Source of the DNA: a virus
Virus record (IMG/VR): IMGVR_UViG_3300009068_000001
Span: 1-64,000 of that record
Reading direction: 5' to 3' (one strand)
Length of the DNA: 64,000 nucleotides
Below are positions 1 to 64,000 of the stretch, in pieces (position 1 is the first letter of the stretch; every line of letters starts with the position of its first letter). The notes under the pieces were generated by a model. It was not told where the DNA came from and did not search any database. It saw nothing but the letters and a program-made list of their open reading frames with translations. Made by a program: the position numbers and the translations under genes.

Positions 1-2
1 GT

Positions 3-665
3 ACTCTTTATGACCGTGGTTATCGTATTCGATACGCCAACAAATTCAACAAGTCTAGCGATATACAGATAGTAATGCCGTGGATGAACAACCACCCATT
101 AATAACTATACATCCAGACAATACTAAAACATTATATTCACCAAGTACAGTCACAACACATTGGGGTGGTTCATGGACCCCATTACGTGCGTATAGTGTT
201 CGATTTACCATCTATAAATATACAGGCATTGAGGTTGTGCAACGCAACTATGCTTTTAAATTGTATGAACAAGATGCAAAGATAACTCCACCAAAAATAC
301 AAGGCTGTCGTAATTGTAGTCAAACTGGTTTTGTAGATGGTTGGTGTAATTCACTTGCTTGTTGGGATGTAGATAGTAAAACAAATAGTTGTCCTGCACA
401 TATGGAACTTAAACTATCAGAGGCAGAGATAGACCGTGGCAGACATATCCTGCCATGTGAACATGGAAGCCTTACAAGTCACGAAGTAAAGCGTGGTCAA
501 CAATGTTATTACTGTAATGGTACTAAAAAACGTGACTACGGAAGTAAACGAGTTTCTCTATCTTGGGATGGTTCGCCTATCAAGGTAGAGAATGGCAACA
601 TAGTAAGAAAACCACTAACCGATCTAGAAAGGATAGTAGCCGCTTATGCTGGACCTACATCTTAA
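3..665 (+). CDS. 5'-truncated Cys-rich protein, possible zinc-binding
   Basis: The reading frame is open back to the first bases of the window with no stop, so the gene very probably begins upstream. The first in-window ATG (75) lacks a good ribosome binding site. The visible 221 residues contain a CRNC...CNSLAC cluster and, about 80 residues later, a CEHG...CYYC cluster, a layout typical of two zinc knuckles. No enzyme motif is recognised. The end overlaps the next gene by 20 nt, so both probably belong to one plus-strand operon. Function unknown; nucleic-acid binding is only an inference from the paired Cys clusters. Confidence 0.6.
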   Translation, partial: TLYDRGYRIRYANKFNKSSDIQIVMPWMNNHPLITIHPDNTKTLYSPSTVTTHWGGSWTPLRAYSVRFTIYKYTGIEVVQRNYAFKLYEQDAKITPPKIQGCRNCSQTGFVDGWCNSLACWDVDSKTNSCPAHMELKLSEAEIDRGRHILPCEHGSLTSHEVKRGQQCYYCNGTKKRDYGSKRVSLSWDGSPIKVENGNIVRKPLTDLERIVAAYAGPTS

Positions 666-1146
666 GTACGATCCAAACATCTCAGTAGCATCACACACAA
701 CTGCAGGAACAACCGAACCTGTAGTAGCTGCTGATTTACTCAAAGGTGGACACATCCCGGAGAACTTAGTATTAATCTCCGAGATATCTACCAACTTCAG
801 AGATGCAGTCATTAACAGACTAGTAACAACTAGTGACGGTGACGATGCAGAACGAGTAGTACAACTACTCTCTGCAGCAATCTCTTCTACTCCTGATGAA
901 ATGGTTAGCACCATTAAAACATACAGCGAGTACCTTGCCCCGCTCTCATTTGCATGGGGCGAAACTGTTCTGGCTACACGTACAGTATTACGTAATAAGC
1001 CAGGCAACTCCGGGAACTTCTTAGCAACCATTGCTGATGCATTGAATAAGAAGATGAACAGTGAAATGTTCAAGTCCCTCATCATGAACAGCACAGCCAG
1101 TGCTGAGCAGGTAGTAGAGCTTGAAAAAGCTCAAGGCAAATACTAG
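646..1146 (+). CDS. hypothetical protein, 166 aa
   Basis: A soluble, mostly helical-looking protein with no membrane segment or known catalytic motif. The start ATG lies inside the end of the preceding gene and there is no strong Shine-Dalgarno sequence, so translation is probably coupled to the upstream gene. The middle part (about residues 90-130) alternates hydrophobic and basic residues and carries FAWGETVLATR. I do not recognise the family. The gene is followed by a CCAACACAAACAAA repeat and then the next start codon. Confidence 0.6.
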   Translation: MLDLHLKYDPNISVASHTTAGTTEPVVAADLLKGGHIPENLVLISEISTNFRDAVINRLVTTSDGDDAERVVQLLSAAISSTPDEMVSTIKTYSEYLAPLSFAWGETVLATRTVLRNKPGNSGNFLATIADALNKKMNSEMFKSLIMNSTASAEQVVELEKAQGKY

Positions 1147-1147
1147 C

Positions 1148-1161
1148 CCAACACAAACAAA
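1148..1161 (+). repeat. dispersed repeat CCAACACAAACAAA, copy 1
   Basis: Intergenic copy just downstream of the stop codon at 1146 and about 23 nt before the start at 1185. The same word occurs at 5270-5283 and 6904-6916, inverted at 8162-8173, and inside coding sequence at 2447-2460 and 4245-4258. Confidence 0.7.
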
Positions 1162-1184
1162 CCACACCCGAGAAAGGGTAACCA

Positions 1185-1481
1185 ATGTCCCAAGAGGATA
1201 AATTGGAAGTTGACGAATTACCGTCAAAAGAAGAAATACTACATGATATCAACGCATGTGGTAACTGTGGTATGAGAATCCAAGCACACCAAAAGTACTT
1301 GGAGATCTTCAACACCCGTCGTAAAAACTACGAGCATTACCACGAGTCATATCTTGGTTGCTACGAGTCTACAAGGGAAACCGGTCGAAGAGCAATCGTA
1401 GACCGTTGGCAAAAAAATATCAATTGGGATCAATATGATCTTGATGGTTCAGTTCGTATCTCAACCGGGTGGCAACTATAG
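1185..1481 (+). CDS. hypothetical protein, 98 aa, with CxxC
   Basis: Start supported by GAGAAAGGGTAACC upstream. The protein is charged and soluble. It has CGNCGMR near residues 26-32 and one further Cys in YLGCYE, which could make a small metal site, but no family is recognised. It sits directly before the gene-free structured stretch 1482-1736, so its mRNA probably reads into that structure. Confidence 0.6.
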   Translation: MSQEDKLEVDELPSKEEILHDINACGNCGMRIQAHQKYLEIFNTRRKNYEHYHESYLGCYESTRETGRRAIVDRWQKNINWDQYDLDGSVRISTGWQL

Positions 1482-1736
1482 GCTAACGACTAGAGGCGGG
1501 AGTTCTTTTGAACGAAAACCTCATTCCGTTAGTTAGTTAAACACCCAATGTTTGGTTGGCCAAGCCCACCTCAAGCATACTTGATAAATTCAAGACCCGA
1601 ATAATTTACATGGCTCACGCAGTTAGTAGTACAAAGTAACTAGTTGTATGCGAGATGAGAAGACAAGGTGCGATGCAATCCAGTCCCTGTACGCAACGGG
1701 GGTAGGCCAACCAAACACTAAGAGGAAGGCAAACCT
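1482..1736 (+). ncRNA. structured gene-free stretch, candidate non-coding or leader RNA
   Basis: No convincing reading frame is present on the plus strand. A perfect 13-bp inverted repeat (TGTTTGGTTGGCC at 1549-1561 and its complement at 1705-1717) could close a domain of about 169 nt. Inside it are smaller helices such as CTTGA/TCAAG (1580-1584 with 1590-1594), GCATAC/GTATGC (1575-1580 with 1646-1651) and AGTTA/TAACT (1621-1625 with 1637-1641). A separate 5' domain is closed by CTAACG/CGTTAG (1483-1488 with 1527-1532) and contains GTTC-TTTT-GAAC (1502-1513). The 3' end runs into the ribosome binding site of the gene at 1737, so it could be a 5' leader, a processed RNA, or both. I cannot match it to a known riboswitch, tRNA or tmRNA. 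Confidence 0.45.
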
Positions 1737-1973
1737 ATGTGTCACGAATGTGACGACGAAGGGATCGAACCTCAAGAGTTTACTCTTGACATGATTCCAG
1801 AAGAAGAGCGAGAAGAGTTCTTGGACTATGCAATTGATAAGTTCAAGAAAGTCATGGACAAAGCAAGTAAACATGACATATTGTTTGAGCTAATAACAGA
1901 ATGGCCTGCACAAAAGCAAGCCATGTTCACTTTCGCCACCATAATGGAAGACAGACTTCTAGGTGACGATTAA
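1737..1973 (+). CDS. hypothetical acidic protein, 78 aa, N-terminal CxxC
   Basis: Preceded by AAGAGGAAGG, a good ribosome binding site. The protein starts MCHECDDEG, putting a CxxC at the very N-terminus, followed by an acidic helical body. It is the first gene after the structured stretch 1482-1736 and lies 23 nt before the AAA+ ATPase, so it is probably co-transcribed with it. Family unknown. Confidence 0.6.
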   Translation: MCHECDDEGIEPQEFTLDMIPEEEREEFLDYAIDKFKKVMDKASKHDILFELITEWPAQKQAMFTFATIMEDRLLGDD

Positions 1974-1996
1974 ACCAAACAAGAGAAAGGTAACAA

Positions 1997-3406
1997 ATGG
2001 ACATAGCAATGTTCACTGAGTCATACAGTGAGGATCTTGATGGCAAGCGTCGTCAAGTTCTTCTTGTTCCACACGATAATAATATGCGTGTGTACTCTCG
2101 GTTAACGGATGGAACAAAGGGCCCCCACAATAAGTGGGAGGAAACTACTCTAACCGAACTGACAACTGAGATCTTTGACGAAGAGATATTGACACGCAGC
2201 CCTGTTGGTGTATATGTTACACCCGCAGATGAACGTGCAATTACTTCCAAGGGATACTCACCAGTGTTGGGCACCAAGGCATGCGACAAGCATTCCAAGG
2301 CTGACCTACCAGAAGATAAAACACCGGCAGTAGAAGTCATTTGTGGCCTCTACGAAAAAGTAAGTATAGGAGATGACTCATTGGAAACATACGTAACAGA
2401 TAACCGTGCTTCAACTAGCACGACAGTTCCATTGGTAGTTACTGTTCCAACACAAACAAACGAGGACGCTGCACCTGTTCAACAGTCCGCATCTCCATCG
2501 TTTGCTGTGTCATTAGCAACAGTTCCTCCAATTGAACTAGCTGAACGTTACATCCACCGTAAAGTCTATGGAGTTCAAGACTTCAAGACTTTTGATAAGG
2601 CTCGCAAGAACCATATCAATGTTCTTATCTACGGCCCAACAGGTCCAGGTAAGACTACAGCTGTTGAAGCGTGGGCCGCAGAACGTGGTCTTCGCATGGC
2701 AACAGTATCGGGTAACGCATCTATGGAATCTCGCCAATTATTCGGTGGCTTTATTCCTGACGGTGTTGGTGGCTATGGGTGGATTGATGGCCCAGTCACT
2801 GACGTAGTTCGCAACGGTGGTGTTCTATTGCTGGACGAGATGAACTTCATCAGTCCTAAAATCTACACCACTTTATATCCACTAACCGATGGTCGTCGTG
2901 CCATCACGCTATTGGACCACATGGGTGAAACAATTGTGGCTCACAAAGACTTAACAATCTTTGCAACCATGAACCCAGATTACATCGGCACCACACCGCT
3001 CAACTTTGCTATGCGTAACCGCTTTGACATTCAACTGTCATGGGATTACGATGACAACGTAGAGTCTCAACTGATTACATCTAAATCTTTGCTTCTTCTA
3101 GTAAAGCAATTGCGTGCTGAAGCAGCCAAGGGTCAGTATGAAACACCTATCTCAACTAACATGCTCATGGAAATCGAAGACTTCATCAAGGATGAAGATC
3201 TCGGCTATGTGTTTGCAGTTGAAAACTTCATTGCTCACTTCTCAGCAGACGAGCAAGCATCAGTGCGTTTGGTATTCCAGACACACGAATACAACATCAA
3301 GACTGACTTTGGTATCGAAATACCAGTTGAGTTAGAGAAGGAAGCAGATGTTGATATCGATACTCAGCTAGCACAGTGGGTATCAGCACAGTCCACCACA
3401 GTCTAA
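1997..3406 (+). CDS. MoxR/CbbQ/CobS-type AAA+ ATPase
   Basis: An ATP-dependent remodelling ATPase, 469 aa. The first 170 residues are a non-conserved, partly Thr/Pro-rich arm. The AAA+ core begins near residue 180: Walker A GPTGPGKT at 213-220, Walker B VLLLDE at 276-281, sensor 1 FATMNP around 323-328, and FAMRNRF with an arginine-finger-like Arg around 340-342. This fits the dynein-related/MoxR class (AAA_5), which also holds CbbQ, NorQ and CobS. Members usually work with a VWA-domain partner, and exactly such a gene follows 9 nt downstream. The ribosome binding site AGAAAGG supports the start. The client protein cannot be read from sequence; cobaltochelatase, Rubisco-activase-like or general chaperone roles are all possible in this family. 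Confidence 0.9.
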   Translation: MDIAMFTESYSEDLDGKRRQVLLVPHDNNMRVYSRLTDGTKGPHNKWEETTLTELTTEIFDEEILTRSPVGVYVTPADERAITSKGYSPVLGTKACDKHSKADLPEDKTPAVEVICGLYEKVSIGDDSLETYVTDNRASTSTTVPLVVTVPTQTNEDAAPVQQSASPSFAVSLATVPPIELAERYIHRKVYGVQDFKTFDKARKNHINVLIYGPTGPGKTTAVEAWAAERGLRMATVSGNASMESRQLFGGFIPDGVGGYGWIDGPVTDVVRNGGVLLLDEMNFISPKIYTTLYPLTDGRRAITLLDHMGETIVAHKDLTIFATMNPDYIGTTPLNFAMRNRFDIQLSWDYDDNVESQLITSKSLLLLVKQLRAEAAKGQYETPISTNMLMEIEDFIKDEDLGYVFAVENFIAHFSADEQASVRLVFQTHEYNIKTDFGIEIPVELEKEADVDIDTQLAQWVSAQSTTV

Positions 3407-3415
3407 GGAGGTTAT

Positions 3416-5269
3416 ATGTTTCAAGAAGACCTAAATGAACAGTGGTATATGAAAGAGAAAGATGAGGAAACACAGCTACGTGCTGTAAGACTCAATGCTC
3501 TCTGTCGTGTGTACGAACAAGCTGACCGTGTTCTCTCTGGAGACCCGGTCATTATTAATGTAGTAGAGGATGGTCCAGCACCTGCGTGGTCTGACGGTCA
3601 ATCTATTACCTTTAATGCTAGTGAGATTGAGGAGATGGATCTTGAGACACTAACTCAAGTCAATGGCCTGAACTATCACGAGCTTGCTCATCATTTGTAC
3701 ACACCTCGTAAAGGTACTACGTTCATCAAGTGGGTTATGGAGAATGACTATCTTGAGTCTGCAAACATGTTGGAAGACCAACGTATCGAGACTTTGTTAG
3801 TTGCTCGCTATCCATCCATTGCACCGTATCTAACAGCCACAGTTGCTAGGTGGTTGTCAAGCACACCCGAAGAGGCTATAGGTAACTATATGCTAGTGCG
3901 TGGTCGTAGATACTTACCAATTGAAATCAGACAAGCATTCAGAGATATGTTTGCTAAGCCTGAACTCGTGCCAGTCATTGCAGATATTGTAGATCAATAT
4001 CGTGTGCTGGCATTCCCACGTGACTATGCCAAAGGTCAAGAGCTAATCAAACGTTGGAACGATGAGGTACTAGGAAAGCTAGACTTCCCTAAGATGCCTC
4101 AAGGTCCTAACGGATGTAGCTCACGTGATCCTGTAGGTAAAGGTCGTCCCGAACCTGGTAAGGCACAGGAGAGAGATGCACAACGTGCTACCGGTATGGG
4201 TAACGCTGAGTCTACAAGTATGCAGGCTAAGCCTAATCCAACTACCAACACAAACAAACCACCGCAACCACGCACAGCTGAAGAAGCTCTAGCAATTAGA
4301 GAGCAAGCACAGCAATCAGAACAAGGACAAGAACCTGGTGGATTACAACCTGGTACAGGTCATGTAGAAAGCGTAGGTGGAATACCTAACAACGTACAAG
4401 AACTGCTTGAGGATACCATCCAATCAGTGTTAGAACGTAAAGACGTTCAACAGGATGTTAAGACGAAGCAAAAAGTAATTGTAGGTGGCGATGGTAAGCA
4501 CGATGATGTAGTCAAGAAAGGCAAGTTCGATATAACTACCGTACCTGCTGAATCTATGGTGCTTTATCGTAAGTTTGCACGTGAACTACAACGTTTGCGT
4601 GATGACTGTGAACCTGCGTGGCATCGTGAAGAAGCCAGCGGTAAACTCAATGTTCAACGTGCAATTAGAGGCTGTGAGATTGATCAAGCCTTTGATCGTT
4701 GGGATGAGGGTAACGATGGTGCTGATGTAGAAGCCGTAATCATGGTGGATAGGTCAGGATCTATGTCTGGGGGACGAAATGATATGCATGCATCAATTGC
4801 ATGTTGGACTATCAAACGTGCTCTAGAACAAATCGGTGCACCGGTTACGGTGTACGCATTCGATGATAAGGCTGAGCTAGCTTATGGTCGTAATGAAATG
4901 GCAAGTAGAACACAATACAAGTTCATATATGGCAATGGTGGAACTAATCCATACTCCACATTGCTTGCTGCCGAACAGCTACTCATGTCTTCTCGTAAGA
5001 AAAACAAGATGCTGTTCATGATTACCGATGGTGCGTTTGATGAACATAAGAATGATGAAATCATTCAACGCATATCAAAGCGTGGCATCTTAACAGTCAT
5101 GACTTTAATCATGAGTGATAGAGACATGGAATACTACGAAGATCGTGGTATGGAAGAGAAAACTTGGCGACATGGTACTGAAGTCTATGGCCGTATTAAA
5201 ACAGCCAAAGACTTACTACCATTTGCTAAGTCTGTAGTAACCGGCGCCATCAAAAAACGTGGGCGCTAA
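3416..5269 (+). CDS. VWA-domain protein with N-terminal HExxH zincin-like motif
   Basis: A 617-aa partner for the MoxR-type ATPase, with a near-perfect AAGGAGG ribosome binding site. Residues 88-92 read HELAH, an HExxH zinc-metallopeptidase signature, in an N-terminal region resembling the putative metallopeptidase part of DUF2201-type proteins. Residues about 230-330 are a low-complexity Pro/Gln/Glu linker. The C-terminal third is a VWA domain with the MIDAS motif DRSGS (445-449), a downstream GGTNP Thr and MITDG. CobT and ViaA-type proteins share the VWA but not obviously the HExxH. The order ATPase-VWA is the standard arrangement of MoxR/VWA pairs. Proteolytic activity is an inference from the motif only. 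Confidence 0.85.
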   Translation: MFQEDLNEQWYMKEKDEETQLRAVRLNALCRVYEQADRVLSGDPVIINVVEDGPAPAWSDGQSITFNASEIEEMDLETLTQVNGLNYHELAHHLYTPRKGTTFIKWVMENDYLESANMLEDQRIETLLVARYPSIAPYLTATVARWLSSTPEEAIGNYMLVRGRRYLPIEIRQAFRDMFAKPELVPVIADIVDQYRVLAFPRDYAKGQELIKRWNDEVLGKLDFPKMPQGPNGCSSRDPVGKGRPEPGKAQERDAQRATGMGNAESTSMQAKPNPTTNTNKPPQPRTAEEALAIREQAQQSEQGQEPGGLQPGTGHVESVGGIPNNVQELLEDTIQSVLERKDVQQDVKTKQKVIVGGDGKHDDVVKKGKFDITTVPAESMVLYRKFARELQRLRDDCEPAWHREEASGKLNVQRAIRGCEIDQAFDRWDEGNDGADVEAVIMVDRSGSMSGGRNDMHASIACWTIKRALEQIGAPVTVYAFDDKAELAYGRNEMASRTQYKFIYGNGGTNPYSTLLAAEQLLMSSRKKNKMLFMITDGAFDEHKNDEIIQRISKRGILTVMTLIMSDRDMEYYEDRGMEEKTWRHGTEVYGRIKTAKDLLPFAKSVVTGAIKKRGR

Positions 5270-5283
5270 CCAACACAAACAAA
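5270..5283 (+). repeat. dispersed repeat CCAACACAAACAAA, copy 2
   Basis: Begins at the last base of the VWA gene's stop codon and runs straight into the ribosome binding site (AAAGGAGAG) of the gene at 5293. Confidence 0.7.
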
Positions 5284-5292
5284 GGAGAGCAA

Positions 5293-5484
5293 ATGCACGT
5301 CATATTCGACAGTCTCACTGAGACTTTGATAGGTCCCTTCAATGATTACGAGAGCGCCCAGATGTGGCTCTTGTATGCATCAGATGAAATAGCAGATGGT
5401 GGGGCTAACCTCACTATCGAATCTATCTCTGAACCAGAAGAATGGGCACAAGATAACCAAATCACAATGTCGGCACTAGTATGA
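5293..5484 (+). CDS. hypothetical small protein, 63 aa
   Basis: Strong AAAGGAGAG ribosome binding site. A small acidic protein that begins MHVIFDSLTETLIGPFNDYE, a pattern seen in many short phage proteins that form a compact alpha/beta fold. No motif gives a function. Its stop codon overlaps the start of the next gene (ATGA), indicating translational coupling. Confidence 0.6.
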   Translation: MHVIFDSLTETLIGPFNDYESAQMWLLYASDEIADGGANLTIESISEPEEWAQDNQITMSALV

Positions 5485-5615
5485 ACGCCGATGTTGTAGA
5501 TATTACAGCGTGGCGCAACAGAATCAAAGTACGTAAGCTTTTGTTAGACTATGAAGCTGATGACTTGATACCCATGATATTAGGTAATCATGGCCAAGAA
5601 GAAGAAGAAAGATAA
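5481..5615 (+). CDS. hypothetical small protein, 44 aa
   Basis: A short frame whose ATG overlaps the previous stop as ATGA and whose end overlaps the next gene's start by 26 nt. It starts MNADVVDITAWRNRIKVRKL and ends in an acidic GQEEEER tail that is read from the same bases as the poly-Lys start of the following gene. Tight coupling on both sides and the lack of any other gene for these bases support it. Function unknown. Confidence 0.5.
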   Translation: MNADVVDITAWRNRIKVRKLLLDYEADDLIPMILGNHGQEEEER

Positions 5616-5778
5616 AAGCACCGTAACTCCATACGGAACACATACGTTCAAAAAAACAAAAACAAGAGCTGGTGGTTCCTTTATGAGAGTAGGTGGCAGA
5701 CGCAGAGTTCGTAGAGACAGATTAACAGCGGGTAAGTTCCCCGTAGTAACTACGCACATAAATAACAAGGAGGAGTAA
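5590..5778 (+). CDS. very basic small protein, 62 aa
   Basis: Starts MAKKKKKDKST and is rich in Lys and Arg throughout (for example GGRRRVRRDRLT), which suggests nucleic-acid or ribosome binding, but no fold is recognised. No good ribosome binding site precedes it, so it probably relies on coupling to the overlapping 44-aa gene. Its stop overlaps the next start (TAATG). Confidence 0.55.
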   Translation: MAKKKKKDKSTVTPYGTHTFKKTKTRAGGSFMRVGGRRRVRRDRLTAGKFPVVTTHINNKEE

Positions 5779-6242
5779 TGGTTAACACATTCCTACCATG
5801 GCCAGATGAACAGAAAACAGCTAAATCCTTAGACAATAAGAGACTAGGTAAGCAACGTGTTGAAGCATTGCAAATACTTAGGGCCAACTTAGGTCTAACT
5901 AAGGGATGGCGCAATCACCCAGCAGCAGTTATGTGGCGTGGGCATGAAGGTGCTCTTGCTCAATATATCTGTGCAATGTGTGACGAATGGGAAGCACGTG
6001 GGTATACAGACAATGTGCGTGCCCAAGTACTAGAGTTGTGGAAGACTAATAACTTCCCCGACTCTTCGTTTAATCCACCCTGGTGGTGGGGTAAGCGACA
6101 GTTTCATCGTTCCCACAAATCTAATCTAAAGCGCAAAGATCCTGATTACTACAGTTTCAATGTGCCAGACGATCTGCCATACCGATGGCCTACACCAGAC
6201 GGTACCTTCCGTACAACAGTTAAAAAGGAGAAAAAGATATGA
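5778..6242 (+). CDS. pyrimidine dimer DNA glycosylase family (MSMEG_6728-like)
   Basis: Predicted to cut the glycosyl bond at UV-induced pyrimidine dimers and so repair phage DNA. Matching family hallmarks at 154 aa: N-terminal TFLPWPDE, the block LDNKRLGKQRVEALQIL (about residues 18-34), GWRNHPA...MWRGHE, the tryptophan-rich PPWWWGKRQFHRSH, and a final PDDLPYRWP. Full-length cellular members in Actinobacteria carry the same series of motifs, so the protein looks intact. GGAGGAGTAATG gives a good ribosome binding site overlapping the previous stop. Sunlit-water hosts would make such a repair gene useful, which is inference. Confidence 0.8.
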   Translation: MVNTFLPWPDEQKTAKSLDNKRLGKQRVEALQILRANLGLTKGWRNHPAAVMWRGHEGALAQYICAMCDEWEARGYTDNVRAQVLELWKTNNFPDSSFNPPWWWGKRQFHRSHKSNLKRKDPDYYSFNVPDDLPYRWPTPDGTFRTTVKKEKKI

Positions 6243-6721
6243 TAGTGACACGCAAACAAGCCTGTGAATTAATCGCAGAGTCACTTAACAATGACATCGA
6301 GTTAACCGGTGAGAAACTGGAAGCAGTTATCTTAGCAGTTAACTCAGACCTACAAGTGCGTGACTGGCTTATGGGTCTACCTAACAGATGGTCGTTAGAT
6401 GAGGGAATCAAGTTCATGCAGTACATGTGTGTACATTCTCCCACTGAAGATCTAGTGCCATTTGTAACGTTGCAAGCTCTTTACTACTATGAGCTAGGCG
6501 ACACAGAAAAATCAACCAGTCTATTGAACTACGCACTACGCCTTGATAAAGAATACTCATTAGCACTGTTGTTGTTAAGAGTATTCAATGCAGGGTGGCC
6601 AGTTGAACAGTTCAAGGTAATGCGTAACGAACTCGATCCTAAGATCCTTGAGAATTGTTACGGACCAGAAGGGGCAACAACCATCAAAGAGAATGGAGAG
6701 CTACAGTATGTCAATGTATAA
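6239..6721 (+). CDS. DUF4192-like protein
   Basis: The C-terminal half (about residues 75-125) has the pattern of DUF4192 proteins, common in Actinobacteria and their phages: a helix-rich ALYYYELGDTEKSTSLLNYA segment followed by LRLDKEYSLALLLLRVFNAGWP. The N-terminal part is shorter than in most cellular members. Biochemical role of the family is unknown. The start overlaps the upstream stop as ATGA, and AAAAAGGAGAAAAAG provides the ribosome binding site. Confidence 0.65.
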   Translation: MIVTRKQACELIAESLNNDIELTGEKLEAVILAVNSDLQVRDWLMGLPNRWSLDEGIKFMQYMCVHSPTEDLVPFVTLQALYYYELGDTEKSTSLLNYALRLDKEYSLALLLLRVFNAGWPVEQFKVMRNELDPKILENCYGPEGATTIKENGELQYVNV

Positions 6722-6902
6722 AGTAACAATACACGATCATATAATCTATGACTATATGATTGAAGCAGATAGCGTACAGGAAGCTATAGACAAAGCAGAG
6801 GACACCATCACCAATGATGAGTCTCACCTATGGCTAGAGGATGAGCAGGCTGGTTGGACAGAGATCGGATCCGTGTATAACGAAGACGGCGAAGAGATTT
6901 GA
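6708..6902 (+). CDS. small protein, 64 aa, DpnD/PcfM-like pattern
   Basis: I chose the ATG at 6708 because GGAGAG sits just before it and because the in-frame ATG at 6648 would overlap the previous gene by over 70 nt. The chosen start overlaps by 14 nt. The protein begins MSMYKVTIHDHI and continues EADSVQEAIDKAEDTI, a beta strand then helix layout seen in short DpnD/PcfM-like proteins. The protein at 7904 has the same layout, so the two may be distant paralogues. Function unknown. Confidence 0.6.
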   Translation: MSMYKVTIHDHIIYDYMIEADSVQEAIDKAEDTITNDESHLWLEDEQAGWTEIGSVYNEDGEEI

Positions 6903-6903
6903 C

Positions 6904-6916
6904 CCAACACAAACAA
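6904..6916 (+). repeat. dispersed repeat CCAACACAAACAA, copy 3
   Basis: Located 2 nt after the stop codon of the 64-aa gene and about 35 nt before the favoured start at 6951, again in the short space between two small plus-strand genes. Confidence 0.7.
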
Positions 6917-6950
6917 TCCCGCTAGAATGGAATATGACGAGAGGGGATAT

Positions 6951-7139
6951 ATGGAGTACGACCTACGTGTAACGTTCAGAGTCAAGCTCAAGAAATGGAG
7001 AGTAGACGACCAAAGTGATCCAACCAACAGGGAGTGGAGCTTAAAAGTCTACGATAGGAATCTAGGTGAATGGATTCACATCAACCATCTTAATAGACCT
7101 GGTGAGGAAGCTTATCTAGAATCAGTACAAGAAATGTAA
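6951..7139 (+). CDS. hypothetical small protein, 62 aa
   Basis: The ATG at 6951 is preceded by GAGAGGGGATAT and begins MEYDLRVTFRVKLKKW; the in-frame ATG at 6927 would add eight residues but has no ribosome binding site. The body is amphipathic and charged with no known motif. A GC-rich hairpin at 7141-7163 begins immediately after its stop codon, so it is the last gene before a probable transcription end. Confidence 0.5.
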   Translation: MEYDLRVTFRVKLKKWRVDDQSDPTNREWSLKVYDRNLGEWIHINHLNRPGEEAYLESVQEM

Positions 7140-7140
7140 A

Positions 7141-7163
7141 GCCCCGGGGCGCAATCCCGGGGC
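7141..7163 (+). terminator. GC-rich hairpin, probable terminator
   Basis: Perfect 8-bp stem GCCCCGGG / CCCGGGGC with a 7-nt loop, directly after the stop codon at 7139. There is no run of T after it, so it may need Rho or act as a processing or pausing site, as is common in actinobacterial genomes. Confidence 0.6.
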
Positions 7164-7225
7164 CTTGAGGGTGTGAACTCTGTTCTTTAAGAGCTAACAC
7201 CTGTAGCATACACCAAGAAGGAGAA

Positions 7226-7471
7226 ATGAACACAATGCTGTTCTCACAACTTAATATAAAGACCAAAGAGATAAGGAAACTTGTCTCTGCCCTGGAAACA
7301 GCTGGCCTGACGGTCACGATAACTCCAGGTAAACACCATGTAAAAGTGGTTAACCCCGAGACAAAGAAAGTGGTCTTCTTTGGACCGCAATCCTTAGGGG
7401 ATCGAAGAGCCGGTAAGAACATCCTGCGTGATCTAAAGCATGTAGGTTTCAACCAAGATATAAATCTATAA
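7226..7471 (+). CDS. HicA-like small protein
   Basis: An 81-aa protein with the layout of HicA-type mRNA interferases: N-terminal helix EIRKLVSALETAGLTV, then TPGKHHVKVVNPE holding the His that would be catalytic, then a C-terminal helix GDRRAGKNILRDLKHVGF. AAGGAGAAATG gives a strong start. No HicB antitoxin is visible: the next gene does not have HicB features. Without it, this may be a host mRNA-targeting protein or simply use the same double-stranded-RNA-binding fold. Family assignment is moderate, function inferred. Confidence 0.55.
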   Translation: MNTMLFSQLNIKTKEIRKLVSALETAGLTVTITPGKHHVKVVNPETKKVVFFGPQSLGDRRAGKNILRDLKHVGFNQDINL

Positions 7472-7481
7472 GGAGAAACAA

Positions 7482-7769
7482 ATGGCTAAAATAACACGAA
7501 CACTAAACGCAGCACTAACCAAGAACACATCAGTAGAAAAAGGCGGAGCATGGTTGTTAACTATCACCGAAGGTGTTAGCGGCGCTATCTCCGAAGGTCC
7601 GGGCGTACACTCTGCATGGGCAAATCCATCAGCAGCTAAACGTTATCTAAAAGCATACGTAATCAATAACACACCACGTAAGTCCATCAAGATGGTTGTT
7701 GGTGCAACCAATGACGCAGGAAAACCTACACACCTATCAGGTGAGTTAAGTTGGAAGGCAGATGCATAA
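7482..7769 (+). CDS. hypothetical protein, 95 aa
   Basis: Starts 10 nt after the HicA-like gene with AAGGAGAAACAA. Predicted to be a soluble alpha/beta protein (KGGAWLLTITEGVSG, then AWANPSAAKRYLKAYV, then IKMVVGATNDAG). No family recognised. Pairing with the HicA-like gene suggests co-expression, but it has no HicB-type DNA-binding motif that I can see. Its stop overlaps the next start (TAATG). Confidence 0.6.
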   Translation: MAKITRTLNAALTKNTSVEKGGAWLLTITEGVSGAISEGPGVHSAWANPSAAKRYLKAYVINNTPRKSIKMVVGATNDAGKPTHLSGELSWKADA

Positions 7770-7903
7770 TGGATATGGAAACAGTAGAGCCGTTTAAAAC
7801 GGTAAATGACATAGTAAAAGAAATAAAAGAAGCAGAACAACTATCACTACTAGAAACAAAACAGTGTAGCTGCGGTCATTGCAGTTGCGGGGGAGAGGTA
7901 TAA
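7769..7903 (+). CDS. 44-aa protein ending in a CSCGHCSCG metal-binding cluster
   Basis: A short gene coupled to its upstream neighbour by a TAATG overlap and directly abutting the next start at 7904. The first 32 residues are a charged helix; the end reads CSCGHCSCGGEV, four Cys and one His in nine residues. Such density almost certainly binds a metal ion. Similar Cys-dense tiny proteins occur at 12350 and 58845-59328 in this genome. Confidence 0.55.
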   Translation: MDMETVEPFKTVNDIVKEIKEAEQLSLLETKQCSCGHCSCGGEV

Positions 7904-8113
7904 ATGCCAAAGTTCAGAGTAATGTTTAGTATGCAAAAAACTGGCACACTAATCTTTGATGCTGATACAGCAGAGGATGCCAAGGATATATATGAACAGC
8001 TTCTAGCTGGTGATACATATCCAGATGAGTTGGAGAGCCATGAAGATATAGAAGACTCTGACACTCAATACTTTGAGTTAACCGATAACTCAGGTCGTGT
8101 GTTAGCTAGTTAA
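7904..8113 (+). CDS. hypothetical acidic small protein, 69 aa, DpnD/PcfM-like pattern
   Basis: Good ribosome binding site (GGGGGAGAGG). The N-terminus MPKFRVMFSMQKTGTLIFDAD followed by TAEDAKDIYEQLL gives the strand-helix pattern also seen in the 6708 protein. The C-terminal half is strongly acidic. It is the last plus-strand gene before the convergent terminator at 8128-8159. Function unknown. Confidence 0.6.
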   Translation: MPKFRVMFSMQKTGTLIFDADTAEDAKDIYEQLLAGDTYPDELESHEDIEDSDTQYFELTDNSGRVLAS

Positions 8114-8127
8114 TTAGGACAAGCAAA

Positions 8128-8159
8128 AGGCCCCTCGCTCTTAATTGAGCGGGGGGCCT
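8128..8159. terminator. bidirectional terminator between convergent operons
   Basis: A near-perfect hairpin, AGGCCCCTCGCTC at 8128-8140 against GAGCGGGGGGCCT at 8147-8159 with a TTAATT loop. It lies between the end of the plus-strand operon (8113) and the end of the minus-strand operon (8180), with A-rich bases on one side and T-runs on the other. Confidence 0.8.
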
Positions 8160-8161
8160 AA

Positions 8162-8173
8162 TGTTTGTGTTGG
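8162..8173 (-). repeat. dispersed repeat, inverted copy (TGTTTGTGTTGG on plus)
   Basis: Complement of CCAACACAAACA, sitting between the convergent terminator and the end of the minus-strand operon. All other intergenic copies face the plus direction. Confidence 0.6.
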
Positions 8174-8179
8174 CCGTTT

Positions 8180-8326
8180 TTAGGCCTCGTCAGCAGGCTC
8201 ATCATCTGCGAGGTCTGCTTCTAGATCATCTAGATCCTCTTCATCAAGGTCTAGTTCATCAAAACCATCTTCAAAGTCTTCTTCGAAGTCTTCATCAAAT
8301 AGGTCTGGGTTCAACTCGTCTGACAT
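8180..8326 (-). CDS. 48-aa extremely acidic protein
   Basis: A short minus-strand gene with an AAGGAGAAAC ribosome binding site. It begins MSDELNPDLFDEDFEED and continues with almost nothing but Asp, Glu, Leu and Ala to the end. The composition is like DNA-mimic or RNA-polymerase-binding phage peptides, but that is only an analogy. It follows the ribonucleotide reductase gene after an 8-nt gap and is the last gene of its operon. Confidence 0.6.
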   Translation of the reverse strand: MSDELNPDLFDEDFEEDFEDGFDELDLDEEDLDDLEADLADDEPADEA

Positions 8327-8334
8327 GTTTCTCC

Positions 8335-10368
8335 TTAGGCGTTGTTATCTCGTATTAGCTTCACTTCACAAGCGTCTGTGGTGCAATAGGCTTCACCTAC
8401 GGCATCAAACGCCATACCCTCATACACCCCTGCCAAATCAATTGGAAACAGTGTCATTCGGGATTCTTCGTATTCCTCAGCAGTACTCTGTGTGTACGGC
8501 ATTTGGGGATAAAGCGTATCATCCATGGCAAGGAATGACACAGTCTTTAATTGACCATCGTACATGTGTAGTACGGTGCCAATAGCTTCGGCTTCTTTCT
8601 TTGGATCAAAGGACACAGTTACAGATACAGAGTTATCTGACCAGTAACGTTGAGCAGTAGCAGCAAGTGCCATCTTCTCATAGATAGATACATCCTTTTC
8701 AGAACGCATTGCCTCTGATTTAATTGGGAAGTACACAACCGAGGTATTATCTGGGTCAGTACTTGATGGTTCGATGCGATAATTAGCCAACTTAAATAGT
8801 GGCAGCATAGGGTCATTGTTTGCAAATCTAATAGTTCGTAGGAAGTACTTGCCTCCTGGAGTCCAGTGTACTCCTGGTGATTCACCGGCAAGAATAGATA
8901 CAGTTCCAGATGGCTTTACAGTTGTCATCTTGATCGACTCACGGATACCTAACCATTCAGAGTAACTCTTGTCATAGTTAGTTACTACCGCATAGCCTTC
9001 ATCCATCCATGTGCGAAGAAGAGGGAGACCCTTTGTATCAGCAAAATTTGCGATACCGGAGATAGACGTACCAATGCGACGGTTGCGTTGCATGATAGCG
9101 TTGGTCTCCTCCCAGTGAGTTGGAATCAAAGTTACCGTTTTAGCATAGAGGTATGCAAATTTTAGGGTGCGTTTGAAATCATCTAGGTTGTCATGACGAT
9201 TGATGTATGTTTCAACCAAAGTACAGCATTCCATTGACTCCAAGGACTGTTCAGCGCAAGGGTTGTACCCAGCCGCTCTCCAGTCTTTGTTATTCTCAGG
9301 GTCAGATAGACGACCGTACTTACGGGTTACATCCATCCAGATAACTCCAGGTTCACCGTTGCGGGCAATACCCTCAATGATGGGAGTTAGGTCCTGACCT
9401 ACTGATACCTCAACAGAGTTGTTGGACATCCAGCCCCAACCAGGTGCGTCCGGATCATATGAGTTACGTTCTGGGAATGCTTCCGAATTCTTTAAGTTCA
9501 GAAAGTCTTTATCATCAATACGACCAATTAGTAGCTCAGCTGAGCGGCGAACGTTTCCGGAGACAACGCATACGCCAATCAAGTTTCCTAGATCTGCAAT
9601 ATCACGGCGAGTGAGTTTGTCACCTGCACGATTCCCAAAGATCTTAGTTATATGGCCGTGAAGTTTGATTAACGGTTCTGCTCCGGCTGCGGTTCCACCA
9701 AAGGTTTTAATCGGAGTGCCGGCTGGTCTAATTTGCGAGTAGTCGAATATAGGGCACTTCGTATCTGGTTTAAGGTAGCTATTGATGAGGGCGGCTGTTG
9801 ATTCAACCCAGCCTTCTCGGGTGTCGGGGATGACATATTCTTCTCCTTCTTGACAAGGGTAAATAGTAAAATCTTTGTCTGCCCCCTTATCATCAAAGCC
9901 AACTCCAACTCCCAGCATAGATGCCTCCATTAGGAAGGCAAACGGTTTAGCCGGATCAATCTTAGTCATAGCATTTGTAGATACGAAAGAGCAGTTCTGC
10001 AACGCTGCAGAGTTCTTTTGAACATTAACTAGTGGGGTGCCCATCATCCAAAGACCGCGTCCTGGTGGAGTCCACTTCAGGTTGAATAGTCGGTCGAAGC
10101 CCTCTTTGGCTGAAGTTGCGGCTTTTATATCTGACCAAGGTAGCCTTTGACTTTTAGCATGGTCTTTTTGTAGTGAGTACATGCCATTGATAACACGCTC
10201 ACATACATCTACCCAAGTCTCTTTGGTACCGTCCTCTTTAAGACGAGAGTATGTACGGAGGAAGGTAATCTCTCCTACTGAGTTACCGGCAGCATCTTGA
10301 TATCCCCATGGAACCTTCTTTGAGCGGTAAGCACTGACGAATTCTTCTGCTAGTTTAAACGAAAACAT
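8335..10368 (-). CDS. nrdJ: adenosylcobalamin-dependent (class II) ribonucleotide reductase
   Basis: Reduces ribonucleotides to deoxyribonucleotides using coenzyme B12 instead of oxygen; the 677-aa single chain resembles the monomeric triphosphate reductase of Lactobacillus leichmannii. Visible motifs: PPGRGLWMMGTPLV then NCSFVST with Cys126 (redox pair), SGNVRRSAEL, NPCAEQSLE with the radical Cys371 and Glu373, CC at 381-382 (redox partner), and VKPSGTVSILAGESPGVHW. The C-terminus keeps Cys residues (CTTDAC) that could serve as the swinging dithiol. No NrdB-like small subunit is present, as expected for class II. It supplies phage DNA precursors and depends on B12 from the host. Confidence 0.95.
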   Translation of the reverse strand: MFSFKLAEEFVSAYRSKKVPWGYQDAAGNSVGEITFLRTYSRLKEDGTKETWVDVCERVINGMYSLQKDHAKSQRLPWSDIKAATSAKEGFDRLFNLKWTPPGRGLWMMGTPLVNVQKNSAALQNCSFVSTNAMTKIDPAKPFAFLMEASMLGVGVGFDDKGADKDFTIYPCQEGEEYVIPDTREGWVESTAALINSYLKPDTKCPIFDYSQIRPAGTPIKTFGGTAAGAEPLIKLHGHITKIFGNRAGDKLTRRDIADLGNLIGVCVVSGNVRRSAELLIGRIDDKDFLNLKNSEAFPERNSYDPDAPGWGWMSNNSVEVSVGQDLTPIIEGIARNGEPGVIWMDVTRKYGRLSDPENNKDWRAAGYNPCAEQSLESMECCTLVETYINRHDNLDDFKRTLKFAYLYAKTVTLIPTHWEETNAIMQRNRRIGTSISGIANFADTKGLPLLRTWMDEGYAVVTNYDKSYSEWLGIRESIKMTTVKPSGTVSILAGESPGVHWTPGGKYFLRTIRFANNDPMLPLFKLANYRIEPSSTDPDNTSVVYFPIKSEAMRSEKDVSIYEKMALAATAQRYWSDNSVSVTVSFDPKKEAEAIGTVLHMYDGQLKTVSFLAMDDTLYPQMPYTQSTAEEYEESRMTLFPIDLAGVYEGMAFDAVGEAYCTTDACEVKLIRDNNA

Positions 10369-10409
10369 TACATATCCTCTTTCTTATATATTCTCACTAT
10401 GATCAGGTA

Positions 10410-11888
10410 CTATCCCTCTAATTGGTCTTTGATTATTCTGCTGGCGTCTCCCTCAGATAAGCCGTTGTTGGGCAACTCTCTAAGAGTGTTGGCCCTGTCC
10501 CCGAATAGTGCGGACATGACTCCTCCGGAGCTTTGACGCTCCACAGTCATGCGAAGAACTTCTTTGTTCTCCTCTAATTTCTTAATTTCTCCTACGATCT
10601 TAAAGAGTCTATCAATCTCTTGACCCGTATTTGGGTCCGGGTATCCGCCGTTTAATTCCTCTGCAAATCTAGCAAAACCTACTCTAGCGGCCTGCATTTC
10701 GATAATTGCGTTCAATAATCCCTTTAGTTGGTCTTTAGTTTTAATCTCAACCGGGAGGCTGAAGGCACAAGAATTGTTAGGTTTGAATGCCGGACAGTTG
10801 CTTGCAACGAAGCACGTATTGCATTGACGGAAGGAAGTAGTGGTGCTATTTAAGACGGGAGCATCTCTAAGTATGTCCCGTCCATCAACATCTTTTTCAA
10901 AAACTGTCTTGGTTGTAACCCCAAAAACTGGTAGGGTTTGCATGTCTTCAGCCTTGCGGTTGGTCAAATCTTTCCGCACCTCAATACCTCTGTTATCAGG
11001 ACTGACCCCACGTGTTTCCGCAGAACCTGCACTATCTAATGGGTCACTGTTATCAGATAACATTGGCTTCCTTTGCTTGTCTAGGGATTTCTCGAGCTGC
11101 AGATAACTCCAGATAGCAAGGCGAGTAACCTCGTTACTATCGTCATTCATAATCTTGTCAAAGTCTAAGCCAGCCTTCTCGATGACCGCTTTGTAACGGG
11201 GACGAGCCTGGTCTTTTTGTTTTTTCTGGTAGCGCACTAGTCTAGTGCCATCCCAGACAATTGTCTCGCCTCTCATCATTGGACTTAGCCAAGAAAGGGT
11301 AGCAGCTGTGCTGACAGGTACTTGCCTCAAATTATCTGGCTTAGCACATGCGATTCCGTGAAACTGCAGGTCTGGGAACTGGCTCAAAAGGGCCTTAGAA
11401 CGGGCTGAGAGGCTAGTATCGTCCTCAATAGCCTCACCCAATATAGAAACGTTGGGATATTGTTCAGCAAGCGTGTACAGACCAGTATGGCCTGTTTGTG
11501 AGTGCCACACCATAGAGGCACGTTCTATGCCATAGTCTGCCCAAAAGGTACGACGCTGATGATTGATCCAATTAGATCCTAATACATCGGCATCTAACTC
11601 TGTGGCAAGGTGGATTCTATCCTCATTGAGAGTTACAAAGTCTTGATAGTCCGCGGCATATTCTTCCAGCTCTCGCTGTGTTAGATTCAGATCATTGATC
11701 TGATGGCCGCCTCCATCTACATAGATGAGTACATCTTCAGGAAACCTATCTTTAAATAGATAGTCCTTGGTCTTTGGAAGCCCACGTTTAACTAACCTAA
11801 AGTAGTTGACGCTTATGTGTTTTACTCCGGCGTTAGCCAGAAGAGTTCTGTGTGAGGGTACTTCTCCGCCCATGAAGACTATGTTCAT
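10410..11888 (-). CDS. TGT/DpdA-like TIM-barrel protein with C-terminal Cys cluster
   Basis: A 492-aa protein of two parts. The N-terminal part (about 1-230) resembles the tRNA-guanine transglycosylase superfamily: YVDGGGHQI (55-63) lines up with the DSGGFQ substrate loop, and later FHGIACAKPDNLR and LSWLSPMMRGETI resemble barrel-end motifs. The C-terminal part has CNTCFVASNCPAFKPNNSC, a likely zinc or iron site, followed by a helical tail. Phage DpdA relatives swap guanine for 7-deazaguanine in DNA, but no preQ0 biosynthesis genes are in this window. The gene overlaps the upstream HAD-like gene (ATGA). Assignment is tentative; the barrel could act on another substrate. Confidence 0.45.
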   Translation of the reverse strand: MNIVFMGGEVPSHRTLLANAGVKHISVNYFRLVKRGLPKTKDYLFKDRFPEDVLIYVDGGGHQINDLNLTQRELEEYAADYQDFVTLNEDRIHLATELDADVLGSNWINHQRRTFWADYGIERASMVWHSQTGHTGLYTLAEQYPNVSILGEAIEDDTSLSARSKALLSQFPDLQFHGIACAKPDNLRQVPVSTAATLSWLSPMMRGETIVWDGTRLVRYQKKQKDQARPRYKAVIEKAGLDFDKIMNDDSNEVTRLAIWSYLQLEKSLDKQRKPMLSDNSDPLDSAGSAETRGVSPDNRGIEVRKDLTNRKAEDMQTLPVFGVTTKTVFEKDVDGRDILRDAPVLNSTTTSFRQCNTCFVASNCPAFKPNNSCAFSLPVEIKTKDQLKGLLNAIIEMQAARVGFARFAEELNGGYPDPNTGQEIDRLFKIVGEIKKLEENKEVLRMTVERQSSGGVMSALFGDRANTLRELPNNGLSEGDASRIIKDQLEG

Positions 11889-12349
11889 TCGTAGCGCTTA
11901 ATCTGGCTTCCAAGATGGGCTTCAAGCAGGGCATCCCGTTGGCGGTCGATCTCGATCTTAAGGTCTTCCCAAGGTTTTACCATGCGGGTAGTACGTATAA
12001 ATTTAGGTTCAGCAAACATAAGGGTAGTTACGTTCTTAGATAAAGCATAGGCACAACGGTCAGCATCGGGATCTATGAACATTGCTACTTTGCCACGAGA
12101 TAGCGCTAGGTCAAGATGGCGGGCCCGCAAATCCTGGCCCTCAAAGAAGTGCCGGCTATCATATACATCTGCATAACCAACAATCATATTACTACGAAGC
12201 CAGTGCTCTGTCAATTCTTCAGATAGATCAGAACATATTACGACACGGTACTGTTCAGCAAGGATACGATAAAGACGAATACCCTCTAGAATTGGGTCTC
12301 CACCTTCAGTCTTCATTACGCCTTCAATTGAGATTAGCGCTGTAGCCAT
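11885..12349 (-). CDS. HAD-like phage protein
   Basis: 154 aa with an excellent GGAGG ribosome binding site. The order ISIEGVM near the N-terminus, VVICSDLS near residue 37-44 and MFIDPDADRC near 89-98 follows the Rossmann layout of HAD phosphatases, but the canonical catalytic DxD at the first strand is replaced by IEG, so the usual nucleophile is missing. It may be a catalytically dead or divergent member. Overlaps the TGT-like gene, suggesting they act together. Confidence 0.5.
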   Translation of the reverse strand: MATALISIEGVMKTEGGDPILEGIRLYRILAEQYRVVICSDLSEELTEHWLRSNMIVGYADVYDSRHFFEGQDLRARHLDLALSRGKVAMFIDPDADRCAYALSKNVTTLMFAEPKFIRTTRMVKPWEDLKIEIDRQRDALLEAHLGSQIKRYE

Positions 12350-12451
12350 TTAATCCTCCGGTGTGCTTTCTAGTATACAAATACAGTTACAATCGTCTTT
12401 TTCGCAAATTCCATAATCTAAAACGTGTTTACATTTTCTACAATTACCCAC
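12350..12451 (-). CDS. 33-aa Cys-rich protein, GTG start
   Basis: A tiny frame whose GTG start overlaps the stop of the nucleotidyltransferase gene and whose stop lies next to the following ATG at 12349. It reads (M)GNCRKCKHV... then CEKDDCNCIC, six Cys in 33 residues in a CxxC...C...CxCxC pattern typical of metal binding. No other gene uses these bases. Start codon and expression are inferred from coupling. Confidence 0.4.
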   Translation of the reverse strand: MGNCRKCKHVLDYGICEKDDCNCICILESTPED

Positions 12452-13358
12452 GCAATGTCCTACGGACTAGAGTCGCAGCATCTGGCAGCTCCACCCCGTA
12501 TGTTTGCTTCTGAGCCTCTGTGTCTATTGCATCTTTATGTTCTTTGATAGATCTTAGAGCCTGAATTACACCGGAACGTTTACCTGCTTGCCATCGATAG
12601 TTGTTAAAGTCGGCATAGCCTGATCCTACCGTACTAAATGCAATGTTGCGATTGTGGTGAATATCGTCATAGAAAGCAACCGCTTGCTCTGCTGCAAGGC
12701 GTAGCTTACGTTCTGCGTTTACACGATATGCTGGGTTAGAAGTACTACGTACTTCGTTTAAAGCATCAGAGTATTTACGAAGCATGTCTTGAGTCATGTC
12801 TTCATCTCGCATAGTTTTTTGTTCCCAAGCACGGCTATATGGTGGTTGAGGATTTTTATCTGGATATACAGTCCAAGTATCAGCTGTTAGATCGTAAGCT
12901 GCGTATGGATTGATATCACGGATATTTGACTGTGGATTTACATAGTATGTAAGTTCATAGCCTTCCCAATTACGGGTGTTAGGCATTAACTCGTCATGAA
13001 ATCCCTCATTAAATGTCTTAGAGATTTCCACATCAGAGTACCCGATGAACTCTGGATTACTCTGACGGAACTTGACGTAATCAATTCCAATCAAACAATC
13101 CAGGTCACCGGGATCTCTTGATGCTTCCCATTGAAACGAAACTCCGGATCCCGCAAGCCATGCATGTGTCCAAGTATGTGGCTCAGCATAGTGCTTAACC
13201 AAATGCTCAAAGAGCATAGTTAGAATTCCAGAGCGTACCCACTCATTGAGGTGGTCAGCTTGAAATAACTTCGGATCTAGGTCAGAAGAAGGCGCACTGA
13301 AGTAGGATGTAGCCCCAGGTGTAATGCTAGGTGCATCCCCATAATTGTTAAAATCCAT
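12444..13358 (-). CDS. polymerase-beta-like nucleotidyltransferase
   Basis: 304 aa. Residues about 69-92 contain the nucleotidyltransferase signature: AGSGVSFQW followed by SRDPGDLDCLIG, where the GS pair and DLD would hold ATP/Mg. The fold family includes tRNA repair enzymes, antibiotic and toxin nucleotidyltransferases. The remaining two thirds are helical and contain HHNRN and GYADFNNYRWQ, which I do not recognise. Near the TGT-like and HAD-like genes it may form an RNA- or nucleotide-modifying set, which is inference. A GAGGGAGAAT ribosome binding site supports the start. Confidence 0.65.
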   Translation of the reverse strand: MDFNNYGDAPSITPGATSYFSAPSSDLDPKLFQADHLNEWVRSGILTMLFEHLVKHYAEPHTWTHAWLAGSGVSFQWEASRDPGDLDCLIGIDYVKFRQSNPEFIGYSDVEISKTFNEGFHDELMPNTRNWEGYELTYYVNPQSNIRDINPYAAYDLTADTWTVYPDKNPQPPYSRAWEQKTMRDEDMTQDMLRKYSDALNEVRSTSNPAYRVNAERKLRLAAEQAVAFYDDIHHNRNIAFSTVGSGYADFNNYRWQAGKRSGVIQALRSIKEHKDAIDTEAQKQTYGVELPDAATLVRRTLRG

Positions 13359-13409
13359 GCGCTCATTCTCCCTCTTCTTAGTCGTTACGTCTCGGCTTGA
13401 GTGGAGCAG

Positions 13410-13697
13410 TTATGCGCTAGGTGTTGCTTCGTCTTCTGTTTTAGCCTTGCCAATTCCAGCCAAACGCAAAGTAACATACTCTGCTGCGGATTGTGCTTGT
13501 AAATCCATTAGGATTTCGGAGGCATAACGACGCACTTCTAGAAGTGTTGCGTCGCGGTCTACTGATAGAGCAAAGGCTTGCTTATTACGCTCAACGAATA
13601 CGTTTCCGTTTTCATCTACTAGTACTGCAAACCCAAAGTTAATCTTTGGTGCATCTGGAGTAAGTACTGGTGCTTCTGTAGTTTTTTCTTTTGACAT
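13410..13697 (-). CDS. hypothetical protein, 95 aa
   Basis: Begins MSKEKTTEAP and has a central beta-rich segment INFGFAVLVDENGNVFVERN followed by a helix (LEVRRYASEILMDLQAQSAA). It resembles small phage proteins of unknown role. It sits 8 nt before the end of the 193-aa zinc-finger gene and is probably co-transcribed. Confidence 0.55.
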   Translation of the reverse strand: MSKEKTTEAPVLTPDAPKINFGFAVLVDENGNVFVERNKQAFALSVDRDATLLEVRRYASEILMDLQAQSAAEYVTLRLAGIGKAKTEDEATPSA

Positions 13698-13705
13698 GTC
13701 ATATC

Positions 13706-14287
13706 CTATTCGTATAGTCCGACTTTTTTACGGTTTTGTTCTACTACATAGGTCTTAGCAGGGCAGAAGTCGCAAAGGTAAACCTTTGTGCTAGCAGACT
13801 GTGCTGCGCTTTCCAAGCCTAATTCTTTACGGGCTTCAGCGGTGTTCTTAGGTATAAGGCGCTTACCTTCAATCTTCCAATCATAGCATCCTTCTACAGG
13901 ACGTAAGTGAAGATTAAAACATTTCATGGCATCATCAAAGAATGTTGCCTTAGTAGTATAGTAGTCTGGGTCAATATCTGCAAGTCCGCCACCCACTTTG
14001 TTGCGTAGGTTTTCAATTACTTGCTTACGTACCTCAGGACGTGAGTATAGTTTTACACCGATACTAGATAAGAAACCGGTGTGCTTAATTCCAGCAGACT
14101 CGTGACGATCCACTAACACTTGAAGTGTTACGTCGTCATCAGGGTTACCTTGAAAGTCAGGTAATTCCTCAATAGTCTTGCAGTTATAGCAATACAACAG
14201 ACGAATTTTAGGGCCTTCATCTTTAATCTCAGTATATGTGCCTTCATCGGCAGGATTATTACCCTGTCCAAGAATAGGAATACCCAT
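13706..14287 (-). CDS. conserved-type phage protein with two CxxC pairs
   Basis: 193 aa with a TAAGGAGAG ribosome binding site. A first CYNC pair (about residues 33-36) and a last CDFC pair (about 172-175) frame a central region with TFFDDAMKCFNLHLRP; together the four Cys could hold one zinc. Proteins of this layout are frequent in actinophages, without known function. It starts a new segment after a 55-nt gap (14288-14342) that shows nothing but A/T-rich spacer. Confidence 0.55.
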   Translation of the reverse strand: MGIPILGQGNNPADEGTYTEIKDEGPKIRLLYCYNCKTIEELPDFQGNPDDDVTLQVLVDRHESAGIKHTGFLSSIGVKLYSRPEVRKQVIENLRNKVGGGLADIDPDYYTTKATFFDDAMKCFNLHLRPVEGCYDWKIEGKRLIPKNTAEARKELGLESAAQSASTKVYLCDFCPAKTYVVEQNRKKVGLYE

Positions 14288-14342
14288 AGTGCTCTCCTTA
14301 ATCGGTCTCTTTTATTATTATATACGATTATTGGAGAGAATG

Positions 14343-15038
14343 CTAATTGTCGGGTTTCATTAACCCTTCAAATTCGTCAAAACTATTAGGGGTGCGAGTA
14401 GTTGGATTTCTACGTACTTCTTGGTCCGCAGCTTCAATCTCTTCATCTTGAGTCTTTGGTGCCCCACCAATTTTACGTTTTTTCAATAAAGCTACCGCGT
14501 CAAAAGAAGTTAAAGCTGGAAGATTACGTCCTCCACGTTCAATTGCATTATTTATGACCGGAGTTACATGATCTTCTGTTTGAATTTCAGCTTCTGGATC
14601 TGTAGCTTCTCGTGGATTACCTGGCCCACGAACAGGCATATGAATACCGGTACGAGCAAATATCTCAGCTGCGGCTTCACCGCGGGTGCGTTGACGAGTT
14701 ACACGATCTTCACCACGGATTTCTTCACCAAATTCAGGGCGAACTATCATCATAGTGTCTTTATCGTATAGGTCTGTATTAGGTTCAATTTTGGCCCAAT
14801 GCTGAGAGCAATAGTTCTTAGGTCCTTCTGCGTGCATTAATACACGACGAGATGCGTCTAGGCGGCATCCGCTTTTGCCACATTTAACAGGTTTATCTGC
14901 GTTTCTAACCTTGTGTTTTCTTTGTGTTTCAAATTCTGGTACAACAACTTCTCCAGCTACAACTTCTGTAGTCTGATGAATCTTTTGTTTACCGGCTAAT
15001 GTGCTGTCATCTTCTAAGTTAGCATCTTCTCTAGCCAT
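14343..15038 (-). CDS. hypothetical protein, 231 aa, possible zinc site
   Basis: Charged and probably disordered at both ends, with a central CGKSGCRLDASRRVLMHAEGPKNYCSQHW stretch (split here: CGKSGC then NYCSQHW) that could bind zinc through three Cys and a His. The rest is rich in Arg, Glu and Thr with no known domain. It belongs to the block of low-complexity proteins from 14.3 to 19.4 kb. Confidence 0.55.
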   Translation of the reverse strand: MAREDANLEDDSTLAGKQKIHQTTEVVAGEVVVPEFETQRKHKVRNADKPVKCGKSGCRLDASRRVLMHAEGPKNYCSQHWAKIEPNTDLYDKDTMMIVRPEFGEEIRGEDRVTRQRTRGEAAAEIFARTGIHMPVRGPGNPREATDPEAEIQTEDHVTPVINNAIERGGRNLPALTSFDAVALLKKRKIGGAPKTQDEEIEAADQEVRRNPTTRTPNSFDEFEGLMKPDN

Positions 15039-15040
15039 AA

Positions 15041-15235
15041 TTATTTACCTTTGCGAACTTGTTCGGCATTCTTTCTAAGATCTTTGTTATCACGAATACC
15101 CATAGTACCGGTAGTATCGTCATCATCTTGGATCCCGCTAGCTTTTACTGCAGCTTCAATTTCAGCTGAGGATACAATGCCGGAACGACGCATATGTTGA
15201 GGACGAGCATTTTCTCTACGAGGTACATTATTCAT
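15041..15235 (-). CDS. hypothetical basic protein, 64 aa
   Basis: Begins MNNVPRRENARPQHMRRSG and ends in a Lys/Arg tail (EQVRKGK). Overlaps the preceding gene's stop by 8 nt. Predicted disordered. No homology recognised. Confidence 0.5.
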   Translation of the reverse strand: MNNVPRRENARPQHMRRSGIVSSAEIEAAVKASGIQDDDDTTGTMGIRDNKDLRKNAEQVRKGK

Positions 15236-15596
15236 CGTGTTTAGCCATCAACTCTCTATTAGCCTTGTCTTCTTTAAACTTACCCATTGAAACAATTCTA
15301 GCGTCTTTACTGCCATCTGCTATACCGTCATTCAAATGATCTGTTCTATCTTTAGCCATCAAAGAATCTAAATGGGCATCAAATCTTTCTGCAACCTCTG
15401 GTGGCATCTTTTCATCATGCTCACTAGGTTCATCAGGCGTTACTTGTTCTGGACCTAAAACAGCGTCTAACATGTTGTTTTTGAACACACGTAAGCGACG
15501 CATTCCCATTCCTGGTAATTGCGTTACATTATTTTCAGGCTTTAAACCCCTGTGTGCTGGGTGATTAGGACCTGGTGTGCCCATGTCGTCGTCCAT
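15228..15596 (-). CDS. hypothetical hydrophilic protein, 122 aa
   Basis: Good GGAGTAATT ribosome binding site. Contains MRRLRVFKNNMLDAVLG followed by an acidic, helical C-terminal half (PPEVAERFDAHLDSLMAK). Probably a partly disordered DNA- or protein-binding accessory; function unknown. Part of the same tightly packed block. Confidence 0.5.
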   Translation of the reverse strand: MDDDMGTPGPNHPAHRGLKPENNVTQLPGMGMRRLRVFKNNMLDAVLGPEQVTPDEPSEHDEKMPPEVAERFDAHLDSLMAKDRTDHLNDGIADGSKDARIVSMGKFKEDKANRELMAKHDE

Positions 15597-15608
15597 AATT
15601 ACTCCTTG

Positions 15609-15914
15609 TTAAATTGCGTCAATGCCTTTGCGACCAGGTTCTTGATTAGACCAATCAGCCCCACCAAAACCGCTTCCATAATGAAAACCTTTTGGAGATT
15701 TTTTTTCTGGTTCATTACTTGAATACAAATTCTTTGTATAAGGTTCGTACCCAGTATCACGCTTTGGGTTAGGCGTAGATGACTTAGGATCACTTGAAGG
15801 AGGCATTACACCAGTCTCACGTTTTGGTATAAAGCTAGACGCAGCGGCAGCACCATTACCTGCACGTGAAGCACTTACCTGTGTACGAGACCGTACAAAA
15901 CTTAAAAGACCCAT
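15609..15914 (-). CDS. hypothetical protein, 101 aa, 'FVRxRxQVxASRA' family member 1
   Basis: Begins MGLLSFVRSRTQVSASRAGN. The first 20 residues match the starts of the proteins at 16485-16733 and 16187-16483, so these three form a small paralogous family with a shared N-terminal tag and unrelated disordered tails. The rest is Ser/Pro/Gly-rich. The competing frame 15599-15793 in the same bases lacks this similarity and is rejected. Confidence 0.6.
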   Translation of the reverse strand: MGLLSFVRSRTQVSASRAGNGAAAASSFIPKRETGVMPPSSDPKSSTPNPKRDTGYEPYTKNLYSSNEPEKKSPKGFHYGSGFGGADWSNQEPGRKGIDAI

Positions 15915-15915
15915 T

Positions 15916-16197
15916 TTAGTAGTTAGCGCCCATTTGATTATTAAATGTGTCGGCTACTGGCATTGGGGAGCGTGGCTTTGAAGATGCTGAATCACCAAGT
16001 GGGTTTACCTTTGCTGGTGCTTCTTGATCAATAAAGTCATAGTTCCAATATGGATGTAGTCCACGACGGTTAGCAAGAGTTAGATCCTCACCGCTACCTG
16101 CAGCTACTTCAGTGTTTGGGCGAACCTTACGGTACTTACCGTCTGTTGCGCCTTCTGTTAGTCCACCATTAAGTGAACGAGTTTCGTTAGTTGCCAT
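15916..16197 (-). CDS. hypothetical protein, 93 aa
   Basis: AAGGACATATATA precedes the ATG. Low complexity; contains PYWNYDFIDQEAP and a KPRSPMPVADTFN segment. No recognised domain. Its start overlaps the end of the preceding gene by 11 nt. Confidence 0.5.
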   Translation of the reverse strand: MATNETRSLNGGLTEGATDGKYRKVRPNTEVAAGSGEDLTLANRRGLHPYWNYDFIDQEAPAKVNPLGDSASSKPRSPMPVADTFNNQMGANY

Positions 16198-16483
16198 TAT
16201 ATATGTCCTTTATTAGTGGTTTCTTTGTGTGGGGTTTTCTAAGGGTATCGGCAATATGTACGTTTTTTTCGTTTTGCATAAACGGCCGTGCAGGCGAATC
16301 TTCACCCAAACTTTTAGTACGATTTGATATAGACATCTCTGCCCCTAATATATTTACTTTAGACCAACCTGTAGCGTTACCTAAGGCTTTCATAGCAGCT
16401 TGATGTCCAGCAATACCTTGTTCCATTGCACGATCAGCTTTTACTTGCTTACGGGCACGAACAAATCTATCTAAAGCTTTCAT
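16187..16483 (-). CDS. hypothetical protein, 98 aa, 'FVRxRxQVxASRA' family member 3
   Basis: I chose the ATG at 16483 because it gives MKALDRFVRARKQVKADRAM, which matches the N-termini of the two neighbouring paralogues, and because an upstream ATG at 16546 would overlap the previous gene by about 60 nt. The rest contains a helix (AGHQAAMKALGNATGW) and a basic tail. Role unknown. Confidence 0.6.
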   Translation of the reverse strand: MKALDRFVRARKQVKADRAMEQGIAGHQAAMKALGNATGWSKVNILGAEMSISNRTKSLGEDSPARPFMQNEKNVHIADTLRKPHTKKPLIKDIYNGN

Positions 16484-16484
16484 T

Positions 16485-16733
16485 TTAATCGTCACCATAG
16501 CTTCGTAAACGATATTCATTTCCTGCCGGTGCTTTGCGCTCTTCATAATTTGAAGTTGTAGAGTTTACAGAGTCATAGTTCCCTAGTGGTTTAGGTTTCT
16601 TACGATCCATTAATTCTTTATTGCTTGGAGAACCAACTGTATGGGTTGGAGCATCCCAATCAGGTTGACCAGACTCTGTAGCACGAGAAGCGGTTACTTG
16701 CTTGCGTGGTCTTACGAACTTAGATAGTCCCAT
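16485..16733 (-). CDS. hypothetical protein, 82 aa, 'FVRxRxQVxASRA' family member 2
   Basis: Begins MGLSKFVRPRKQVTASRATE, the clearest copy of the shared N-terminal tag. The tail is short, charged and probably disordered (RKKPKPLGNYDSVNSTTSNY). TAATG overlap with the upstream Lys-rich gene. Confidence 0.6.
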   Translation of the reverse strand: MGLSKFVRPRKQVTASRATESGQPDWDAPTHTVGSPSNKELMDRKKPKPLGNYDSVNSTTSNYEERKAPAGNEYRLRSYGDD

Positions 16734-16882
16734 TACTTTTTCGCCTTCTTCTTTGGAGTTTTTTTCTTGGCTTCTTTAGCCTTGAGTTCTTCTCTAATCT
16801 TATCTTCAGGCGTTTTAGCCTTAAGCTTTTGAACCTTATAGTCCATAGGTTTACCCTGCGGAGTAAGAATCTTTTTAGCCAT
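16733..16882 (-). CDS. 49-aa Lys-rich protein
   Basis: A short gene with AAGGAGACAAT upstream and a TAATG overlap to the next gene. It starts MAKKILTPQGKPMDYKVQK and ends KKKTPKKKAKK. High charge suggests nucleic-acid or virion-DNA binding, as for the 68-aa protein at 59328. Function unknown. Confidence 0.55.
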   Translation of the reverse strand: MAKKILTPQGKPMDYKVQKLKAKTPEDKIREELKAKEAKKKTPKKKAKK

Positions 16883-16903
16883 AGTTATATTGTCTCCTTT
16901 ATT

Positions 16904-17101
16904 TTACTTTTTGTCAGGGTTATGGTACTTACGAACCCTTGGACGAATTACTTTTTTCCCTCTAGCATGACTGGTTTTCTGCCGTCTTTTGGTAGATGCC
17001 ATTCTAGATCCAGGCTCTAGGCTTGAAGATACGCCACCAGTCCAGGTGCCTGTGGATCTACGTTCCCAGCTATCTACTGAAGTAAACTGTTTGCCTTTCA
17101 T
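16904..17101 (-). CDS. hypothetical basic protein, 65 aa
   Basis: Starts MKGKQFTSVDSWERRSTG and ends in a strongly basic stretch (KRRQKTSHARGKKVIRPRVR). The ATG overlaps the stop of the zinc-ribbon gene upstream (TCATGA on the plus strand). Probably nucleic-acid binding from charge alone. Confidence 0.5.
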   Translation of the reverse strand: MKGKQFTSVDSWERRSTGTWTGGVSSSLEPGSRMASTKRRQKTSHARGKKVIRPRVRKYHNPDKK

Positions 17102-17328
17102 GAGTTCATGAACCCCTTTGCATGTTTTTCATACCTTGCATTTCTGCAGTTAGGGCAAAGTTCTCCCCCGGCATACATAACTTCAAGAGGTGTCATCATA
17201 TGACCACACTTAGGGCAAATACGACTACCTTCATAGACAGTTTCAATGTTAATCTCATCCACAGTTGCATCCTCCAGAGGTATCTCTAAGACTGCTGCAA
17301 CCTCTACATACACCTGAAGAGACCGCAT
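17098..17328 (-). CDS. zinc-ribbon protein, 76 aa
   Basis: Residues about 38-62 contain CPKCGHMMTPLEV and GGELCPNC, a complete four-Cys zinc ribbon with 20 residues between pairs. The first 30 residues form an amphipathic N-terminal part. Its start overlaps the BldC-like gene by about 64-74 nt in another frame, an unusually deep overlap here, so either the true start is further in or the two frames are linked by a shift. Role unknown, likely a DNA- or RNA-binding accessory. Confidence 0.6.
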   Translation of the reverse strand: MRSLQVYVEVAAVLEIPLEDATVDEINIETVYEGSRICPKCGHMMTPLEVMYAGGELCPNCRNARYEKHAKGFMNS

Positions 17329-17491
17329 TAATATGATGTTCGGTTATATTTCTAGTTCCTTTAAGACTTTTTATATATCCCAGTTTACCTGAATCCATCC
17401 AACGCCCAATAGTTTTAGGGTTTACGCTAAAAAGCGTAGCAACTTCAGATGGTTTATATATTTTTGTAAAAGATTCAGGATTTTCACTCAT
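17255..17491 (-). CDS. BldC/MerR-type helix-turn-helix protein
   Basis: 78 aa. Residues about 8-50 form a MerR-like DNA-binding domain: KIYKPSEVATLFSVNPKTIG (recognition helix region), GRWMDSGKLGYIKS, then the wing-like LKGTRNITEHHI. This matches BldC-type single-domain regulators of actinobacteria and phage excisionases. The C-terminal tail carries VCRGCSSL...GGCNCG, unusual for BldC. The ATG at 17491 overlaps the upstream stop (TAATG); a GTG six bases earlier is a weaker choice. Likely a regulator of phage or host transcription. Confidence 0.7.
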   Translation of the reverse strand: MSENPESFTKIYKPSEVATLFSVNPKTIGRWMDSGKLGYIKSLKGTRNITEHHINAVSSGVCRGCSSLRDTSGGCNCG

Positions 17492-17850
17492 TACCACACA
17501 CTCTCTGATACGTTTCGAGCTGTTCCAGAGTAGGAACCCTTTTCTTGGGTAAAGTCTACACGATTTGGTTGGAATTCATTATTTACATCCATAACATCTA
17601 GTATGCCTAGCTCACGTGTACGGTATCCGTAACGTGGTGGAAACATATTGACTTGTGGAAGTGGTGGCCTAACAATGTCTGGAATTAATTGGGCCGGCAT
17701 AGTTACAGATTTAAGTGCACGGGCCATGAAAGCTTCTTGAGCGTTAGCAAAAGGACCCATGTAATCATAGCGAAGTAATGATGGTTCTGGATCTTCGCTT
17801 ACAATCCCACGACCTTTACTATGGTCATATACACCATCTTGATTCATCAT
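17491..17850 (-). CDS. hypothetical protein, 119 aa
   Basis: Begins MMNQDGVYDHSKGRG. Contains a helix (ANAQEAFMARALKSV) then Pro-rich PPLPQVNMFPPRYGYRTREL. No recognised domain. Sits directly between the BldC-like gene and the 243-aa gene with overlapping stops, so expression is coupled. Confidence 0.5.
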   Translation of the reverse strand: MMNQDGVYDHSKGRGIVSEDPEPSLLRYDYMGPFANAQEAFMARALKSVTMPAQLIPDIVRPPLPQVNMFPPRYGYRTRELGILDVMDVNNEFQPNRVDFTQEKGSYSGTARNVSESVW

Positions 17851-18581
17851 TAGCGGCCTCGTCGTGGTCTGTTAGGATCTAAAAAGTCTGTGGTGTCAGG
17901 AGCTGTACTTTCTACAGGCTTCATCTGACCAAACTTAATTGGGTTTGCTACATTTGATCCTAATCCGGTAATTCTACCTTGCAGGTCACCAGTAGCTGGA
18001 TCATCTTCACTCTGGTATCGAACTCCATATACTAAACGAGTATGAATATCTTTGTTACCTGGGTGAGGTTGATTTTCTAGATTGCCTGGATTTAAACCTT
18101 GCTTGCGTTGTTCATCTAAACCGCGCAAAGCGTTTTGATGTCTTTCGTTCCAAAGTTTATATCTTGCTCCAAAAGCTAACTGTTCACCAGTTTTCTTTTC
18201 AGGAGGTAAATGTGCGCCTGATTTAATTGCAAAGTGATTAACAATATCTTTCATTGAAAAATATACACGAACAGATTGTGGTGCCGAACCACTCTTTTTG
18301 TCAACATAGTGAGGTACTTCTTGGTACGCAGCTTCTTTAAAATTAGGTTCATGTGATATACCTAGATGCGGAGCTACATCGTGTGTAGTTAAAAACGGAA
18401 TACCTTCTCGGTCTAAAGGACGTGGTGTAGCACGGGTTGTTTCTGTATTTGGTTCAACAGGAGTTACAGGACCATAACCTCGTTCGCCTGGTCTAGGGTC
18501 TTGTGGTCTTTCTACAGGCTTAGAAGACTGTCCTTCAATAGCTGCCCATGGGGGCATAGGAACACCTCTGCGACGTGTCAT
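17850..18581 (-). CDS. hypothetical protein, 243 aa
   Basis: The largest protein of the disordered block. The N-terminal 70 residues are Pro/Arg-rich. A folded-looking core (about 60-130) has PFLTTHDVAPHLGISHEPNF and VRVYFSMKDIVNHFAIKSG, which could be a helix-turn-helix-like or winged unit, but I cannot assign it. The tail is again disordered. Function unknown. Confidence 0.5.
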   Translation of the reverse strand: MTRRRGVPMPPWAAIEGQSSKPVERPQDPRPGERGYGPVTPVEPNTETTRATPRPLDREGIPFLTTHDVAPHLGISHEPNFKEAAYQEVPHYVDKKSGSAPQSVRVYFSMKDIVNHFAIKSGAHLPPEKKTGEQLAFGARYKLWNERHQNALRGLDEQRKQGLNPGNLENQPHPGNKDIHTRLVYGVRYQSEDDPATGDLQGRITGLGSNVANPIKFGQMKPVESTAPDTTDFLDPNRPRRGR

Positions 18582-18853
18582 TAATCGTTGCCCCCTAAAC
18601 TATCATTATGCATTTTCATAGATTCTTTGAAATGTGAATCACGTCCAAGTTCAGTTTCTTGATCTTGAAGCATACCGGCGCTACACTCTGTGCATTCAGC
18701 ACCATGACCCATATTATTAGAAAACTTACTTACTCCTGTAGGGGTAAGCTTAGTTAATCTTTTTCCAACAGCATGTGCTGCTTTCCAATTCCATTCAGAA
18801 TCATGAGATCCTGTATCTTTTTCTTGATCGTAAAAATCTGACACTATACCCAC
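18581..18853 (-). CDS. hypothetical protein, 90 aa, CxxC
   Basis: Hydrophilic protein with AECTECSAGM in the middle (a single CxxC) and a helix KAAHAVGKRLTKL. Overlaps both neighbours. No homology recognised. Confidence 0.5.
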   Translation of the reverse strand: MGIVSDFYDQEKDTGSHDSEWNWKAAHAVGKRLTKLTPTGVSKFSNNMGHGAECTECSAGMLQDQETELGRDSHFKESMKMHNDSLGGND

Positions 18854-19389
18854 CTTGGTTTTAAGTGAGCAAATAGTGCTCCGGTACGAGGATTAAATTC
18901 TGCAGGTACATTTGCTGATACATCAGCCTTGCCATCATTAACAAGATGAGGTGCTGGAGCTAAGGCTAGTTGAGGAGCGTTACGCACACCCATCATTACT
19001 AGTGTGCCTTCATTCTCTATAGGCTTATAGATCTTAGGATTTAAACGACGATCTGGTTCTAAATTCTCTGGCCACATGTATGATCCTGGATCAATACGTT
19101 CGCCTTTGTGAACACCTCGTTGGTATGCACGTTGGTTCTGTCGGTTTTTTAATGAGTCAAGAACTGTGTCGGACATTGCATAAGGCTTTCCCTTATCATC
19201 ACGACGTGATCGAATAGTTCCAAGATAACCGTCTGGGTATTCTGCTTGAGGTGCACGACCTACACCCATACGTGCAAAGTCCATACCACTTCGTGGTACT
19301 ACGGGCGTGCCTCCACCACCGGTGGTTGTATAAGCACCGATGTAACCGCTGGCTCCGAGATACTGCCAGTTATTATGGGATTGAGGCAT
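18844..19389 (-). CDS. hypothetical protein, 181 aa
   Basis: First gene of the disordered block in transcription order. Gly/Tyr-rich start (YLGASGYIGAYTTTGGGG), then a conserved-looking PDGYLGTIRSRRDD and AYQRGVHKGERIDP. No known domain. A strong hairpin (19417-19439) lies just upstream, separating it from the holin-like gene at 19455, so it probably has its own promoter within about 60 nt or depends on read-through. Confidence 0.5.
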   Translation of the reverse strand: MPQSHNNWQYLGASGYIGAYTTTGGGGTPVVPRSGMDFARMGVGRAPQAEYPDGYLGTIRSRRDDKGKPYAMSDTVLDSLKNRQNQRAYQRGVHKGERIDPGSYMWPENLEPDRRLNPKIYKPIENEGTLVMMGVRNAPQLALAPAPHLVNDGKADVSANVPAEFNPRTGALFAHLKPRWV

Positions 19390-19416
19390 GGTTACATAAT
19401 ACTACTAAAAGCAAAA

Positions 19417-19439
19417 GGCCGGGGTGTGTATCCCCGGCC
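19417..19439 (-). terminator. GC-rich hairpin between the holin-like gene and the disordered block
   Basis: Perfect 8-bp stem GGCCGGGG / CCCCGGCC with a 7-nt loop. On the minus strand it follows the holin-like gene (ends 19455); the transcript then enters an A/T-rich run. Confidence 0.65.
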
Positions 19440-19454
19440 GATTACATTTAATGC

Positions 19455-19649
19455 TTACTTAGAGGCACCAATTCCAATTGATGTGTCCTTTGGATTTAAC
19501 GCCTTGGCTAGTGGGCCAACGAGACCGGCAATGAATGCATTAAGCAGGGTCTTTGGGTCTGTGATCCCGCTCATGTAAAGAGCGGCTACAGCTGCTGCTG
19601 AGGCACGAAGATACGAACCAAACGCGGCCTGTAATGTCTTGATATCCAT
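19455..19649 (-). CDS. holin-like small membrane protein (r1t-holin-like)
   Basis: 64 aa. The pattern ASAAAVAALYMSGITDPKTLLNAFIAGLVGPLAKALNPKD, in pieces, matches a group of actinophage holin-like proteins: an N-terminal hydrophobic helix, the turn ITDPKTLLNA, a second hydrophobic helix, and the conserved NPKD end. A TAAAGGAGTAAC ribosome binding site supports the start. It lies on the minus strand about 400 nt from the start of the plus-strand lysis island and might be an additional holin or pore-modulating protein. Confidence 0.6.
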   Translation of the reverse strand: MDIKTLQAAFGSYLRASAAAVAALYMSGITDPKTLLNAFIAGLVGPLAKALNPKDTSIGIGASK

Positions 19650-19715
19650 GTTACTCCTTTAGTATAAACCCTTTTGGGGGCTTATAACTATTCTATAGGA
19701 TAACTAAGGAGTTGT

Positions 19716-19985
19716 CTACTTGGCGGTATCGTCCAAGTGTTGCTCAAAACGTCCCTCGAGCTTAGCAACTTTTTCACCAATAATAATCTGTTCTCCGCGT
19801 AGTTCTTTAAGCATAGGAATAATTTCTAAGTTAATCTTATCGTGTATTGATGAGCCACCGTTAGGGCGCAATTCAGAAAGAAAACTTTTCATCCATGTAC
19901 GCATAATCCAAGAGCCTATGACTCCTATAAATGCTGCTGTTGCTGTAAATCCTGCAAGTGTTGTTGCCCAGTCGGCAGCGGTCAT
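19716..19985 (-). CDS. membrane protein with C-terminal coiled coil, 89 aa
   Basis: A hydrophobic N-terminal helix (about residues 8-28, TLAGFTATAAFIGVIGSWIM) is followed by a charged helix-rich tail with heptad-like spacing (EKVAKLEGRFEQHL). This single-anchor plus coiled-coil form is common next to phage holins and resembles DUF2746-like proteins. It is the first gene of the minus operon and is divergent from the 849-aa surface protein. Confidence 0.55.
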   Translation of the reverse strand: MTAADWATTLAGFTATAAFIGVIGSWIMRTWMKSFLSELRPNGGSSIHDKINLEIIPMLKELRGEQIIIGEKVAKLEGRFEQHLDDTAK

Positions 19986-20056
19986 GTCATCTCCGAGAGT
20001 AGAAGTAATAGTGGTAAGTATGCCGACAAAAATACACCACGTAATGTTAAACTATG

Positions 20057-20070
20057 TAAATTATTAACTA
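20057..20070 (+). promoter_or_regulatory. candidate -10 element of a leaderless transcript
   Basis: TAAATT (20057-20062) fits the TANNNT -10 consensus and ends 7 nt before the ATG at 20070. No Shine-Dalgarno sequence precedes that ATG, so transcription starting at or next to the A of ATG would give a leaderless mRNA, which actinobacteria translate well. No convincing -35 box. The divergent 19986-20069 spacer contains no other clear signal. Confidence 0.3.
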
Positions 20071-22619
20071 TGTACATTCATAGAAAGGTCCATGAAATAA
20101 GAAAACTACGACTAATCGTAGAACTATTTCTTGCATCAATCCTCTATTTATATGTTACACAAGCCGTTGCATACGCAGAAGAACCAGTAACACCAGAACA
20201 GGTGGCAATTTCGCCTGCCTCAGATACCTCTACAGCTACCGTCAGCTTGCCAGCAGCTTTAGCATCGGCTATTGCCACGGTAGACACAGCCACAGCTACA
20301 GTAACTACTGCTGTAGCAGCTGCTGAAACTGCTGTAACTACAATTGTTAACACCCCAGCTAAAGTTGAAGTTGTACAAGCTAGCCCAGTAGTTGTTGCCG
20401 CGGTAGAGTCTGCAACAGCTGCAGTACAGGTTGCTAACACAGCTATCCAAGCAGCTGACTCAGCTACAGCAGTTGCAGCTACAGCAATTCAAGCTGTAGA
20501 TTCTCAGACTGCAGTAGTTGCTACAGCAACTACGAACTTAGAGAGTTCTACTGCAACTCTATCTACAGCTACAGCCGCTGTAGACTCACAAACAGCTGTA
20601 GTGGCTACAGCTACAACTAATCTTACAAATGCTCAAAATACCTTGACCCAGCTTCAGAATACGCCATCAGATAGTAAGACCTACACAACTGCTGGTTATG
20701 TAGCACCTGTTGCTCCAGAAACTCCAACAGTAACTACAACAACTCTTCCAGCTATGTATGATGGCGCAACAAAAATTCAAACACCTTTTGATATTAAGAT
20801 GGGCAACACTGTATACGAAGGTCAAGGATCAGCTAGCCAGATTTATGTAACCTCAAAGGCAACTATTACCTTTGGTACAGGCGACTTTAATTGGTGGGAT
20901 TTTCCTAATGGACCAAGCATTTCTGTCTTTGGATCAGATTTTCAAAGCGCTGGACCTAACGCTGGTATAACAGTAAGCACAACTCAAACTACCCTTGCTG
21001 TGGATTGGGATCTCCATCGTTTTGGAGATCCTGGAAGCCCACTTACAAATGTCAACTGGACTATGACTGTCAACCCTACTTCAGGGGAATGGACTGGTGT
21101 AGCAACCGTTGCAGGCAATACTACCAACCTTTGGAATGGCCCACGTATTGGTGTTCGTGAAACTGCAGGAACTGCAGTAAAGCCTATGACAAACGTAACT
21201 AATACTGAACTAACATCTCAAATTGAAAGCCAGACAGCCGTAGTTGCTGATAAGACTGTGGTTAAAACAACAGCGGTTGCAACCCTCACCACTCTTACTG
21301 AAGCTAAAACTACAGCGCAAACGGCTGTAACTACTGATACTCAAATTAAGGCTGAAGCAGTCTCTCTATTAACACAGTTAACTGACACAGCTACCGCTAC
21401 GGTAGCTACAGCTGTTGAGCTAGCTAATACTGCAGATACTAAGGCTAATGAAGCTAAAGCAGCTTTGGAATCAGCCGTAACAGTTATTACTCAAGTTGTA
21501 GCGGCTATAGTTCCACCAGTGGTCCCTGCGCCCACCCCGGCTCCAGAACCTCAACCTGCTCCTCAGCCTCAACCAGTGCCAGTCGAGCCAACACCTCAGC
21601 CCGTTCCTCCAACACCTGAGCCACAGCCTGCACCGGAACCAGCCCCTGAACCAACTCCGCAGCCAGACCCAACACCCGTACCTGTTGCTGAGCCAACTCC
21701 AGAACCTGTTCCTGAGCTTCCTGTAGAACCCGAACCACCTGTTGCAATCCCTGATCCTGAACCGACACCTATTGACCCACCCACAGAAGAGCCATTACCA
21801 CCCACAGAAGACCCACAACCGCCGGTAGCGCCCGAAGAGCCAACCGTAACGCCCGAGGAGCCTCCTGTGGCACCTGAGCCACCTGTGGAACCAGAACCAG
21901 CACCAGAGACACCAGAGCCAGAGCCACAAAATCCGATAGAAGAACCATCACAACCTCCTGTAGTAGAACCTATTCCTAGTCTATCAGATTCTGTGGATAA
22001 TGCGCTATCCGATGGAAAGATCACAGCATCCGACGCAGCAGCTGTTATGGAGTCTTTAAACGCTGATGGAAAGGTTACTGCTGAAGAAGTTTCTAATCTA
22101 GTTGATGCTTTAAAAGAAGACGGTAAGTTAAGCGAGGCTGAAAAAGATTTGGTTGCTACCGCTCTTATTGAGTCTGTTGCTCCTGGAGAAACTCTTACCA
22201 AAGAGCAAATTCAAGATGCAGGCATTGCATACCAAGATTTACCTCCTGAGACTCCTGTTGAGGTTAGGCAGGATGAAAACGGTAATGAAGTTATAATTAC
22301 GGCAGACGTAGCTGCGGCTCTAGTTCTTCTAGAGAACCCATCTGAATTAATTGGTACAATATTTAGTGACCCAGGTCAAGCCCTCCAAGCCCTAGGAAGT
22401 ATAGGTGCGGATATGAGCGTAGAAGAACGTGAAGAAGCAGAGAAGATGGTCGTTGCTGCTGTCATTGCAGGTAATGCTGCAATCAATGCAGTAGGAGCGG
22501 CAGCATCGGCTGCTGGTGGAGCTACCAGAAGTGGTGGCGGTACTGGTGGCGGTGGTGGAAGTTCTGGTGGTGGAGGCTCATCAGGAGAAACTAAAGGCGT
22601 TAGGAGACGTAAACCTTGA
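20070..22619 (+). CDS. secreted or surface-anchored repeat protein, 849 aa
   Basis: Residues about 13-35 are a hydrophobic signal or anchor segment after a basic start, ending VAYAEE (possible cleavage after AYA). Then follow Ala/Thr/Val-rich helical repeats (AVDSQTAVVATATTNL occurs twice), a beta-rich globular domain (about 210-375) with FGTGDFNWWDFPNG and VDWDLHRFGDPG, more helical repeats, a Pro/Glu repeat rod (about 480-640) suited to spanning a cell wall, three DGK-type EF-hand-like segments (LSDGKITASDA, NADGKVTAEEV, KEDGKLSEAEK), and a Gly/Ser tail ending GVRRRKP. I do not recognise a catalytic domain. It precedes holins and endolysin, so a role at the cell envelope is likely. Confidence 0.75.
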   Translation: MYIHRKVHEIRKLRLIVELFLASILYLYVTQAVAYAEEPVTPEQVAISPASDTSTATVSLPAALASAIATVDTATATVTTAVAAAETAVTTIVNTPAKVEVVQASPVVVAAVESATAAVQVANTAIQAADSATAVAATAIQAVDSQTAVVATATTNLESSTATLSTATAAVDSQTAVVATATTNLTNAQNTLTQLQNTPSDSKTYTTAGYVAPVAPETPTVTTTTLPAMYDGATKIQTPFDIKMGNTVYEGQGSASQIYVTSKATITFGTGDFNWWDFPNGPSISVFGSDFQSAGPNAGITVSTTQTTLAVDWDLHRFGDPGSPLTNVNWTMTVNPTSGEWTGVATVAGNTTNLWNGPRIGVRETAGTAVKPMTNVTNTELTSQIESQTAVVADKTVVKTTAVATLTTLTEAKTTAQTAVTTDTQIKAEAVSLLTQLTDTATATVATAVELANTADTKANEAKAALESAVTVITQVVAAIVPPVVPAPTPAPEPQPAPQPQPVPVEPTPQPVPPTPEPQPAPEPAPEPTPQPDPTPVPVAEPTPEPVPELPVEPEPPVAIPDPEPTPIDPPTEEPLPPTEDPQPPVAPEEPTVTPEEPPVAPEPPVEPEPAPETPEPEPQNPIEEPSQPPVVEPIPSLSDSVDNALSDGKITASDAAAVMESLNADGKVTAEEVSNLVDALKEDGKLSEAEKDLVATALIESVAPGETLTKEQIQDAGIAYQDLPPETPVEVRQDENGNEVIITADVAAALVLLENPSELIGTIFSDPGQALQALGSIGADMSVEEREEAEKMVVAAVIAGNAAINAVGAAASAAGGATRSGGGTGGGGGSSGGGGSSGETKGVRRRKP

Positions 22620-22789
22620 AAAAAGTATTCACAGACATGGTTGATCAACTATGGACATTGTTAGGCATGTTTATTGCCTGGGTTGTTCTAGACGGATCAG
22701 CTAAGACCATTGTTGGTTATGCAATCATCGGAACACTATTTGCTTGGGCGATCACCTATCCAATTCGTAACCCAAAGGATGAAGAATGA
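22616..22789 (+). CDS. putative holin, 57 aa, two membrane helices
   Basis: A TTG start overlaps the stop of the surface-protein gene as TTGA, with TTAGGAGACG as ribosome binding site; the stop overlaps the next ATG (ATGA). Residues 12-26 (LWTLLGMFIAWVVL) and 32-49 (IVGYAIIGTLFAWAITY) are hydrophobic, joined by a short turn, with a charged C-terminus (RNPKDEE). This is the classical small two-helix holin layout, in the classical place before the endolysin. Confidence 0.6.
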   Translation: MKKVFTDMVDQLWTLLGMFIAWVVLDGSAKTIVGYAIIGTLFAWAITYPIRNPKDEE

Positions 22790-23160
22790 AATCAGGACTA
22801 AAAATGTTTGGCAATATTCTACTTCGCATCGTTGCTGTATTTGCAGCTAGCGGTCTAGGAGTAATTGGTGCTGGCTCTATTGCCGGTATCTCAGTACTAA
22901 AGGCTGTAACAGTAGCTGGCCTTACAGCAGTTGCAGCAGTAGTAGAAAAGCTAGCTCGTGGCTTCATGAACGATGGCAAGCTATCACTAGACGAAATCAA
23001 TTCAGCATTTGCAGCAGTTGATGTCAATTCTAAGACAGCAGCAGACCTACAAGTTGAAGCTAACCAGACAGGTATTGCAGTAACTATTGCACCAACTGTT
23101 GGAAAGCCAGATGGACAAGTTCCAGCAGAGCATCCGGTAGATGAGGAATGGGATAAGTAA
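22786..23160 (+). CDS. putative holin or membrane protein, 124 aa
   Basis: Two hydrophobic stretches (about 10-33, ILLRIVAVFAASGLGVIGAG, and 34-54, GISVLKAVTVAGLTAVAAVV) are followed by a cytoplasmic or external soluble tail with NDGKLSLDEINSAF, an EF-hand-like loop that matches the DGK loops of the 849-aa protein. It overlaps both neighbours (ATGA upstream, TAATG downstream). In actinophages such proteins commonly sit just before the endolysin. Whether this or the 57-aa protein sets lysis time cannot be told from sequence. Confidence 0.6.
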   Translation: MKSGLKMFGNILLRIVAVFAASGLGVIGAGSIAGISVLKAVTVAGLTAVAAVVEKLARGFMNDGKLSLDEINSAFAAVDVNSKTAADLQVEANQTGIAVTIAPTVGKPDGQVPAEHPVDEEWDK

Positions 23161-23708
23161 TGGCAGACAAAGGTACAGCAGCTAAACTTATTGAAGTTGC
23201 TACAGCAGAATTAGGAACTATTGAAGGTCCTAAAGATAATGAAACAAAGTATGGTGCTTACACAAAGGCTAATTTTCAGCCATGGTGTGGGTCTTTCGTA
23301 AACTGGTGCGCTAACGAAGCCGGTGTAAAGGTACCTAATACCGTTTACACACCTGGTGGAGCAGCAGCGTTTAAGAAAGCTAACTCATGGCTTGATGCAG
23401 ATATTGCTGATCCAGATGCTGGAGATATCGCATACTTTGATTTCCCTTCAGATGGCGTAGACCGTATCTCTCACGTTGGAATTGTTATTAAGGACAACGG
23501 TGATGGAACTGTTTGGTGCATCGAAGGAAACACAAGCCCAGATGATAAGGGCTCACAACGTAATGGTGGTCAGGTTTCTAAGAAGCTTCGTGCTTACAAG
23601 AAAAATCCTAAGAAGGTTATGATTTCAATCGTAGGCTTTGGTCGCCCTAAGTTTGGTGCAGCACCAGCAGCACCGGTAGCGGCTAAGTGCCCTACTTGCG
23701 GTAAGTAA
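23160..23708 (+). CDS. CHAP-domain endolysin
   Basis: Cuts peptidoglycan (amidase or endopeptidase) to free progeny. The CHAP domain occupies about residues 10-165 with the catalytic Cys43 in PWCGSFVNWC, His105 in ISHVGIV, and a polar residue in CIEGNTS near 121-126. The family normally uses this Cys-His-polar set. The C-terminus has only a short Ala/Pro linker and KCPTCGK; there is no recognisable cell-wall-binding domain, so at 182 aa it is a minimal lysin. It follows the holin candidates in one coupled operon. Confidence 0.85.
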   Translation: MADKGTAAKLIEVATAELGTIEGPKDNETKYGAYTKANFQPWCGSFVNWCANEAGVKVPNTVYTPGGAAAFKKANSWLDADIADPDAGDIAYFDFPSDGVDRISHVGIVIKDNGDGTVWCIEGNTSPDDKGSQRNGGQVSKKLRAYKKNPKKVMISIVGFGRPKFGAAPAAPVAAKCPTCGK

Positions 23709-23800
23709 TGTATTACCTTACTCACTTTACATTTCAAGGAACATTCATAGTAACGCTAGTCGTTACTACTGTTCTTGGTATGTGGTGGGCAGAGCGTTAA
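23708..23800 (+). CDS. 30-aa single-helix membrane peptide
   Basis: Coupled to the endolysin stop (TAATG). It reads MYYLTHFTFQG followed by a 15-residue hydrophobic helix (TFIVTLVVTTVLGMW) and ends WWAER. It is the last frame before the terminator at 23811-23840. A one-helix peptide here could be an antiholin or a lysis accessory; that is inference. Short length limits confidence. Confidence 0.45.
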   Translation: MYYLTHFTFQGTFIVTLVVTTVLGMWWAER

Positions 23801-23810
23801 AAACTAAATA

Positions 23811-23840
23811 AAAAAGCCCCCTAGTGATAGGGGGCTTTTT
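23811..23840. terminator. bidirectional intrinsic terminator
   Basis: Stem GCCCCCTA (23816-23823) with TAGGGGGC (23828-23835), GTGA loop, flanked by an A-run on the left and a T-run on the right. It serves both the plus-strand lysis operon and the minus-strand operon ending at 23881. Confidence 0.9.
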
Positions 23841-23880
23841 TATTGGCCTGGTGACTATAGCACTGTTGTTACACGGTAAA

Positions 23881-25050
23881 CTATAGCGGAGTGCCAAACT
23901 TATCTACTGTAGAGTGGATCTCTTGACCACGATACATTGTCTTACCTTTGTGGATATGAACTTGATCAAAATGGAAGCTGTCGTCATCTCCGTCTTTAAA
24001 GAAGATAACGCTTACACCCTGTTGCCAGTTCTCAAAATACTGAAGAGCCTGCCCCTTAACATCAACACCACCCTTAACCGATGGTACAGCCCCATCCACT
24101 CGGCAGAGGCATCCAGGCGAGAATGATACGCTTTTAATGGACTGATCCCGATCAAAGACAGTTTTGCTCTGTTGTTCCATACGATGTGTATGACCAAAGA
24201 GGGTGGAAATATTTGGATTAGAATTCGCATATTGAGCAGCTGTAGAACCAGATGCGTTAGCCCTATCACCATGCATAGCACGAAGGCGCTTATTAATCCA
24301 ATGTGCAGCAGCTGGGTAACCATCAATAAACTCCACTCCTAGTTCATCACAACGCAATAAATTTTGTAAACTTAATACCGGCCATGAATCCGGCATGTTT
24401 GCTACCTTTATACCGTAAGCAGCAGCAGCGTTGTTATTAACGAAACGAGTGAGACGCTTATCATGATTACCTTCAAGAAGAATAATTCTTGCATCCACCC
24501 CGGCATTAGCACGCTGCTCAGCAAGGAAACGATGGCCACGATTAATAGCAAGTTGGGCAGTGTGTGCAAAGTTTTGCTCCTGTTCATAAGTACCGTACAT
24601 AGGTAAGTCTAGGAAGTCTCCTAGGTTAATAACTTGGGCCACTGGGTGACCGTGATCGAGTCCAACGATTTGTAAAGCAACGTCCATTGCAGCTTCGTCA
24701 TGAAACGGATCTAGACTACCATCTTCGTAGCGACGGTAACCAATTTGTGGATCTGGTAATGCAACTGCTACTTTCCAGCCACTGCTTATCAAAGCAGGGG
24801 TCGGGGTAGTTTTTGGATTAATGACTACTGGATCTGCTGGCTGTACTGGTTGCCAAGTAGGTCCTTCACTCCACTTAGGAGAGAGAATAATTTTAGTATC
24901 ATCGGGATTAGTAGAAAGACTTACCTTACTAATCTTACCGATATCTTCAGGACTTAGGCCATTAGCCTTAAGTAACTTATCAATAGAACTTAAGCCACTA
25001 GATGCAGCAGCTTCTTCTTTAGCGGTATTATATGCATCATTTAGCGACAT
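23881..25050 (-). CDS. calcineurin-like metallophosphoesterase
   Basis: 389 aa. The first 90 residues are a helical, charged arm. The phosphoesterase core follows with the metal-binding motifs in order: DPQ (100-102, in place of DxH), GDFLD (144-148), GNHDKR (194-199), an MHGD His at 260 and GHTH (286-289). The DPQ variation is seen in some phage members. The substrate could be a nucleotide, nucleic acid or phosphoprotein; sequence does not say. The first residues MSLNDAYNTAKEE match the start of the neighbouring 79-aa protein (MSLDALYVKAKEE), suggesting a shared targeting or assembly tag. Confidence 0.85.
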   Translation of the reverse strand: MSLNDAYNTAKEEAAASSGLSSIDKLLKANGLSPEDIGKISKVSLSTNPDDTKIILSPKWSEGPTWQPVQPADPVVINPKTTPTPALISSGWKVAVALPDPQIGYRRYEDGSLDPFHDEAAMDVALQIVGLDHGHPVAQVINLGDFLDLPMYGTYEQEQNFAHTAQLAINRGHRFLAEQRANAGVDARIILLEGNHDKRLTRFVNNNAAAAYGIKVANMPDSWPVLSLQNLLRCDELGVEFIDGYPAAAHWINKRLRAMHGDRANASGSTAAQYANSNPNISTLFGHTHRMEQQSKTVFDRDQSIKSVSFSPGCLCRVDGAVPSVKGGVDVKGQALQYFENWQQGVSVIFFKDGDDDSFHFDQVHIHKGKTMYRGQEIHSTVDKFGTPL

Positions 25051-25280
25051 GAACAGTTCCCATTTCTGTGCTCTTTAAGAGACGTTAGACCGAAAGTTGC
25101 ACCAGCATTTTTGTAAAGAGTATGAAGACTGCGTGTACTAAAGTCTTCATCATTTAAAGATTCTTCAAAGGCTTTGTGGTCTGATTCAACCATGAGTACA
25201 GCCCATTGACCTACAACACACTTACCTATAACGAAAGTGTTCTCTTCTTTTGCCTTTACATACAAAGCATCTAAACTCAT
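25041..25280 (-). CDS. hypothetical protein, 79 aa
   Basis: CTGGAGGGCG precedes the start. The N-terminus MSLDALYVKAKEE resembles that of the following metallophosphoesterase, and the gene overlaps it by 10 nt. The remainder (GKCVVGQWAVLMVESDHKAF, and a C-terminal NGNCSC) has no clear family. A small partner or regulator of the esterase is possible. Confidence 0.55.
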   Translation of the reverse strand: MSLDALYVKAKEENTFVIGKCVVGQWAVLMVESDHKAFEESLNDEDFSTRSLHTLYKNAGATFGLTSLKEHRNGNCSCR

Positions 25281-25296
25281 TGCGCCCTCCAGCTAA

Positions 25297-25326
25297 TAAT
25301 AGGGCCTTAGTTAAAAGGCCCTATTA
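25297..25326 (-). terminator. intrinsic terminator-like hairpin
   Basis: Perfect 12-bp stem TAATAGGGCCTT (25297-25308) with AAGGCCCTATTA (25315-25326), six-base loop. On the minus strand it lies between the end of the 117-aa gene (25341) and the start of the 79-aa gene (25280), so it probably ends the upstream transcript. Confidence 0.75.
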
Positions 25327-25340
25327 TAATTGTATACGAC

Positions 25341-25694
25341 TTAGTAGGAAGTTTCAATTCCTTGTGTCCAAGAGTCCTTCTGACGAACGACTGATGGTGA
25401 AACAATGCGACCGTTAGCCTGAGTCATACCGGCTTCTGGAGCAGTTTGCTTCATGTATGTTGCCTTGATTGAGTAAGCAGCACCCTTACGTTCTCCTGCG
25501 TACGGCTCGTTAACACGGTTAACTTTTGTGCCTGCGGCATATGGATCTCCGGCTGCTGTGTTCTTTTTAGGAACAAGTGTGCCAGCTTCTGGTGATGCTG
25601 ATGGTGAAGTAAACTTACGTCCTTCACTACCCATTGTCTTGCGACCTTGGGTGTTTCCTGCGGTAACCGCAGCGTCTAATTCTGACTTTGCCAT
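25341..25694 (-). CDS. hypothetical protein, 117 aa
   Basis: Low-complexity, Ala/Gly/Thr/Lys-rich protein (AKSELDAAVTAGNTQGRK, later GTLVPKKNTAAGDPYAAGT). It looks disordered and resembles the proteins of the 14-19 kb block in composition. It is flanked by its own terminator downstream. No recognised domain. Confidence 0.5.
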   Translation of the reverse strand: MAKSELDAAVTAGNTQGRKTMGSEGRKFTSPSASPEAGTLVPKKNTAAGDPYAAGTKVNRVNEPYAGERKGAAYSIKATYMKQTAPEAGMTQANGRIVSPSVVRQKDSWTQGIETSY

Positions 25695-25724
25695 TATGGT
25701 ACCTATCTGTTAGAGAGCTCTATG

Positions 25725-26006
25725 TTAATTGACCGAGATAGTAAATACAATTGCGGAGATAGATCCGTCTCTTGACTCCACGGTTGTAAAACCTGGGCGA
25801 CAAGTTAGATCTAGTCCTCTAGGGGCTACGTATCCTCTAGCGATGGCTATTGCTTTTACTGCTTGGTTTACTGCTGAGGCTCCTACTGCACGTAGCTTGA
25901 TCTGTGGAGATTCATATAGCGCATGTGCGATAGCTGAGCCAACGGATTGTGCATTAGATCCAGCGCTTACACGCAGGAACTTTTCTTCTGTATCTTTTTC
26001 ATTCAC
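25725..26006 (-). CDS. SpoVS-like protein
   Basis: 93 aa. The family signature is clear: LRVSAGSNAQSVGSAIAHAL (11-30), IKLRAVGASAVNQAVKAIAI (36-55), then ARGYVAPRGLDLTC (56-69). SpoVS (stage V sporulation protein S) has an Alba-like fold thought to bind nucleic acid and affects septation and sporulation in Bacillus; it is widespread outside sporulators. In a phage it could influence host division or bind RNA/DNA. The conserved strands and helices are all present, so it is likely functional. Bracketed by inverted repeats at both ends. Confidence 0.85.
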   Translation of the reverse strand: MNEKDTEEKFLRVSAGSNAQSVGSAIAHALYESPQIKLRAVGASAVNQAVKAIAIARGYVAPRGLDLTCRPGFTTVESRDGSISAIVFTISVN

Positions 26007-26017
26007 GAGTTGTAGTC

Positions 26018-26056
26018 CTTAAGGTATGTGCCCACCTAGGGAAACTATACCTTAAG
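26018..26056 (-). repeat. 10-bp inverted repeat before the SpoVS-like gene
   Basis: CTTAAGGTAT (26018-26027) and ATACCTTAAG (26047-26056) around a 19-nt loop. One arm overlaps the stop codon of the upstream nuclease gene and the other lies 12 nt before the SpoVS start. Could be a weak terminator, a processing site or an operator. Confidence 0.5.
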
Positions 26057-26408
26057 CTGTCTCTACAGGGTCACCATAACCTGCGGCTCTTAAAAGATTT
26101 ACAAAGTCTTCTAGTCTAAGTATGGTCACCCACTCCCCTATAGAAGCCTCTCCTTGCCCGTTTAAGCGCAGTACAGCTACGGGTAGGTCTTTCCCATTAG
26201 ACCTATCTTTAAGCTGCTTAATAACCGTGCTAGGGCTGAAATCCTTACGTGCTTTTACTTCCCAGTCAATACCAACAGTACCGGTAACATCAGTTCCAGG
26301 CCTACCAGCACCAGTGGATTCCGCAAACGGAAACCCATGCTCAACAAGATACTCTGCCACAACTTTTTGTGACCTGTAACCACGATGTTTCCTACTCTGA
26401 CTTGGCAT
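26052..26408 (-). CDS. PD-(D/E)XK endonuclease-like protein
   Basis: 118 aa. The core motif is GRPGTDVTGTVGIDWEVKAR (35-54), with Asp40 and Glu50-x-Lys52 in the spacing of PD-(D/E)XK nucleases, preceded by a basic helix (KHRGYRSQKVVAEYLVEHG) that supplies the usual N-terminal Glu/Arg. The size and order resemble archaeal Hjc-type or phage endonucleases. A second, different nuclease of this superfamily lies at 29001. Probable role in recombination or genome processing. Confidence 0.7.
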   Translation of the reverse strand: MPSQSRKHRGYRSQKVVAEYLVEHGFPFAESTGAGRPGTDVTGTVGIDWEVKARKDFSPSTVIKQLKDRSNGKDLPVAVLRLNGQGEASIGEWVTILRLEDFVNLLRAAGYGDPVETA

Positions 26409-26940
26409 AACTGGACATCCTTGTTTTAATTAAGATTTCTAAATCATCTACGGTAGAGTTATTAACAAAAATTTGGTCTACTGGGTATCCATCCATTTGG
26501 GTCTCTGAGATATGTCCATTGACTGGGTCTACACCAAGTCTTTTAATTCTCCAGATTTGCCCACCTGTAAACTTAATCTCATCCGCTTCGTTTTCAAAAC
26601 GGACATCGGCAATAACATAGTTACCTTCAGGAGTTATATCTTTTAGGGCTTGTTTAACCCAAAAGTCTTCCCCAAACAACTTACGAGCAGCAACCCCGGT
26701 AGTTTGAAGAAGTCTACGAATATGTGGAGATTTCTTAGCCTCTTCCCAACCATCACGATCTACCTTAGCCTTTACAAATAAAGGCTCACCAACAATAGAG
26801 TCATACATAGGGTTGGCCTCATAAAGAAGCTCACGGATCTTATCAGCAAAAGCAACACGAGTAAACCCGTAGCGTTCTACTAAAACATTTGCAACAGTGT
26901 CCTTACCGGATTGTGCATAACCTGTTAGTCCTATGATCAT
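26392..26940 (-). CDS. deoxynucleoside monophosphate kinase
   Basis: 182 aa, P-loop kinase with GYAQSGKDT at residues 7-15, followed by VANVLVERYGFTRVAFADKIRELL, the lid/nucleotide region GVAARKLFGEDFWVKQAL, and VIADVRFENEADEI. This is the pattern of phage dNMP kinases (T4 gene 1-like), which phosphorylate dNMPs to dNDPs. Together with the class II reductase it feeds DNA synthesis. Overlaps the downstream nuclease gene by 17 nt. Confidence 0.8.
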   Translation of the reverse strand: MIIGLTGYAQSGKDTVANVLVERYGFTRVAFADKIRELLYEANPMYDSIVGEPLFVKAKVDRDGWEEAKKSPHIRRLLQTTGVAARKLFGEDFWVKQALKDITPEGNYVIADVRFENEADEIKFTGGQIWRIKRLGVDPVNGHISETQMDGYPVDQIFVNNSTVDDLEILIKTRMSSYAKSE

Positions 26941-27035
26941 TACTTTACCTTTCTTATTGCCTTAACAATAATCACAATAATTGTGAGTATTGGAACCCAA
27001 AATACTATAGATGCCAGTATCGCTAATGATTCCAT
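26940..27035 (-). CDS. 31-aa single-helix membrane peptide
   Basis: Coupled on both sides by TAATG/AAATGG overlaps. It reads MESLAILASIVFWVPILTII and then VIIVKAIRKVK, i.e. one long hydrophobic helix with a basic end, typical of an inner-membrane peptide with N-outside orientation. No function can be assigned. Confidence 0.5.
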   Translation of the reverse strand: MESLAILASIVFWVPILTIIVIIVKAIRKVK

Positions 27036-27185
27036 TTATTCCTCAAAACTAACTGGGGCATCTCCCCAAGAAGTTGGGGTATGCGCTTGCTTATCATCAT
27101 CCATAGCACCACATTCTGTGCAAGTAACTTGACCATCAAGATCTAATTGAAAATTACATCCATATTTGGTGCACAAAGGGCTCAT
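27036..27185 (-). CDS. 49-aa zinc-ribbon-like protein
   Basis: A short gene overlapping its neighbours by ATGA and TAAATG. It contains CTKYGC and CTECGAMDDD, two Cys pairs 13 residues apart, as in a zinc ribbon. Function unknown. Confidence 0.55.
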   Translation of the reverse strand: MSPLCTKYGCNFQLDLDGQVTCTECGAMDDDKQAHTPTSWGDAPVSFEE

Positions 27186-27343
27186 AGTGCACCCCTTACA
27201 GTTAGTATAGAATCTACGTAAGCTTTACGTATATCTTTTGGCATATGGGATTGGCCTTCTACTTCAGGATAGTTTTGTTTTGCAGCAAAGTACAACGCCT
27301 CTAACTCCAGCGCTACTTTCTCTCTAATCTCTGCTTCGGTCAT
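27182..27343 (-). CDS. 53-aa hypothetical helical protein
   Basis: Start overlaps the end of the 160-aa gene upstream and its stop overlaps the next start (ATGA). GGAGGTTCAACAC provides a ribosome binding site. It reads MTEAEIREKVALELEALYFA and continues with basic residues. No recognised domain. Confidence 0.55.
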   Translation of the reverse strand: MTEAEIREKVALELEALYFAAKQNYPEVEGQSHMPKDIRKAYVDSILTVRGAL

Positions 27344-27822
27344 GTGTTGAACCTCCGTGTTCTGGCTCTCATTCCCCCACCATCTGAAGTACGACGTGTA
27401 AGCTCACGAGATACAAGCTGTGAGTCTCTCTCAACATTGAGAGTTCTAGTCTCAATCAATTTACGAAAAGCATACTTAACATCTGCCTCATGCTGAAGCT
27501 CTTGAATATCTGAACTATCTGCAATCTGCGCTTTTATAAGTGCAACACGATCACCCTTAGCTCCAGTCCAATGCTTGAGCATTGCCTTAGCCTCTGCGTT
27601 ATCTAGGTTGCGTTGTGCTTCACGCTCATTGATAATAGCAATAGCCTGGGCACCGGCAAGGTGATCATTCCATTGTGTAAACTGAACAAACAGATCCATA
27701 AGACCTTCGTCGTCTAGTTCAGTAATATCACGAGGCAACATAGGAATATCTACCTCTGGCTTAGGTGTTAATGAGAACCCAAGTTCATTTACTGCTGCAA
27801 GAACATCTCTACTAATACTCAT
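27340..27822 (-). CDS. hypothetical helical protein, 160 aa
   Basis: The ATG at 27822 has an ideal AGGAGG upstream and begins MSISRDVLAAVNELGF; a start at 27846 would lack one. The body is almost all helix, with DLFVQFTQWNDHLAGAQAIA and a long Lys/Arg/Glu-rich stretch (REAQRNLDNAEAKAMLKHW). It follows the Cas4-like nuclease with overlapping stop/start and is probably a recombination accessory, judged only by position. Confidence 0.55.
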   Translation of the reverse strand: MSISRDVLAAVNELGFSLTPKPEVDIPMLPRDITELDDEGLMDLFVQFTQWNDHLAGAQAIAIINEREAQRNLDNAEAKAMLKHWTGAKGDRVALIKAQIADSSDIQELQHEADVKYAFRKLIETRTLNVERDSQLVSRELTRRTSDGGGMRARTRRFNT

Positions 27823-28682
27823 TTTGCCTCCTGAAATGGTGCACAACGCTTACACCCTGTAGCAGGATCAATACTGCACATAGGTGGTCGCTTGTTCTCT
27901 GCTGCCCATGCTATATCTAAAGCCTTATCAAAAATCTCTTTGGTAAACTCTGGGTTGTAAGCTACAACAAATTCTTTGTAGTCTTGGTTGGCTTTAAGTT
28001 CATAAATAAATACAATCTCTTTAGGCGCTACTTCTAGTAAGCCTTCTTCAACCATTAAGTGGCATAGGTGCAGGTATACCTGTCCTTGAAGTTGATGCAT
28101 ACGAAAAGGAGTCTTAACTTGTTTCCAAGCCTGTTCTATATCTCCGTTAGCTTGCTGAAGAATTGCTGGTGCTTCAAAGCGTAAGGTTCCTGAACCAATA
28201 GACTTAATTTCAATAAGGCAATCATCGCCTATTCCTTTAATCCAACCATCAGCGTGGCCACGCATCATATGCTTGTCACTACGTAGCGGTACTTCTTTAT
28301 ACTGAACACTCTTGTGTATGTCTTTAGAGACAGCCCAAGAAGTGCCAGTAGAATCTCCCCACATACCGTAAAGAACACCCATTTCTTTAAACCAGTCTTG
28401 CCACTTAGCATGGATGATGTGGCCTTCTGCAAAAATAGATGCAAGGCGGGCTGTTGTTTTATCGCGTGTCTCTGTATAGTTACCAGTAACAGCGTGGTAT
28501 TGTGCTAGTGCACACCAGTCTTCTTTAATAATATCCGAAGGGTGAATGTAACTCATGTCACGATCATCAAACGGTTTAGACAAGACGTGACGTTCTAATG
28601 CACCCATTAAACGAGTTTCTCTCTTACTCGTACTAAGGAATGCTTTTAAATCTTTGCTGGCGATAGTCTTAGGTTTTGCCAT
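27819..28682 (-). CDS. Cas4/RecB-like PD-(D/E)XK nuclease with four Cys (Fe-S)
   Basis: 287 aa from the ATG at 28682, chosen because it gives MAKPKTIASKDLK with an AGAGGGC upstream; a further upstream ATG would run through the WhiB-like gene. Catalytic core: GHIIHAKWQDW (87-97), RGHADGWI with Asp145, and Glu158-x-Lys160 in CLIEIKS. Cys57 in the N-terminal half and Cys269, 277, 280 near the C-terminus (MCSIDPATGCKRC) give the four-Cys arrangement of Cas4/AddB-type Fe-S nucleases. Likely a 5'-3' resection nuclease acting with the RecA and resolvase genes upstream. Confidence 0.8.
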   Translation of the reverse strand: MAKPKTIASKDLKAFLSTSKRETRLMGALERHVLSKPFDDRDMSYIHPSDIIKEDWCALAQYHAVTGNYTETRDKTTARLASIFAEGHIIHAKWQDWFKEMGVLYGMWGDSTGTSWAVSKDIHKSVQYKEVPLRSDKHMMRGHADGWIKGIGDDCLIEIKSIGSGTLRFEAPAILQQANGDIEQAWKQVKTPFRMHQLQGQVYLHLCHLMVEEGLLEVAPKEIVFIYELKANQDYKEFVVAYNPEFTKEIFDKALDIAWAAENKRPPMCSIDPATGCKRCAPFQEAK

Positions 28683-29001
28683 ACTTTCTGCCCTCTTTCT
28701 CCAACCACTCAATAAGAGTGAGCCCCTGTTTCTCATACTTGCGCTGAGCTGCATTGCGTTCTCTGTGCGACATGCCACCAAAGATTCCGTGTAACTCATT
28801 ATTCATTATAGCCTCCTTTAGACACTCTTGTCTAACCGGGCATTCTGGCTTACCATCTGTACCCCAACAGATAGATTTAGCCTTGTCAGCTATAGGCTTG
28901 TATAAAGCTTTGTCTCGTGGTGGAAAAAATATTTCTGTATCTTCTCCTTGACACTTTGCTTCATATCTCCAAGTCCAGCTGGGGTCATCGCTGTAACGCA
29001 C
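28669..29001 (-). CDS. WhiB-like protein with stretched Cys spacing
   Basis: 110 aa. Cysteines at 17, 45, 54 and 60, with the WhiB-type GIFGGMSHRER turn at 72-82, mark an iron-sulfur transcription regulator. The known WhiB pattern has CxxC between the second and third Cys; here it is C-X8-C because six extra residues (within WGTDGKPE) are inserted. The first Cys is embedded in AKCQGEDTEIFFPPRD, as in WhiB proteins. It could still bind a cluster with an altered geometry. Phage WhiB proteins can redirect host sigma-factor usage. Overlaps the Cas4-like gene. Confidence 0.8.
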   Translation of the reverse strand: MRYSDDPSWTWRYEAKCQGEDTEIFFPPRDKALYKPIADKAKSICWGTDGKPECPVRQECLKEAIMNNELHGIFGGMSHRERNAAQRKYEKQGLTLIEWLEKEGRKYGKT

Positions 29002-29321
29002 TAGTCACCTCTTATAGAATTACGTAATTCAAAAAAATCCTCCTCTAAAAGAACGACGTAATTCTCACCATCAAGGTGAAGCCCTAGAACCGGAGTACGG
29101 CTATCTAGTATTGCTTCCTTTGTAATCTTTTGAAGTACCTCTGACTTAATAGTCACTGACTTCTTACCAGTCCACTTATGTTCGATAAGAAGATCGTCAC
29201 TTCTGACGTCTCCTTTACGAGACCAAAATGCACCGGAGGCGGCACTGCGCTTACCACCTGCTATTTTTTCTAAACGTTTTTCATGCTTTAAAGATTGTTT
29301 TTGTCCTTCACTCTTCATCAA
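29001..29321 (-). CDS. Holliday-junction-resolvase-like PD-(D/E)XK nuclease
   Basis: 106 aa. An N-terminal HEKRLEKIAGGKRSAASG is followed by KGDVRSDDLLIEHKWTGKKS, giving Asp38 and Glu47-x-Lys49 as metal ligands, with Glu14 as the likely fourth. This layout is common in actinophage proteins annotated as Holliday junction resolvases. Next to RecA, it would cut recombination intermediates or branched replicating DNA. It overlaps recA by 14 nt. Confidence 0.75.
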   Translation of the reverse strand: MMKSEGQKQSLKHEKRLEKIAGGKRSAASGAFWSRKGDVRSDDLLIEHKWTGKKSVTIKSEVLQKITKEAILDSRTPVLGLHLDGENYVVLLEEDFFELRNSIRGD

Positions 29322-30369
29322 TTGCTTCGATCATAAGAGCTGGGCCTGCCTTTAATGTGTCCATTACAGCGTGGCTGATCTCATCTCTTAACTCTACTTC
29401 TTCTCGAAGAGAATCAATCAATGCTTGAGCACCTTGCCACTTACGTTCACCGTAGTACATCCAACCACCACGACGGTCTACAATACCATTAAGAATAGAT
29501 AATGCCACAATCTCTTTGCCGGTGTCAAATCCACCTGCATCAATTGCCCCACCATCTGCAAAGTAAAAATCTAGATATGCCGTTTGCTGCGGTGGGAAGG
29601 TCTTGTTCTTAATGGTTCTAACGCGGATAGTCTGTCCAACGCGGCGCTTATCTTGTCCAGTGCCAACTTCAAGCCAGTCATCACGTTTAACTTCTGCTCT
29701 AATACTATAGGCATAGTCTTTTCCAAGACCACCTGGGGTGGTACGTGGGTCTCCATGCATAACTCCAATTTTCATTCTATATTGATTAATCATAATTCCT
29801 AGTACTGGGCGCTCTGCCTCTACCATATCACGCTTTGTAGCTGATGCTACTTTTCTGAAGAATTTGTTCGTGATGAGGGCCCCACGTCCCACAGTGAATT
29901 CTTCCATGTGCTTTTCGTCTTCCGCTGAAGGAACGAGAGCGGGGAGAGAATCAACAACAACCATGTCAACAGCCTTACTTTCCATGAATTGGATAACGGC
30001 ATCGAATGCATCCTCCATACTATTAGTTTCTACAAGAATAACACGCTGGGTATCTACCCCACAAAGCTCAGCATACTTTGCGTCAAACGCTTCTGCAGCA
30101 ATCCATACTGCAGTAAAGTCAGGGTTTAGTTTTTGATTAGCACCGATAGTCTTAAGAGCTAACGCTGTCTTACCATGTGAAGCCTCACCAACTAATTCTA
30201 CCCAATGGTTCATAGGCCAGCCACCACCAAGTACAACATCAAGTGTTAGAGACCCGGTAGTAATACGCTCTGCTAATCGAACCTTATCTGCAGTTACAAC
30301 TGTACCTGCACCAAGCTTCTTATTAATGTTTGCTACAACCTTAAGTGCTTCTGAATTGATAACCGCCAT
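29308..30369 (-). CDS. recA: RecA/UvsX-like recombinase
   Basis: 353 aa ATP-dependent strand-exchange protein. GEASHGKT (61-68) is the Walker A loop, AVDMVVVDSLPALVP (132-146) the Walker B region, and a run PVLGIMINQYRMKIG then DPRTTPGG around residue 200-220 corresponds to the L1/L2-side core (RecA: INQxRxKIG, GG). The start of the protein is close in length to bacterial RecA. It forms the core of a recombination cluster with the resolvase and the Cas4-like nuclease. Confidence 0.9.
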   Translation of the reverse strand: MAVINSEALKVVANINKKLGAGTVVTADKVRLAERITTGSLTLDVVLGGGWPMNHWVELVGEASHGKTALALKTIGANQKLNPDFTAVWIAAEAFDAKYAELCGVDTQRVILVETNSMEDAFDAVIQFMESKAVDMVVVDSLPALVPSAEDEKHMEEFTVGRGALITNKFFRKVASATKRDMVEAERPVLGIMINQYRMKIGVMHGDPRTTPGGLGKDYAYSIRAEVKRDDWLEVGTGQDKRRVGQTIRVRTIKNKTFPPQQTAYLDFYFADGGAIDAGGFDTGKEIVALSILNGIVDRRGGWMYYGERKWQGAQALIDSLREEVELRDEISHAVMDTLKAGPALMIEAIDEE

Positions 30370-30758
30370 TATTCTAGTCTCCCTACGATTGTTGTTGGAT
30401 TAAACCCGCCACTTTGTCCTACTTGTTTTGATGCTACTACAGGACCACTACCGGTACCAGTTCCAGATAATCCAGAACCTTGTTGAACAATAGGATACCC
30501 ACAGTCGTAGCAACGCATGCGTCCACCACCGGGTGAAGACATATAATTTCCTGAATAACATGCTGGACAACGATCAGCACTTCTTGCACTCTGTGCCTTA
30601 GTAACTAACTGATCTTGATTAGGGTCATAGTTTACTTGTACGTTAGGAGCACCAGGAGTTGCTCTATACACATTACCAGCTGGGGGAGCTGTAGCCGGAG
30701 TAGGCGTACTGTTTGGAGCACCACCTAATTTATTTGCCCACCAATTACTACTCATCAT
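30369..30758 (-). CDS. Gly/Pro-rich zinc-ribbon protein, 129 aa
   Basis: Disordered N-terminal half (PNSTPTPATAPPAGN), then a CPACYSGNYMSSPGGGRMRC type segment with a second pair CYDC, giving a zinc ribbon of CxxC...CxxC, and a Gly/Ser/Thr tail. Coupled to recA by a 1-nt stop/start overlap. Possibly binds DNA or recombinase; unknown. Confidence 0.55.
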   Translation of the reverse strand: MMSSNWWANKLGGAPNSTPTPATAPPAGNVYRATPGAPNVQVNYDPNQDQLVTKAQSARSADRCPACYSGNYMSSPGGGRMRCYDCGYPIVQQGSGLSGTGTGSGPVVASKQVGQSGGFNPTTIVGRLE

Positions 30759-31182
30759 CCACCGCCAATGACTTTATCAGTCCTAGATTTAATAACGTTG
30801 ACACACAAGATACTGAAGAAGACAACGCGACAAGCCTAAACAGCCTGGTTAATTGCTCTACATCTTCTACGCCAAGTTTTCCTAACTCGTTGTAATCTTC
30901 TTCCTCGTCCTCAATCATATAAGCTGAAGCAGCAATCTTGGCTGTAATATCAGCATGTGAGTCTATAAAAGGAAGCAATGTTGAAAATCTTTCTAAACGT
31001 TTTTGACTTTCACGCTCTTCCATTTCTGCCACGTCATCAGAAATAGGAGGTAAGCCCATAGCGTATGCAATCTTTTCTGCAGGCATGAGCATAGTGTCAT
31101 AGATAACTTGTCGTATTAAAACAGGCAGGGTAGGATGATCAATCTTTATACGTTTTGCCTTAGGCTTCTTATTCCAAAACAT
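30748..31182 (-). CDS. hypothetical helical protein, 144 aa
   Basis: Begins MFWNKKPKAKRIKIDHPTLP and is otherwise helical with an acidic middle (EDEEEDYNELGKLG). It overlaps the polymerase stop and the zinc-ribbon start. No known domain; perhaps a polymerase or recombinase accessory by location. Confidence 0.5.
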   Translation of the reverse strand: MFWNKKPKAKRIKIDHPTLPVLIRQVIYDTMLMPAEKIAYAMGLPPISDDVAEMEERESQKRLERFSTLLPFIDSHADITAKIAASAYMIEDEEEDYNELGKLGVEDVEQLTRLFRLVALSSSVSCVSTLLNLGLIKSLAVDDE

Positions 31183-33158
31183 TATTTAGCTTCTCCCCAA
31201 CGTTGCACGGTTTTTACATCTGCGATCATTGGGATATTAAGAGCCTTAATACCTTCCATAGCTTCACGAATAGCTGCTGCTGTTTCTTCAGCTAAATGAT
31301 CTGGAGTAACAGTTACCAATTCATCGTGAATAGTCAAGATTAAACTTGACTCGGCCGGGATCAACTTATGTGCTCTAATCATAGCAAGCTTTATGAGATC
31401 TGCCGAAGACCCCTGGATCACGGTGTTAAAAGCCTGACGTTCTGCTCTAGAACGTTGCCACATAACGTTTGATCGTAGGTCAGGAATATACCTGCGACGG
31501 TTTAAATAGGTCAATGCATAAGGCACTGGGCCACGTTTACGGCTGTCAGCAATGACTTGCTTCTTGTACTTAGCTACAGAGGGGAACTTGGCCATAAAAG
31601 CATCAAGTAAGTTTCTAGCCTCATTGACAGACACTCCAATAGACTCAGCAATTTTGTCTGGGCCTACACCGTACATCATTGCTAACACTAGAGTCTTAGC
31701 TGCATCACGAGACACACCTACGGTATTACCGATAGTTGTATAGATATCTACGCCTTCAAGATAAGAAGTGCACATAATTCTATCACCACTAAAGGATGCT
31801 AAAACACGTGGCTCAATCTGTGAGTAGTCGGCTACAACAAGTTTGCTACCCTCGGGGGCAACAAAGAGATTGCGAATAGCCTTACCATTAAATGTACGAG
31901 GGTTAGGTACATTCTGCAAGTTAGGGTTACGACTAGAGAAACGCCCAGTCTCTGCACCGTACTGAATAAAGTCTGTGTGGATCCTGCCATTGAGTAGCAA
32001 ACTTTTCTTTGCAACAATCTTAGACTTACCCAAGAGTGTACGAGTTATATCTCCACCCATGTAAGGTATAACATAGGTTGTTAGTAACTTGTTAAGGTCA
32101 GAGTAGTTTAACATCTCGTCTACCAAAGCATCCTTACCAGCAAACATCTTTAGCGCAGGTTCTGCTACAGAGAAGTCAGAAACTGTAGGGTCAGACCCAG
32201 CCTCAATACGTTTCTCACCGGCAGGCGTTAACACCTTAGGTTTAAGGCCACGACCACCTTCTGTCTTCTTAGAAAATAAAAGTTTTTGCTTTTCAGGAAC
32301 ACTATTAATATTAAATGCTTTTCCAGCAAACTTATAGATGTTAGCCTTGGTGGTTTCTAGTTGAAGCTCTAAGCTTTCTTTAAGCTTTTCTAACTCGTTG
32401 ACATCAATATCCGCACCACGAAGTTCCATAGTACAGATCACTTCAAGTACATCCATCTCTAGGGTAAACAAGCCACGAAGATTGTCAGTGTCTAAGTTAC
32501 CAGAATACTTATTCCAAAGCTTCCAAGTCCACTCAGCATCAAGACCTGCGTACGTTGCAACCTCGTCAAAAGAATAAACCTCTACTTCTTTACCCACACC
32601 CTTGACCATGTGATAGCCAAACTCACGCTTCAAGCAATCATCAAGACCAAGATTAAGTCGATCCTGTGTATTAAGAATAAACGCAGCGTTGAGGGTACAT
32701 GCATACGGCTGCGCTGGAAGTGCACCAAGATACTTGGTGACACTTTGTAAATCAAACTTTAGGTTGTGCCCAATCTTAACCTTGTCACCAAAGAACAATG
32801 GCTTTAGGGCTTTGAATACTTCTCCTGGGGTTAGTTGTTCCGGAGCCTCAGTAAAAATCTTTGTAGCCTTACGCTCATCTTTGCTGTAATCAGACGCACG
32901 AATAGGTAAACCCTTAATAATTCTATCCTGTGCAGAGGGGAGCAATGGATATTCTGTACGAACATAGTCTCCGTTTGGATGGCCCATTGGAATAACATCC
33001 ACACGGCCTTCAGTGGCCAGTGCGATCCAAGTGATTATGTTCTGACGCGGATCACCCCGATGATCCCCTACAGTTTCCACGTCAAAGACAAAGGCGTCCT
33101 GTTCACTGTAATAGGAAACAAGATCCTTTAACTTATCTTCTGTGGTAATAATATTCAT
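31182..33158 (-). CDS. polA: family A DNA polymerase with 3'-5' exonuclease
   Basis: 658 aa replicative polymerase. Exonuclease motifs: FDVET (Asp26, Glu28), HNLKFDLQ (Asp136) and YAGLDAEW (Tyr203, Asp207). Polymerase motifs: A, VVADYSQIEPRVL with Asp444; B, RDAAKTLVLAMMYG (484-497); C, HDE (611-613). There is no 5'-3' exonuclease domain. In motif B the residue matching E. coli Phe762 is Leu492, a variant seen in environmental phage polymerases and reported to associate with slower or temperate replication. It belongs to a complete replication set in this operon. Confidence 0.95.
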   Translation of the reverse strand: MNIITTEDKLKDLVSYYSEQDAFVFDVETVGDHRGDPRQNIITWIALATEGRVDVIPMGHPNGDYVRTEYPLLPSAQDRIIKGLPIRASDYSKDERKATKIFTEAPEQLTPGEVFKALKPLFFGDKVKIGHNLKFDLQSVTKYLGALPAQPYACTLNAAFILNTQDRLNLGLDDCLKREFGYHMVKGVGKEVEVYSFDEVATYAGLDAEWTWKLWNKYSGNLDTDNLRGLFTLEMDVLEVICTMELRGADIDVNELEKLKESLELQLETTKANIYKFAGKAFNINSVPEKQKLLFSKKTEGGRGLKPKVLTPAGEKRIEAGSDPTVSDFSVAEPALKMFAGKDALVDEMLNYSDLNKLLTTYVIPYMGGDITRTLLGKSKIVAKKSLLLNGRIHTDFIQYGAETGRFSSRNPNLQNVPNPRTFNGKAIRNLFVAPEGSKLVVADYSQIEPRVLASFSGDRIMCTSYLEGVDIYTTIGNTVGVSRDAAKTLVLAMMYGVGPDKIAESIGVSVNEARNLLDAFMAKFPSVAKYKKQVIADSRKRGPVPYALTYLNRRRYIPDLRSNVMWQRSRAERQAFNTVIQGSSADLIKLAMIRAHKLIPAESSLILTIHDELVTVTPDHLAEETAAAIREAMEGIKALNIPMIADVKTVQRWGEAK

Positions 33159-33176
33159 TGCTCTCCTCTGATGGAA

Positions 33177-33213
33177 GAGGGGCCCGTGAGAAAGGAGTTA
33201 GACCGGGCCCCTC
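33177..33213 (-). terminator. GC-rich hairpin after the SSB gene
   Basis: Perfect 10-bp stem GAGGGGCCCG (33177-33186) with CGGGCCCCTC (33204-33213) and a 17-nt loop. It stands between the stop of the SSB gene (33230) and the start of the polymerase (33158), without a clear T-tract, so it may attenuate rather than stop transcription. Confidence 0.6.
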
Positions 33214-33229
33214 AAGTTAATGGGGTTGA

Positions 33230-33922
33230 CTAGTTGCTTGCTGCAATTTCACGAGCAATCTCTGCAAGTTCTGCCTTAGTGGACATGTGGAGAGAGTCTT
33301 GTCCAAGAGGTTTCATTGTTTTGATTAACTCAGCAGCTGCAATAGGATCAATTTCCCATTCATCAGCAAGGTCACGTTCCTTAACAGGAACGATAGAGTA
33401 AGAAGTCTTGGTGCCCTGACCAGACTTACTTACCGCCCAATATAGGTCGGGACGATTTAGTGGACCAGTCTTTGCATTAGAAGCAAGCTTCTCAAGTTGA
33501 CCACATAAACGAACCCCGACAATCATTAGTTGGAGTTGTGGGTCTTCATCTGAAAGGTTGAGAACAGTAAACGCAAACTTTTGGTCTGGCTTACTACCCA
33601 CTGCAATTAGTGGATCGTCTTCACCGATACTAATGAACGACTTTTTACCTGGACGATTAATCCAGTGCTGCATGAACACCATTGGTTCGTCCGAGATGAA
33701 TTTGATTAGTTGAACATCTTCGTCAAAACGGAAATCCGTTGCGAAGGTTTTTGTTGACTTGGCAACAGCTTTCTTGGCTGCACCCCAACCTGATTGAATA
33801 ACAGATGAGTGTGAAGGAACTTCGTTCTCATCTTCCTCAACGAACAGGTTTTCCTCAACTACTGGAGCTGAGTATGAATCTACGTTAGGTAGATCTTTTT
33901 GTATTTTTAATGAAGCGCTCAT
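33230..33922 (-). CDS. single-stranded-DNA-binding protein (gp32-like)
   Basis: 230 aa from the ATG at 33922, which has AGAGAGGAAGCC before it. The core (about residues 60-170) has ATDFRFDEDVQLIKFISDEP, MQHWINRPGKKSFISIGEDD and KFAFTVLNLSDEDPQLQLMI, the OB-type strand pattern of phage SSBs found beside polymerase genes. An acidic stretch EEDEN lies near the N-terminus rather than at the C-terminus. Assignment rests on motif pattern and location. Confidence 0.6.
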   Translation of the reverse strand: MSASLKIQKDLPNVDSYSAPVVEENLFVEEDENEVPSHSSVIQSGWGAAKKAVAKSTKTFATDFRFDEDVQLIKFISDEPMVFMQHWINRPGKKSFISIGEDDPLIAVGSKPDQKFAFTVLNLSDEDPQLQLMIVGVRLCGQLEKLASNAKTGPLNRPDLYWAVSKSGQGTKTSYSIVPVKERDLADEWEIDPIAAAELIKTMKPLGQDSLHMSTKAELAEIAREIAASN

Positions 33923-33980
33923 GGCTTCCTCTCTTTTACTTGGCTGATAGCTGAGACCCAAGGGTCTTTACGCTAGGTGG

Positions 33981-34448
33981 TTAGTTAGTTTCTTGATCGT
34001 GAATCGCTTTCCAAGACTCTGCCAATTCAATTGACATATCCGGGTAGCGATTCCAATCAATTCTCGGAGCCTCTAAGAGACCTCGAGAGTTGAAGATCTT
34101 AACAGTTGACTCAATCATTGCTTTGGAATACATCCGCCATCCTGGCTTCTTTACTCCGTCTACGATGATTGACTTTAAGCGATAGGGTGCACGTGGTATA
34201 TAACCTTTTCGTTCCCAAAGCCGTAGAGTAACTATCGGTCTTCCTAGTGCTTGGCACAATGACCCGGCACTATATAATTCTACCACGTTTCCGTTAGGTA
34301 GTTTTTTAACCTGAGGACTTGCGTCCCAGGAACCTGTTTCTTTTACTTTCTTTGGCTTAGCATTTGGATCTACAGGGCGACGCTTCTTCTTAGATCCTGG
34401 ATAGAAATCATCCAAGCCACTAAAGAACTTGTCTACCTTGTCTTCCAT
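33981..34448 (-). CDS. MerR-like helix-turn-helix protein
   Basis: 155 aa. Basic disordered start (GSKKKRRPVDPNAKPKKVK), then a MerR-type DNA-binding unit about 57-90: ELYSAGSLCQALGRPIVTLR with LWERKGYIPRAPYR as the recognition helix and turn. No effector domain follows. A phage regulator that binds DNA as a dimer is likely. The 14-bp palindrome AGACCCAAGGGTCT at 33954-33967, next to the SSB promoter side, might be an operator, which is speculative. Confidence 0.7.
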   Translation of the reverse strand: MEDKVDKFFSGLDDFYPGSKKKRRPVDPNAKPKKVKETGSWDASPQVKKLPNGNVVELYSAGSLCQALGRPIVTLRLWERKGYIPRAPYRLKSIIVDGVKKPGWRMYSKAMIESTVKIFNSRGLLEAPRIDWNRYPDMSIELAESWKAIHDQETN

Positions 34449-34450
34449 AA

Positions 34451-34885
34451 TTAAGCCTTGCTAGTAAGGAATGCGTACGATACTTTCTTTGGGAACATCT
34501 TATCCACTTCTTCTTCTGTGATAAGACCTTCGTATAGACATGCCATAACTTCATCTTCTTTGAGTACAGGCATCATAACAAAACAACGATCGAACAATCC
34601 TTTTTCTTTAAGGAGTTCTGTAGCAGTACTTTCATCTAAAGATTGAGATACCTTGCGTTGGCGTTGGAGAGATGTGAATCCGTCAACTTCGTGGGGAAGA
34701 CGGAGCCACAGGTTTCCCTTTTCGTCAGGCTCGCCTATGATATCAACTAACTCTGACAAGTCTGCTTTGATGGTATCTCGTTGCTTGCTCATGTCGTCAA
34801 TGCGACTACGTAAGGATATAAATTCTGAGACCTTCGGCATAAAACCAGGGTCTTGTGGATCTTGACGTTCAATAACAGTTGGCAT
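34451..34885 (-). CDS. hypothetical helical protein, 144 aa
   Basis: An N-terminal coiled segment (SLRSRIDDMSKQRDTIKADL) is followed by LPHEVDGFTSLQRQRKVSQS and a helical C-terminus ending in SYAFLTSKA. TAACAGGAGGAAAT gives a good start. I do not recognise the family. Location beside regulators and helicase suggests a DNA-metabolism accessory. Confidence 0.55.
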   Translation of the reverse strand: MPTVIERQDPQDPGFMPKVSEFISLRSRIDDMSKQRDTIKADLSELVDIIGEPDEKGNLWLRLPHEVDGFTSLQRQRKVSQSLDESTATELLKEKGLFDRCFVMMPVLKEDEVMACLYEGLITEEEVDKMFPKKVSYAFLTSKA

Positions 34886-34918
34886 ATTTCCTCCTGTTAT
34901 TATTCTATAGGCTAATCC

Positions 34919-35077
34919 TTAGGAATGCAAATCGCCAACATAGGCCTTGAGCGCCTCAATAATCACGTCTGTAACGGTGCGCTCTTCAATGGCAGCCTTA
35001 TCCTTCACAGCAGTCCAGAGGTCGTTAGACACACGGATAGTGCGAGTCGGGGTCTTAGGTGCGTTAGGCATAGTCAT
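34919..35077 (-). CDS. ribbon-helix-helix DNA-binding protein
   Basis: A 52-aa gene (an ATG six bases further in gives 50 aa) preceding the 144-aa gene. It reads MTMPNAPKTPTRTIRVSNDL and continues with helices DLWTAVKDKAAIEERTVTDV and IIEALKAYVGDL, the strand-helix-helix pattern of Arc/CopG/ParG-type repressors. The basic strand TPTRTIRV would insert in the DNA groove. A local transcription repressor or partition-like role is likely. Confidence 0.7.
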   Translation of the reverse strand: MTMPNAPKTPTRTIRVSNDLWTAVKDKAAIEERTVTDVIIEALKAYVGDLHS

Positions 35078-35080
35078 AGT

Positions 35081-36637
35081 TTAGACCGAAACCGCTTCTA
35101 GGAAAGCCCTAAGTGTTCCCGCAGTTAAGGTTACACCACCCTCTGTATTGATACCTTCACCATCAATAATTGCGTTAGCTACAGCCATCTTCTGTACCAA
35201 CATAGAGTGCTGACGTTCTTCAATTGATCCGTCCATAATAAAGTCTTGTATTACTATTGAGGGCCATGTGCTGGATGCTCTTCTGATTCGTCCATTACGT
35301 TGAAGTGCGAGTCCTGCGTTCCACGGAAGATCATAGTTAATAAGAAGATTAGCTTGAGGTAGATCAACACCATAGCCCCCAGCGTCAGAGCTGACAAGGA
35401 TGCGAACTTCGGGACTCGTCTGGAACTTGACTTTTGATTCTTCTTTTTCTTTAGCATTCATTGCTCCTGTATACGGGGATGACTTATAGTTAAGCGCATC
35501 TCTAATTAAAGTAACCATGTGAACATAGCTTGTAAAGATAACTACTTTGTTTCTTTCATCTTGTTCTAGAAAGTTATCAACGTATTCTTTGAGTGCGGAT
35601 AGCTTTGGTGTCTGCTTTAGTTTATCAAGCTTGCCCGCCTCTTGCAACTGTCCTGCGTAGCCTGACGTAGCCGATGACACACGCACCAGTTCGTGGTGGT
35701 CACAGAGCATACGAAGCGCTGTCAACTTAGACATTACCTTGCCCTTGAGTGCGTCCATTACATCGTTGGAGTGCTCCCCAGCGTAGTGGCTGAACAGATC
35801 AAAGGATGAGCCAAAGGATTCCATAGCATCATCTAAGTCTTTTAATAGTTCTCTTGCAATCTCTTTATACAGTAGGGCACCGGCACGATCAAACTCTACC
35901 AAAATCGGCTCCGCAAAAATTGTATCGGGCAGGTAGGGTGCAACGTCTGCATCTGTCTGTCTCTTGCGTACTGTTGAGGTTGCGAGGGTTTTGCTGAGGG
36001 TAATTAAATTACGGTAACGTTCTACGCCACCAAAGCGGTTGCGTACAATAAAGGTTTGATCAAATAAATCAAAACGACCTAGGATCTTTGAGTCTACAAA
36101 CTGCATAATACTGTAGAGCTCTTCCGGTTTACCGTTTTCAATAGGTGTTCCGGTTAATGCAAATTTAATTGGGCTTGCTAATTTTTTGACGTGCTTAGAT
36201 CTTTTGGATCTGAAACTTTTAATGGCGGTTGCTTCGTCGCAGACAATGAATCCCGTAGGGAGTTGTCGTATATACTCCCAGTCGTTAACAGCTTGCTCGT
36301 AGTTAATAATGACGTAATCAACGAGTGTATGCCCCCAGTCGAATGCCTCTGCATATTGTTCTGCTCGTTGTTTCGGCGTGCCATCAATGACCAAAGGTGT
36401 TGAAGATCCATCAGTAAACTTCCTAATCTGTTCTGCCCATTGATACTTCAATGATGATAAGCAGATAACTATACCAGGTTCTGTAATCTTTCCTTCATCT
36501 CTTAATTCTTCAATAGCAGCAATAGTTAAAACTGTTTTACCCAGTCCAAGGTCATAGGCAACAAGCATCTTCTTGCGGTCTACCATGGCCTCTACAGCCT
36601 CTACCTGGTAAGGCAGAAGTGTTCCGGTAAAACTCAT
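35081..36637 (-). CDS. SNF2-type SF2 helicase/ATPase
   Basis: 518 aa. Motif I YDLGLGKT (28-35), motif Ia ICLSSLKYQW, motif II DEAT (134-137), motif III ALTGTPIENG, and the second RecA-like lobe with VVIFTSYVHMV, DAGGYGVDLPQANLLINYDL and a final LQRNGRIRRASS (Arg finger). These are the signatures of the SNF2/Rad54-like branch. Such phage helicases drive replication, recombination or remodelling of bound proteins. Overlaps the HNH gene by 4 nt. Confidence 0.9.
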   Translation of the reverse strand: MSFTGTLLPYQVEAVEAMVDRKKMLVAYDLGLGKTVLTIAAIEELRDEGKITEPGIVICLSSLKYQWAEQIRKFTDGSSTPLVIDGTPKQRAEQYAEAFDWGHTLVDYVIINYEQAVNDWEYIRQLPTGFIVCDEATAIKSFRSKRSKHVKKLASPIKFALTGTPIENGKPEELYSIMQFVDSKILGRFDLFDQTFIVRNRFGGVERYRNLITLSKTLATSTVRKRQTDADVAPYLPDTIFAEPILVEFDRAGALLYKEIARELLKDLDDAMESFGSSFDLFSHYAGEHSNDVMDALKGKVMSKLTALRMLCDHHELVRVSSATSGYAGQLQEAGKLDKLKQTPKLSALKEYVDNFLEQDERNKVVIFTSYVHMVTLIRDALNYKSSPYTGAMNAKEKEESKVKFQTSPEVRILVSSDAGGYGVDLPQANLLINYDLPWNAGLALQRNGRIRRASSTWPSIVIQDFIMDGSIEERQHSMLVQKMAVANAIIDGEGINTEGGVTLTAGTLRAFLEAVSV

Positions 36638-37101
36638 GTAGATACCTCTTCAGTTAAAGTATTAGATAGTCTTTTTACAGAGTTGCAAACTTTACAGGTG
36701 ATAGAAATATCTTCGCCAGCATGGCGAGTACGTCGGCTACTTATGTGAGTTAAAGATTCAGCGCCAAATAAAGGGTGCCCATTTACACAGAATGTTGGGT
36801 CTAAGTTTAGTTTTCTTTTCTGAGTATTTTCTGCAATGGTTGCCTGTCTAAGGTGGTCAGGATTACAACAGTTCCTTACCATACAAAGATGGTCTACAAC
36901 TAGTCCGTCTACAATCTTTTCTTTTAATACGGACATAGTTAGGCGGTGTACTAAATAGAGCGTACCCTTAATATTAAATCGACCATATCCGTCATCAATT
37001 TTTCCAGTCCAAAGCCAACATGAATCAGTCTTATTGACTTTATCCCAAAAATGTTCTGGTAACTCTTCAATAGAGTTATAATCTAAAGATGGTTTAGCCA
37101 T
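36634..37101 (-). CDS. HNH endonuclease, probably homing
   Basis: 155 aa. Domain of the HNH_3 type: CWLWTGKIDDGYGRF (28-42), VHRL, then DHLCMVRNCCNPDHL (70-84) and EN at 91-92, with C-terminal zinc ligands CVNGHP and CKVC. It sits between the primase and the SNF2 helicase with 1-4 nt overlaps, so it did not visibly disrupt either gene. Free-standing HNH homing nucleases often occupy such gaps; spread by cleaving the same locus in relatives is inference. Confidence 0.85.
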   Translation of the reverse strand: MAKPSLDYNSIEELPEHFWDKVNKTDSCWLWTGKIDDGYGRFNIKGTLYLVHRLTMSVLKEKIVDGLVVDHLCMVRNCCNPDHLRQATIAENTQKRKLNLDPTFCVNGHPLFGAESLTHISSRRTRHAGEDISITCKVCNSVKRLSNTLTEEVST

Positions 37102-38069
37102 TATATAAAAGCCCTTTCTCCAAAGACAGAATGCTTTGCACCCTCTATACCAAGTATAACCTGCTCTTCAGGCATGTCGCCAATATCTTTATACTCGCCC
37201 CCGTACTTAAAGAAGAAACACTCCAAGCCTTCTTTCTTAGTACGAGCAAGCATATCTCTAGAAGCTTTCTCTCCTGCTGGATCAATCATAGGATTATCAA
37301 ATGCAATGATTAGTTTATCTGCACGGCGCATGAGATCTACTTGATCCTGGCTAATAGAGGCACCAAAGGTTGAGACACCGCCTTGAATTCCCAATGATGA
37401 TAGTTTTACTACGTCTAGTGGAGACTCAACTATGATCATAGTGCCACTGCTCCACACATCAAGACCGAATAAAGTTTTAGACTTCTGTACTCCAGTTGGG
37501 CGGTTGCGGAAGTATCGGTTGACTTGCCCCTTCTCTTGCCAGCCCATAAGTTTATTGTTTTGTGGGTTACGGATAGGTGTGATCCAACCCTGTTGCTTAG
37601 TATCCCATTTGACTGTGTGCTTTGCACAAGCCTCTGCTGTCAAACTTCTTGCATCTAATGCCCACTGTGGTGGCACGTCAAATACCGCAAGCCTAGCCTC
37701 ACTCATCTCAATCAAAGGTTGTACTGGGATGTAAGTGTTCTTAGCTTCTTCTAACTGCTTTGCTATGAGTTCAAAGTTAACCTCAATGTTCTGACGCAAC
37801 CAATCTTTGGCTGCTTCAAAATCAATACGACCCCACTGAGTTTCAAACTCGTTAATCTCTGCAACAAGAGTGAGCAGAGTGCCCCGGTATCCACACGAAA
37901 AGCAGTGGTGGACACCGGTCTCTACATTCATTGACCATGAGGGACGAGAGTCTGGACGACCAGTACGTTCTAAGTGCATAGGACATAGACCAAGCAACTC
38001 ATCGTTGCGCTGGTCTACTTCAATGCCAAGTCTTAGTAGTACAGACTCTACGTCGCCCTCACGGTACAT
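37101..38069 (-). CDS. DnaG-like primase (CHC2 zinc + TOPRIM)
   Basis: 322 aa from the ATG at 38069, which follows the upstream stop by one base and has AAGAGGAC before it. Zinc ligands Cys29, His32, Cys56, Cys59 (CPMH and CFSC) form the template-reading CHC2 domain. The TOPRIM catalytic part has IIVESPLDVVKL and IIAFDNPMIDPAGEKA, with the acidic metal ligands. It makes RNA primers for lagging-strand synthesis. The DnaB helicase gene is separate and upstream, with two small genes between them. A longer start at 38108 is less likely. Confidence 0.85.
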   Translation of the reverse strand: MYREGDVESVLLRLGIEVDQRNDELLGLCPMHLERTGRPDSRPSWSMNVETGVHHCFSCGYRGTLLTLVAEINEFETQWGRIDFEAAKDWLRQNIEVNFELIAKQLEEAKNTYIPVQPLIEMSEARLAVFDVPPQWALDARSLTAEACAKHTVKWDTKQQGWITPIRNPQNNKLMGWQEKGQVNRYFRNRPTGVQKSKTLFGLDVWSSGTMIIVESPLDVVKLSSLGIQGGVSTFGASISQDQVDLMRRADKLIIAFDNPMIDPAGEKASRDMLARTKKEGLECFFFKYGGEYKDIGDMPEEQVILGIEGAKHSVFGERAFI

Positions 38070-38070
38070 G

Positions 38071-38289
38071 TTAGTCCTCTTCTTCGTACTCTGCTTTTGG
38101 TCGGTCATCCATCATTACGTAATCTTCCGGCATATCTGGCAAAGTTGGTGCGGTAGCTTTAGTACCACACTCTGCACACTCCATGTCTAAGAAGTACATT
38201 GAGATTTCATAGTCCTGGAACATAGCCTTAACGTCCCAAAGTGTTGACCCGCAAGGACAAACGTGAGTTGGTTCTCCACGTACATCCAT
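38071..38289 (-). CDS. zinc-ribbon small protein, 72 aa
   Basis: CPCGSTLW and, about 28 residues later, CAECGTKA make a rubredoxin-like four-Cys site; the C-terminal half is acidic (MDDRPKAEYEEED). Coupled to the primase. Zinc-binding seems certain, function unknown. Confidence 0.6.
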   Translation of the reverse strand: MDVRGEPTHVCPCGSTLWDVKAMFQDYEISMYFLDMECAECGTKATAPTLPDMPEDYVMMDDRPKAEYEEED

Positions 38290-38309
38290 TGCATTTGTGT
38301 AATCAGGTT

Positions 38310-38561
38310 TTAGATCGCTGATGTTTTTAATAGTCGTTTCCTTTCCTGCGGTGTTGTTCCTGCCCAGATGCCCTCTAGGTTTGGGATCTGTAGTGCGTAT
38401 TTAAAACAATCTTCTTTAATCCAACAGTCGTCACAAATCTTTTTTGCTCTTTGTACAGCCTTGTGATTTGTATACTTCTCCGGAAAAAAGATATCTGGGT
38501 TTGCTCCAGCGCATAGCTGAGTTCCGTTAAAAGGGTTTGATTGGAGTGCCAAAGGTTCCAT
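38310..38561 (-). CDS. WhiB-like iron-sulfur regulator
   Basis: 83 aa from the ATG at 38561, selected because it puts a typical short arm before the first Cys and has a GAAGAG site; longer starts would read far into the helicase gene. Cysteines at 17, 43, 46 and 52 have the standard WhiB spacing (C...CxxCx5C), and EGIWAG at 63-68 is the diagnostic turn. WhiB proteins bind a 4Fe-4S cluster and partner with the main sigma factor. Together with the copy at 28669 the phage has two. Overlaps DnaB by 35 nt. Confidence 0.85.
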   Translation of the reverse strand: MEPLALQSNPFNGTQLCAGANPDIFFPEKYTNHKAVQRAKKICDDCWIKEDCFKYALQIPNLEGIWAGTTPQERKRLLKTSAI

Positions 38562-39771
38562 ACTCTTCAAACTTCCCTTCTTCCCAGTCCCATAGAAGAT
38601 CGCTTGTTGCTGGGCCAGAGTTACGGCTTGCAACAATACGAAGTTCACGAGATGAATCATCTTCTTCATCTTGACGTTGCAAACCAAGAATCACATCTGA
38701 GTCTTGGAAGAACGAGGATGAATACCCAATCGCATCTGCAGATACCTGGCGCTTCTTCATCTTCCAAAGAAGAACCTGAGTGGACACCACAATTGGAATG
38801 TTAGCTTTTTGTGCCAGACGTTTTAGGTTACGTGTAATGCTTGTCAAAGCTTGTGGAGTATTAGATTCACCGCTAGCTTCATCAACCATAAGATAGACAC
38901 CATCAACAAAAACAATGTCAGGCTTAATCTTTTCAATTTTTGCTGCCAATCCTGTAACTGTCATAGCAGAGGTACTATCGGTTAGATAGAACTTCTGCAT
39001 AGTCTCCATACGTTCTAGGGTTTCTTTGTAGCGACGCTCTTCATCTAGGTTTAGGTTTCCTCTAACCAGACGAGAGTGTGCAATCTTGGCACGCATTGCA
39101 TCGTGACGATGTTGCTGCTCAATGTTGCTCATCTCAAATGACTGGAACATAGGAACGTGACCATCTTCGTGCACGTTGACTGCAATCTGCATAGCAAGAA
39201 CAGACTTACCAGTCTTAGGTGGAGCAATGATTGTAATAAGCTGACCATTTTGCAAACCAGCAGTAGCCTCATCAATAGTTCTAAACCCTGTGCGGTAACC
39301 AAGTAGCGCACCGTCACGAGTCTTAATATCTAAGTACTCCTGGAAACGTTTGTCTGGATCCTTGGTAAGATCCACGTCGCTAGACTGTGCAGCACCTTCA
39401 TCATAGATAGTTGCAACTCCAGAGCTCATCTCTGCAATAGCGCCGTCGTGATTACCAGAAGCAATCATCTCAGCAGCGGTCTGAACTACCTCAATAGTTT
39501 TTTGACGTCTACGATACTCAACTAATTGATCTACAAGGTACTCTAAAGAATCATCTACAGCAAGTAAACGATAGGTGGGGAAGTTATCTTTAACAGTTAC
39601 TGCACTAGGGATCTCTTGGTAACGAGTCCAATGGGTGCGGATAAACTTCCAGACAGCACGGTTCTCATCTACAAAGAACCAACTATCTTCTACACCTTTT
39701 TCTAGGGCAGAGATAATTTCTCGAGTCCTTACGACCCGAGATATTAATCTCTCTTCATTATCTGCTGCCAC
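38527..39771 (-). CDS. DnaB-like replicative helicase
   Basis: 414 aa. N-terminal helical domain (1-130), then the RecA-type motor: Walker A APPKTGKS (183-190), Walker B DIVFVDGVYL, and IPIVVSTQVLLWKMKKR resembling the DNA-binding loop and Q motif. Partners are the loader at 40473, the initiator at 41150 and the primase at 37101, in one operon. Typical length for a phage DnaB. Confidence 0.85.
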   Translation of the reverse strand: MAADNEERLISRVVRTREIISALEKGVEDSWFFVDENRAVWKFIRTHWTRYQEIPSAVTVKDNFPTYRLLAVDDSLEYLVDQLVEYRRRQKTIEVVQTAAEMIASGNHDGAIAEMSSGVATIYDEGAAQSSDVDLTKDPDKRFQEYLDIKTRDGALLGYRTGFRTIDEATAGLQNGQLITIIAPPKTGKSVLAMQIAVNVHEDGHVPMFQSFEMSNIEQQHRHDAMRAKIAHSRLVRGNLNLDEERRYKETLERMETMQKFYLTDSTSAMTVTGLAAKIEKIKPDIVFVDGVYLMVDEASGESNTPQALTSITRNLKRLAQKANIPIVVSTQVLLWKMKKRQVSADAIGYSSSFFQDSDVILGLQRQDEEDDSSRELRIVASRNSGPATSDLLWDWEEGKFEEYGTFGTPIKPF

Positions 39772-40174
39772 CGGCTGCCCCCATATCTAAATACCAATGC
39801 CCATAACGTAGCCCACGTTCGGGTATATCAATCACATGCTTTAACTCTGGCCTGTATGGTAACTCTGCAACAAGATCTGCAGGAACCCTGTAAGCTTTTG
39901 AATAGTTAAAAGGATTAGTTCCAAGATTATCTAGATCTTCAAGAACCTCATCCATTTCTTTTTGAGAAAACCCGTACCCTACTAATTCTAACGTGTATGA
40001 ATATGTTTCTGCAAATCGCCAGAATAAAGAGAGCGACTGTCTATTGTACGTAGTTTCTTCACCACTGACCGCCACACCAAATACTTTCTTAAAGGTTGGT
40101 CTACGATCAAGGATACAATCCAAAGTAACCACAACCCGCATAGGAGTTTCATTTGATATATCGCCCCCGCGCAT
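39758..40174 (-). CDS. hypothetical protein, 138 aa
   Basis: A beta-rich core (MRVVVTLDCILDRRPTFKKV) is followed by a segment EVLEDLDNLGTNPFNY and a Gly/Ser end. The stop overlaps the DnaB start by 14 nt. A second ATG (40141) is possible. No family recognised; likely part of the replisome operon. Confidence 0.5.
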   Translation of the reverse strand: MRGGDISNETPMRVVVTLDCILDRRPTFKKVFGVAVSGEETTYNRQSLSLFWRFAETYSYTLELVGYGFSQKEMDEVLEDLDNLGTNPFNYSKAYRVPADLVAELPYRPELKHVIDIPERGLRYGHWYLDMGAAGGSR

Positions 40175-40176
40175 TG

Positions 40177-40476
40177 TTATAGTACTTCGATCTTGCCGTA
40201 CTTCAATAGAAAGTCCCTAAACATAATGGGATCTAAACTTGCAATTGCAGCATCCTGTTGCGGAGCTTTGCTAGATATTTCTACAGGATATACTCCAAAG
40301 TTGTTTTTCATTTTCTCTGAAACATATCTAGTATGCTTGCACATGCTTCGGGTGTTAAACCCTTCACAATTACAGCGCAACTTTTTGTTATCTATATTGA
40401 TCCAGACTTCATGAGGTCCAGAGTCAGACAAAAATAACTGCGTAACTTGCCATGTACTCATAGTAGTTTCCTTCAT
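40177..40476 (-). CDS. SWIM zinc-finger-like protein, 99 aa
   Basis: Cys35-x-Cys37, Cys46-x-His48 within LRCNCEGFNTRSMCKHTRYV (33-52) match the SWIM zinc-binding pattern (CxC...CxH), which mediates DNA or protein binding in many phage and bacterial proteins. A second ATG (40461, with GAAGGAAA) is equally plausible as start. Coupled to the loader gene. Confidence 0.65.
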   Translation of the reverse strand: MKETTMSTWQVTQLFLSDSGPHEVWINIDNKKLRCNCEGFNTRSMCKHTRYVSEKMKNNFGVYPVEISSKAPQQDAAIASLDPIMFRDFLLKYGKIEVL

Positions 40477-41150
40477 GCTCGTCTGTCCCCCTGTTGCGCT
40501 TCTACTTCAATTGGTATGAACGCTTCCATAGCAAAGCTTCCCATAGGTGAACCATAAACACTTCCCCAATTCTCAAGAGGAACGTTTGTAGTTACAATCG
40601 TTGGAAGCCCTGCGTTAAATCTTGAACGTAATAATGCATCAAATGTATTCTCTGCCCAACCCGATGCCGTTCTATATTCCTTACCGATATCATCTAGAAC
40701 AAAAACTCTTACATTATTCATTCTATCCGAGTCCCCGTATATGCCGTCAAGTTGGATCTGAGTTGCCTCATCCTCATCAGAGAACTGAGACTTCTGAAGC
40801 CTCAAAAGCTTTGGATAATCCATGAACCCGCCTATGCGGTTTGGGTATCCTCCAGGTATACCTAAGACCTCTGCTGGAATACCCCTAATAAGGCTTTGCA
40901 GGGCCGTAGAAGCCATTGTAGTCTTTCCGTGACCTGGATTACCCACCAGCATGATTCCAAGCCCACAGGACGGAGATCCGGCCTTTTGAATGATCTCACC
41001 ATTGATAACTCTGGCTACCCATTTCTTGACTGATTCAAGAGCGGGTGTGGGATCTAAATCTGAAAACTCCTTGCCAATTGTTTTCATTGGAAGACCGGCG
41101 TGTACGATTTGTTTGCGGATACTTGGGGCTTCTTTAGACAAGTCGTACAT
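40473..41150 (-). CDS. DnaC-like helicase loader ATPase
   Basis: 225 aa AAA+ protein. Walker A VGNPGHGKTT (69-78), Walker B VFVLDDIGKEY, sensor-like TIVTTNVPLENWG, all in the order of DnaC/DnaI loaders. A short N-terminal arm (1-50) would contact the helicase. The gene overlaps the initiator at 41150 by 1 nt. Loads the DnaB at 38527 onto origin DNA. Confidence 0.8.
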   Translation of the reverse strand: MYDLSKEAPSIRKQIVHAGLPMKTIGKEFSDLDPTPALESVKKWVARVINGEIIQKAGSPSCGLGIMLVGNPGHGKTTMASTALQSLIRGIPAEVLGIPGGYPNRIGGFMDYPKLLRLQKSQFSDEDEATQIQLDGIYGDSDRMNNVRVFVLDDIGKEYRTASGWAENTFDALLRSRFNAGLPTIVTTNVPLENWGSVYGSPMGSFAMEAFIPIEVEAQQGDRRA

Positions 41151-42058
41151 TATTCCCCCTCTAGTAGTCGCATCATTTTTTCTTGGTGTGCTTTAAATTT
41201 ATCTGTTGAATATGTTGGTTGCTCTGGCTTCTTAACAATTCCCTGAATCGTTGGGTAGTATGAAAAGAATCTTTGCCATAGTGGCTTACCGATACCAAGA
41301 TCATTTAGGTTACGAGGATCTGCAAAGAACATCCGCATAGCCTTTAGAACTTCATATCGCTGTGTGCCTTCTCCAACCTGTTTATTAATCCAAGTGGCAA
41401 GATACTTGTTGTTAACTTGACTGGATGTATTTGGTGCAGCCTTCTCAACTAGGTCATAGAACTCTGCGATTAAGTCTGTGGTAGACCAAAGCTCCTCTGG
41501 AGTATTGATTCTATCTTTGCTGTCACGCTGAGCCTTTACAGGCTTCTTGTACTTAGCGTTTAGGCGGGCCTGGCGATCTTCAAGCTTACCGATAGTTCCG
41601 GTGGCAGGTTCTTCTTGGCCTCGCTTTGCCTTAGGAGTTTCTTCATCTCCATCAAGATTCCAAACCATCTCTTCTCCTTCTTGGGGCGCAGCCCCTATAG
41701 TTAAAGATACGTTAGTATCTTTAACTATATTAGTACTAGTAGTTATATCACTAGTAACTATATAGTTGTCTATGTATAGGTGCCCTGAAAAGCCGTTGTC
41801 GGTAGAAAACAGCTTTTTAGCCTCTTCTGTAAATTTCAGACGGGCAATCCACTGGCCGTTATTCTGTACCCGGACAGACTTAACGTACTTAAGGTCCTTC
41901 AATTCATTGATTGCAGACTGAAGCGCATCCCTACCCTCAGAGAAATCTTTGGTGCTTCGCAATTCGTCAGCAGAAATAACCCTACCCTTTTCAACAAAGT
42001 AATAGAAAAGTGATCTGGCTCGTAAAGATAATCTTGGGTTAACAATTGGTCGTAGCAT
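41150..42058 (-). CDS. winged-helix replication initiator candidate
   Basis: 302 aa. The N-terminus SLRARSLFYYFVEKGRVISADEL and SAINELKDLKYVKSV form a winged-helix DNA-binding unit (about 10-75), followed by an acidic and then basic linker (100-190) and a DnaD-like C-terminal helical half with KAMRMFFADPRNLNDLG and WQRFFSYYP. The linker is encoded by the AT-rich palindrome cluster at 41696-41769. Such proteins start phage replication and hand over to the DnaC-like loader, whose gene follows directly. Specific family name not assigned. Confidence 0.6.
   Translation of the reverse strand: MLRPIVNPRLSLRARSLFYYFVEKGRVISADELRSTKDFSEGRDALQSAINELKDLKYVKSVRVQNNGQWIARLKFTEEAKKLFSTDNGFSGHLYIDNYIVTSDITTSTNIVKDTNVSLTIGAAPQEGEEMVWNLDGDEETPKAKRGQEEPATGTIGKLEDRQARLNAKYKKPVKAQRDSKDRINTPEELWSTTDLIAEFYDLVEKAAPNTSSQVNNKYLATWINKQVGEGTQRYEVLKAMRMFFADPRNLNDLGIGKPLWQRFFSYYPTIQGIVKKPEQPTYSTDKFKAHQEKMMRLLEGE
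41696..41769. other. AT-rich palindrome cluster, candidate replication origin
   Basis: Inside the initiator gene. Contains a perfect 15-bp stem TATAGTTAAAGATAC (41696-41710) / GTATCTTTAACTATA (41715-41729) with a GTTA loop, then two 14-nt near-direct repeats, ACTAGTAGTTATAT (41735-41748) and ACTAGTAACTATAT (41750-41763), at 15-nt spacing. The sequence is almost free of G/C compared with its surroundings. Confidence 0.45.
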
Positions 42059-42089
42059 ATTTACCCTTCCCTCTTTATCTATACTAGCG

Positions 42090-42359
42090 TTAATCCACCC
42101 TGTTTGGCAAACCGCGTCCTTGACGTGGGGAGATGCCTACTAGTATTTGCTCTGTGGCAAGAGATATGGTAAGGCTTACAAATGTAGCGGCTAAGGTATA
42201 GACAACTAGATATAGTGGTTTAGTATTTAAATTAAGGCATGCAAGTAAACTGACTATTAAAGCTAACAGTCCTCGCCATTTACCCAACTGTTTGATTAAG
42301 CTTTCTACAGCAGTCAATATACACGCTGTAGCTAATCCTGCAATAAGTACTATGCCCAT
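42090..42359 (-). CDS. membrane protein, 89 aa, three hydrophobic stretches
   Basis: Hydrophobic segments at about 2-20, 30-45 and 49-68 (for example LLALIVSLLACLNL and LYLVVYTLAATFVSLTISL) indicate a polytopic membrane protein of holin size. It lies between the adhesin gene and the initiator operon. Not similar enough to known holins to name; possible role in superinfection exclusion or membrane targeting is only a guess. Confidence 0.5.
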   Translation of the reverse strand: MGIVLIAGLATACILTAVESLIKQLGKWRGLLALIVSLLACLNLNTKPLYLVVYTLAATFVSLTISLATEQILVGISPRQGRGLPNRVD

Positions 42360-42368
42360 AGATCTATT

Positions 42369-45300
42369 CTATTCTCTAAAGACAACTCTGTCAATGTCGA
42401 AGGCCTGGCCTGCAACATAAGTTGTGGGGCTAAAGGTAATGCTTACGATTGCGTAGGCCGCACCTGTAATAGAGCTGACTGGGAATGAGTTTCCAACGTA
42501 TGCCCAACGCTCTGTATGAGTTATGGTTGCAGTTTGAGTTCTAGCTGCTGTGGTTATAACAGCGTTGTTTGCACCAGTAGAATCTTTTGAGTTGGTTGTC
42601 TTATTATTAGTAAGGTTATCTTGATAGACAACAATTACGTTATCATTAAGGTCATAGTAATCAACCACCAATGAGTAACTACCAAGTGAGTCAGAGTTAA
42701 CTGGTCTTACTGCAATTGAAGAATAGTACCCAGCATCTGGATTAAGATAGATCTTTCCAGTTTTAAGACCAAAAGGTTTTGCAGAACTTGAACCGGCTGT
42801 TGTAACCCGGCAGTAACCTTGACCGTGAGTTACGTTATCTGCAAGCAAAGTACCAGCCGCAATCTTACGAGCCAAAGTTGAATTAACTGCAATCCAACCA
42901 TTTAAATTAGTTTCAAAAGAAGAAGCAGGTATTTTTGCCCCAGGAAGATCCTCATAAGTTGCAGAATCAAGGCCAGCATTAATACCCCAGTTTGCACCAA
43001 TAGGCATAAAGTTACCAAGAGTGTCATAAAGACGGCTAATTTTTGTATTGTAGTTTGAGAAGTAGCTACTCTTTCCTCCACCAACACTTTGCACTTTGCC
43101 TGCCCAAATAGTTTTACCTGAGGTTATTGGGTTAGATATAGCAAAGGTAGATCCTAAAGTAGTATCTAAGTATTGGTTTATTACTCTACCATATTCTGCA
43201 TGTACACCATCAATATGGAAGTATGTAGATGTTGATCCAACAGTATTTGCAATAGATACTGTAAATGGAACCGTAGTCTGTCCAGCAGTTAGTTGAACTA
43301 CTGTATGAATTCTTTTCCAGTCAGCAGATTCAGCAGTATTAATAGTAAAGGTATTAGTTCCTAAAGTATACGTAGCCGCTGCTTTACGTACATACATAGA
43401 TATAATAAAATCTTCTCCACCTATTGCTGCAAATCCTAGGTGCGCTATCCCGCTTAAAGATCCAGTAGAGCTATAGGTTAACTTTCCAAAGTAAGTTCCA
43501 TACTTTGGTCCCAAGCCTCCTGTATCTGAAGTAATACGGGTAAGTGTTCCACTACCCGCAGTCCAATCTGTAGTATTAAGTTCAAATCCAGAGTTACTGA
43601 CGTAGTTATATACTTCTTTTATTTCCCACTTACAGTCAGCAGGAGCATAGTACTTTTGAGTTACTGGATTAGTAATAGCTTCTCCCCCATCACCAGAGAA
43701 GAAAGTATCTACAACAGAAGATTTTTCAAGAATACCGCCATCTAACCAATAGTTATCTCCAGCAACGTTATCTGTAGAATAAAAACTTACTTTAACTAAC
43801 GGGTTTCCTGCGTCTTTAGAAAATGGTGGGGTAATACCAGCAACATATACTTGAGTTGGCACTGTAGTTGATAAAGTAAAAGGGTCGCTATCTACAAAAT
43901 AAGTGTCGGTACTATAGTATTGTCCGTCAACATCTGAAAGAACTGCTGATTGCAATTCTTTGGTAGATTGATTAGAAAATTCTAATCTTACTTTCATAGT
44001 TCTAGCAGCAGAACCTAAAATATAGGCGCTAGCTATGATCTCTTGACCAGGTTCTATAGCAACCCAATCAGAGATAAATCCAGCAGTACCTGTTGCGGTA
44101 GACGTTAATTTTCCTACCTTAGTTCCATGAACAAGAGCTGCTGTAGTAACGCTGTCTTGGCTTAAAGAGCCATTTAAAGCTGTCCAAGAACTTAACCCGT
44201 ATTCCATTTCTGGGTTAAAGAAATAGTTTTCTTTTTCTCCACCTACATTTACATAAATTTTACGGGCGTCTTCATACATAAAACTATGCTCTGGCTCAGC
44301 AAATTGAAACATATCAAAATAAACTATATTTGAGGTTGCAGCTGAAGGGGTTACAGTTAAAGTAATTTTAGCAAACTTAGCAGTTAAAGGAGAAAGTTTT
44401 CCATTTCTTCCTGAATCTGAAAGACTTACAAATTCTGCAAAAGAGGTAGTTGTTGTAAGTACTGTTCCAGCAGAAGTAGACCCAAGAGAAATACCAAATT
44501 GATCGTACCAAGTAATAACGGCAGAAACATTTGTTGCTACTGCAGTACGTCTAGCGTATCCCGAAAACACATAGCGTGTCCCCCCTGAAATAGGAATACC
44601 ATTAGTTTTAATATCCAGACCAGAAGCTGGCAAAGACATTGTTATTGCGGTTGTAGCCGCAGTTACTAACTTTCCTATTCCTTGAGATCTTACTGGGGAT
44701 GTTAAATCAGTAAAAGGAGTTGGAGCAGAAATGCCTGCCAAGCTATAAGTAGTAGAGGTTAAAGTACCACTAGAAACACCCCAACGTCCAATAGATTCTT
44801 CAAAAGAAGAATCATTATAATCTAACAACATGTTGTGACCAAGAGAATACTGAGCTTTCCAGTGAGTAAGCGCTGTTGTATAAATTGTTAAGCCCAAAGA
44901 AGTTCCTTTGTATGAGTTAACAATGTTGCCTGTAGCAGCAATAGAACGATTATAAACATCGCCCAAAGCAGCCTCATACTGAAGACCTAAACTTGTAGTC
45001 TTTGCATTTAAAAGAGAACTAGGGGTGTAAAATGGGTCTAAAGAGTTTGCTAAAATGCTTCCCTGTACTCTCATATAATCGTACATAAAAGAAAAAACAC
45101 CTAGAGTAGTTACTAAGCTATTAGTATCAGCGTTTGACAACCCTTCACCAACATTATCTACAGGGTTAAGCCAAGCTTTGGGTAACCAATTACTTATTTT
45201 AGCTAAAGAAGTTTTATTTCCAACTAATATGGCGTACGAAGTTCCGCAAAATTTCCATCCTGAACCATTAAATAACCAAATAGAGTAAGAAACTTCTAAG

Positions 45301-45593
45301 TCTTCTACATCAGTAATCGTGTCTGTAAAACTTGTTTTAATAGTTGAGTAGGTTCCACCATCAAGAATAATGCCGTTAGTGGGATCATCTAAACTTCCTG
45401 AATAACTTTTAACTAAGACCCAGTGTGTAGGGCCTGGATCATTAGGGTCTGGGACGATAGGGTCCCAGACAACTTTAATTTTTTGATAGTCGTTTGAAGA
45501 CGCAAAAATATTAGAGTTATAGTAAACACTTACTACAGAAGTTACGCCGTAACGTACTCCTGAACCGTATCGTCTAGTACCATACTTTGCCAT
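42369..45593 (-). CDS. gpI-like baseplate/tail protein fused to four CBM-like modules
   Basis: 1074 aa. After a beta-rich start, residues about 140-250 (FMYDYMRVQGSILANS, LNAKTTSLGLQYEAALGD, IVNSYKGTSLGL) fit the P2 gpI-type tail protein, which links baseplate and fibres. Then four jelly-roll modules, each opening with a shared theme: DSSFEESIGRWGVSS, NPEMEYGLSSWTALN, SNSGFELNTTDWTAG and ASSFETNLNGWIAVN. They resemble CBM4/9-type carbohydrate-binding modules. The protein probably sits at the tail tip and binds cell-wall sugars. It is the last gene of the tail operon, following the baseplate-J gene. Confidence 0.75.
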   Translation of the reverse strand: MAKYGTRRYGSGVRYGVTSVVSVYYNSNIFASSNDYQKIKVVWDPIVPDPNDPGPTHWVLVKSYSGSLDDPTNGIILDGGTYSTIKTSFTDTITDVEDLEVSYSIWLFNGSGWKFCGTSYAILVGNKTSLAKISNWLPKAWLNPVDNVGEGLSNADTNSLVTTLGVFSFMYDYMRVQGSILANSLDPFYTPSSLLNAKTTSLGLQYEAALGDVYNRSIAATGNIVNSYKGTSLGLTIYTTALTHWKAQYSLGHNMLLDYNDSSFEESIGRWGVSSGTLTSTTYSLAGISAPTPFTDLTSPVRSQGIGKLVTAATTAITMSLPASGLDIKTNGIPISGGTRYVFSGYARRTAVATNVSAVITWYDQFGISLGSTSAGTVLTTTTSFAEFVSLSDSGRNGKLSPLTAKFAKITLTVTPSAATSNIVYFDMFQFAEPEHSFMYEDARKIYVNVGGEKENYFFNPEMEYGLSSWTALNGSLSQDSVTTAALVHGTKVGKLTSTATGTAGFISDWVAIEPGQEIIASAYILGSAARTMKVRLEFSNQSTKELQSAVLSDVDGQYYSTDTYFVDSDPFTLSTTVPTQVYVAGITPPFSKDAGNPLVKVSFYSTDNVAGDNYWLDGGILEKSSVVDTFFSGDGGEAITNPVTQKYYAPADCKWEIKEVYNYVSNSGFELNTTDWTAGSGTLTRITSDTGGLGPKYGTYFGKLTYSSTGSLSGIAHLGFAAIGGEDFIISMYVRKAAATYTLGTNTFTINTAESADWKRIHTVVQLTAGQTTVPFTVSIANTVGSTSTYFHIDGVHAEYGRVINQYLDTTLGSTFAISNPITSGKTIWAGKVQSVGGGKSSYFSNYNTKISRLYDTLGNFMPIGANWGINAGLDSATYEDLPGAKIPASSFETNLNGWIAVNSTLARKIAAGTLLADNVTHGQGYCRVTTAGSSSAKPFGLKTGKIYLNPDAGYYSSIAVRPVNSDSLGSYSLVVDYYDLNDNVIVVYQDNLTNNKTTNSKDSTGANNAVITTAARTQTATITHTERWAYVGNSFPVSSITGAAYAIVSITFSPTTYVAGQAFDIDRVVFRE

Positions 45594-45596
45594 TTA

Positions 45597-47345
45597 TTAA
45601 ATTCCACCAGTAACTGTAGTCACTAAGCTAGTAGAAAGCAGGTATGGAATTTCATTTGCAGCAAGAGAAAGAGTTGCAAGAGATCCAGAACCATCTTTAG
45701 AAAGCTGGGTAACTGTAGCAGAGACTACGCCAGGAACATTTTGAATTGCGGCGGTAATAGTAGAGAGTGGAATTGTTCTTCCAAAGGTGTTTTTATCATA
45801 GTAGAACAAGCCAGTTTCCCCAAGCATTGCTTGATAGATACCTAGTTTTACATCTGAATTTTTCCATGCCGAATCTGCTGTAACGGTTGCAGATAAGTAT
45901 ATTGGAACATAGGTTGGTGGAAGAACGGTTAGGGTTGTTCCTGCCATGATTTTATCGGCCATATAACTTTGAATAGCATAGGAAAGATTAGTCCATGCTG
46001 AAGTAGGTGTTAATGAGATAGCTAAACCACCAGATACATATGCTGTAGTAAGCGTGCTAGCTACGGTAAAAGTTACTGTTGAAGGTACTGCAGTAACTAC
46101 AACGTTTTGTAAATTATACGCTACAGGATTAACACCAGAAATATTAAGAGTGTTTCCAATAGCAAATCCGTGGTCTACGTCAGTAGCAAAAGTTACTGCT
46201 GTACCTGTTGTGGCAATACCTACAATGTTTGCTTGAGGATATCCTGTGGCAGCTTGACCGTCGTTTAGTGGTTGAGCATAAAGGTTTACGTTAGTGTAAA
46301 CACTTGATGCAGCGCTAGCTTTTCCTACGCCTTCTGCAAGAGTAGCTAGATAGGCAAAGTCGTCTACAGTTACCGCCCTACGTCTAGTTAAAACTGCAGC
46401 TTTAATTTTGTTTTTAATATCTGTTAGTGTGTCTCCATCAGCACCGCCTGTTGCAGTGGCGTTATTGGAAACAGTAAAATAAGAGGTAATTTGTGGATCA
46501 ACGTTTCCAGGAAAGAAAGTAAGTTCAGTAATAGAAAGGGACTTAATATTTCCAGCCGAACCAACGCTTACCTTATAAGTTGCACTAATAAGCTGGCCGC
46601 TTGGTGGAATAGCACCGTTGACATTATCACCAAATACAATATCAACTGTTCCATCTTCATTTGGTGACGTAGTAAATACTTTATCATTTGGTCCAGATTC
46701 AAATAAATTATCTACATAAGTCCAGTTACCAAAAGCAACACCTTGACCTACGTAAACTGTAATTGAATTGTTTACAAGACCTGGTTCAGGAACAGTAAAC
46801 GTTTGATTAGATCTACCATCTGACGATCCAATATTAGCTGGCAAAGCAATATTGTATGTGCTATCAATTAAGTCTGGCTTGTCAGTGTTTACTGTTTTTC
46901 CTTCTTGACACGGAAGAGTAATTGCTGTACCCGGAGCTACTGCTGTAGCTGAGGTAGTAGTTTCAAAATATACTTCAGAGTAAGCACCAAAAGAAAGGGG
47001 AGCCATAACTTGAGTTCCAATTGGAATATCAATTGTGTTACTACTAATATTAGTGAAGGTAACATTTACTGTTGCTGGAGTTGGACCAGAGATTACATAG
47101 TCATACAGCTTAGCAAAAGATAACAAAGTCTTACGTTGAATAGCAGTATCAATAGTAGTCTCATTTGCAATACGGTCTAGGTAGTGAGACATAATGTCTC
47201 CCATATAAGCAAATGTTTCAACCAGTACGTGGCCTAAATCAGAGTAGTCAGTAGGGTCCCAAGTAGTATTAGTACGTTCTTTGATTAGATCAATAAGGTC
47301 TGCTTTTAATGCAGCAAAATCTCTAGATGTATAGTCAATTTGCAT
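45597..47345 (-). CDS. baseplate J-like protein (T4 gp6-like)
   Basis: 582 aa. N-terminal DYTSRDFAALKADLIDLIKE and LGHVLVETFAYMGDIMSHYLDRIA are typical of the baseplate-J family, and TRRRAVTVDDFAYLATLAEG (320-339) is its second landmark. Residues about 373-442 hold a beta domain (FAIGNTLNISGV...FTVASTLTTAYVSGG) that also appears in the sheath. Builds the wedges around the tail tip. Coupled to gp25-like gene upstream. Confidence 0.9.
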   Translation of the reverse strand: MQIDYTSRDFAALKADLIDLIKERTNTTWDPTDYSDLGHVLVETFAYMGDIMSHYLDRIANETTIDTAIQRKTLLSFAKLYDYVISGPTPATVNVTFTNISSNTIDIPIGTQVMAPLSFGAYSEVYFETTTSATAVAPGTAITLPCQEGKTVNTDKPDLIDSTYNIALPANIGSSDGRSNQTFTVPEPGLVNNSITVYVGQGVAFGNWTYVDNLFESGPNDKVFTTSPNEDGTVDIVFGDNVNGAIPPSGQLISATYKVSVGSAGNIKSLSITELTFFPGNVDPQITSYFTVSNNATATGGADGDTLTDIKNKIKAAVLTRRRAVTVDDFAYLATLAEGVGKASAASSVYTNVNLYAQPLNDGQAATGYPQANIVGIATTGTAVTFATDVDHGFAIGNTLNISGVNPVAYNLQNVVVTAVPSTVTFTVASTLTTAYVSGGLAISLTPTSAWTNLSYAIQSYMADKIMAGTTLTVLPPTYVPIYLSATVTADSAWKNSDVKLGIYQAMLGETGLFYYDKNTFGRTIPLSTITAAIQNVPGVVSATVTQLSKDGSGSLATLSLAANEIPYLLSTSLVTTVTGGI

Positions 47346-47349
47346 TATC

Positions 47350-47745
47350 TTAATACCCCGCTGTCGTGGTTCCGTTGTAGTTAATGGTGCCTGTGTTAAT
47401 ACTTAGAGAAGTAAGTGTATCATCTGGTAGCTTTAGAGACACGATTACGTTTTCTGTACCGTCATTGTTTTCCCCAGAAAACTCCACAGAGGTTACGCTA
47501 ACCTGTGGGATCCACTTTGCAACGGCTTCTGAGATAGCGATTGGAATAGCAATTCTTGCGTCGCTGTCGTTTTCAAAAAGGCTTCTACTCCAGTCAACCC
47601 CATACTTTGGTTCCATAGGGCGTTGACCAACATAGTAAGACAAAAGGGTTAGAACTTTATCTAAGTAAATTTTAGTAGGTGATTCTGTGTATTGAGGCAC
47701 TCCAGAAGGGCTTATAGTGTAAGGAAAGCTGAGAGCTTTGCTCAT
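47350..47745 (-). CDS. gp25-like baseplate wedge protein
   Basis: 131 aa from the ATG at 47745, which has GGAG nine bases before it. Core VLTLLSYYVGQRPMEPKYGV and SLFENDSDARIAIPIAISEA, then a beta-rich VTSVEFSGE...VIVSLKL, as in T4 gp25, the wedge protein that starts sheath polymerisation. Correct length and context. Confidence 0.85.
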   Translation of the reverse strand: MSKALSFPYTISPSGVPQYTESPTKIYLDKVLTLLSYYVGQRPMEPKYGVDWSRSLFENDSDARIAIPIAISEAVAKWIPQVSVTSVEFSGENNDGTENVIVSLKLPDDTLTSLSINTGTINYNGTTTAGY

Positions 47746-48338
47746 GATTGTACTCCTATCCATACTGGGTAATCAGGATCTCCGGCAATAAACATAACCC
47801 AAACTAACTGGTTTATAGCAGGAAAAGTGCGGTGAAAAGTATGCTCCGGAGTTTTAAGACTAGTAGATGAACTAGTAGTTCCGGGTGCACTAAGACCACT
47901 AGCAGTAGTATATGTGCTAGTCTCTAAAGTGTCTGTAGTAGCCGTAGGAGAAGATGTAACAACATTATCAGTAACCATTGTTTTAGTTGTAACATGCGGG
48001 TGATTTAATTGACCTCCCCCACTTTTAGCCACAACTGTAAGCGCAGGAATTGTAACAGACCCGCCTTGCGGATCAGATGCTGTTGTTGCTGTTGTAGTTA
48101 GCAAAGCTGCAATTTGAGATGCGGTATGTGGTTGATGATCTGGATGATAAGATGAGGATGTAATTGGTAGACAAGCCGGAGCCCAGTTATGAGACTCAAG
48201 TCCAGTAGGACCATAAACTAATACTTGAATTCTATTTTTCTTTAAAGGATCTTTAACACTGGTTACCTGTCCAGAATAGAGACCGTAAAAACGAGGACGA
48301 CCTTGTGGATCCATCATATACTCAAAATCATTACTCAT
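47742..48338 (-). CDS. OB-fold baseplate spike-type protein (gpV/gp5 N-like)
   Basis: 198 aa. Residues 10-55 (GRPRFYGLYSGQVTSVKDPL, RIQVLVYGPTG, NWAPACLP) form the OB-fold of spike hub proteins such as gpV, gp5 or VgrG. A Ser/Thr-rich linker follows, then FPAINQLVWVMFIAGDPDYP, the closing OB strand motif. The beta-helix needle of gp5 is missing, so the tip may be another protein. Four-nt overlap with gp25-like gene. Confidence 0.75.
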   Translation of the reverse strand: MSNDFEYMMDPQGRPRFYGLYSGQVTSVKDPLKKNRIQVLVYGPTGLESHNWAPACLPITSSSYHPDHQPHTASQIAALLTTTATTASDPQGGSVTIPALTVVAKSGGGQLNHPHVTTKTMVTDNVVTSSPTATTDTLETSTYTTASGLSAPGTTSSSTSLKTPEHTFHRTFPAINQLVWVMFIAGDPDYPVWIGVQS

Positions 48339-48949
48339 CTTAGTACCTTTCCACTAGTAGTAGCAGACCATTGTACCGTGTTTTTTATTCCATCTAGATT
48401 TGGAGAAGACGCTTTAAATGCTGTAGTACCAGTAACTTTAGGTACCGTAACTTTAGATAAATTTTGAATTGCAGTTTTAGAAGTAACCCCATATTTTGGG
48501 CTAAGAGTAGAAGCGTTTGGACTAAGGCTATACTCAGTAAGTTTAGCGGGAGGGACAGTTAAAGACTGTCCAGCAAAATCGTTTTGAACGTCTCTGGTAT
48601 CAGATCGGTTTATAGCATCTGGGTCTACATCCCCTATAACGTCTGTACCCACCTCAACACTCATTAAGTATTTGGCTACGCTTCCCCCAAAAATATGCTC
48701 AATTGAAATAACTGTCCAGTAACCAGACATTCCATTTGGAAGACCATCTAAATAAATAGGGTCATAAGGACGTAAAGTGGCATGCCCTACAATAGTTATT
48801 TTTGCTCTATGCTGATACTTGTAAGTTTCACTATAGGCTTGAGCTATTCTTTTAGAGTTAGTTAAATCTGTAATAACCTCATGTGGGTGATGCGTTTTAA
48901 ATTTAGCAGTTTGTTTTCCACCAGAACCAGCGCTAGAAAAATTAGTCAT
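48335..48949 (-). CDS. tail hub component, C-terminal-gpD-like
   Basis: 204 aa with KYQHRAKITIVGHATLRPYD, NGMSGYWTVISIEHIF and YLMSVEVGTD, patterns of the last beta domain of hub protein gpD/gp27. Here it appears as a separate gene right next to the other hub gene (48949), so the hub is probably split in two proteins. Flanking regions are disordered. Confidence 0.6.
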   Translation of the reverse strand: MTNFSSAGSGGKQTAKFKTHHPHEVITDLTNSKRIAQAYSETYKYQHRAKITIVGHATLRPYDPIYLDGLPNGMSGYWTVISIEHIFGGSVAKYLMSVEVGTDVIGDVDPDAINRSDTRDVQNDFAGQSLTVPPAKLTEYSLSPNASTLSPKYGVTSKTAIQNLSKVTVPKVTGTTAFKASSPNLDGIKNTVQWSATTSGKVLR

Positions 48950-49818
48950 TATATAGCCAACTTTTTTGCAAAATAAGATTTGTTTGGTATAACAACGCCA
49001 GAGTTTCCTTTTGGTGGAACAACATGGGCGTGGGTAGCTTTAACAGCAGCACCAGTATTAGTGTTAACTCCGCTTACAACTCTATCTATACGTGATGAAT
49101 TTTCTGGTGCATGATCAGAAATTATTGGTTCAAAGGATAAAATAGTACCTGTCATACGAAGGGCTGCAGGTACTACACCGCCAACTTGATTGTCGACATA
49201 GTTAAAATAAGGGGCAGAGTTTTTTTTACTTTGATAAATTTTATCTTTAGAAACAAAAATTATAGTAGTGTTTTCAGCTCTTAAAGCAAAACCATTTTGT
49301 TTAGCTAAACTTTTACACAGCTGCCAATCACTTTGACCTGATTGAGATACCTGTGCACGAACTCTAGGATCTCTTTGAGTTACCGCAGCCATACTATATT
49401 TTTTAGCAATCTTAGAAACAACTTGATCTGCTGTTACATTTTTATATATTTTTTGATCGGTATTTTTTAAAACCCAAGAAGCTCCCACACATACTACGTC
49501 GGTGTTACCTCCTTGAAGAGAATGATCTTGACGTATGTGGTATATATAACCGTTCCAAGTAGACTTTAATTTTCCTGACCTAAAGGTAAAAATAACAGGG
49601 TCGCCTGAAACAATAGATTCTTTTTTATTAGCCGGCTTTCCTTTATAGTGAAGCACTAAACGGTCGTGCTCATTGGGGTCTTGAAGAAGTTCAGCACCTA
49701 TCAATACAAGTTCCATGTCAGGAGCTTTAGGGAACGAAGCATCAAACTCACTGTCTTTTGCATTAGAGCTCCATACAAAATTCTTTTGATCTGGAGTACG
49801 TGAATAACTAGTTGCCAT
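48949..49818 (-). CDS. tail hub protein (gpD/gp27-like)
   Basis: 289 aa. Features: ELVLIGAELLQDPNEHDRLV, a strand-rich first barrel, TADQVVSKIAKKYSM, and SGQSDWQLCKSLAKQNGFAL (the helix with W and Q typical of late-control-D proteins). Forms the ring on which the spike sits. Coupled to the C-terminal part at 48335 and to the LysM gene. Confidence 0.7.
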   Translation of the reverse strand: MATSYSRTPDQKNFVWSSNAKDSEFDASFPKAPDMELVLIGAELLQDPNEHDRLVLHYKGKPANKKESIVSGDPVIFTFRSGKLKSTWNGYIYHIRQDHSLQGGNTDVVCVGASWVLKNTDQKIYKNVTADQVVSKIAKKYSMAAVTQRDPRVRAQVSQSGQSDWQLCKSLAKQNGFALRAENTTIIFVSKDKIYQSKKNSAPYFNYVDNQVGGVVPAALRMTGTILSFEPIISDHAPENSSRIDRVVSGVNTNTGAAVKATHAHVVPPKGNSGVVIPNKSYFAKKLAI

Positions 49819-50089
49819 AAGGAACTCTTAAAATAGTGCCTTCTGTAATATCAAATGGGTCTTGAATTTCTGGATTAATTTCCATAATCTCCCACCAATA
49901 TTTAGCTCCAACGCCAAAAACTTCAGAAAGATTAGAAAGGCTATCTCCGTCTTTCCAAGTATAAGAAACATAGTTAACTGTTTGATTATCAGCAAAATTT
50001 CTAAATACAGAAATTACATACTCACCTGTATATTTAGCTTCAGTTTGAGTTAACGATCCATCATAATATCTAGAAACTCTTTCAATCAT
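49808..50089 (-). CDS. LysM-domain baseplate protein (gp53/XkdP-like)
   Basis: 93 aa. The LysM-like half is YTWKDGDSLSNLSEVFGVGA and KYWWEIMEINPEIQDPFDI, then GTILRVPY. In contractile tails this domain joins wedges near the tube end. Overlaps both neighbours. Confidence 0.75.
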   Translation of the reverse strand: MIERVSRYYDGSLTQTEAKYTGEYVISVFRNFADNQTVNYVSYTWKDGDSLSNLSEVFGVGAKYWWEIMEINPEIQDPFDITEGTILRVPYGN

Positions 50090-51861
50090 GCGGGTGCCTT
50101 TCCAGTAGTTTTTAAGTATTCTTTAGTAGCTGCAACAGAAACTTTATCGCCAAACGCAGTCTTTTCATTCCAAAGAGCTGGGTAACGAGCAAAGGAAATG
50201 CTAACAGTACTGAGCATAGGAACCATATTTAAATCAAACATTGCATGGTTTACACTAAAACTAGCAACAGATCCGTAATACCGTAGGTTTTCATTTAGTA
50301 CTAGCCAACAAGGAACACCTGTAGTATATCCAAAGTCAGAAGTAAAACCTTTATAACTACTATTAAAGAGTAAAGAATCTTTTAAAGGATCTCCATTTAA
50401 AACACGATACAAAAATTCAATATCGTATTCTGTTCCACGATTTAAAATGCCTGCTCTTTCTATAGGATCAAGCGTTCTTCCATAAATTTTATCTTCAGCT
50501 ATTTTAGGGTTTTGTAAACGTAAGTACTTTAAATCAGGAATACGGTTAATATAAACCTCAAAGCTAACAACAGAATTACCACTTAGTAAAGTAGCAGGAT
50601 CACTCGAACCCATTGTCCAATCTACAGAATTATTAGAAGAACTTTGATACCCAAATTTTTCAGGATTGTACATAAATCTAAATCCCCATTGATTTGTAGA
50701 ACCCTTAGAAGACACTAGTTCTTTTAATTTATCTGGGTTTTTATTTAAAATATCTGCACTGTTTATATCTTGAAAAATTCTTCCTCGTTCACCATCAGCA
50801 AAAGCTGGAAGCTCAGCAATAAACTTATCATTTTTTGCGTGTGTTATTCTTTCACCATGTGAGATTCCTCTTGCGTCACGGTGTGGAGGTGGGTTCCACC
50901 TAACATCTCCTTTAGGAGGAGTAACTGTTGTAATATCTTTTAAACCGTTACCGCTATCTGAAGTATCACTACATGTAGCATTTGACTTAGCAGCAATCAT
51001 TGGATCAGTTACATTTTTCTTAGTCCAAGCAGCTAACTTCTTTTTGTCAGCTAAAACGTCGGCACTCGGAGTACCTTTTGATTGAATTTGATCTCCATTT
51101 TTTGTACAAGTAAAGTGCTCTTGATTTCCTCTACCACCGAACTGTGCGGTTTTAAAGTTTACAACAAAGTGCCATAATCCACCATTACATTTATCCCAAA
51201 CATAGTTACTTAAAACACTTATTTGATTCTGTGCCAAAATAGTATTTTTTTGCATAACCGGTGATTCACCGTATTGAGATTTTATGTATTCTTGGATAGC
51301 AACAAAAGGAAAGACAGGTGCAGTGACTACAGTAGTCCAAGTAATGCTAGGAACTACGTTTCCTGTAGTACCCCAGTTTATTTTATTACTTGCTATTGTT
51401 GTCCAGTTAGGACTAGCATCGCTCTTCCATTGGATTGCTACTGTAGGCGTAGCAATTACCTGTCCGTTTGTAGCCCCAGCTTTACGACTAAAACTTACTT
51501 TTTGATGTGACTTATCATTTATAATTTTACCTTGCGAAACATAGGCAGTTTGATCGGCAGCCGCATTTGCACTAGCAGTTACACTTATAGTTAACCCATT
51601 TGCTAACCCATTATCTTCATTGCTACCCGCATTTGGAGAAACAATTGTTCCAGTGTAGGTACCGTCAGATCCTGTAGCAACCCAAGTAGCAAAGTTATTA
51701 ATCGTAGTAGCATAGATATCAACTAAATAATATACATAGTATTTAGTATTTGTTTTGTGATTAGCTGCAGTAATTTTTGTATTTTTTACTAGATAATCAG
51801 CAGTAATAGTAGAGCTCTCGTCTTGATAGCGACGAACGTTTGCATAGTAATAGGTAGCCAT
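50086..51861 (-). CDS. baseplate/tail protein, 591 aa
   Basis: Beta-rich N-terminal half (interleaved Thr/Ala strands) and a C-terminal half whose pieces RFMYNPEKFGYQSS, FEVYINRIPDLKYLRLQNPK, GTEYDIEFLYRVLNG and GVPCWLVLNENLRYYGSVAS resemble the tube-proximal domain of XkdP-like proteins that carry the LysM unit; here the LysM part is a separate gene. Sits between tape measure and hub, in agreement with a baseplate role. Confidence 0.6.
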   Translation of the reverse strand: MATYYYANVRRYQDESSTITADYLVKNTKITAANHKTNTKYYVYYLVDIYATTINNFATWVATGSDGTYTGTIVSPNAGSNEDNGLANGLTISVTASANAAADQTAYVSQGKIINDKSHQKVSFSRKAGATNGQVIATPTVAIQWKSDASPNWTTIASNKINWGTTGNVVPSITWTTVVTAPVFPFVAIQEYIKSQYGESPVMQKNTILAQNQISVLSNYVWDKCNGGLWHFVVNFKTAQFGGRGNQEHFTCTKNGDQIQSKGTPSADVLADKKKLAAWTKKNVTDPMIAAKSNATCSDTSDSGNGLKDITTVTPPKGDVRWNPPPHRDARGISHGERITHAKNDKFIAELPAFADGERGRIFQDINSADILNKNPDKLKELVSSKGSTNQWGFRFMYNPEKFGYQSSSNNSVDWTMGSSDPATLLSGNSVVSFEVYINRIPDLKYLRLQNPKIAEDKIYGRTLDPIERAGILNRGTEYDIEFLYRVLNGDPLKDSLLFNSSYKGFTSDFGYTTGVPCWLVLNENLRYYGSVASFSVNHAMFDLNMVPMLSTVSISFARYPALWNEKTAFGDKVSVAATKEYLKTTGKAPA

Positions 51862-54233
51862 TAAAGGGCACTTCCAATCTGCTTAAGAATATCACTGTCT
51901 TTAAGTTTCTTGCCAATCATTCTTACTAAACGATCTGCTTCTTGTACAGTTCCCTGAGTGATTTGTACATCCATTTTGAGGTTAATAACAACGTTGCGAG
52001 AATGACTTGATGAACTTCCTACACCAACATTCATTCCTGCTGAAGGACCACCAAGATCCTCGTTAAAACCTGCGCTAGTTAGTGAAGCACTAAGAGCCGG
52101 ACTAGATAGTTGAGAGGCAGATTTACCTAATTTATTTTGTGTAGCTTTTTTAGCCGACCACATAGAGTCTGAAGAAATAGCTGCAGGCCCAGCTACTACA
52201 GCTGCACCTGAAGATATAGGACCAGATGGAGCACCACTTAAGTATGGTGCTGGATCAACCTTAACACCTTTTTCATTAAGAATTTCAAAGTGAAGGTGTG
52301 GACCGGTAGAGTTACCCGCACCAGGAGCACCAGCTTTACCGCCAGACTTACCAACAGTTTGTCCAGGAACAACTTCCTGTCCTCTAGAAACACCAATTTG
52401 AGACAAGTGGCCGTAACGAGATGCTGTGCCATCCTCATGTTTTACTTCAATCCAATTTCCATAACCATTAGCATCATTACCAATAGTACTTACAACACCG
52501 TTGGTAACAGCGGTTAAGTTACTTCCTACGGGGGTTCCAAAGTCTATACCTTTGTGATTAGAAGAAATTCCCGGATGGGCAGAGTTATCACGTGGACCAA
52601 ATGGAGAAGTGATTGGGGTTGCTTTTGGAACAGGGTATAAGAAAGCTGATGCTTCACCATCGTTAGGGCCACCAACTCCTAGGTTACCGTGATCATTTGG
52701 ACCACCAGAACCAAAGAATCCTGCAATGCCTCCGATAATAGATCCAGCAACAATACTTAAACCTAATGTTTCAGGAGCAAACATTGCTCCAATTGCAGCT
52801 CCTGTAGCAGCGCCAGCACCTGCAGCGGCAAGTGTACTGCCCCCACGTGTAACGCTTTTAGAAGCTCCTACTTTTTTACCTAAAGCTTTTCCGCCCTTAC
52901 CAACACCATAACCTACAGCACCTGCACCTAAACCTGCACCTGCTACTGTTGCACCGGCTGCTAATCCTCCAGCTAATCCTGCACCTTTACCAAGAAGTCC
53001 AGCAACACCTCCGCCACCCAGTAATCTACTTAACAATGCAAACTGTATAAGAGTTGATGCGGCACCTGCTAGTGCGCCTGTAAATTGAGCAATAACTCCT
53101 CCCATGTTTCCTGCATTAGGAAGAGTCTGTAAAATTCCTTTAAGGGTCATTAATCCGTCATTAACAGGGCCAAGAGCATCTGCCATTTTACTGTACGCAT
53201 CATTAAGAGCGGCAGTAGTACGAAGGGATGCATCATAACCACCAACTAAACCTTGTTCAGTTGCAGCAAGTTTTTTATTTTCACTAGAGTTAAATCTAAA
53301 ATTAGCACGAATAGGTGAGCTTTGATCTACACCCATTGCGTTAAGAATCTTGTTAGGGTCTTTCATTTGACCTGCTGTAAGAGCTTTGCCATTGGATGCA
53401 CGTGCAAGAATACCTGACTGAATCATCTGCATCAGCTGAGGATCGCCACCAGTAATTTGTTGAATGGTTGCGTAACCCTTACTTCCAGGGTTTAATACAA
53501 GAGCAGCCTGTTGTTTTGTAATCTTTTGACCACGATACAAGAAACTATAAACATCATTAATAATTTGATTAGGCGGTTTTAAGTTACCTTGACGGTCACG
53601 AATTTGAATCCCAGCACGTAAGAAACTCATGCCGTTCATGCCTGCCACACTTGCAGCAGCAGATTCATTGCTCATGCCAGACATGGCGCTTAATCCGCCA
53701 ATTTGACTCATGATATTTTTAGAACTTAATGAGCTAGCTGTATAACCACCTTGATACATTAAGTTCATTGCAGCCATGGTTGGACCCATAGCGCTTGTTG
53801 CTCCACCACCTACCTGGCGGTTAGCCTGCATAATTGCTTGACGTGAGGACATTCCGCTAAGACCTGCATAAGTATCTGCACCCATACGCTGCGTGACAGC
53901 AGCCATAGTATTAGGTGCCATCTTCATGTATGTGCTAGCGCCAAATGCAGCTACGCCAATACCTATTCCAACTTTTTCAGCACGTGTAAATGAACCAAGA
54001 CCAAGACGTCCAGCGCCTGGTCTGTCAGAACTCATCTTACTTGTAGCAGCTTCAGTGTCTTTAATAGCCTTAGACCACTCTTCAACCATTTGGTCTACAA
54101 GTTTTTTAGCTTCTTTAAAGTACTTAATAAAGTTTTTAGGTAGGCCATCAAAGTCTACTTGATCCGACATAGATGCAAAACCGGTTGACTCAGCATCAGA
54201 AGGGTTTTCCATATTTCCAAACGCCTCTGCCAT
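51861..54233 (-). CDS. tape measure protein with M23 peptidase domain
   Basis: 790 aa. Sets tail length and rides inside the tube. The first 500 residues are helical and contain Gly/Ala-rich hydrophobic helices (GLLGKGAGLAGGLAAGATVA, then IVAGSIIGGIAGFFG). An M23 metallopeptidase follows (about 535-660): SPFGPRDN, NHKGIDFG with His560 and Asp564, RYGHL, and GPHLHFE with His646 and His648. That enzyme would cut peptidoglycan peptide links during DNA entry. At 790 aa it implies a moderate tail. Starts 6 nt after the small frame 54239. Confidence 0.85.
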   Translation of the reverse strand: MAEAFGNMENPSDAESTGFASMSDQVDFDGLPKNFIKYFKEAKKLVDQMVEEWSKAIKDTEAATSKMSSDRPGAGRLGLGSFTRAEKVGIGIGVAAFGASTYMKMAPNTMAAVTQRMGADTYAGLSGMSSRQAIMQANRQVGGGATSAMGPTMAAMNLMYQGGYTASSLSSKNIMSQIGGLSAMSGMSNESAAASVAGMNGMSFLRAGIQIRDRQGNLKPPNQIINDVYSFLYRGQKITKQQAALVLNPGSKGYATIQQITGGDPQLMQMIQSGILARASNGKALTAGQMKDPNKILNAMGVDQSSPIRANFRFNSSENKKLAATEQGLVGGYDASLRTTAALNDAYSKMADALGPVNDGLMTLKGILQTLPNAGNMGGVIAQFTGALAGAASTLIQFALLSRLLGGGGVAGLLGKGAGLAGGLAAGATVAGAGLGAGAVGYGVGKGGKALGKKVGASKSVTRGGSTLAAAGAGAATGAAIGAMFAPETLGLSIVAGSIIGGIAGFFGSGGPNDHGNLGVGGPNDGEASAFLYPVPKATPITSPFGPRDNSAHPGISSNHKGIDFGTPVGSNLTAVTNGVVSTIGNDANGYGNWIEVKHEDGTASRYGHLSQIGVSRGQEVVPGQTVGKSGGKAGAPGAGNSTGPHLHFEILNEKGVKVDPAPYLSGAPSGPISSGAAVVAGPAAISSDSMWSAKKATQNKLGKSASQLSSPALSASLTSAGFNEDLGGPSAGMNVGVGSSSSHSRNVVINLKMDVQITQGTVQEADRLVRMIGKKLKDSDILKQIGSAL

Positions 54234-54238
54234 TTACA

Positions 54239-54400
54239 TCACCGCCTTATTCTAGCCGTAGCTCTTTCTAGCCAATTTATACGTTCTCTCATGCTGAGAT
54301 TACGTACCTCGTGTAGGGTCCACCCCGGATAGTTCTGGACTATTAAGTCCTGCATATCCATAAGTAGTTCGTAATCAACCTCGTTAGCGAAACAACTCCG
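54239..54400 (-). CDS. frame-shifted extension of the tail chaperone (or short separate gene)
   Basis: An open frame in a different register that begins within the last 17 nt of the chaperone gene and runs to a TGA just before the tape measure. After the possible shift it reads SCFANEVDYELLMDMQDL, then IVQNYPGWTLHEVRNLSM, then RERINWLERATARIRR. If used alone the ATG at 54361 gives 40 aa but has no ribosome binding site. Double-frame chaperones before the tape measure are typical for tailed phages. The shift would be +1 (or -2) relative to the main frame. Confidence 0.6.
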   Translation of the reverse strand, partial: RSCFANEVDYELLMDMQDLIVQNYPGWTLHEVRNLSMRERINWLERATARIRR

Positions 54401-55214
54401 CTAAAGTTAGCGGAAGCGGTACCTCCGCGCCGCAAGACTGACAAGGGACTTTAATTTCACTGAGTTGTGGGCCTGGGTTGCGGTTTGTAATCTCCTGAAG
54501 AATTTCTCTACGGTCTTTTAATCCTAGTTTGCGAACGTCGTCCATTCCCAAAACTGGCATACCGTTGATAGATTCAATACAGTTTTTCAAAAGAATTGTA
54601 TCCAATTCTGCTGAAGTTTTGTTGGTAGCAGTTACAATAGCTTTTTGAGTACTGCCTGTAGGCAGAGTAACTACTACTTCTCCAACCTTACACTTAACTG
54701 TAAAAGTATGTTCCCCATCAAGTTTCTTGAGTGGTACATCCTTAGACAGATCTATTTCAAAAGTCTGTTCAAAGCTACAACTAGGGCATTCTCCAGGTCC
54801 TAATTTAATATCAGAACCAAAGGTAGCCTTTCTAATTGCCAGTAATAATAGCTCACGGTCACCTGCATAGAGAGCATCTAGCGTCTCTTTGTCAGCTGGT
54901 TGATCACCAATCTTTACTGTTGCTCTTTCAAGAATTGTTAAAAGAGCTTTACCTGGATCGGTAATCTTAGAGATAATCTCTTCGTCTAATCCAGTTAATT
55001 CTCTAATTTCAGCGGTAGAAATAAAACCTTTAATTGGATCTAAAAATCCACCTAATAGTTCTACATCTGTATCAGGCGGTGGCGTAGTATTTACCTTGGG
55101 AGTATTACTAGCCACCACCGGATCAGAAGGTTTCATAGCTTTATTAGCTAATTCATTTGCTAAAGCTGGGTTGATTGCTGCATTTATAGCGGTATCTGTA
55201 GTCATATTATTCAC
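54384..55214 (-). CDS. tail assembly chaperone / gp26-like baseplate protein, 276 aa
   Basis: Disordered start (NPALANELANKAMKPSDPVV), then helical VELLGGFLDPIKGFISTAEI, RELTGLDEEIISKITDPG and LYAGDRELLLLAIRKATFG, followed by a zinc site GECPSCSFEQTFEIDLS with a later CQSCGAEVPL pair. This order fits T4-type gp26-like baseplate/chaperone proteins located between tube and tape measure. Its last codons overlap the frame at 54239-54400, suggesting a programmed shift. AAAGGTGAATAAT supports the start. Confidence 0.7.
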   Translation of the reverse strand: MNNMTTDTAINAAINPALANELANKAMKPSDPVVASNTPKVNTTPPPDTDVELLGGFLDPIKGFISTAEIRELTGLDEEIISKITDPGKALLTILERATVKIGDQPADKETLDALYAGDRELLLLAIRKATFGSDIKLGPGECPSCSFEQTFEIDLSKDVPLKKLDGEHTFTVKCKVGEVVVTLPTGSTQKAIVTATNKTSAELDTILLKNCIESINGMPVLGMDDVRKLGLKDRREILQEITNRNPGPQLSEIKVPCQSCGAEVPLPLTLAELFR

Positions 55215-55225
55215 CTTTAATTAGT

Positions 55226-55858
55226 TTATTTACCAGCAGTTAATGAAATTTCCGCAGCAGTATTAGCTAGTGTGTAATCTGTTGCGTATGCTACATCAAA
55301 TCCTTCGTGTACTAAAGACATTTCTTCTACCATAAGGGTATTAGCTCCTGCATCTAGATTGCTATAGGATAGTGATGAGATCCAAGCGTTGTAAACCTTA
55401 AAGCGAAGTGAGGTATGTTGAGAACTAGCAACAGTTGCTTGAACCTGTGGAGTACCTCCACCTGTACTTGCTTGAGGATTTGGATGGCTAAGAACTTGAA
55501 TATCAATGTCGCAACGAAATCCCGCACCTACACCTTGACTAATTGAAGGTGTAATTACTGAGAAAAGGCGCTTCATCCATAGGGCATTTGAGTTCTGTCC
55601 TAGCATTACTCCCTTAGAAAGAGTAATTGGGGTGAATGCTGATTGACCAGGGATCTGGTGAACGTTAGTATTGTATCCACCTTCACGATAGGCAATAGGC
55701 TCCGTTGTTACGCTCAACCCTGATAGGGAAACAAATCCCAGTGTTGCTGGCTTTGCGGCATCGGTCCATTCAGCTGTTGGTTTAAATGTAACTAAGAATC
55801 TAAAATTACGGACTGGATCCGTCATCAAAGTACTTAGTGGATTTGTATAGGCTGCCAT
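55226..55858 (-). CDS. tail tube protein (gp19-like)
   Basis: 210 aa. NFRFLVTFKPTAEW (18-31), FVSLSGLSVTTEPIAYREGG (42-61), ITLSKGVMLGQNSNALWMKR and KVYNAWISSLSYSNLDAG are characteristic of contractile-tail tube subunits. It lies directly after the sheath in transcription, as usual, with an AAAGGAG site. Confidence 0.9.
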   Translation of the reverse strand: MAAYTNPLSTLMTDPVRNFRFLVTFKPTAEWTDAAKPATLGFVSLSGLSVTTEPIAYREGGYNTNVHQIPGQSAFTPITLSKGVMLGQNSNALWMKRLFSVITPSISQGVGAGFRCDIDIQVLSHPNPQASTGGGTPQVQATVASSQHTSLRFKVYNAWISSLSYSNLDAGANTLMVEEMSLVHEGFDVAYATDYTLANTAAEISLTAGK

Positions 55859-55872
55859 TTTTTATATCTCCT

Positions 55873-57657
55873 TTACGCTGTAGCGTTTCCGGTTAGTTGT
55901 CCAATTTTAATGACAACGAACTCTGCTGGGTATTCAAGAGCAACGCCTATTTCAATGTTAACTCTACCGGCTTGAATTTCGGTAAAGGGATTGTTAGTAT
56001 CATTGCATCGCACATAGAATGCTTGACTTGGGTTTGTTCCACGTAAACCACCAGCTGTCCAATAAGCAAGTAGGAAGCTGTTTAGTGTAGTGTTAATTTG
56101 AGACCAAAGATTTGCATCATTATTCTCAAAAAGAGCAAACGATGTTAGATCATTCATAGACTTCTCAATGTAAATCAAAGAGCGTCGAAGATTGATATAA
56201 CGATTATTAGGTGTATTATCAATAGTACGACCGCCCATGATAACAATGCCTGCACCAGGAACCTGACGAATAGCATTAATAGGGTCTACGCTTGTATTGA
56301 TAGTGTCTAGCTCAGCGTTAGTAAATAGGTGCTCAGTAGCTAAGGCAAGAGCCATAACATTTTGAAGACCTGCTGGAGTCTTAGATGGGCCACGGCTTGC
56401 ATCTGTAGCAAGGTACTGACCAACAACACCAGCGCCTGGAGCTTGTAGGCGAGTTACGCCAACGCTCTTAGTTGCATCTGGGATGCTATACCATGGGTAG
56501 TAAGCTGCAGCAATGTTTCCTGCGGTACTTCCAGCAAAGATAGCTGTTGTAGCTGTAACTTGATCTTGTGCTGCAGAAACTGATAGTCCAGAAGGAGTAT
56601 CAATAACAGCAAAGCAATCTGTACGACCAGCAGCATAGATTACAGCATCGCCGTGAATCTGTGCAGTTAGTGTACCAGATGCAGCATATGGAGCATCAGG
56701 TGCGTAAATAACCAATGGGTTAATTACAGAATCAAATGTAGTCCAAGCTGTTGAGTAATCTGTACGACCAGGGGTTCCACCGTCAGCACCACCTGCAAGT
56801 GATGTAGGAGAAACAAGTACTCCAGGAGACTTAGTAGCATCAAAACCTGCTGTAAGAACTGTAATAACAGAGCTAGGATTAGAGTTAATAATTGAACGCA
56901 CAAAGTTTCTGTCTGTAGAAGACATGCTTAGATCAGAATAAGATTCTACCAAGCTAGTTACAGAAGTTCCACTAGTTGTGGTTGTCTGGTAGACCTCTAG
57001 ACCAAAACGGCTAGCAGATCCTGCAGCTACAATCTTAACTGCGTAGTTGCTAGACCAAGATCCTGGGCTAACTGCGTTGACAGTAAATACTGGTGCAGAA
57101 GCTACAGTAGTTACTACAGTAGCTGTAGCAGATGCGCCGGTTACGGCAGTACCTGTAGCAGCGCTTGTAACAGTAAACTGTGAGCCTGAACGAGTTGCAA
57201 TAACTACGTTAGTTAAGTTAAATGCTGTTGTTGAAAGACCAGTAATAGATACGGTTTGTCCAGCAGCAAAAGTATTTGTAGCTGTGTAAGTAATTGTGCC
57301 AGAGGCTGCAGAAGCTGCAGTTACGGTAGCAGTAGCGGTGGTTGTAGTTCCTGTACCATCGTTAATTACTAGAGCACCTACAGCAGAACCTGTTGCAATA
57401 ACACGCTTTACATATAGGTCACGGCCGCCATTAGCAAAAAAGTTATAGGCAGCCCAAGTGGTTGGGTATGAGTCGTTTAATCCACCAAAAGCTTTAACAA
57501 AATCTGTCCAAGTACTTACTAGTACAGGGGCAGTTGTGTTGCCTTTAGGAAGAGCTCCAGCAAATGCGCCAACAGCGTTTGCAGTATTTGCAGGCTGTAC
57601 AGCTTGTTGCAGAGCTACTTCTTGGATATAGACTCCGGGACGGGCAAAGTTTGCCAT
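55873..57657 (-). CDS. tail sheath protein
   Basis: 594 aa contractile sheath subunit. ARPGVYIQEVALQQAV at the start, AFAGALPKGN, FVKAFGGL, YNFFANGGRDLYVKRV (71-86), a long variable part, then NPINAIRQVPGAGIVIMGGR, RYINLRRSLIYIEKSMNDLT and the C-terminal domain ending in GQLTGNA are all classic. Residues about 117-178 form an inserted beta domain (AAGQTVSITGLSTTAFNLTN, FTVTSAATGTAVTG) like that in the baseplate-J protein. Strong ribosome binding site. Confidence 0.95.
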   Translation of the reverse strand: MANFARPGVYIQEVALQQAVQPANTANAVGAFAGALPKGNTTAPVLVSTWTDFVKAFGGLNDSYPTTWAAYNFFANGGRDLYVKRVIATGSAVGALVINDGTGTTTTATATVTAASAASGTITYTATNTFAAGQTVSITGLSTTAFNLTNVVIATRSGSQFTVTSAATGTAVTGASATATVVTTVASAPVFTVNAVSPGSWSSNYAVKIVAAGSASRFGLEVYQTTTTSGTSVTSLVESYSDLSMSSTDRNFVRSIINSNPSSVITVLTAGFDATKSPGVLVSPTSLAGGADGGTPGRTDYSTAWTTFDSVINPLVIYAPDAPYAASGTLTAQIHGDAVIYAAGRTDCFAVIDTPSGLSVSAAQDQVTATTAIFAGSTAGNIAAAYYPWYSIPDATKSVGVTRLQAPGAGVVGQYLATDASRGPSKTPAGLQNVMALALATEHLFTNAELDTINTSVDPINAIRQVPGAGIVIMGGRTIDNTPNNRYINLRRSLIYIEKSMNDLTSFALFENNDANLWSQINTTLNSFLLAYWTAGGLRGTNPSQAFYVRCNDTNNPFTEIQAGRVNIEIGVALEYPAEFVVIKIGQLTGNATA

Positions 57658-57706
57658 TCGGGGTTACTCCTTCGGTTAGGTTGTTGTCTTAGGTAGGCCG
57701 GATTAT

Positions 57707-58318
57707 TTACGGTGTTGTGGTAAAAGGTACATTTTGAGAGAGGATTGATGGATTTACATCCGTTACCTGATACACAGCGGTGAATTGATCAACGAATAGT
57801 TCAGAGCTTATACGGATGTTATAGACATTGCTAAAGAGGCGTTTGCCACCTTCAGTAGTATCTCTTTTTGAGAACCCCAACATATCCAAACGACGGTTAG
57901 TACCGTCTTGAGGAATGGGTAGTTGCCCAAATCTAAATGGTAGTCTACCAGGTGCAAACAACTTTGCCATAATCTGACGATCATGGCGAGGCTGACGGGA
58001 CCAGGTTGAGACTTGGTAGATTAAATCTACAGGGATAGGAAAGTTAACTTGCTGATTAATAGAGCCGTCTTCATTAAGATTAGGTGTGGTGCCTTCTGGT
58101 GTATAGGTTAAATCAACCCAACCTCTATGAGCACGCTCTGTATCTTCACGAACGCCTACTAAGTCTAGGGTAATATAGGGGTAGCTCTGTTGACGGATAT
58201 CTTTATCTGGTTGTCCATAATAGACAGCAACAGGGCGGGCAGAATTACCACCATCTGAAACGGTGATACCTTGAAGTAGCGTCTTTAGCGCTTCGTCTTC
58301 ATTAATAATAAATGGCAT
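57707..58318 (-). CDS. tail terminator/completion-type protein, 203 aa
   Basis: INEDEALKTLLQGITVSDGG, then PYITLDLVGVREDTERAHRG and a strand-helix VDLIYQVSTWSRQPRHDRQI with MAKLFAPGRLPFRFGQLPIP. The position just before the sheath and the fold pattern resemble tail-terminator proteins (gp3/gp15-like, DUF4255-like). Assignment moderate. A 49-nt spacer before the sheath holds only its ribosome binding site. Confidence 0.5.
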   Translation of the reverse strand: MPFIINEDEALKTLLQGITVSDGGNSARPVAVYYGQPDKDIRQQSYPYITLDLVGVREDTERAHRGWVDLTYTPEGTTPNLNEDGSINQQVNFPIPVDLIYQVSTWSRQPRHDRQIMAKLFAPGRLPFRFGQLPIPQDGTNRRLDMLGFSKRDTTEGGKRLFSNVYNIRISSELFVDQFTAVYQVTDVNPSILSQNVPFTTTP

Positions 58319-58587
58319 TATCTAGCCCCCAATACAAATGTTCGTAGAGCTGGGGCAGGAGGAGCATCTTGAGTGCCGTACTCTAATGTGAGTACAGATT
58401 CTTCAAGGCTCTTTGGGTATGAGATGGAGTGAGACTTACCATCATGAGAAACCATAAGGTTATTTGCAACTTCTTCTGGCCAGCCATATGAAGAGGCATG
58501 GCTACGAAGGTTCTTTGTATATTCTTTTACTGCTTGCTTCTCTGCAGCAATGATTATGGAGTTTAAGGTTTTTTTGAAACTAGCCAC
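58318..58587 (-). CDS. neck/head-tail protein candidate, 89 aa, GTG start
   Basis: Helical start (TLNSIIIAAEKQAVKEYTKN) and a beta C-terminus (SVLTLEYGTQDAPPAPALRT), reminiscent of HK97-gp10-type minor proteins. The GTG start overlaps the stop of the 53-aa gene (GTGGCTAG). Role deduced from place only. Confidence 0.5.
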   Translation of the reverse strand: MASFKKTLNSIIIAAEKQAVKEYTKNLRSHASSYGWPEEVANNLMVSHDGKSHSISYPKSLEESVLTLEYGTQDAPPAPALRTFVLGAR

Positions 58588-58741
58588 GGTTACGGAGCCA
58601 ATTCGTTAGCAAATACCCTGCAGCAAAACCAAGAACGATTTTCTTACCACCGTTTTGATTAAGGCTGGCTAAGCCACGAACAAACTCCTGTTTATCGGCA
58701 TCAGTCTCTTCACGAGCAAGCCGATTAGCTAAATTAATCAT
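58580..58741 (-). CDS. 53-aa hypothetical protein
   Basis: GGAGGAATT gives an excellent start. It reads MINLANRLAREETDADKQEF, then an amphipathic helix, a GGKKIVLGFAAGYLLTNWLR hydrophobic tail. Could be peripheral-membrane or a small neck component. Overlaps the 89-aa gene. Confidence 0.6.
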   Translation of the reverse strand: MINLANRLAREETDADKQEFVRGLASLNQNGGKKIVLGFAAGYLLTNWLRNRG

Positions 58742-58817
58742 AATTCCTCCATAGGAAGATGCAGGGTGTTACAAGCAGGGTTCCGGATTACTCCGGCGTC
58801 ATTAGTAATCATAAACG

Positions 58818-58838
58818 AAAAAACCCCCTTGCGGGGGC
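58818..58838 (-). terminator. intrinsic terminator
   Basis: On the minus strand: AGCCCCCGCAAGGGGGTTTTTTCG, i.e. a 5-bp GC stem (58824-58828 with 58833-58837) and a six-T tract, 7 nt after the stop of the Cys/Lys-rich gene at 58845. It separates the small-gene cluster from the downstream tail genes. Confidence 0.85.
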
Positions 58839-58844
58839 TAATCG

Positions 58845-59009
58845 TTACTTCTTTTTCTTTGCCTTACATGCCTTGCACTTGCCACAAGTACAGGCTTTGC
58901 CTTTAACCTTCTTGGCTAGCTTGGCATCGTTCTTTTCGTCCTGCTTTTCAAACTTTTTCTTTTGAGCCGGGGTCATGCCCTTTTCAAACTTCTTGTCATC
59001 ATGAGCCAT
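58845..59009 (-). CDS. 54-aa Lys-rich protein with ACTCGKCKAC metal cluster
   Basis: The last of four consecutive tiny genes joined by TAATG overlaps. It begins MAHDDKKFEKGMTPAQKKK and has KGKACTCGKCKACKAKKKK near the end: four Cys (40, 42, 45, 48) in a CxCxxCxxC pattern flanked by Lys. Metal binding with a nucleic-acid or acidic partner is plausible. Ends just before the terminator. Confidence 0.6.
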   Translation of the reverse strand: MAHDDKKFEKGMTPAQKKKFEKQDEKNDAKLAKKVKGKACTCGKCKACKAKKKK

Positions 59010-59152
59010 TACATGCCCTTCTTTCTTACTGCGCTAGTCTTCTTAGCCTTACCCTTTGAGTCAGACTTTTTAGCAAACTTCTTATTAGCAGCCGCTAGGG
59101 TCTTCATGCCGTGCTTGTCTTTAGGCTTCATGCAGCCACAGGTAGCACACAT
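59009..59152 (-). CDS. 47-aa protein starting MCATCGC
   Basis: N-terminal MCATCGCMKPKDKHG carries three Cys in the first seven residues; the rest is Lys-rich (KKFAKKSDSKGKAKKT). Very similar in plan to the next protein upstream (MCKSCGC). TAATG overlaps on both sides. Probably binds a metal and an acidic polymer. Confidence 0.6.
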   Translation of the reverse strand: MCATCGCMKPKDKHGMKTLAAANKKFAKKSDSKGKAKKTSAVRKKGM

Positions 59153-59328
59153 TACTTTTTCTTCTTTGCACGAAGGGCAGCGAAGTCAGAGCTTTCTAGC
59201 TTGCCATCTTTGTCCATATCAAGCTTCTTCTGCTTTGGAGACATTTTTTTTGTAGTCTTCTTAGCGCCCTTCTTGCAGGCACCCTTACATCCCGGCTTTG
59301 AACAGCCGCATCCACATGACTTACACAT
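59152..59328 (-). CDS. 58-aa Cys-rich protein with an EF-hand-like loop
   Basis: N-terminus MCKSCGCGCSKPGCKGACKK has six Cys in the first 18 residues. Residues 37-48 read DMDKDGKLESSD, a complete DxDxDG EF-hand/dockerin-type loop (Asp37, 39, 41, 48), followed by FAALRAKKKK. This joins a metal-thiolate site with a calcium site in one 58-residue chain. TAATG overlaps with neighbours. Confidence 0.65.
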   Translation of the reverse strand: MCKSCGCGCSKPGCKGACKKGAKKTTKKMSPKQKKLDMDKDGKLESSDFAALRAKKKK

Positions 59329-59534
59329 TATTTCTTACCTTTCGTATGGGGGTTCTTCTTATGCCATTCTTTAGTTGCCTTGACGCCTTCTTTAATCGTC
59401 TTAGCTCCGGCCTTTTTTGTTAGGTTAATCTTATCCCACTTAGGGTCATTTTTTCCCGCATGGTCAACGATAACATCACCTTGTTTGTTCTTCTTAACTA
59501 CGTGGACTTTGCCACTAACCTTTAACTTTGCCAT
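59328..59534 (-). CDS. 68-aa Lys-rich protein
   Basis: I take the ATG at 59534 (MAKLKVSGKVHVVKKNKQGD, with AGGGGTAAA before it) rather than a start at 59630 inside the neck gene. The protein has a beta start and a helical Lys-rich end (KTIKEGVKATKEWHKK). It is the first gene of the four-gene chain running to 58845. Confidence 0.6.
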   Translation of the reverse strand: MAKLKVSGKVHVVKKNKQGDVIVDHAGKNDPKWDKINLTKKAGAKTIKEGVKATKEWHKKNPHTKGKK

Positions 59535-59541
59535 TTTACCC

Positions 59542-60123
59542 CTATAGTGAAGTCTGATCAAAGGCAGAATACCCAGCATAGTGCTGGAACTGCGAATCAT
59601 TGACAAGCTCTTCGGCGTTGACTTGCTCACAGGATACCTGTAACAAGGTGTATTTGTCTTTGATTATACCTCTAGGAGATACCTGTGTAGGTGAAAAGAC
59701 TTCATTTCTAAAGACAATTCGATCACGTAGGTAAGCATCTGGGTTGATCTCTACAGTTGAAAGCTCACGACGATTAGCCGCATTTCCACCATAGAAATTT
59801 AAATGGTTCTCAATAACGTCAACGTTAATGGTTACAGTTAAGATATCGGTGTTATAAAAACCGCGGTCGTTCTGTACTGTAGCACCCTGCTCTAGGTGAG
59901 CATTAACTACGGGAATAGTAAATGGGCTGAGCCACTTACGACCTCCACCAATAACTGAAGATCCTACATCATAGATAGGATCTACTGCAGTATTAACTGG
60001 ATCAAAGATCCACCAGTCTACAAATGTACCTACGGTTTGAACAAGCTCAACGTTAGTTCCCGATGCGCTGGAACCACGTTCGTAGGAGATATTAAATCTG
60101 CCCTCACGTTGATCCCCACGCAT
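59542..60123 (-). CDS. neck/head-tail structural protein candidate, 193 aa
   Basis: Beta-rich with TVGTFVDWWIFDPVN, GGGRKWLSPFTIPVVNAHLE, RGFYNTDILTVTINVDV and LRDRIVFRNEVFSPTQVSPR, a pattern that resembles T4 gp13/gp14-type neck proteins. Upstream of the sheath in transcription. AGGAGCTTAATT start. Assignment tentative. Confidence 0.5.
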   Translation of the reverse strand: MRGDQREGRFNISYERGSSASGTNVELVQTVGTFVDWWIFDPVNTAVDPIYDVGSSVIGGGRKWLSPFTIPVVNAHLEQGATVQNDRGFYNTDILTVTINVDVIENHLNFYGGNAANRRELSTVEINPDAYLRDRIVFRNEVFSPTQVSPRGIIKDKYTLLQVSCEQVNAEELVNDSQFQHYAGYSAFDQTSL

Positions 60124-60125
60124 AA

Positions 60126-60353
60126 TTAAGCTCCTACAATTGGAGGAGTAAAAGACTTAGTTGTTTTGTTGTATGTCCAACCCGGGTAGATATCACTATT
60201 AGTGTCATTCTTGATATCTGTAATATCTACAATAGTAGGTTCACTTAAAAGAATTGCGGCTAGACGATCATGAGTATGTAAAATATCCACTACCTGCCCA
60301 TCAATAATAAAAGCAATTTTATTAAATGGAATTTCGGATGCGTTTCCGGTCAT
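60126..60353 (-). CDS. hypothetical small protein, 75 aa
   Basis: Compact alpha/beta protein: NKIAFIIDGQVVDILHTHDR then LAAILLSEPTIVDITDIKND and a Pro-containing end. AAGGAGACAG start. Similar phage proteins accompany neck and fibre genes; the role is unknown. Confidence 0.5.
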   Translation of the reverse strand: MTGNASEIPFNKIAFIIDGQVVDILHTHDRLAAILLSEPTIVDITDIKNDTNSDIYPGWTYNKTTKSFTPPIVGA

Positions 60354-60595
60354 TCTGTCTCCTTAAATGATACTTGCATTACGCCCCACTTACCAAGTGG
60401 ACACGAGGCATTAGGAAGCTTTGTCTTTAGATTCATCATACATCCGCACTCTTTGCACTGGTTAGTTAATTTAATTAACTGAGGGCATTCAAGGCAAATA
60501 TTAAATCTTTGTTCTGCTATCTCTGTTTCTACTCGACCTAGGTTCTTATTGAATAAGTCCCACGGGCGTGCAGGTCTTTCAAATGGATCAGCCAT
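60350..60595 (-). CDS. DUF6171-like Cys-rich small protein
   Basis: 81 aa with ICLECPQL, CKECGCMMNLKTKLPNASCP and the ending LGKWGVMQV: the CxxC...CxxCGC...CPxGKW pattern of DUF6171-type proteins, small zinc-binding proteins found in many phages near tail genes. Overlaps the 75-aa gene by 4 nt. Confidence 0.6.
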   Translation of the reverse strand: MADPFERPARPWDLFNKNLGRVETEIAEQRFNICLECPQLIKLTNQCKECGCMMNLKTKLPNASCPLGKWGVMQVSFKETE

Positions 60596-60604
60596 ATTGT
60601 AGTC

Positions 60605-61972
60605 CTAACCAGATATTTTAAAATTGTCTACTGTAGATCCCTGGCCAAATGGGCTAGAGGTCTTAATAATACCATAATTGTTTGCTTTTGCAGGCGAGGT
60701 TGCAGTATGTGTACCAGAGGTTAATAGTCCCGTAAAGTCAGAATTTGAGTAGGCCTGATAACTTAGTACATTTCCTTGAGTATTTAAACGAAGAGCCCCA
60801 ACTGAGCCACTTACGCTTATATCTCCAGTAAGGTTTGTGATAGTTCCACCCACTGAACGAATTAGTTTTATATAATAGTTATTGGTAATTGACCCGCAAG
60901 TTTGGCAACCACCGCCGTATTGATCACAATTAGGGTAAGTTCCACCACCGTAGCAAGTAGACCCGGTATAGTAATATGCAACTCCGCAGTCAGGATTTGC
61001 ACAACTATAGCAAGTAGTTGTTCCGGCTGTTGTAACTGTACAAACACCTGTTGATTGGTTAGCTGTACCGCCGCTTGGGCAACTATAGTAACCAGTACCA
61101 AACGATGTAACGTAGCAACGACCGCCACTTTCAGTACCACTACTACAAGTACAAGTAGTAACTCCACCTGTAGGTATATAGCAGCTGTAGTTACCTGGGT
61201 GACCACTTTCTCCCTCAGGACATTCGTAACAGTATGATCCAGTGCCACCTGAGTAACAATCAGATGTGCTATAACAATTATAGTTGGTTGGGTCATTAAC
61301 TTGAGTTTGACTACATCTACGACCATAAATAACAGCAGAGCCTATATATTTCCAACCACTTACACTTGTTGTACAGTTAGCAGCACCAACATCAGTTACA
61401 GTTGTTCCACCTGGAACATAAGTTCCTTGATAGGTACTAGTACCTCCGCCAGAAGTAGTAGAGCCGCAATAATAACAACTAGTGCAGGTATTATAAACTG
61501 GTACTGGATAAGTATCGCAGTGGCCATTACAGTAACAGTTACATGAATAGGTAGTATTTACTTGGGTTTGAAAAGAAACTAAAGCATACCAGTTATTAGC
61601 ATCGACTACCCAAGCAGCAACACCGGTACCATTACTAACACCGGCTCCTACAGTAACATCGCTAACACCGTAAGCTACGGTAGCAATAGCGTTTGAACTT
61701 GCGGCAGTATCTGATTGAGCAGCAGATCCATTGGCGTACCAAGTACCTGTAACGTTAGTCCAGGTCTCTCCGCTATCTGCTGTACCTAAAACACCTGAAA
61801 CTGAGCGGTTAAAAGAGTCTGTAATTGGACCAAGAAACCAACGTACCCAAGTAGTAGCGTCTGTTTTTAACCAAGCGCTCTTAGCAAGGCCCCAAGAATT
61901 GGAGCTTGTTTTTACTTGAACGTCAGTTACGCTACCCCAGTTGCTGGCATCTAATTTTATTTTGGCAGGCAT
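60605..61972 (-). CDS. tail-fibre-type protein with jelly-roll split by a 26-Cys insert
   Basis: 455 aa. N-terminal NWGSVTDVQVKTSSNSWGLA then WLKTDATTWVRWFLGPITDS marks a fibre-attachment start. Residues about 50-138 (FNRSVSGVLGTADSGETWTN, VTVGAGVSNGTGVAAWVVDA) are the first half of a concanavalin-like jelly roll; its second half resumes at about 362 (NNYYIKLIRSVGGTITNLTG, SVGALRLNTQGNVLSYQAY). Between them, residues 144-359 form an insert with 26 cysteines in short knots (CNCYCNGHC, CTSCYYC, CYSCANPDC, CQTC). No frameshift is needed. Disulfide- or metal-stabilised display module; receptor binding likely. Confidence 0.7.
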   Translation of the reverse strand: MPAKIKLDASNWGSVTDVQVKTSSNSWGLAKSAWLKTDATTWVRWFLGPITDSFNRSVSGVLGTADSGETWTNVTGTWYANGSAAQSDTAASSNAIATVAYGVSDVTVGAGVSNGTGVAAWVVDANNWYALVSFQTQVNTTYSCNCYCNGHCDTYPVPVYNTCTSCYYCGSTTSGGGTSTYQGTYVPGGTTVTDVGAANCTTSVSGWKYIGSAVIYGRRCSQTQVNDPTNYNCYSTSDCYSGGTGSYCYECPEGESGHPGNYSCYIPTGGVTTCTCSSGTESGGRCYVTSFGTGYYSCPSGGTANQSTGVCTVTTAGTTTCYSCANPDCGVAYYYTGSTCYGGGTYPNCDQYGGGCQTCGSITNNYYIKLIRSVGGTITNLTGDISVSGSVGALRLNTQGNVLSYQAYSNSDFTGLLTSGTHTATSPAKANNYGIIKTSSPFGQGSTVDNFKISG

Positions 61973-62904
61973 TATGCGTAGACAATCCAGATATCCCCGA
62001 CGTTGCCGTCGCTGCTTATTGGTGCTACAGTTCTTGTATAAACGTTTCGGACAACTCCTGAGCCAAGGGCTGCAGTAGTAACTGTTCCATTACTTTGACC
62101 AACATAAGATGTTACTGGTGCTACCCAAGTAGCAGTTGTGCCGTTGCTTGTTAAAACGGTTCCATTGGCGCCTATGCCGAGTCTAGATACAGCTCCAGCT
62201 CCTGACCCAAGGATAAGGTCTCCGGCCGTTGTAACGGTCGCTAGAGGGATTTTAGAGGTATCTGTAGGCACACCCCAGACAACTGAACCAGCACTTACAA
62301 TAAGTGATTGACCGTTAGATCCAATACCTAGGCGAGTAACTGTTGCGTTACCAGATCCCAGAATAAGATCTCCCGCAGTTGTAATTGTAGCTAGGGGAAT
62401 CTTAGATGCCGCAGCTGTGGTATTTGAACTAATTGATGTAGTAAGAGTTGTGTAATCAGAACTACCTACATAGAGAACGTTAGATGTAGCAACCTTAGGC
62501 AAACCAGCTGCGTCTAAGTTAAAACCAAGTACGCTTGCGTATGAGTAAGCTTCGATAAGATTAAGACTTGTAGCTCCAGCACGAAGGGTTAAGCCCTTGT
62601 TGTTAGTGGTAGTGATTGTGCTTCCACCAGAAATTAGTGGGTAAGGAGCTCCAGATACACCAGAGATAAGACCAGCCTCAATATTAGCAATACGATCATA
62701 AACAGTTCCCCAAGTAGTTGCTTGAGAGAATGAGCCAGACCATGTAGAGGTAAGAGGGTTTTGCGATGTAGCAGCGCTACCTAGTACCGCCTCAATCTGC
62801 TTAACTTCCTCTTGGAGGGAGTTAACGTTGTCCGCAATAACAGTGTTGACAAGGTCTTGCTGAGCGGTATAGTTTCTTACGCTATTGGGAAATACTGCTG
62901 CCAT
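61972..62904 (-). CDS. tail fibre protein with internal repeats, 310 aa
   Basis: N-terminal coiled-coil-like VRNYTAQQDLVNTVIADNVN SLQEEVKQIEAVL (two parts) suggests a trimeric attachment stalk. Two copies of KIPLAT(I/V)TTAGDLILGSG...V(T/S)RLGIG(S/A)NG (about 175-265) are beta repeats common in phage fibres. Ends in a short beta cap (GNVGDIWIVYA). Good TAGGATTTAAAC start. Confidence 0.75.
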   Translation of the reverse strand: MAAVFPNSVRNYTAQQDLVNTVIADNVNSLQEEVKQIEAVLGSAATSQNPLTSTWSGSFSQATTWGTVYDRIANIEAGLISGVSGAPYPLISGGSTITTTNNKGLTLRAGATSLNLIEAYSYASVLGFNLDAAGLPKVATSNVLYVGSSDYTTLTTSISSNTTAAASKIPLATITTAGDLILGSGNATVTRLGIGSNGQSLIVSAGSVVWGVPTDTSKIPLATVTTAGDLILGSGAGAVSRLGIGANGTVLTSNGTTATWVAPVTSYVGQSNGTVTTAALGSGVVRNVYTRTVAPISSDGNVGDIWIVYA

Positions 62905-62971
62905 GTTTAAATCCTAACGTCTATTATGTATTGTAGTTTACCAGCTAAGACAGCTCTTGTCTCTGGGTTTA

Positions 62972-63967
62972 CTAAAGTGCGTATCGAATAACTACTAGTC
63001 CTGGTCCACCAGCTGTGTGATAATTTGGCTTACACACACCTGGAATATAATATTGATTGGTACTTTGAGGTGCGTTTGGAGCCTCAGCATAGTAAGAAAC
63101 ATCATTACCTGTAGTAGTTGTACCTGAAGTTACTCCGCCGACATATCCTGCACCACCGCCCCCAGCTGAAGAGTAGTAATCACTTCCACCACCGCCACCA
63201 TAGAAACCAGCTCCACCGCCACCGCCACCATAAGTGCCGTTATTAGACATAGAGCTCCCGTCTCCTCCGCCACCAAAACCACCTAGTTGACGGGTGTTTC
63301 CAGAAGGAGATCCATACCCACCGTATAGTGCGCCTCCAGCTTGGCCATCACCATAGCCACCACCAGTGTCAGGACCAAAAGCACCACCAGCAGATTGAGT
63401 TCCTCCATAGCCACCTACACGTCCAGTACCAATAGGTCCTCCACGATTATCGCTATAACCACGGTTACCTGTAGTACCGCCACCTGCACCACCGTTAGCA
63501 GCAGAGCCGCTACCTCCAGAACCACCACCACCGCCAGCTGCAATAATTAAAGCACGTGCTTGACCTGTGGCATCAAATGTAACTGTAGAGCTTCCTGAGA
63601 ATACGCCGCTTAATCCTCCGCCACCCCCAGCATACCCTGCTATGTTAGAGCCTTTAGATCCGCCGCCTCCTACAATAACTGCGTAGTCTTGAGCAGAAGC
63701 AATAGTTAAAGTACCTGTTGAATACCCGCCAGAACCACCGGAAGATTGATCACCACCACCGCCAGCTGCACCCCAGCAAAAAATTTCTACTGTTATTGGC
63801 TTTCCTACAGAAAACGTAGCTTGACCAACAGTAGAGAAAGTATGTATGCGATATCCATTTGCTACAGTAATTGTTCCACCAGTAACGGGTGCGCTAAGAT
63901 GATCCCAAGACAAAGATCGTTTTGTTCCTGATGCAGAACTTGATGTTGATAGATTACGAATTCCCAT
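62972..63967 (-). CDS. glycine-rich tail fibre/adhesin, 331 aa
   Basis: After a beta start (GYRIHTFSTVGQATFSVGKP, VEIFCWGAAGGGG) a long Gly-rich stretch with many GGGG blocks (about 75-285) forms a polyglycine-II-type or Gly_rich_2 domain, ending VCKPNYHTAGGPGLVVIRYA, a characteristic terminal motif. Such proteins act as receptor-binding tips. Stop of the next upstream gene overlaps its start (TAATG). Confidence 0.75.
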   Translation of the reverse strand: MGIRNLSTSSSASGTKRSLSWDHLSAPVTGGTITVANGYRIHTFSTVGQATFSVGKPITVEIFCWGAAGGGGDQSSGGSGGYSTGTLTIASAQDYAVIVGGGGSKGSNIAGYAGGGGGLSGVFSGSSTVTFDATGQARALIIAAGGGGGSGGSGSAANGGAGGGTTGNRGYSDNRGGPIGTGRVGGYGGTQSAGGAFGPDTGGGYGDGQAGGALYGGYGSPSGNTRQLGGFGGGGDGSSMSNNGTYGGGGGGAGFYGGGGGSDYYSSAGGGGAGYVGGVTSGTTTTGNDVSYYAEAPNAPQSTNQYYIPGVCKPNYHTAGGPGLVVIRYAL

Positions 63968-64000
63968 TAGAATGTCACCGAACCTGTTCCAGCAGTAAAT
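63967..64000 (-). CDS. 3'-end of a further fibre gene (truncated by the window)
   Basis: The last bases, read on the minus strand, give FTAGTGSVTF followed by TAA, overlapping the ATG at 63967. The 'AGTGSVTF' ending is usual for phage fibre proteins. Only ten residues are visible. Confidence 0.4.
   Translation of the reverse strand, partial: FTAGTGSVTF

Follow-up and report, generated by a model that had tools for sequence, protein, structure and literature searches.

A 455-amino-acid protein encoded in the 64,000-nucleotide stretch of viral DNA that we analysed (the window; positions 1 to 64,000 of the 99.8-kb IMG/VR record IMGVR_UViG_3300009068_000001) carries a cysteine-rich insert, 216 residues long, inside its jelly roll. 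Our best explanation, which we hold to be likely as a whole, is that the protein is a tail-fibre or minor-tail adhesin of a contractile-tailed phage, and that the insert is a disulfide-braced, fast-evolving beta-ribbon arm which extends from the fibre jelly roll, is oxidised after lysis and probably contacts the host. The bond state, the oxidation after release, the location in the virion and the contact with a receptor are what we infer from the findings described below.

The fibre gene and its cysteine-rich insert

The gene belongs to a fibre cluster that is flanked by head genes and tail genes; the phage is contractile-tailed, with its tail sheath gene at 55873-57657. Its parts and the syntenic gene upstream of it are as follows.

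60605..61972, minus strand: tail-fibre or minor tail type protein, 455 aa (open reading frame; tail-gene synteny and homologues; Foldseek matches to actinophage minor tail proteins)
61832..61972, minus strand: putative N-terminal anchor, residues 1-47 (alignment; the related loci L078 and L079 keep this segment with a different distal part)
61544..61831, minus strand: first part of the predicted concanavalin-like jelly roll, residues 48-143 (AlphaFold2 blocks of pLDDT 90-98 to residue 140; homology to Dryad gp26 across the empty site)
61529..61594, minus strand: predicted outgoing stalk strand, residues 127-148, which passes without a break from sandwich to insert and bears C144, C146 and C148 (predicted secondary structure)
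60896..61543, minus strand: cysteine-rich insert, residues 144-359, 26 Cys (cysteine counts, homologue alignment, parity and covariation, AlphaFold2 model)
60851..60913, minus strand: predicted returning stalk strand, residues 354-374, with C356 and C359 (predicted secondary structure)
60608..60895, minus strand: second part of the predicted jelly roll, residues 360-455 (AlphaFold2 blocks of pLDDT 86-96 from residue 361; alignment)
61972..62904, minus strand: upstream fibre-type gene, 310 aa, whose stop overlaps the start of the 455-aa fibre gene; syntenic marker of the locus

The original prediction had counted 26 cysteines in residues 144-359, and this count was borne out: the insert maps exactly onto 61543-60896, its motifs include CxCxC (144/146/148), CxC (274/276) and five CxxC, and the remaining 239 residues of the protein are devoid of cysteine. 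With 5.7% cysteine, the fibre is the top outlier among about 90 non-overlapping open reading frames of at least 100 aa in the record, whose mean is 0.68%; at this background about 1.5 cysteines would be expected in 216 residues as against the 26 observed, and the density is therefore not due to chance. The reading frame is kept across the insert in four close homologues, and among close homologues the dN/dS of the insert is 0.09-0.45, that of the flanks also being below 1. The GC content is 43% in the insert and 42% in the flanks, and the insert composition also equals that of the window. This native base composition together with a dN/dS below 1 indicates that the insert is truly coding, with no obvious sign of foreign origin. 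In the same close homologues dN is 0.085-0.33 in the insert versus 0.035-0.12 in the flanks, that is, one to nine times the flank value with omega below 1; judged by these rates, the insert evolves faster than its flanks, yet under selection. This would fit the suggestion in the original prediction that the loop varies for host range.

Two candidates were tried and rejected in connection with this variation. Exchange of inserts among the five closest homologues is not claimed, since the nonsynonymous distances are discordant and the synonymous ones are not. The gene was also considered as the target of a diversity-generating retroelement, and this was dropped: no RVT_1 was found in the 99.8-kb, possibly incomplete record, while control genomes gave matches.

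A little downstream of the fibre gene, a 193-aa gene (59542-60123) has homologues among cultured phages in Streptomyces phages only, which makes an actinobacterial host likely; judging from these homologues, the host is probably an actinobacterium among the water bacteria related to Streptomyces. Directly downstream of the fibre gene (60350-60595, minus strand) lies an 81-aa protein with a small cysteine cluster, which matches Pfam DUF6171 (E 6e-7) and PHROG 13558 (E 3e-16); a similar protein stands at the same position in L035. Beside the fibre locus of that related phage we noted a 502-aa gene (L035:654-2162, minus strand) that by eye resembles a flavin-dependent tryptophan halogenase ('GGGTAGWIAAYF'). 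The same cluster also holds glycine-rich fibre-type proteins (62972-63967, minus strand; L036:468-1400; L036:3745-4614), the first of which gives a weak match to the ALK/LTK glycine-rich domain, and in L062 a glycine-rich domain of that type is fused onto the end of the cysteine-rich fibre. At the other end of the window (1997-5269, plus strand), adjoining genes for an ATPase-like (469 aa) and a VWA-like (617 aa) protein resemble by eye a MoxR/CobS-CobT-like pair.

The jelly roll and its changing inserts

An AlphaFold2 model built on the 30-sequence family alignment reached a mean pLDDT of 74, an earlier run with only five close homologues having given pLDDT 40. Ten-residue block means are 82-98 in residues 1-140 and 361-455, which is nearly all of the flanks and is all-beta; the insert itself is modelled at low confidence (pLDDT 35-70). 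The two flanking halves, originally read as parts of one concanavalin-like sandwich, were indeed folded by AlphaFold2 into a single sandwich. Together, strands 127-148 and 354-374 of the prediction make up a single unbroken hairpin that runs from the sandwich to inside the insert; since the strand ends have i+j sums of about 501-502, C146 would lie opposite C356. In this model the insert thus leaves one beta-hairpin loop (127-148/354-374) of an otherwise intact jelly roll, as the original prediction had suspected, and is not a terminal domain.

Homologues lacking the insert give independent evidence that the site also exists empty. A query of the joined flanks finds gp26 of Streptomyces phage Dryad, the BLAST alignment crossing the junction, and the Dryad domain gives uninterrupted single matches of about 200 aa in 17 phage records, all but one of them Streptomyces phages. 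Foldseek against viral models returned six uncharacterised proteins of uncultured phages at E 6e-13 or better, followed (in BFVD) by minor tail proteins of Streptomyces, Arthrobacter, Rhodococcus and Gordonia phages with probability 1.00; a 213-aa viral protein aligned over 466 columns with a TMt of 0.61 represents the fold without the insert. Fold matches in the PDB are lectin-like and include 5ly8, a carbohydrate-binding module of the phage J-1 Dit, and they are weak (E 0.1 or more), as expected because the insert splits the domain. The Pfam LamG and lectin models matched none of the 30 members nor the joined flanks, no Pfam model at all spans the domain, and a sequence search of the joined flanks against the PDB gave chance-level viral glycoprotein matches only. 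The assignment as a concanavalin-like or LamG-type beta sandwich is thus one at the level of the predicted fold only.

We found no match for the 455-aa protein in Pfam or PHROGs. When the insert was searched alone by profile methods, as the original prediction had proposed, no well-known family was matched in Pfam or the PDB, nor did the insert match any of the known small cysteine-rich domains (EGF-like, knottins, zinc ribbons). No relative of the fibre protein was found in the cellular genomes scanned, nor did tblastn with the whole proteins give a match in cultured phages. Some family members match a few unnamed PHROGs, which means that the family had in part been noticed earlier without being described. 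Within the open literature searched, the inserted jelly-roll family matches no described family.

Using the 310-aa upstream gene as bait, we recovered 53 syntenic loci from IMG/VR and, by reading the adjacent gene, about 31 distinct members. The insert sits at the same place in the four close homologues and in more distant ones: in 30 of the 30 aligned members it occupies the same hairpin, at lengths of 104-585 aa, and in all 30 the jelly-roll flanks are without cysteine. By eye, the inserts were assigned to six classes.

Class 1: the window's own, with units like YSCPSGGTLSGTTCY
Class 2: Tyr-rich with CGCSTC
Class 3: CC-rich
Class 4: NYGTCYxxGN, one Cys per 11 residues
Class 5: Cys-free, Tyr-rich (L070, L072)
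Class 6: 52-Cys repeat array (L084)

L015 and L084 have flanks that are 60% identical and inserts that are unrelated, and inserts are therefore replaced as units. The original prediction had asked whether the insert is present or absent as a unit in related phages, and this is borne out, with uninserted homologues existing and whole inserts being swapped between relatives. In one respect the original prediction has to be corrected: the insert does not stand alone but belongs to a set of at least six classes found at one constant site.

Some members stand out by their composition. The class 5 inserts of L070:4912-6018 and L072:892-2109 are 137 and 169 aa long and would be arms without disulfides. 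The L084 protein (L084:703-3162; 820 aa) has its 52 cysteines in about eleven repeats of 27-35 aa, followed by 'TTYTRTSPSNVT' repeats, and its gene has tandem DNA repeats of about 99 bp; a repeat-number polymorphism between L084 and L092 was dropped, L092 being merely truncated. In L078:4528-5703 and L079:4248-5276 the anchor is kept and the jelly roll is replaced by FnIII-like repeats and a proline-rich or Thr-rich tail, the distal parts having 14 and 10 cysteines, again even numbers. As read from the alignment, this is module exchange behind a common N-terminal anchor.

Parity, pairing and mirror symmetry of the cysteines

The number of cysteines is even in 30 of the 30 aligned members; in L094, found in addition to these, the insert holds 14 and one more lies outside it, giving an odd total. 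When the variable cysteine columns were shuffled per group, the product over groups gave an all-even probability of about 1e-5, in a test where invariant groups count as 1 and relatedness within groups is only roughly kept. Moreover, in the window's group of six sequences cysteines turn over in pairs, as listed here for the minus strand.

61517-61519 and 60953-60955, minus strand: C152 and C340 co-vary; both lost only in L015
61484-61486 and 60986-60988, minus strand: C163 and C329 co-vary; L015 lacks both and has Cys at positions 161 and 332 instead
61475-61477 and 61010-61012, minus strand: C166 and C321 co-vary; both lost only in L004
61373-61375 and 61151-61153, minus strand: C200 and C274 co-vary
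61079-61081 and 61040-61042, minus strand: C298 and C311 co-vary; local hairpin repeat, lost together in L005 and L015

The first four pairs are nested (152-340, 163-329, 166-321, 200-274), and the co-varying pair 200/274 has the same i+j, 474-475, as the strands predicted at 199-212 and 263-275. Partners inside the CxxC clusters are ambiguous (166/169 with 321/324). Where a pair is displaced, its sum is nearly preserved: the slide from 163/329 to 161/332 in L015 corresponds to i+j values of 492 and 493, and the rung at 163/287 in L047 is found at 168/282 in L060, both summing to 450.

Constancy of i+j was examined across whole inserts by pairing the cysteines from the two ends inwards, first with last, second with second-last, and taking the SD of the sums. 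In classes 2 and 3 the SD is 1.5-2.5 residues versus 7-12 for random placement (p 0.000-0.008), and against permuted spacings p is 0.0003-0.027. In class 4 it is 0.8-1.5 versus 12-13 for random placement, a symmetry that is not independent of the regular 11-residue spacing, owing to which the permuted-spacing test is uninformative for most members of this class. Class 4 members have 6+6 or 5+5 cysteines around a YG[GS]YY apex, L047 and L060 have 11+11 around it, and the pair 201/234, which L042 has in excess of L050, falls exactly on a predicted rung. Judged from cysteine positions, three or four classes are mirror-symmetric about their middle, the pattern that an antiparallel disulfide ladder would show. 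For the class of the window, symmetry over the entire insert does not reach significance (p 0.33), and only the outer i+j sums of the window insert are stalk-like (503, 502, 497, 492, 492, 490, 490). The regular outer sums combined with the asymmetry of the whole therefore suggest that the window protein has a stalk plus knob and that the inserts of classes 2-4 are ladders throughout; the window's class looks like a laddered stalk bearing a knob.

These patterns bear on other roles that the cysteines might have. Fibres are usually trimers, and the cysteines could form a redox lock, and no arm, by tying a fibre chain to its neighbours or to baseplate proteins. A precedent is the contractile-tail phage Milano, whose mature virion has an extensive disulfide network in tail and fibre proteins, the tail components all being disulfide-crosslinked, partly between chains (PMC10811340). 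We regard such cross-linking as unlikely here: bonds within a chain would be expected to give even counts, paired turnover and mirror symmetry in that chain, as is observed, whereas interchain bonds need no evenness, and the insert is the fastest-evolving part of the protein, unlike an assembly interface. Milano also differs in that its interface cysteines bond between chains and lock contraction, with no cysteine-dense inserted domain reported there, and the apparent even intrachain pattern argues against a lock of this type as the main role of the fibre insert.

A slightly poorer candidate is a metal-loaded insert, its cysteine clusters binding Zn, Fe-S or Cu. This would be compatible with a reducing cytoplasm, the window protein does have CxxC and CxCxC clusters, and metal sites are known in phage fibres of other folds, as with the iron in T4 gp37. 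However, cysteine totals change by two and the insert total is never odd; the positions lost are distant nested pairs and not clusters; class 4 has single cysteines every 11 residues, mirrored about the apex, and the constancy of i+j suits cross-strand disulfides, not Cys4 sites; and histidines are few (2 in the window insert). The original prediction had offered a disulfide-hardened or metal-loaded loop, of which even counts, paired turnover and constant i+j strongly favour the disulfides and, by the same token, disfavour the metal.

We give very little credence to a low-complexity expansion of little function, with cysteines paired because repeats duplicate with two cysteines each: some classes are indeed repeat-built (the tandem arrays of L084, the YSCPSGGTLSGTTCY units of class 1), but no tandem DNA repeat is detectable in the window gene or in L017, the insert omega of 0.09-0.45 speaks for selection, many paired changes are point substitutions rather than repeat gains, and the class 4 repeats carry one cysteine each, the totals being even nonetheless.

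The proposed disulfide-braced arm

We propose that the N-terminal anchor carries the concanavalin-like beta sandwich, one beta-hairpin of which would be lengthened into an antiparallel ribbon cross-braced by disulfides. In the window member, a stalk of about 6-7 rungs would lead to a disulfide-bonded knob, and in other members the entire arm would be a ladder. Tailed phages build their fibres in the reducing cytoplasm, and these fibres usually contain little cysteine; the arm would fold in the cytoplasm in its reduced state and oxidise after lysis in oxic water, becoming a rigid, protease-resistant projection. Thioredoxin, glutaredoxin and DsbA were not found in the phage record. The variable knob or apex, at the distal end, would meet the host surface and diversify quickly while the sandwich stays constant. 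The tail locus, the faster evolution of the insert and the replacement of whole inserts are indirect indications that it is probably a candidate host-surface contact. With less assurance than for the arm itself, we lean towards regarding these inserts as a new architecture, in which giant cystine-ladder ribbons (5 to about 26 disulfides) would serve as hypervariable, rigid host-contact arms in a phage with no recognisable oxidation machinery of its own and be completed after release.

Among known systems, the closest are actinophage minor tail proteins such as gp26 of Dryad and gp27 of KimJongPhill, both Streptomyces phages. These have the same sandwich, alignable across the insertion point, in the same kind of gene in a tail cluster; unlike the present family, they have a hairpin loop of a few residues there, as opposed to 104-585 usually cysteine-rich residues. 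As the nearest functional analogue we would name the bovine ultralong CDR H3, by analogy and not by membership. It too has a beta-ribbon stalk rising from one loop of a beta sandwich with a variable disulfide-bonded knob at the tip, and its cysteines vary in number and pattern with even counts favoured (PMC7366855). It differs in having no homology, in its immunoglobulin fold and in its diversification by somatic mutation, whereas here the diversity is evolutionary, the arm is longer and there are up to 52 cysteines. Theta-defensins and protegrins are antiparallel two-stranded ribbons with stacked cross-strand disulfides and constant i+j; they have two or three rungs and are short free peptides, as opposed to the 5-11 inferred rungs inside a fibre, and they bear no sequence relation to it. 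Finally, the carbohydrate-binding modules of phage baseplates (evolved Dit; 5ly8 of J-1) are likewise lectin-like jelly-roll adhesion modules of phages with Gram-positive hosts, on a different carrier protein and without a giant cysteine-rich hairpin.

The rules of even counts and constant i+j give precise predicted bond maps for dozens of sequences. If the proposed arm is true, it would represent a new route, needing no retroelement, by which a constant scaffold can present a hypervariable binding surface, and it would serve as a natural support for binding loops that are both long and rigid.
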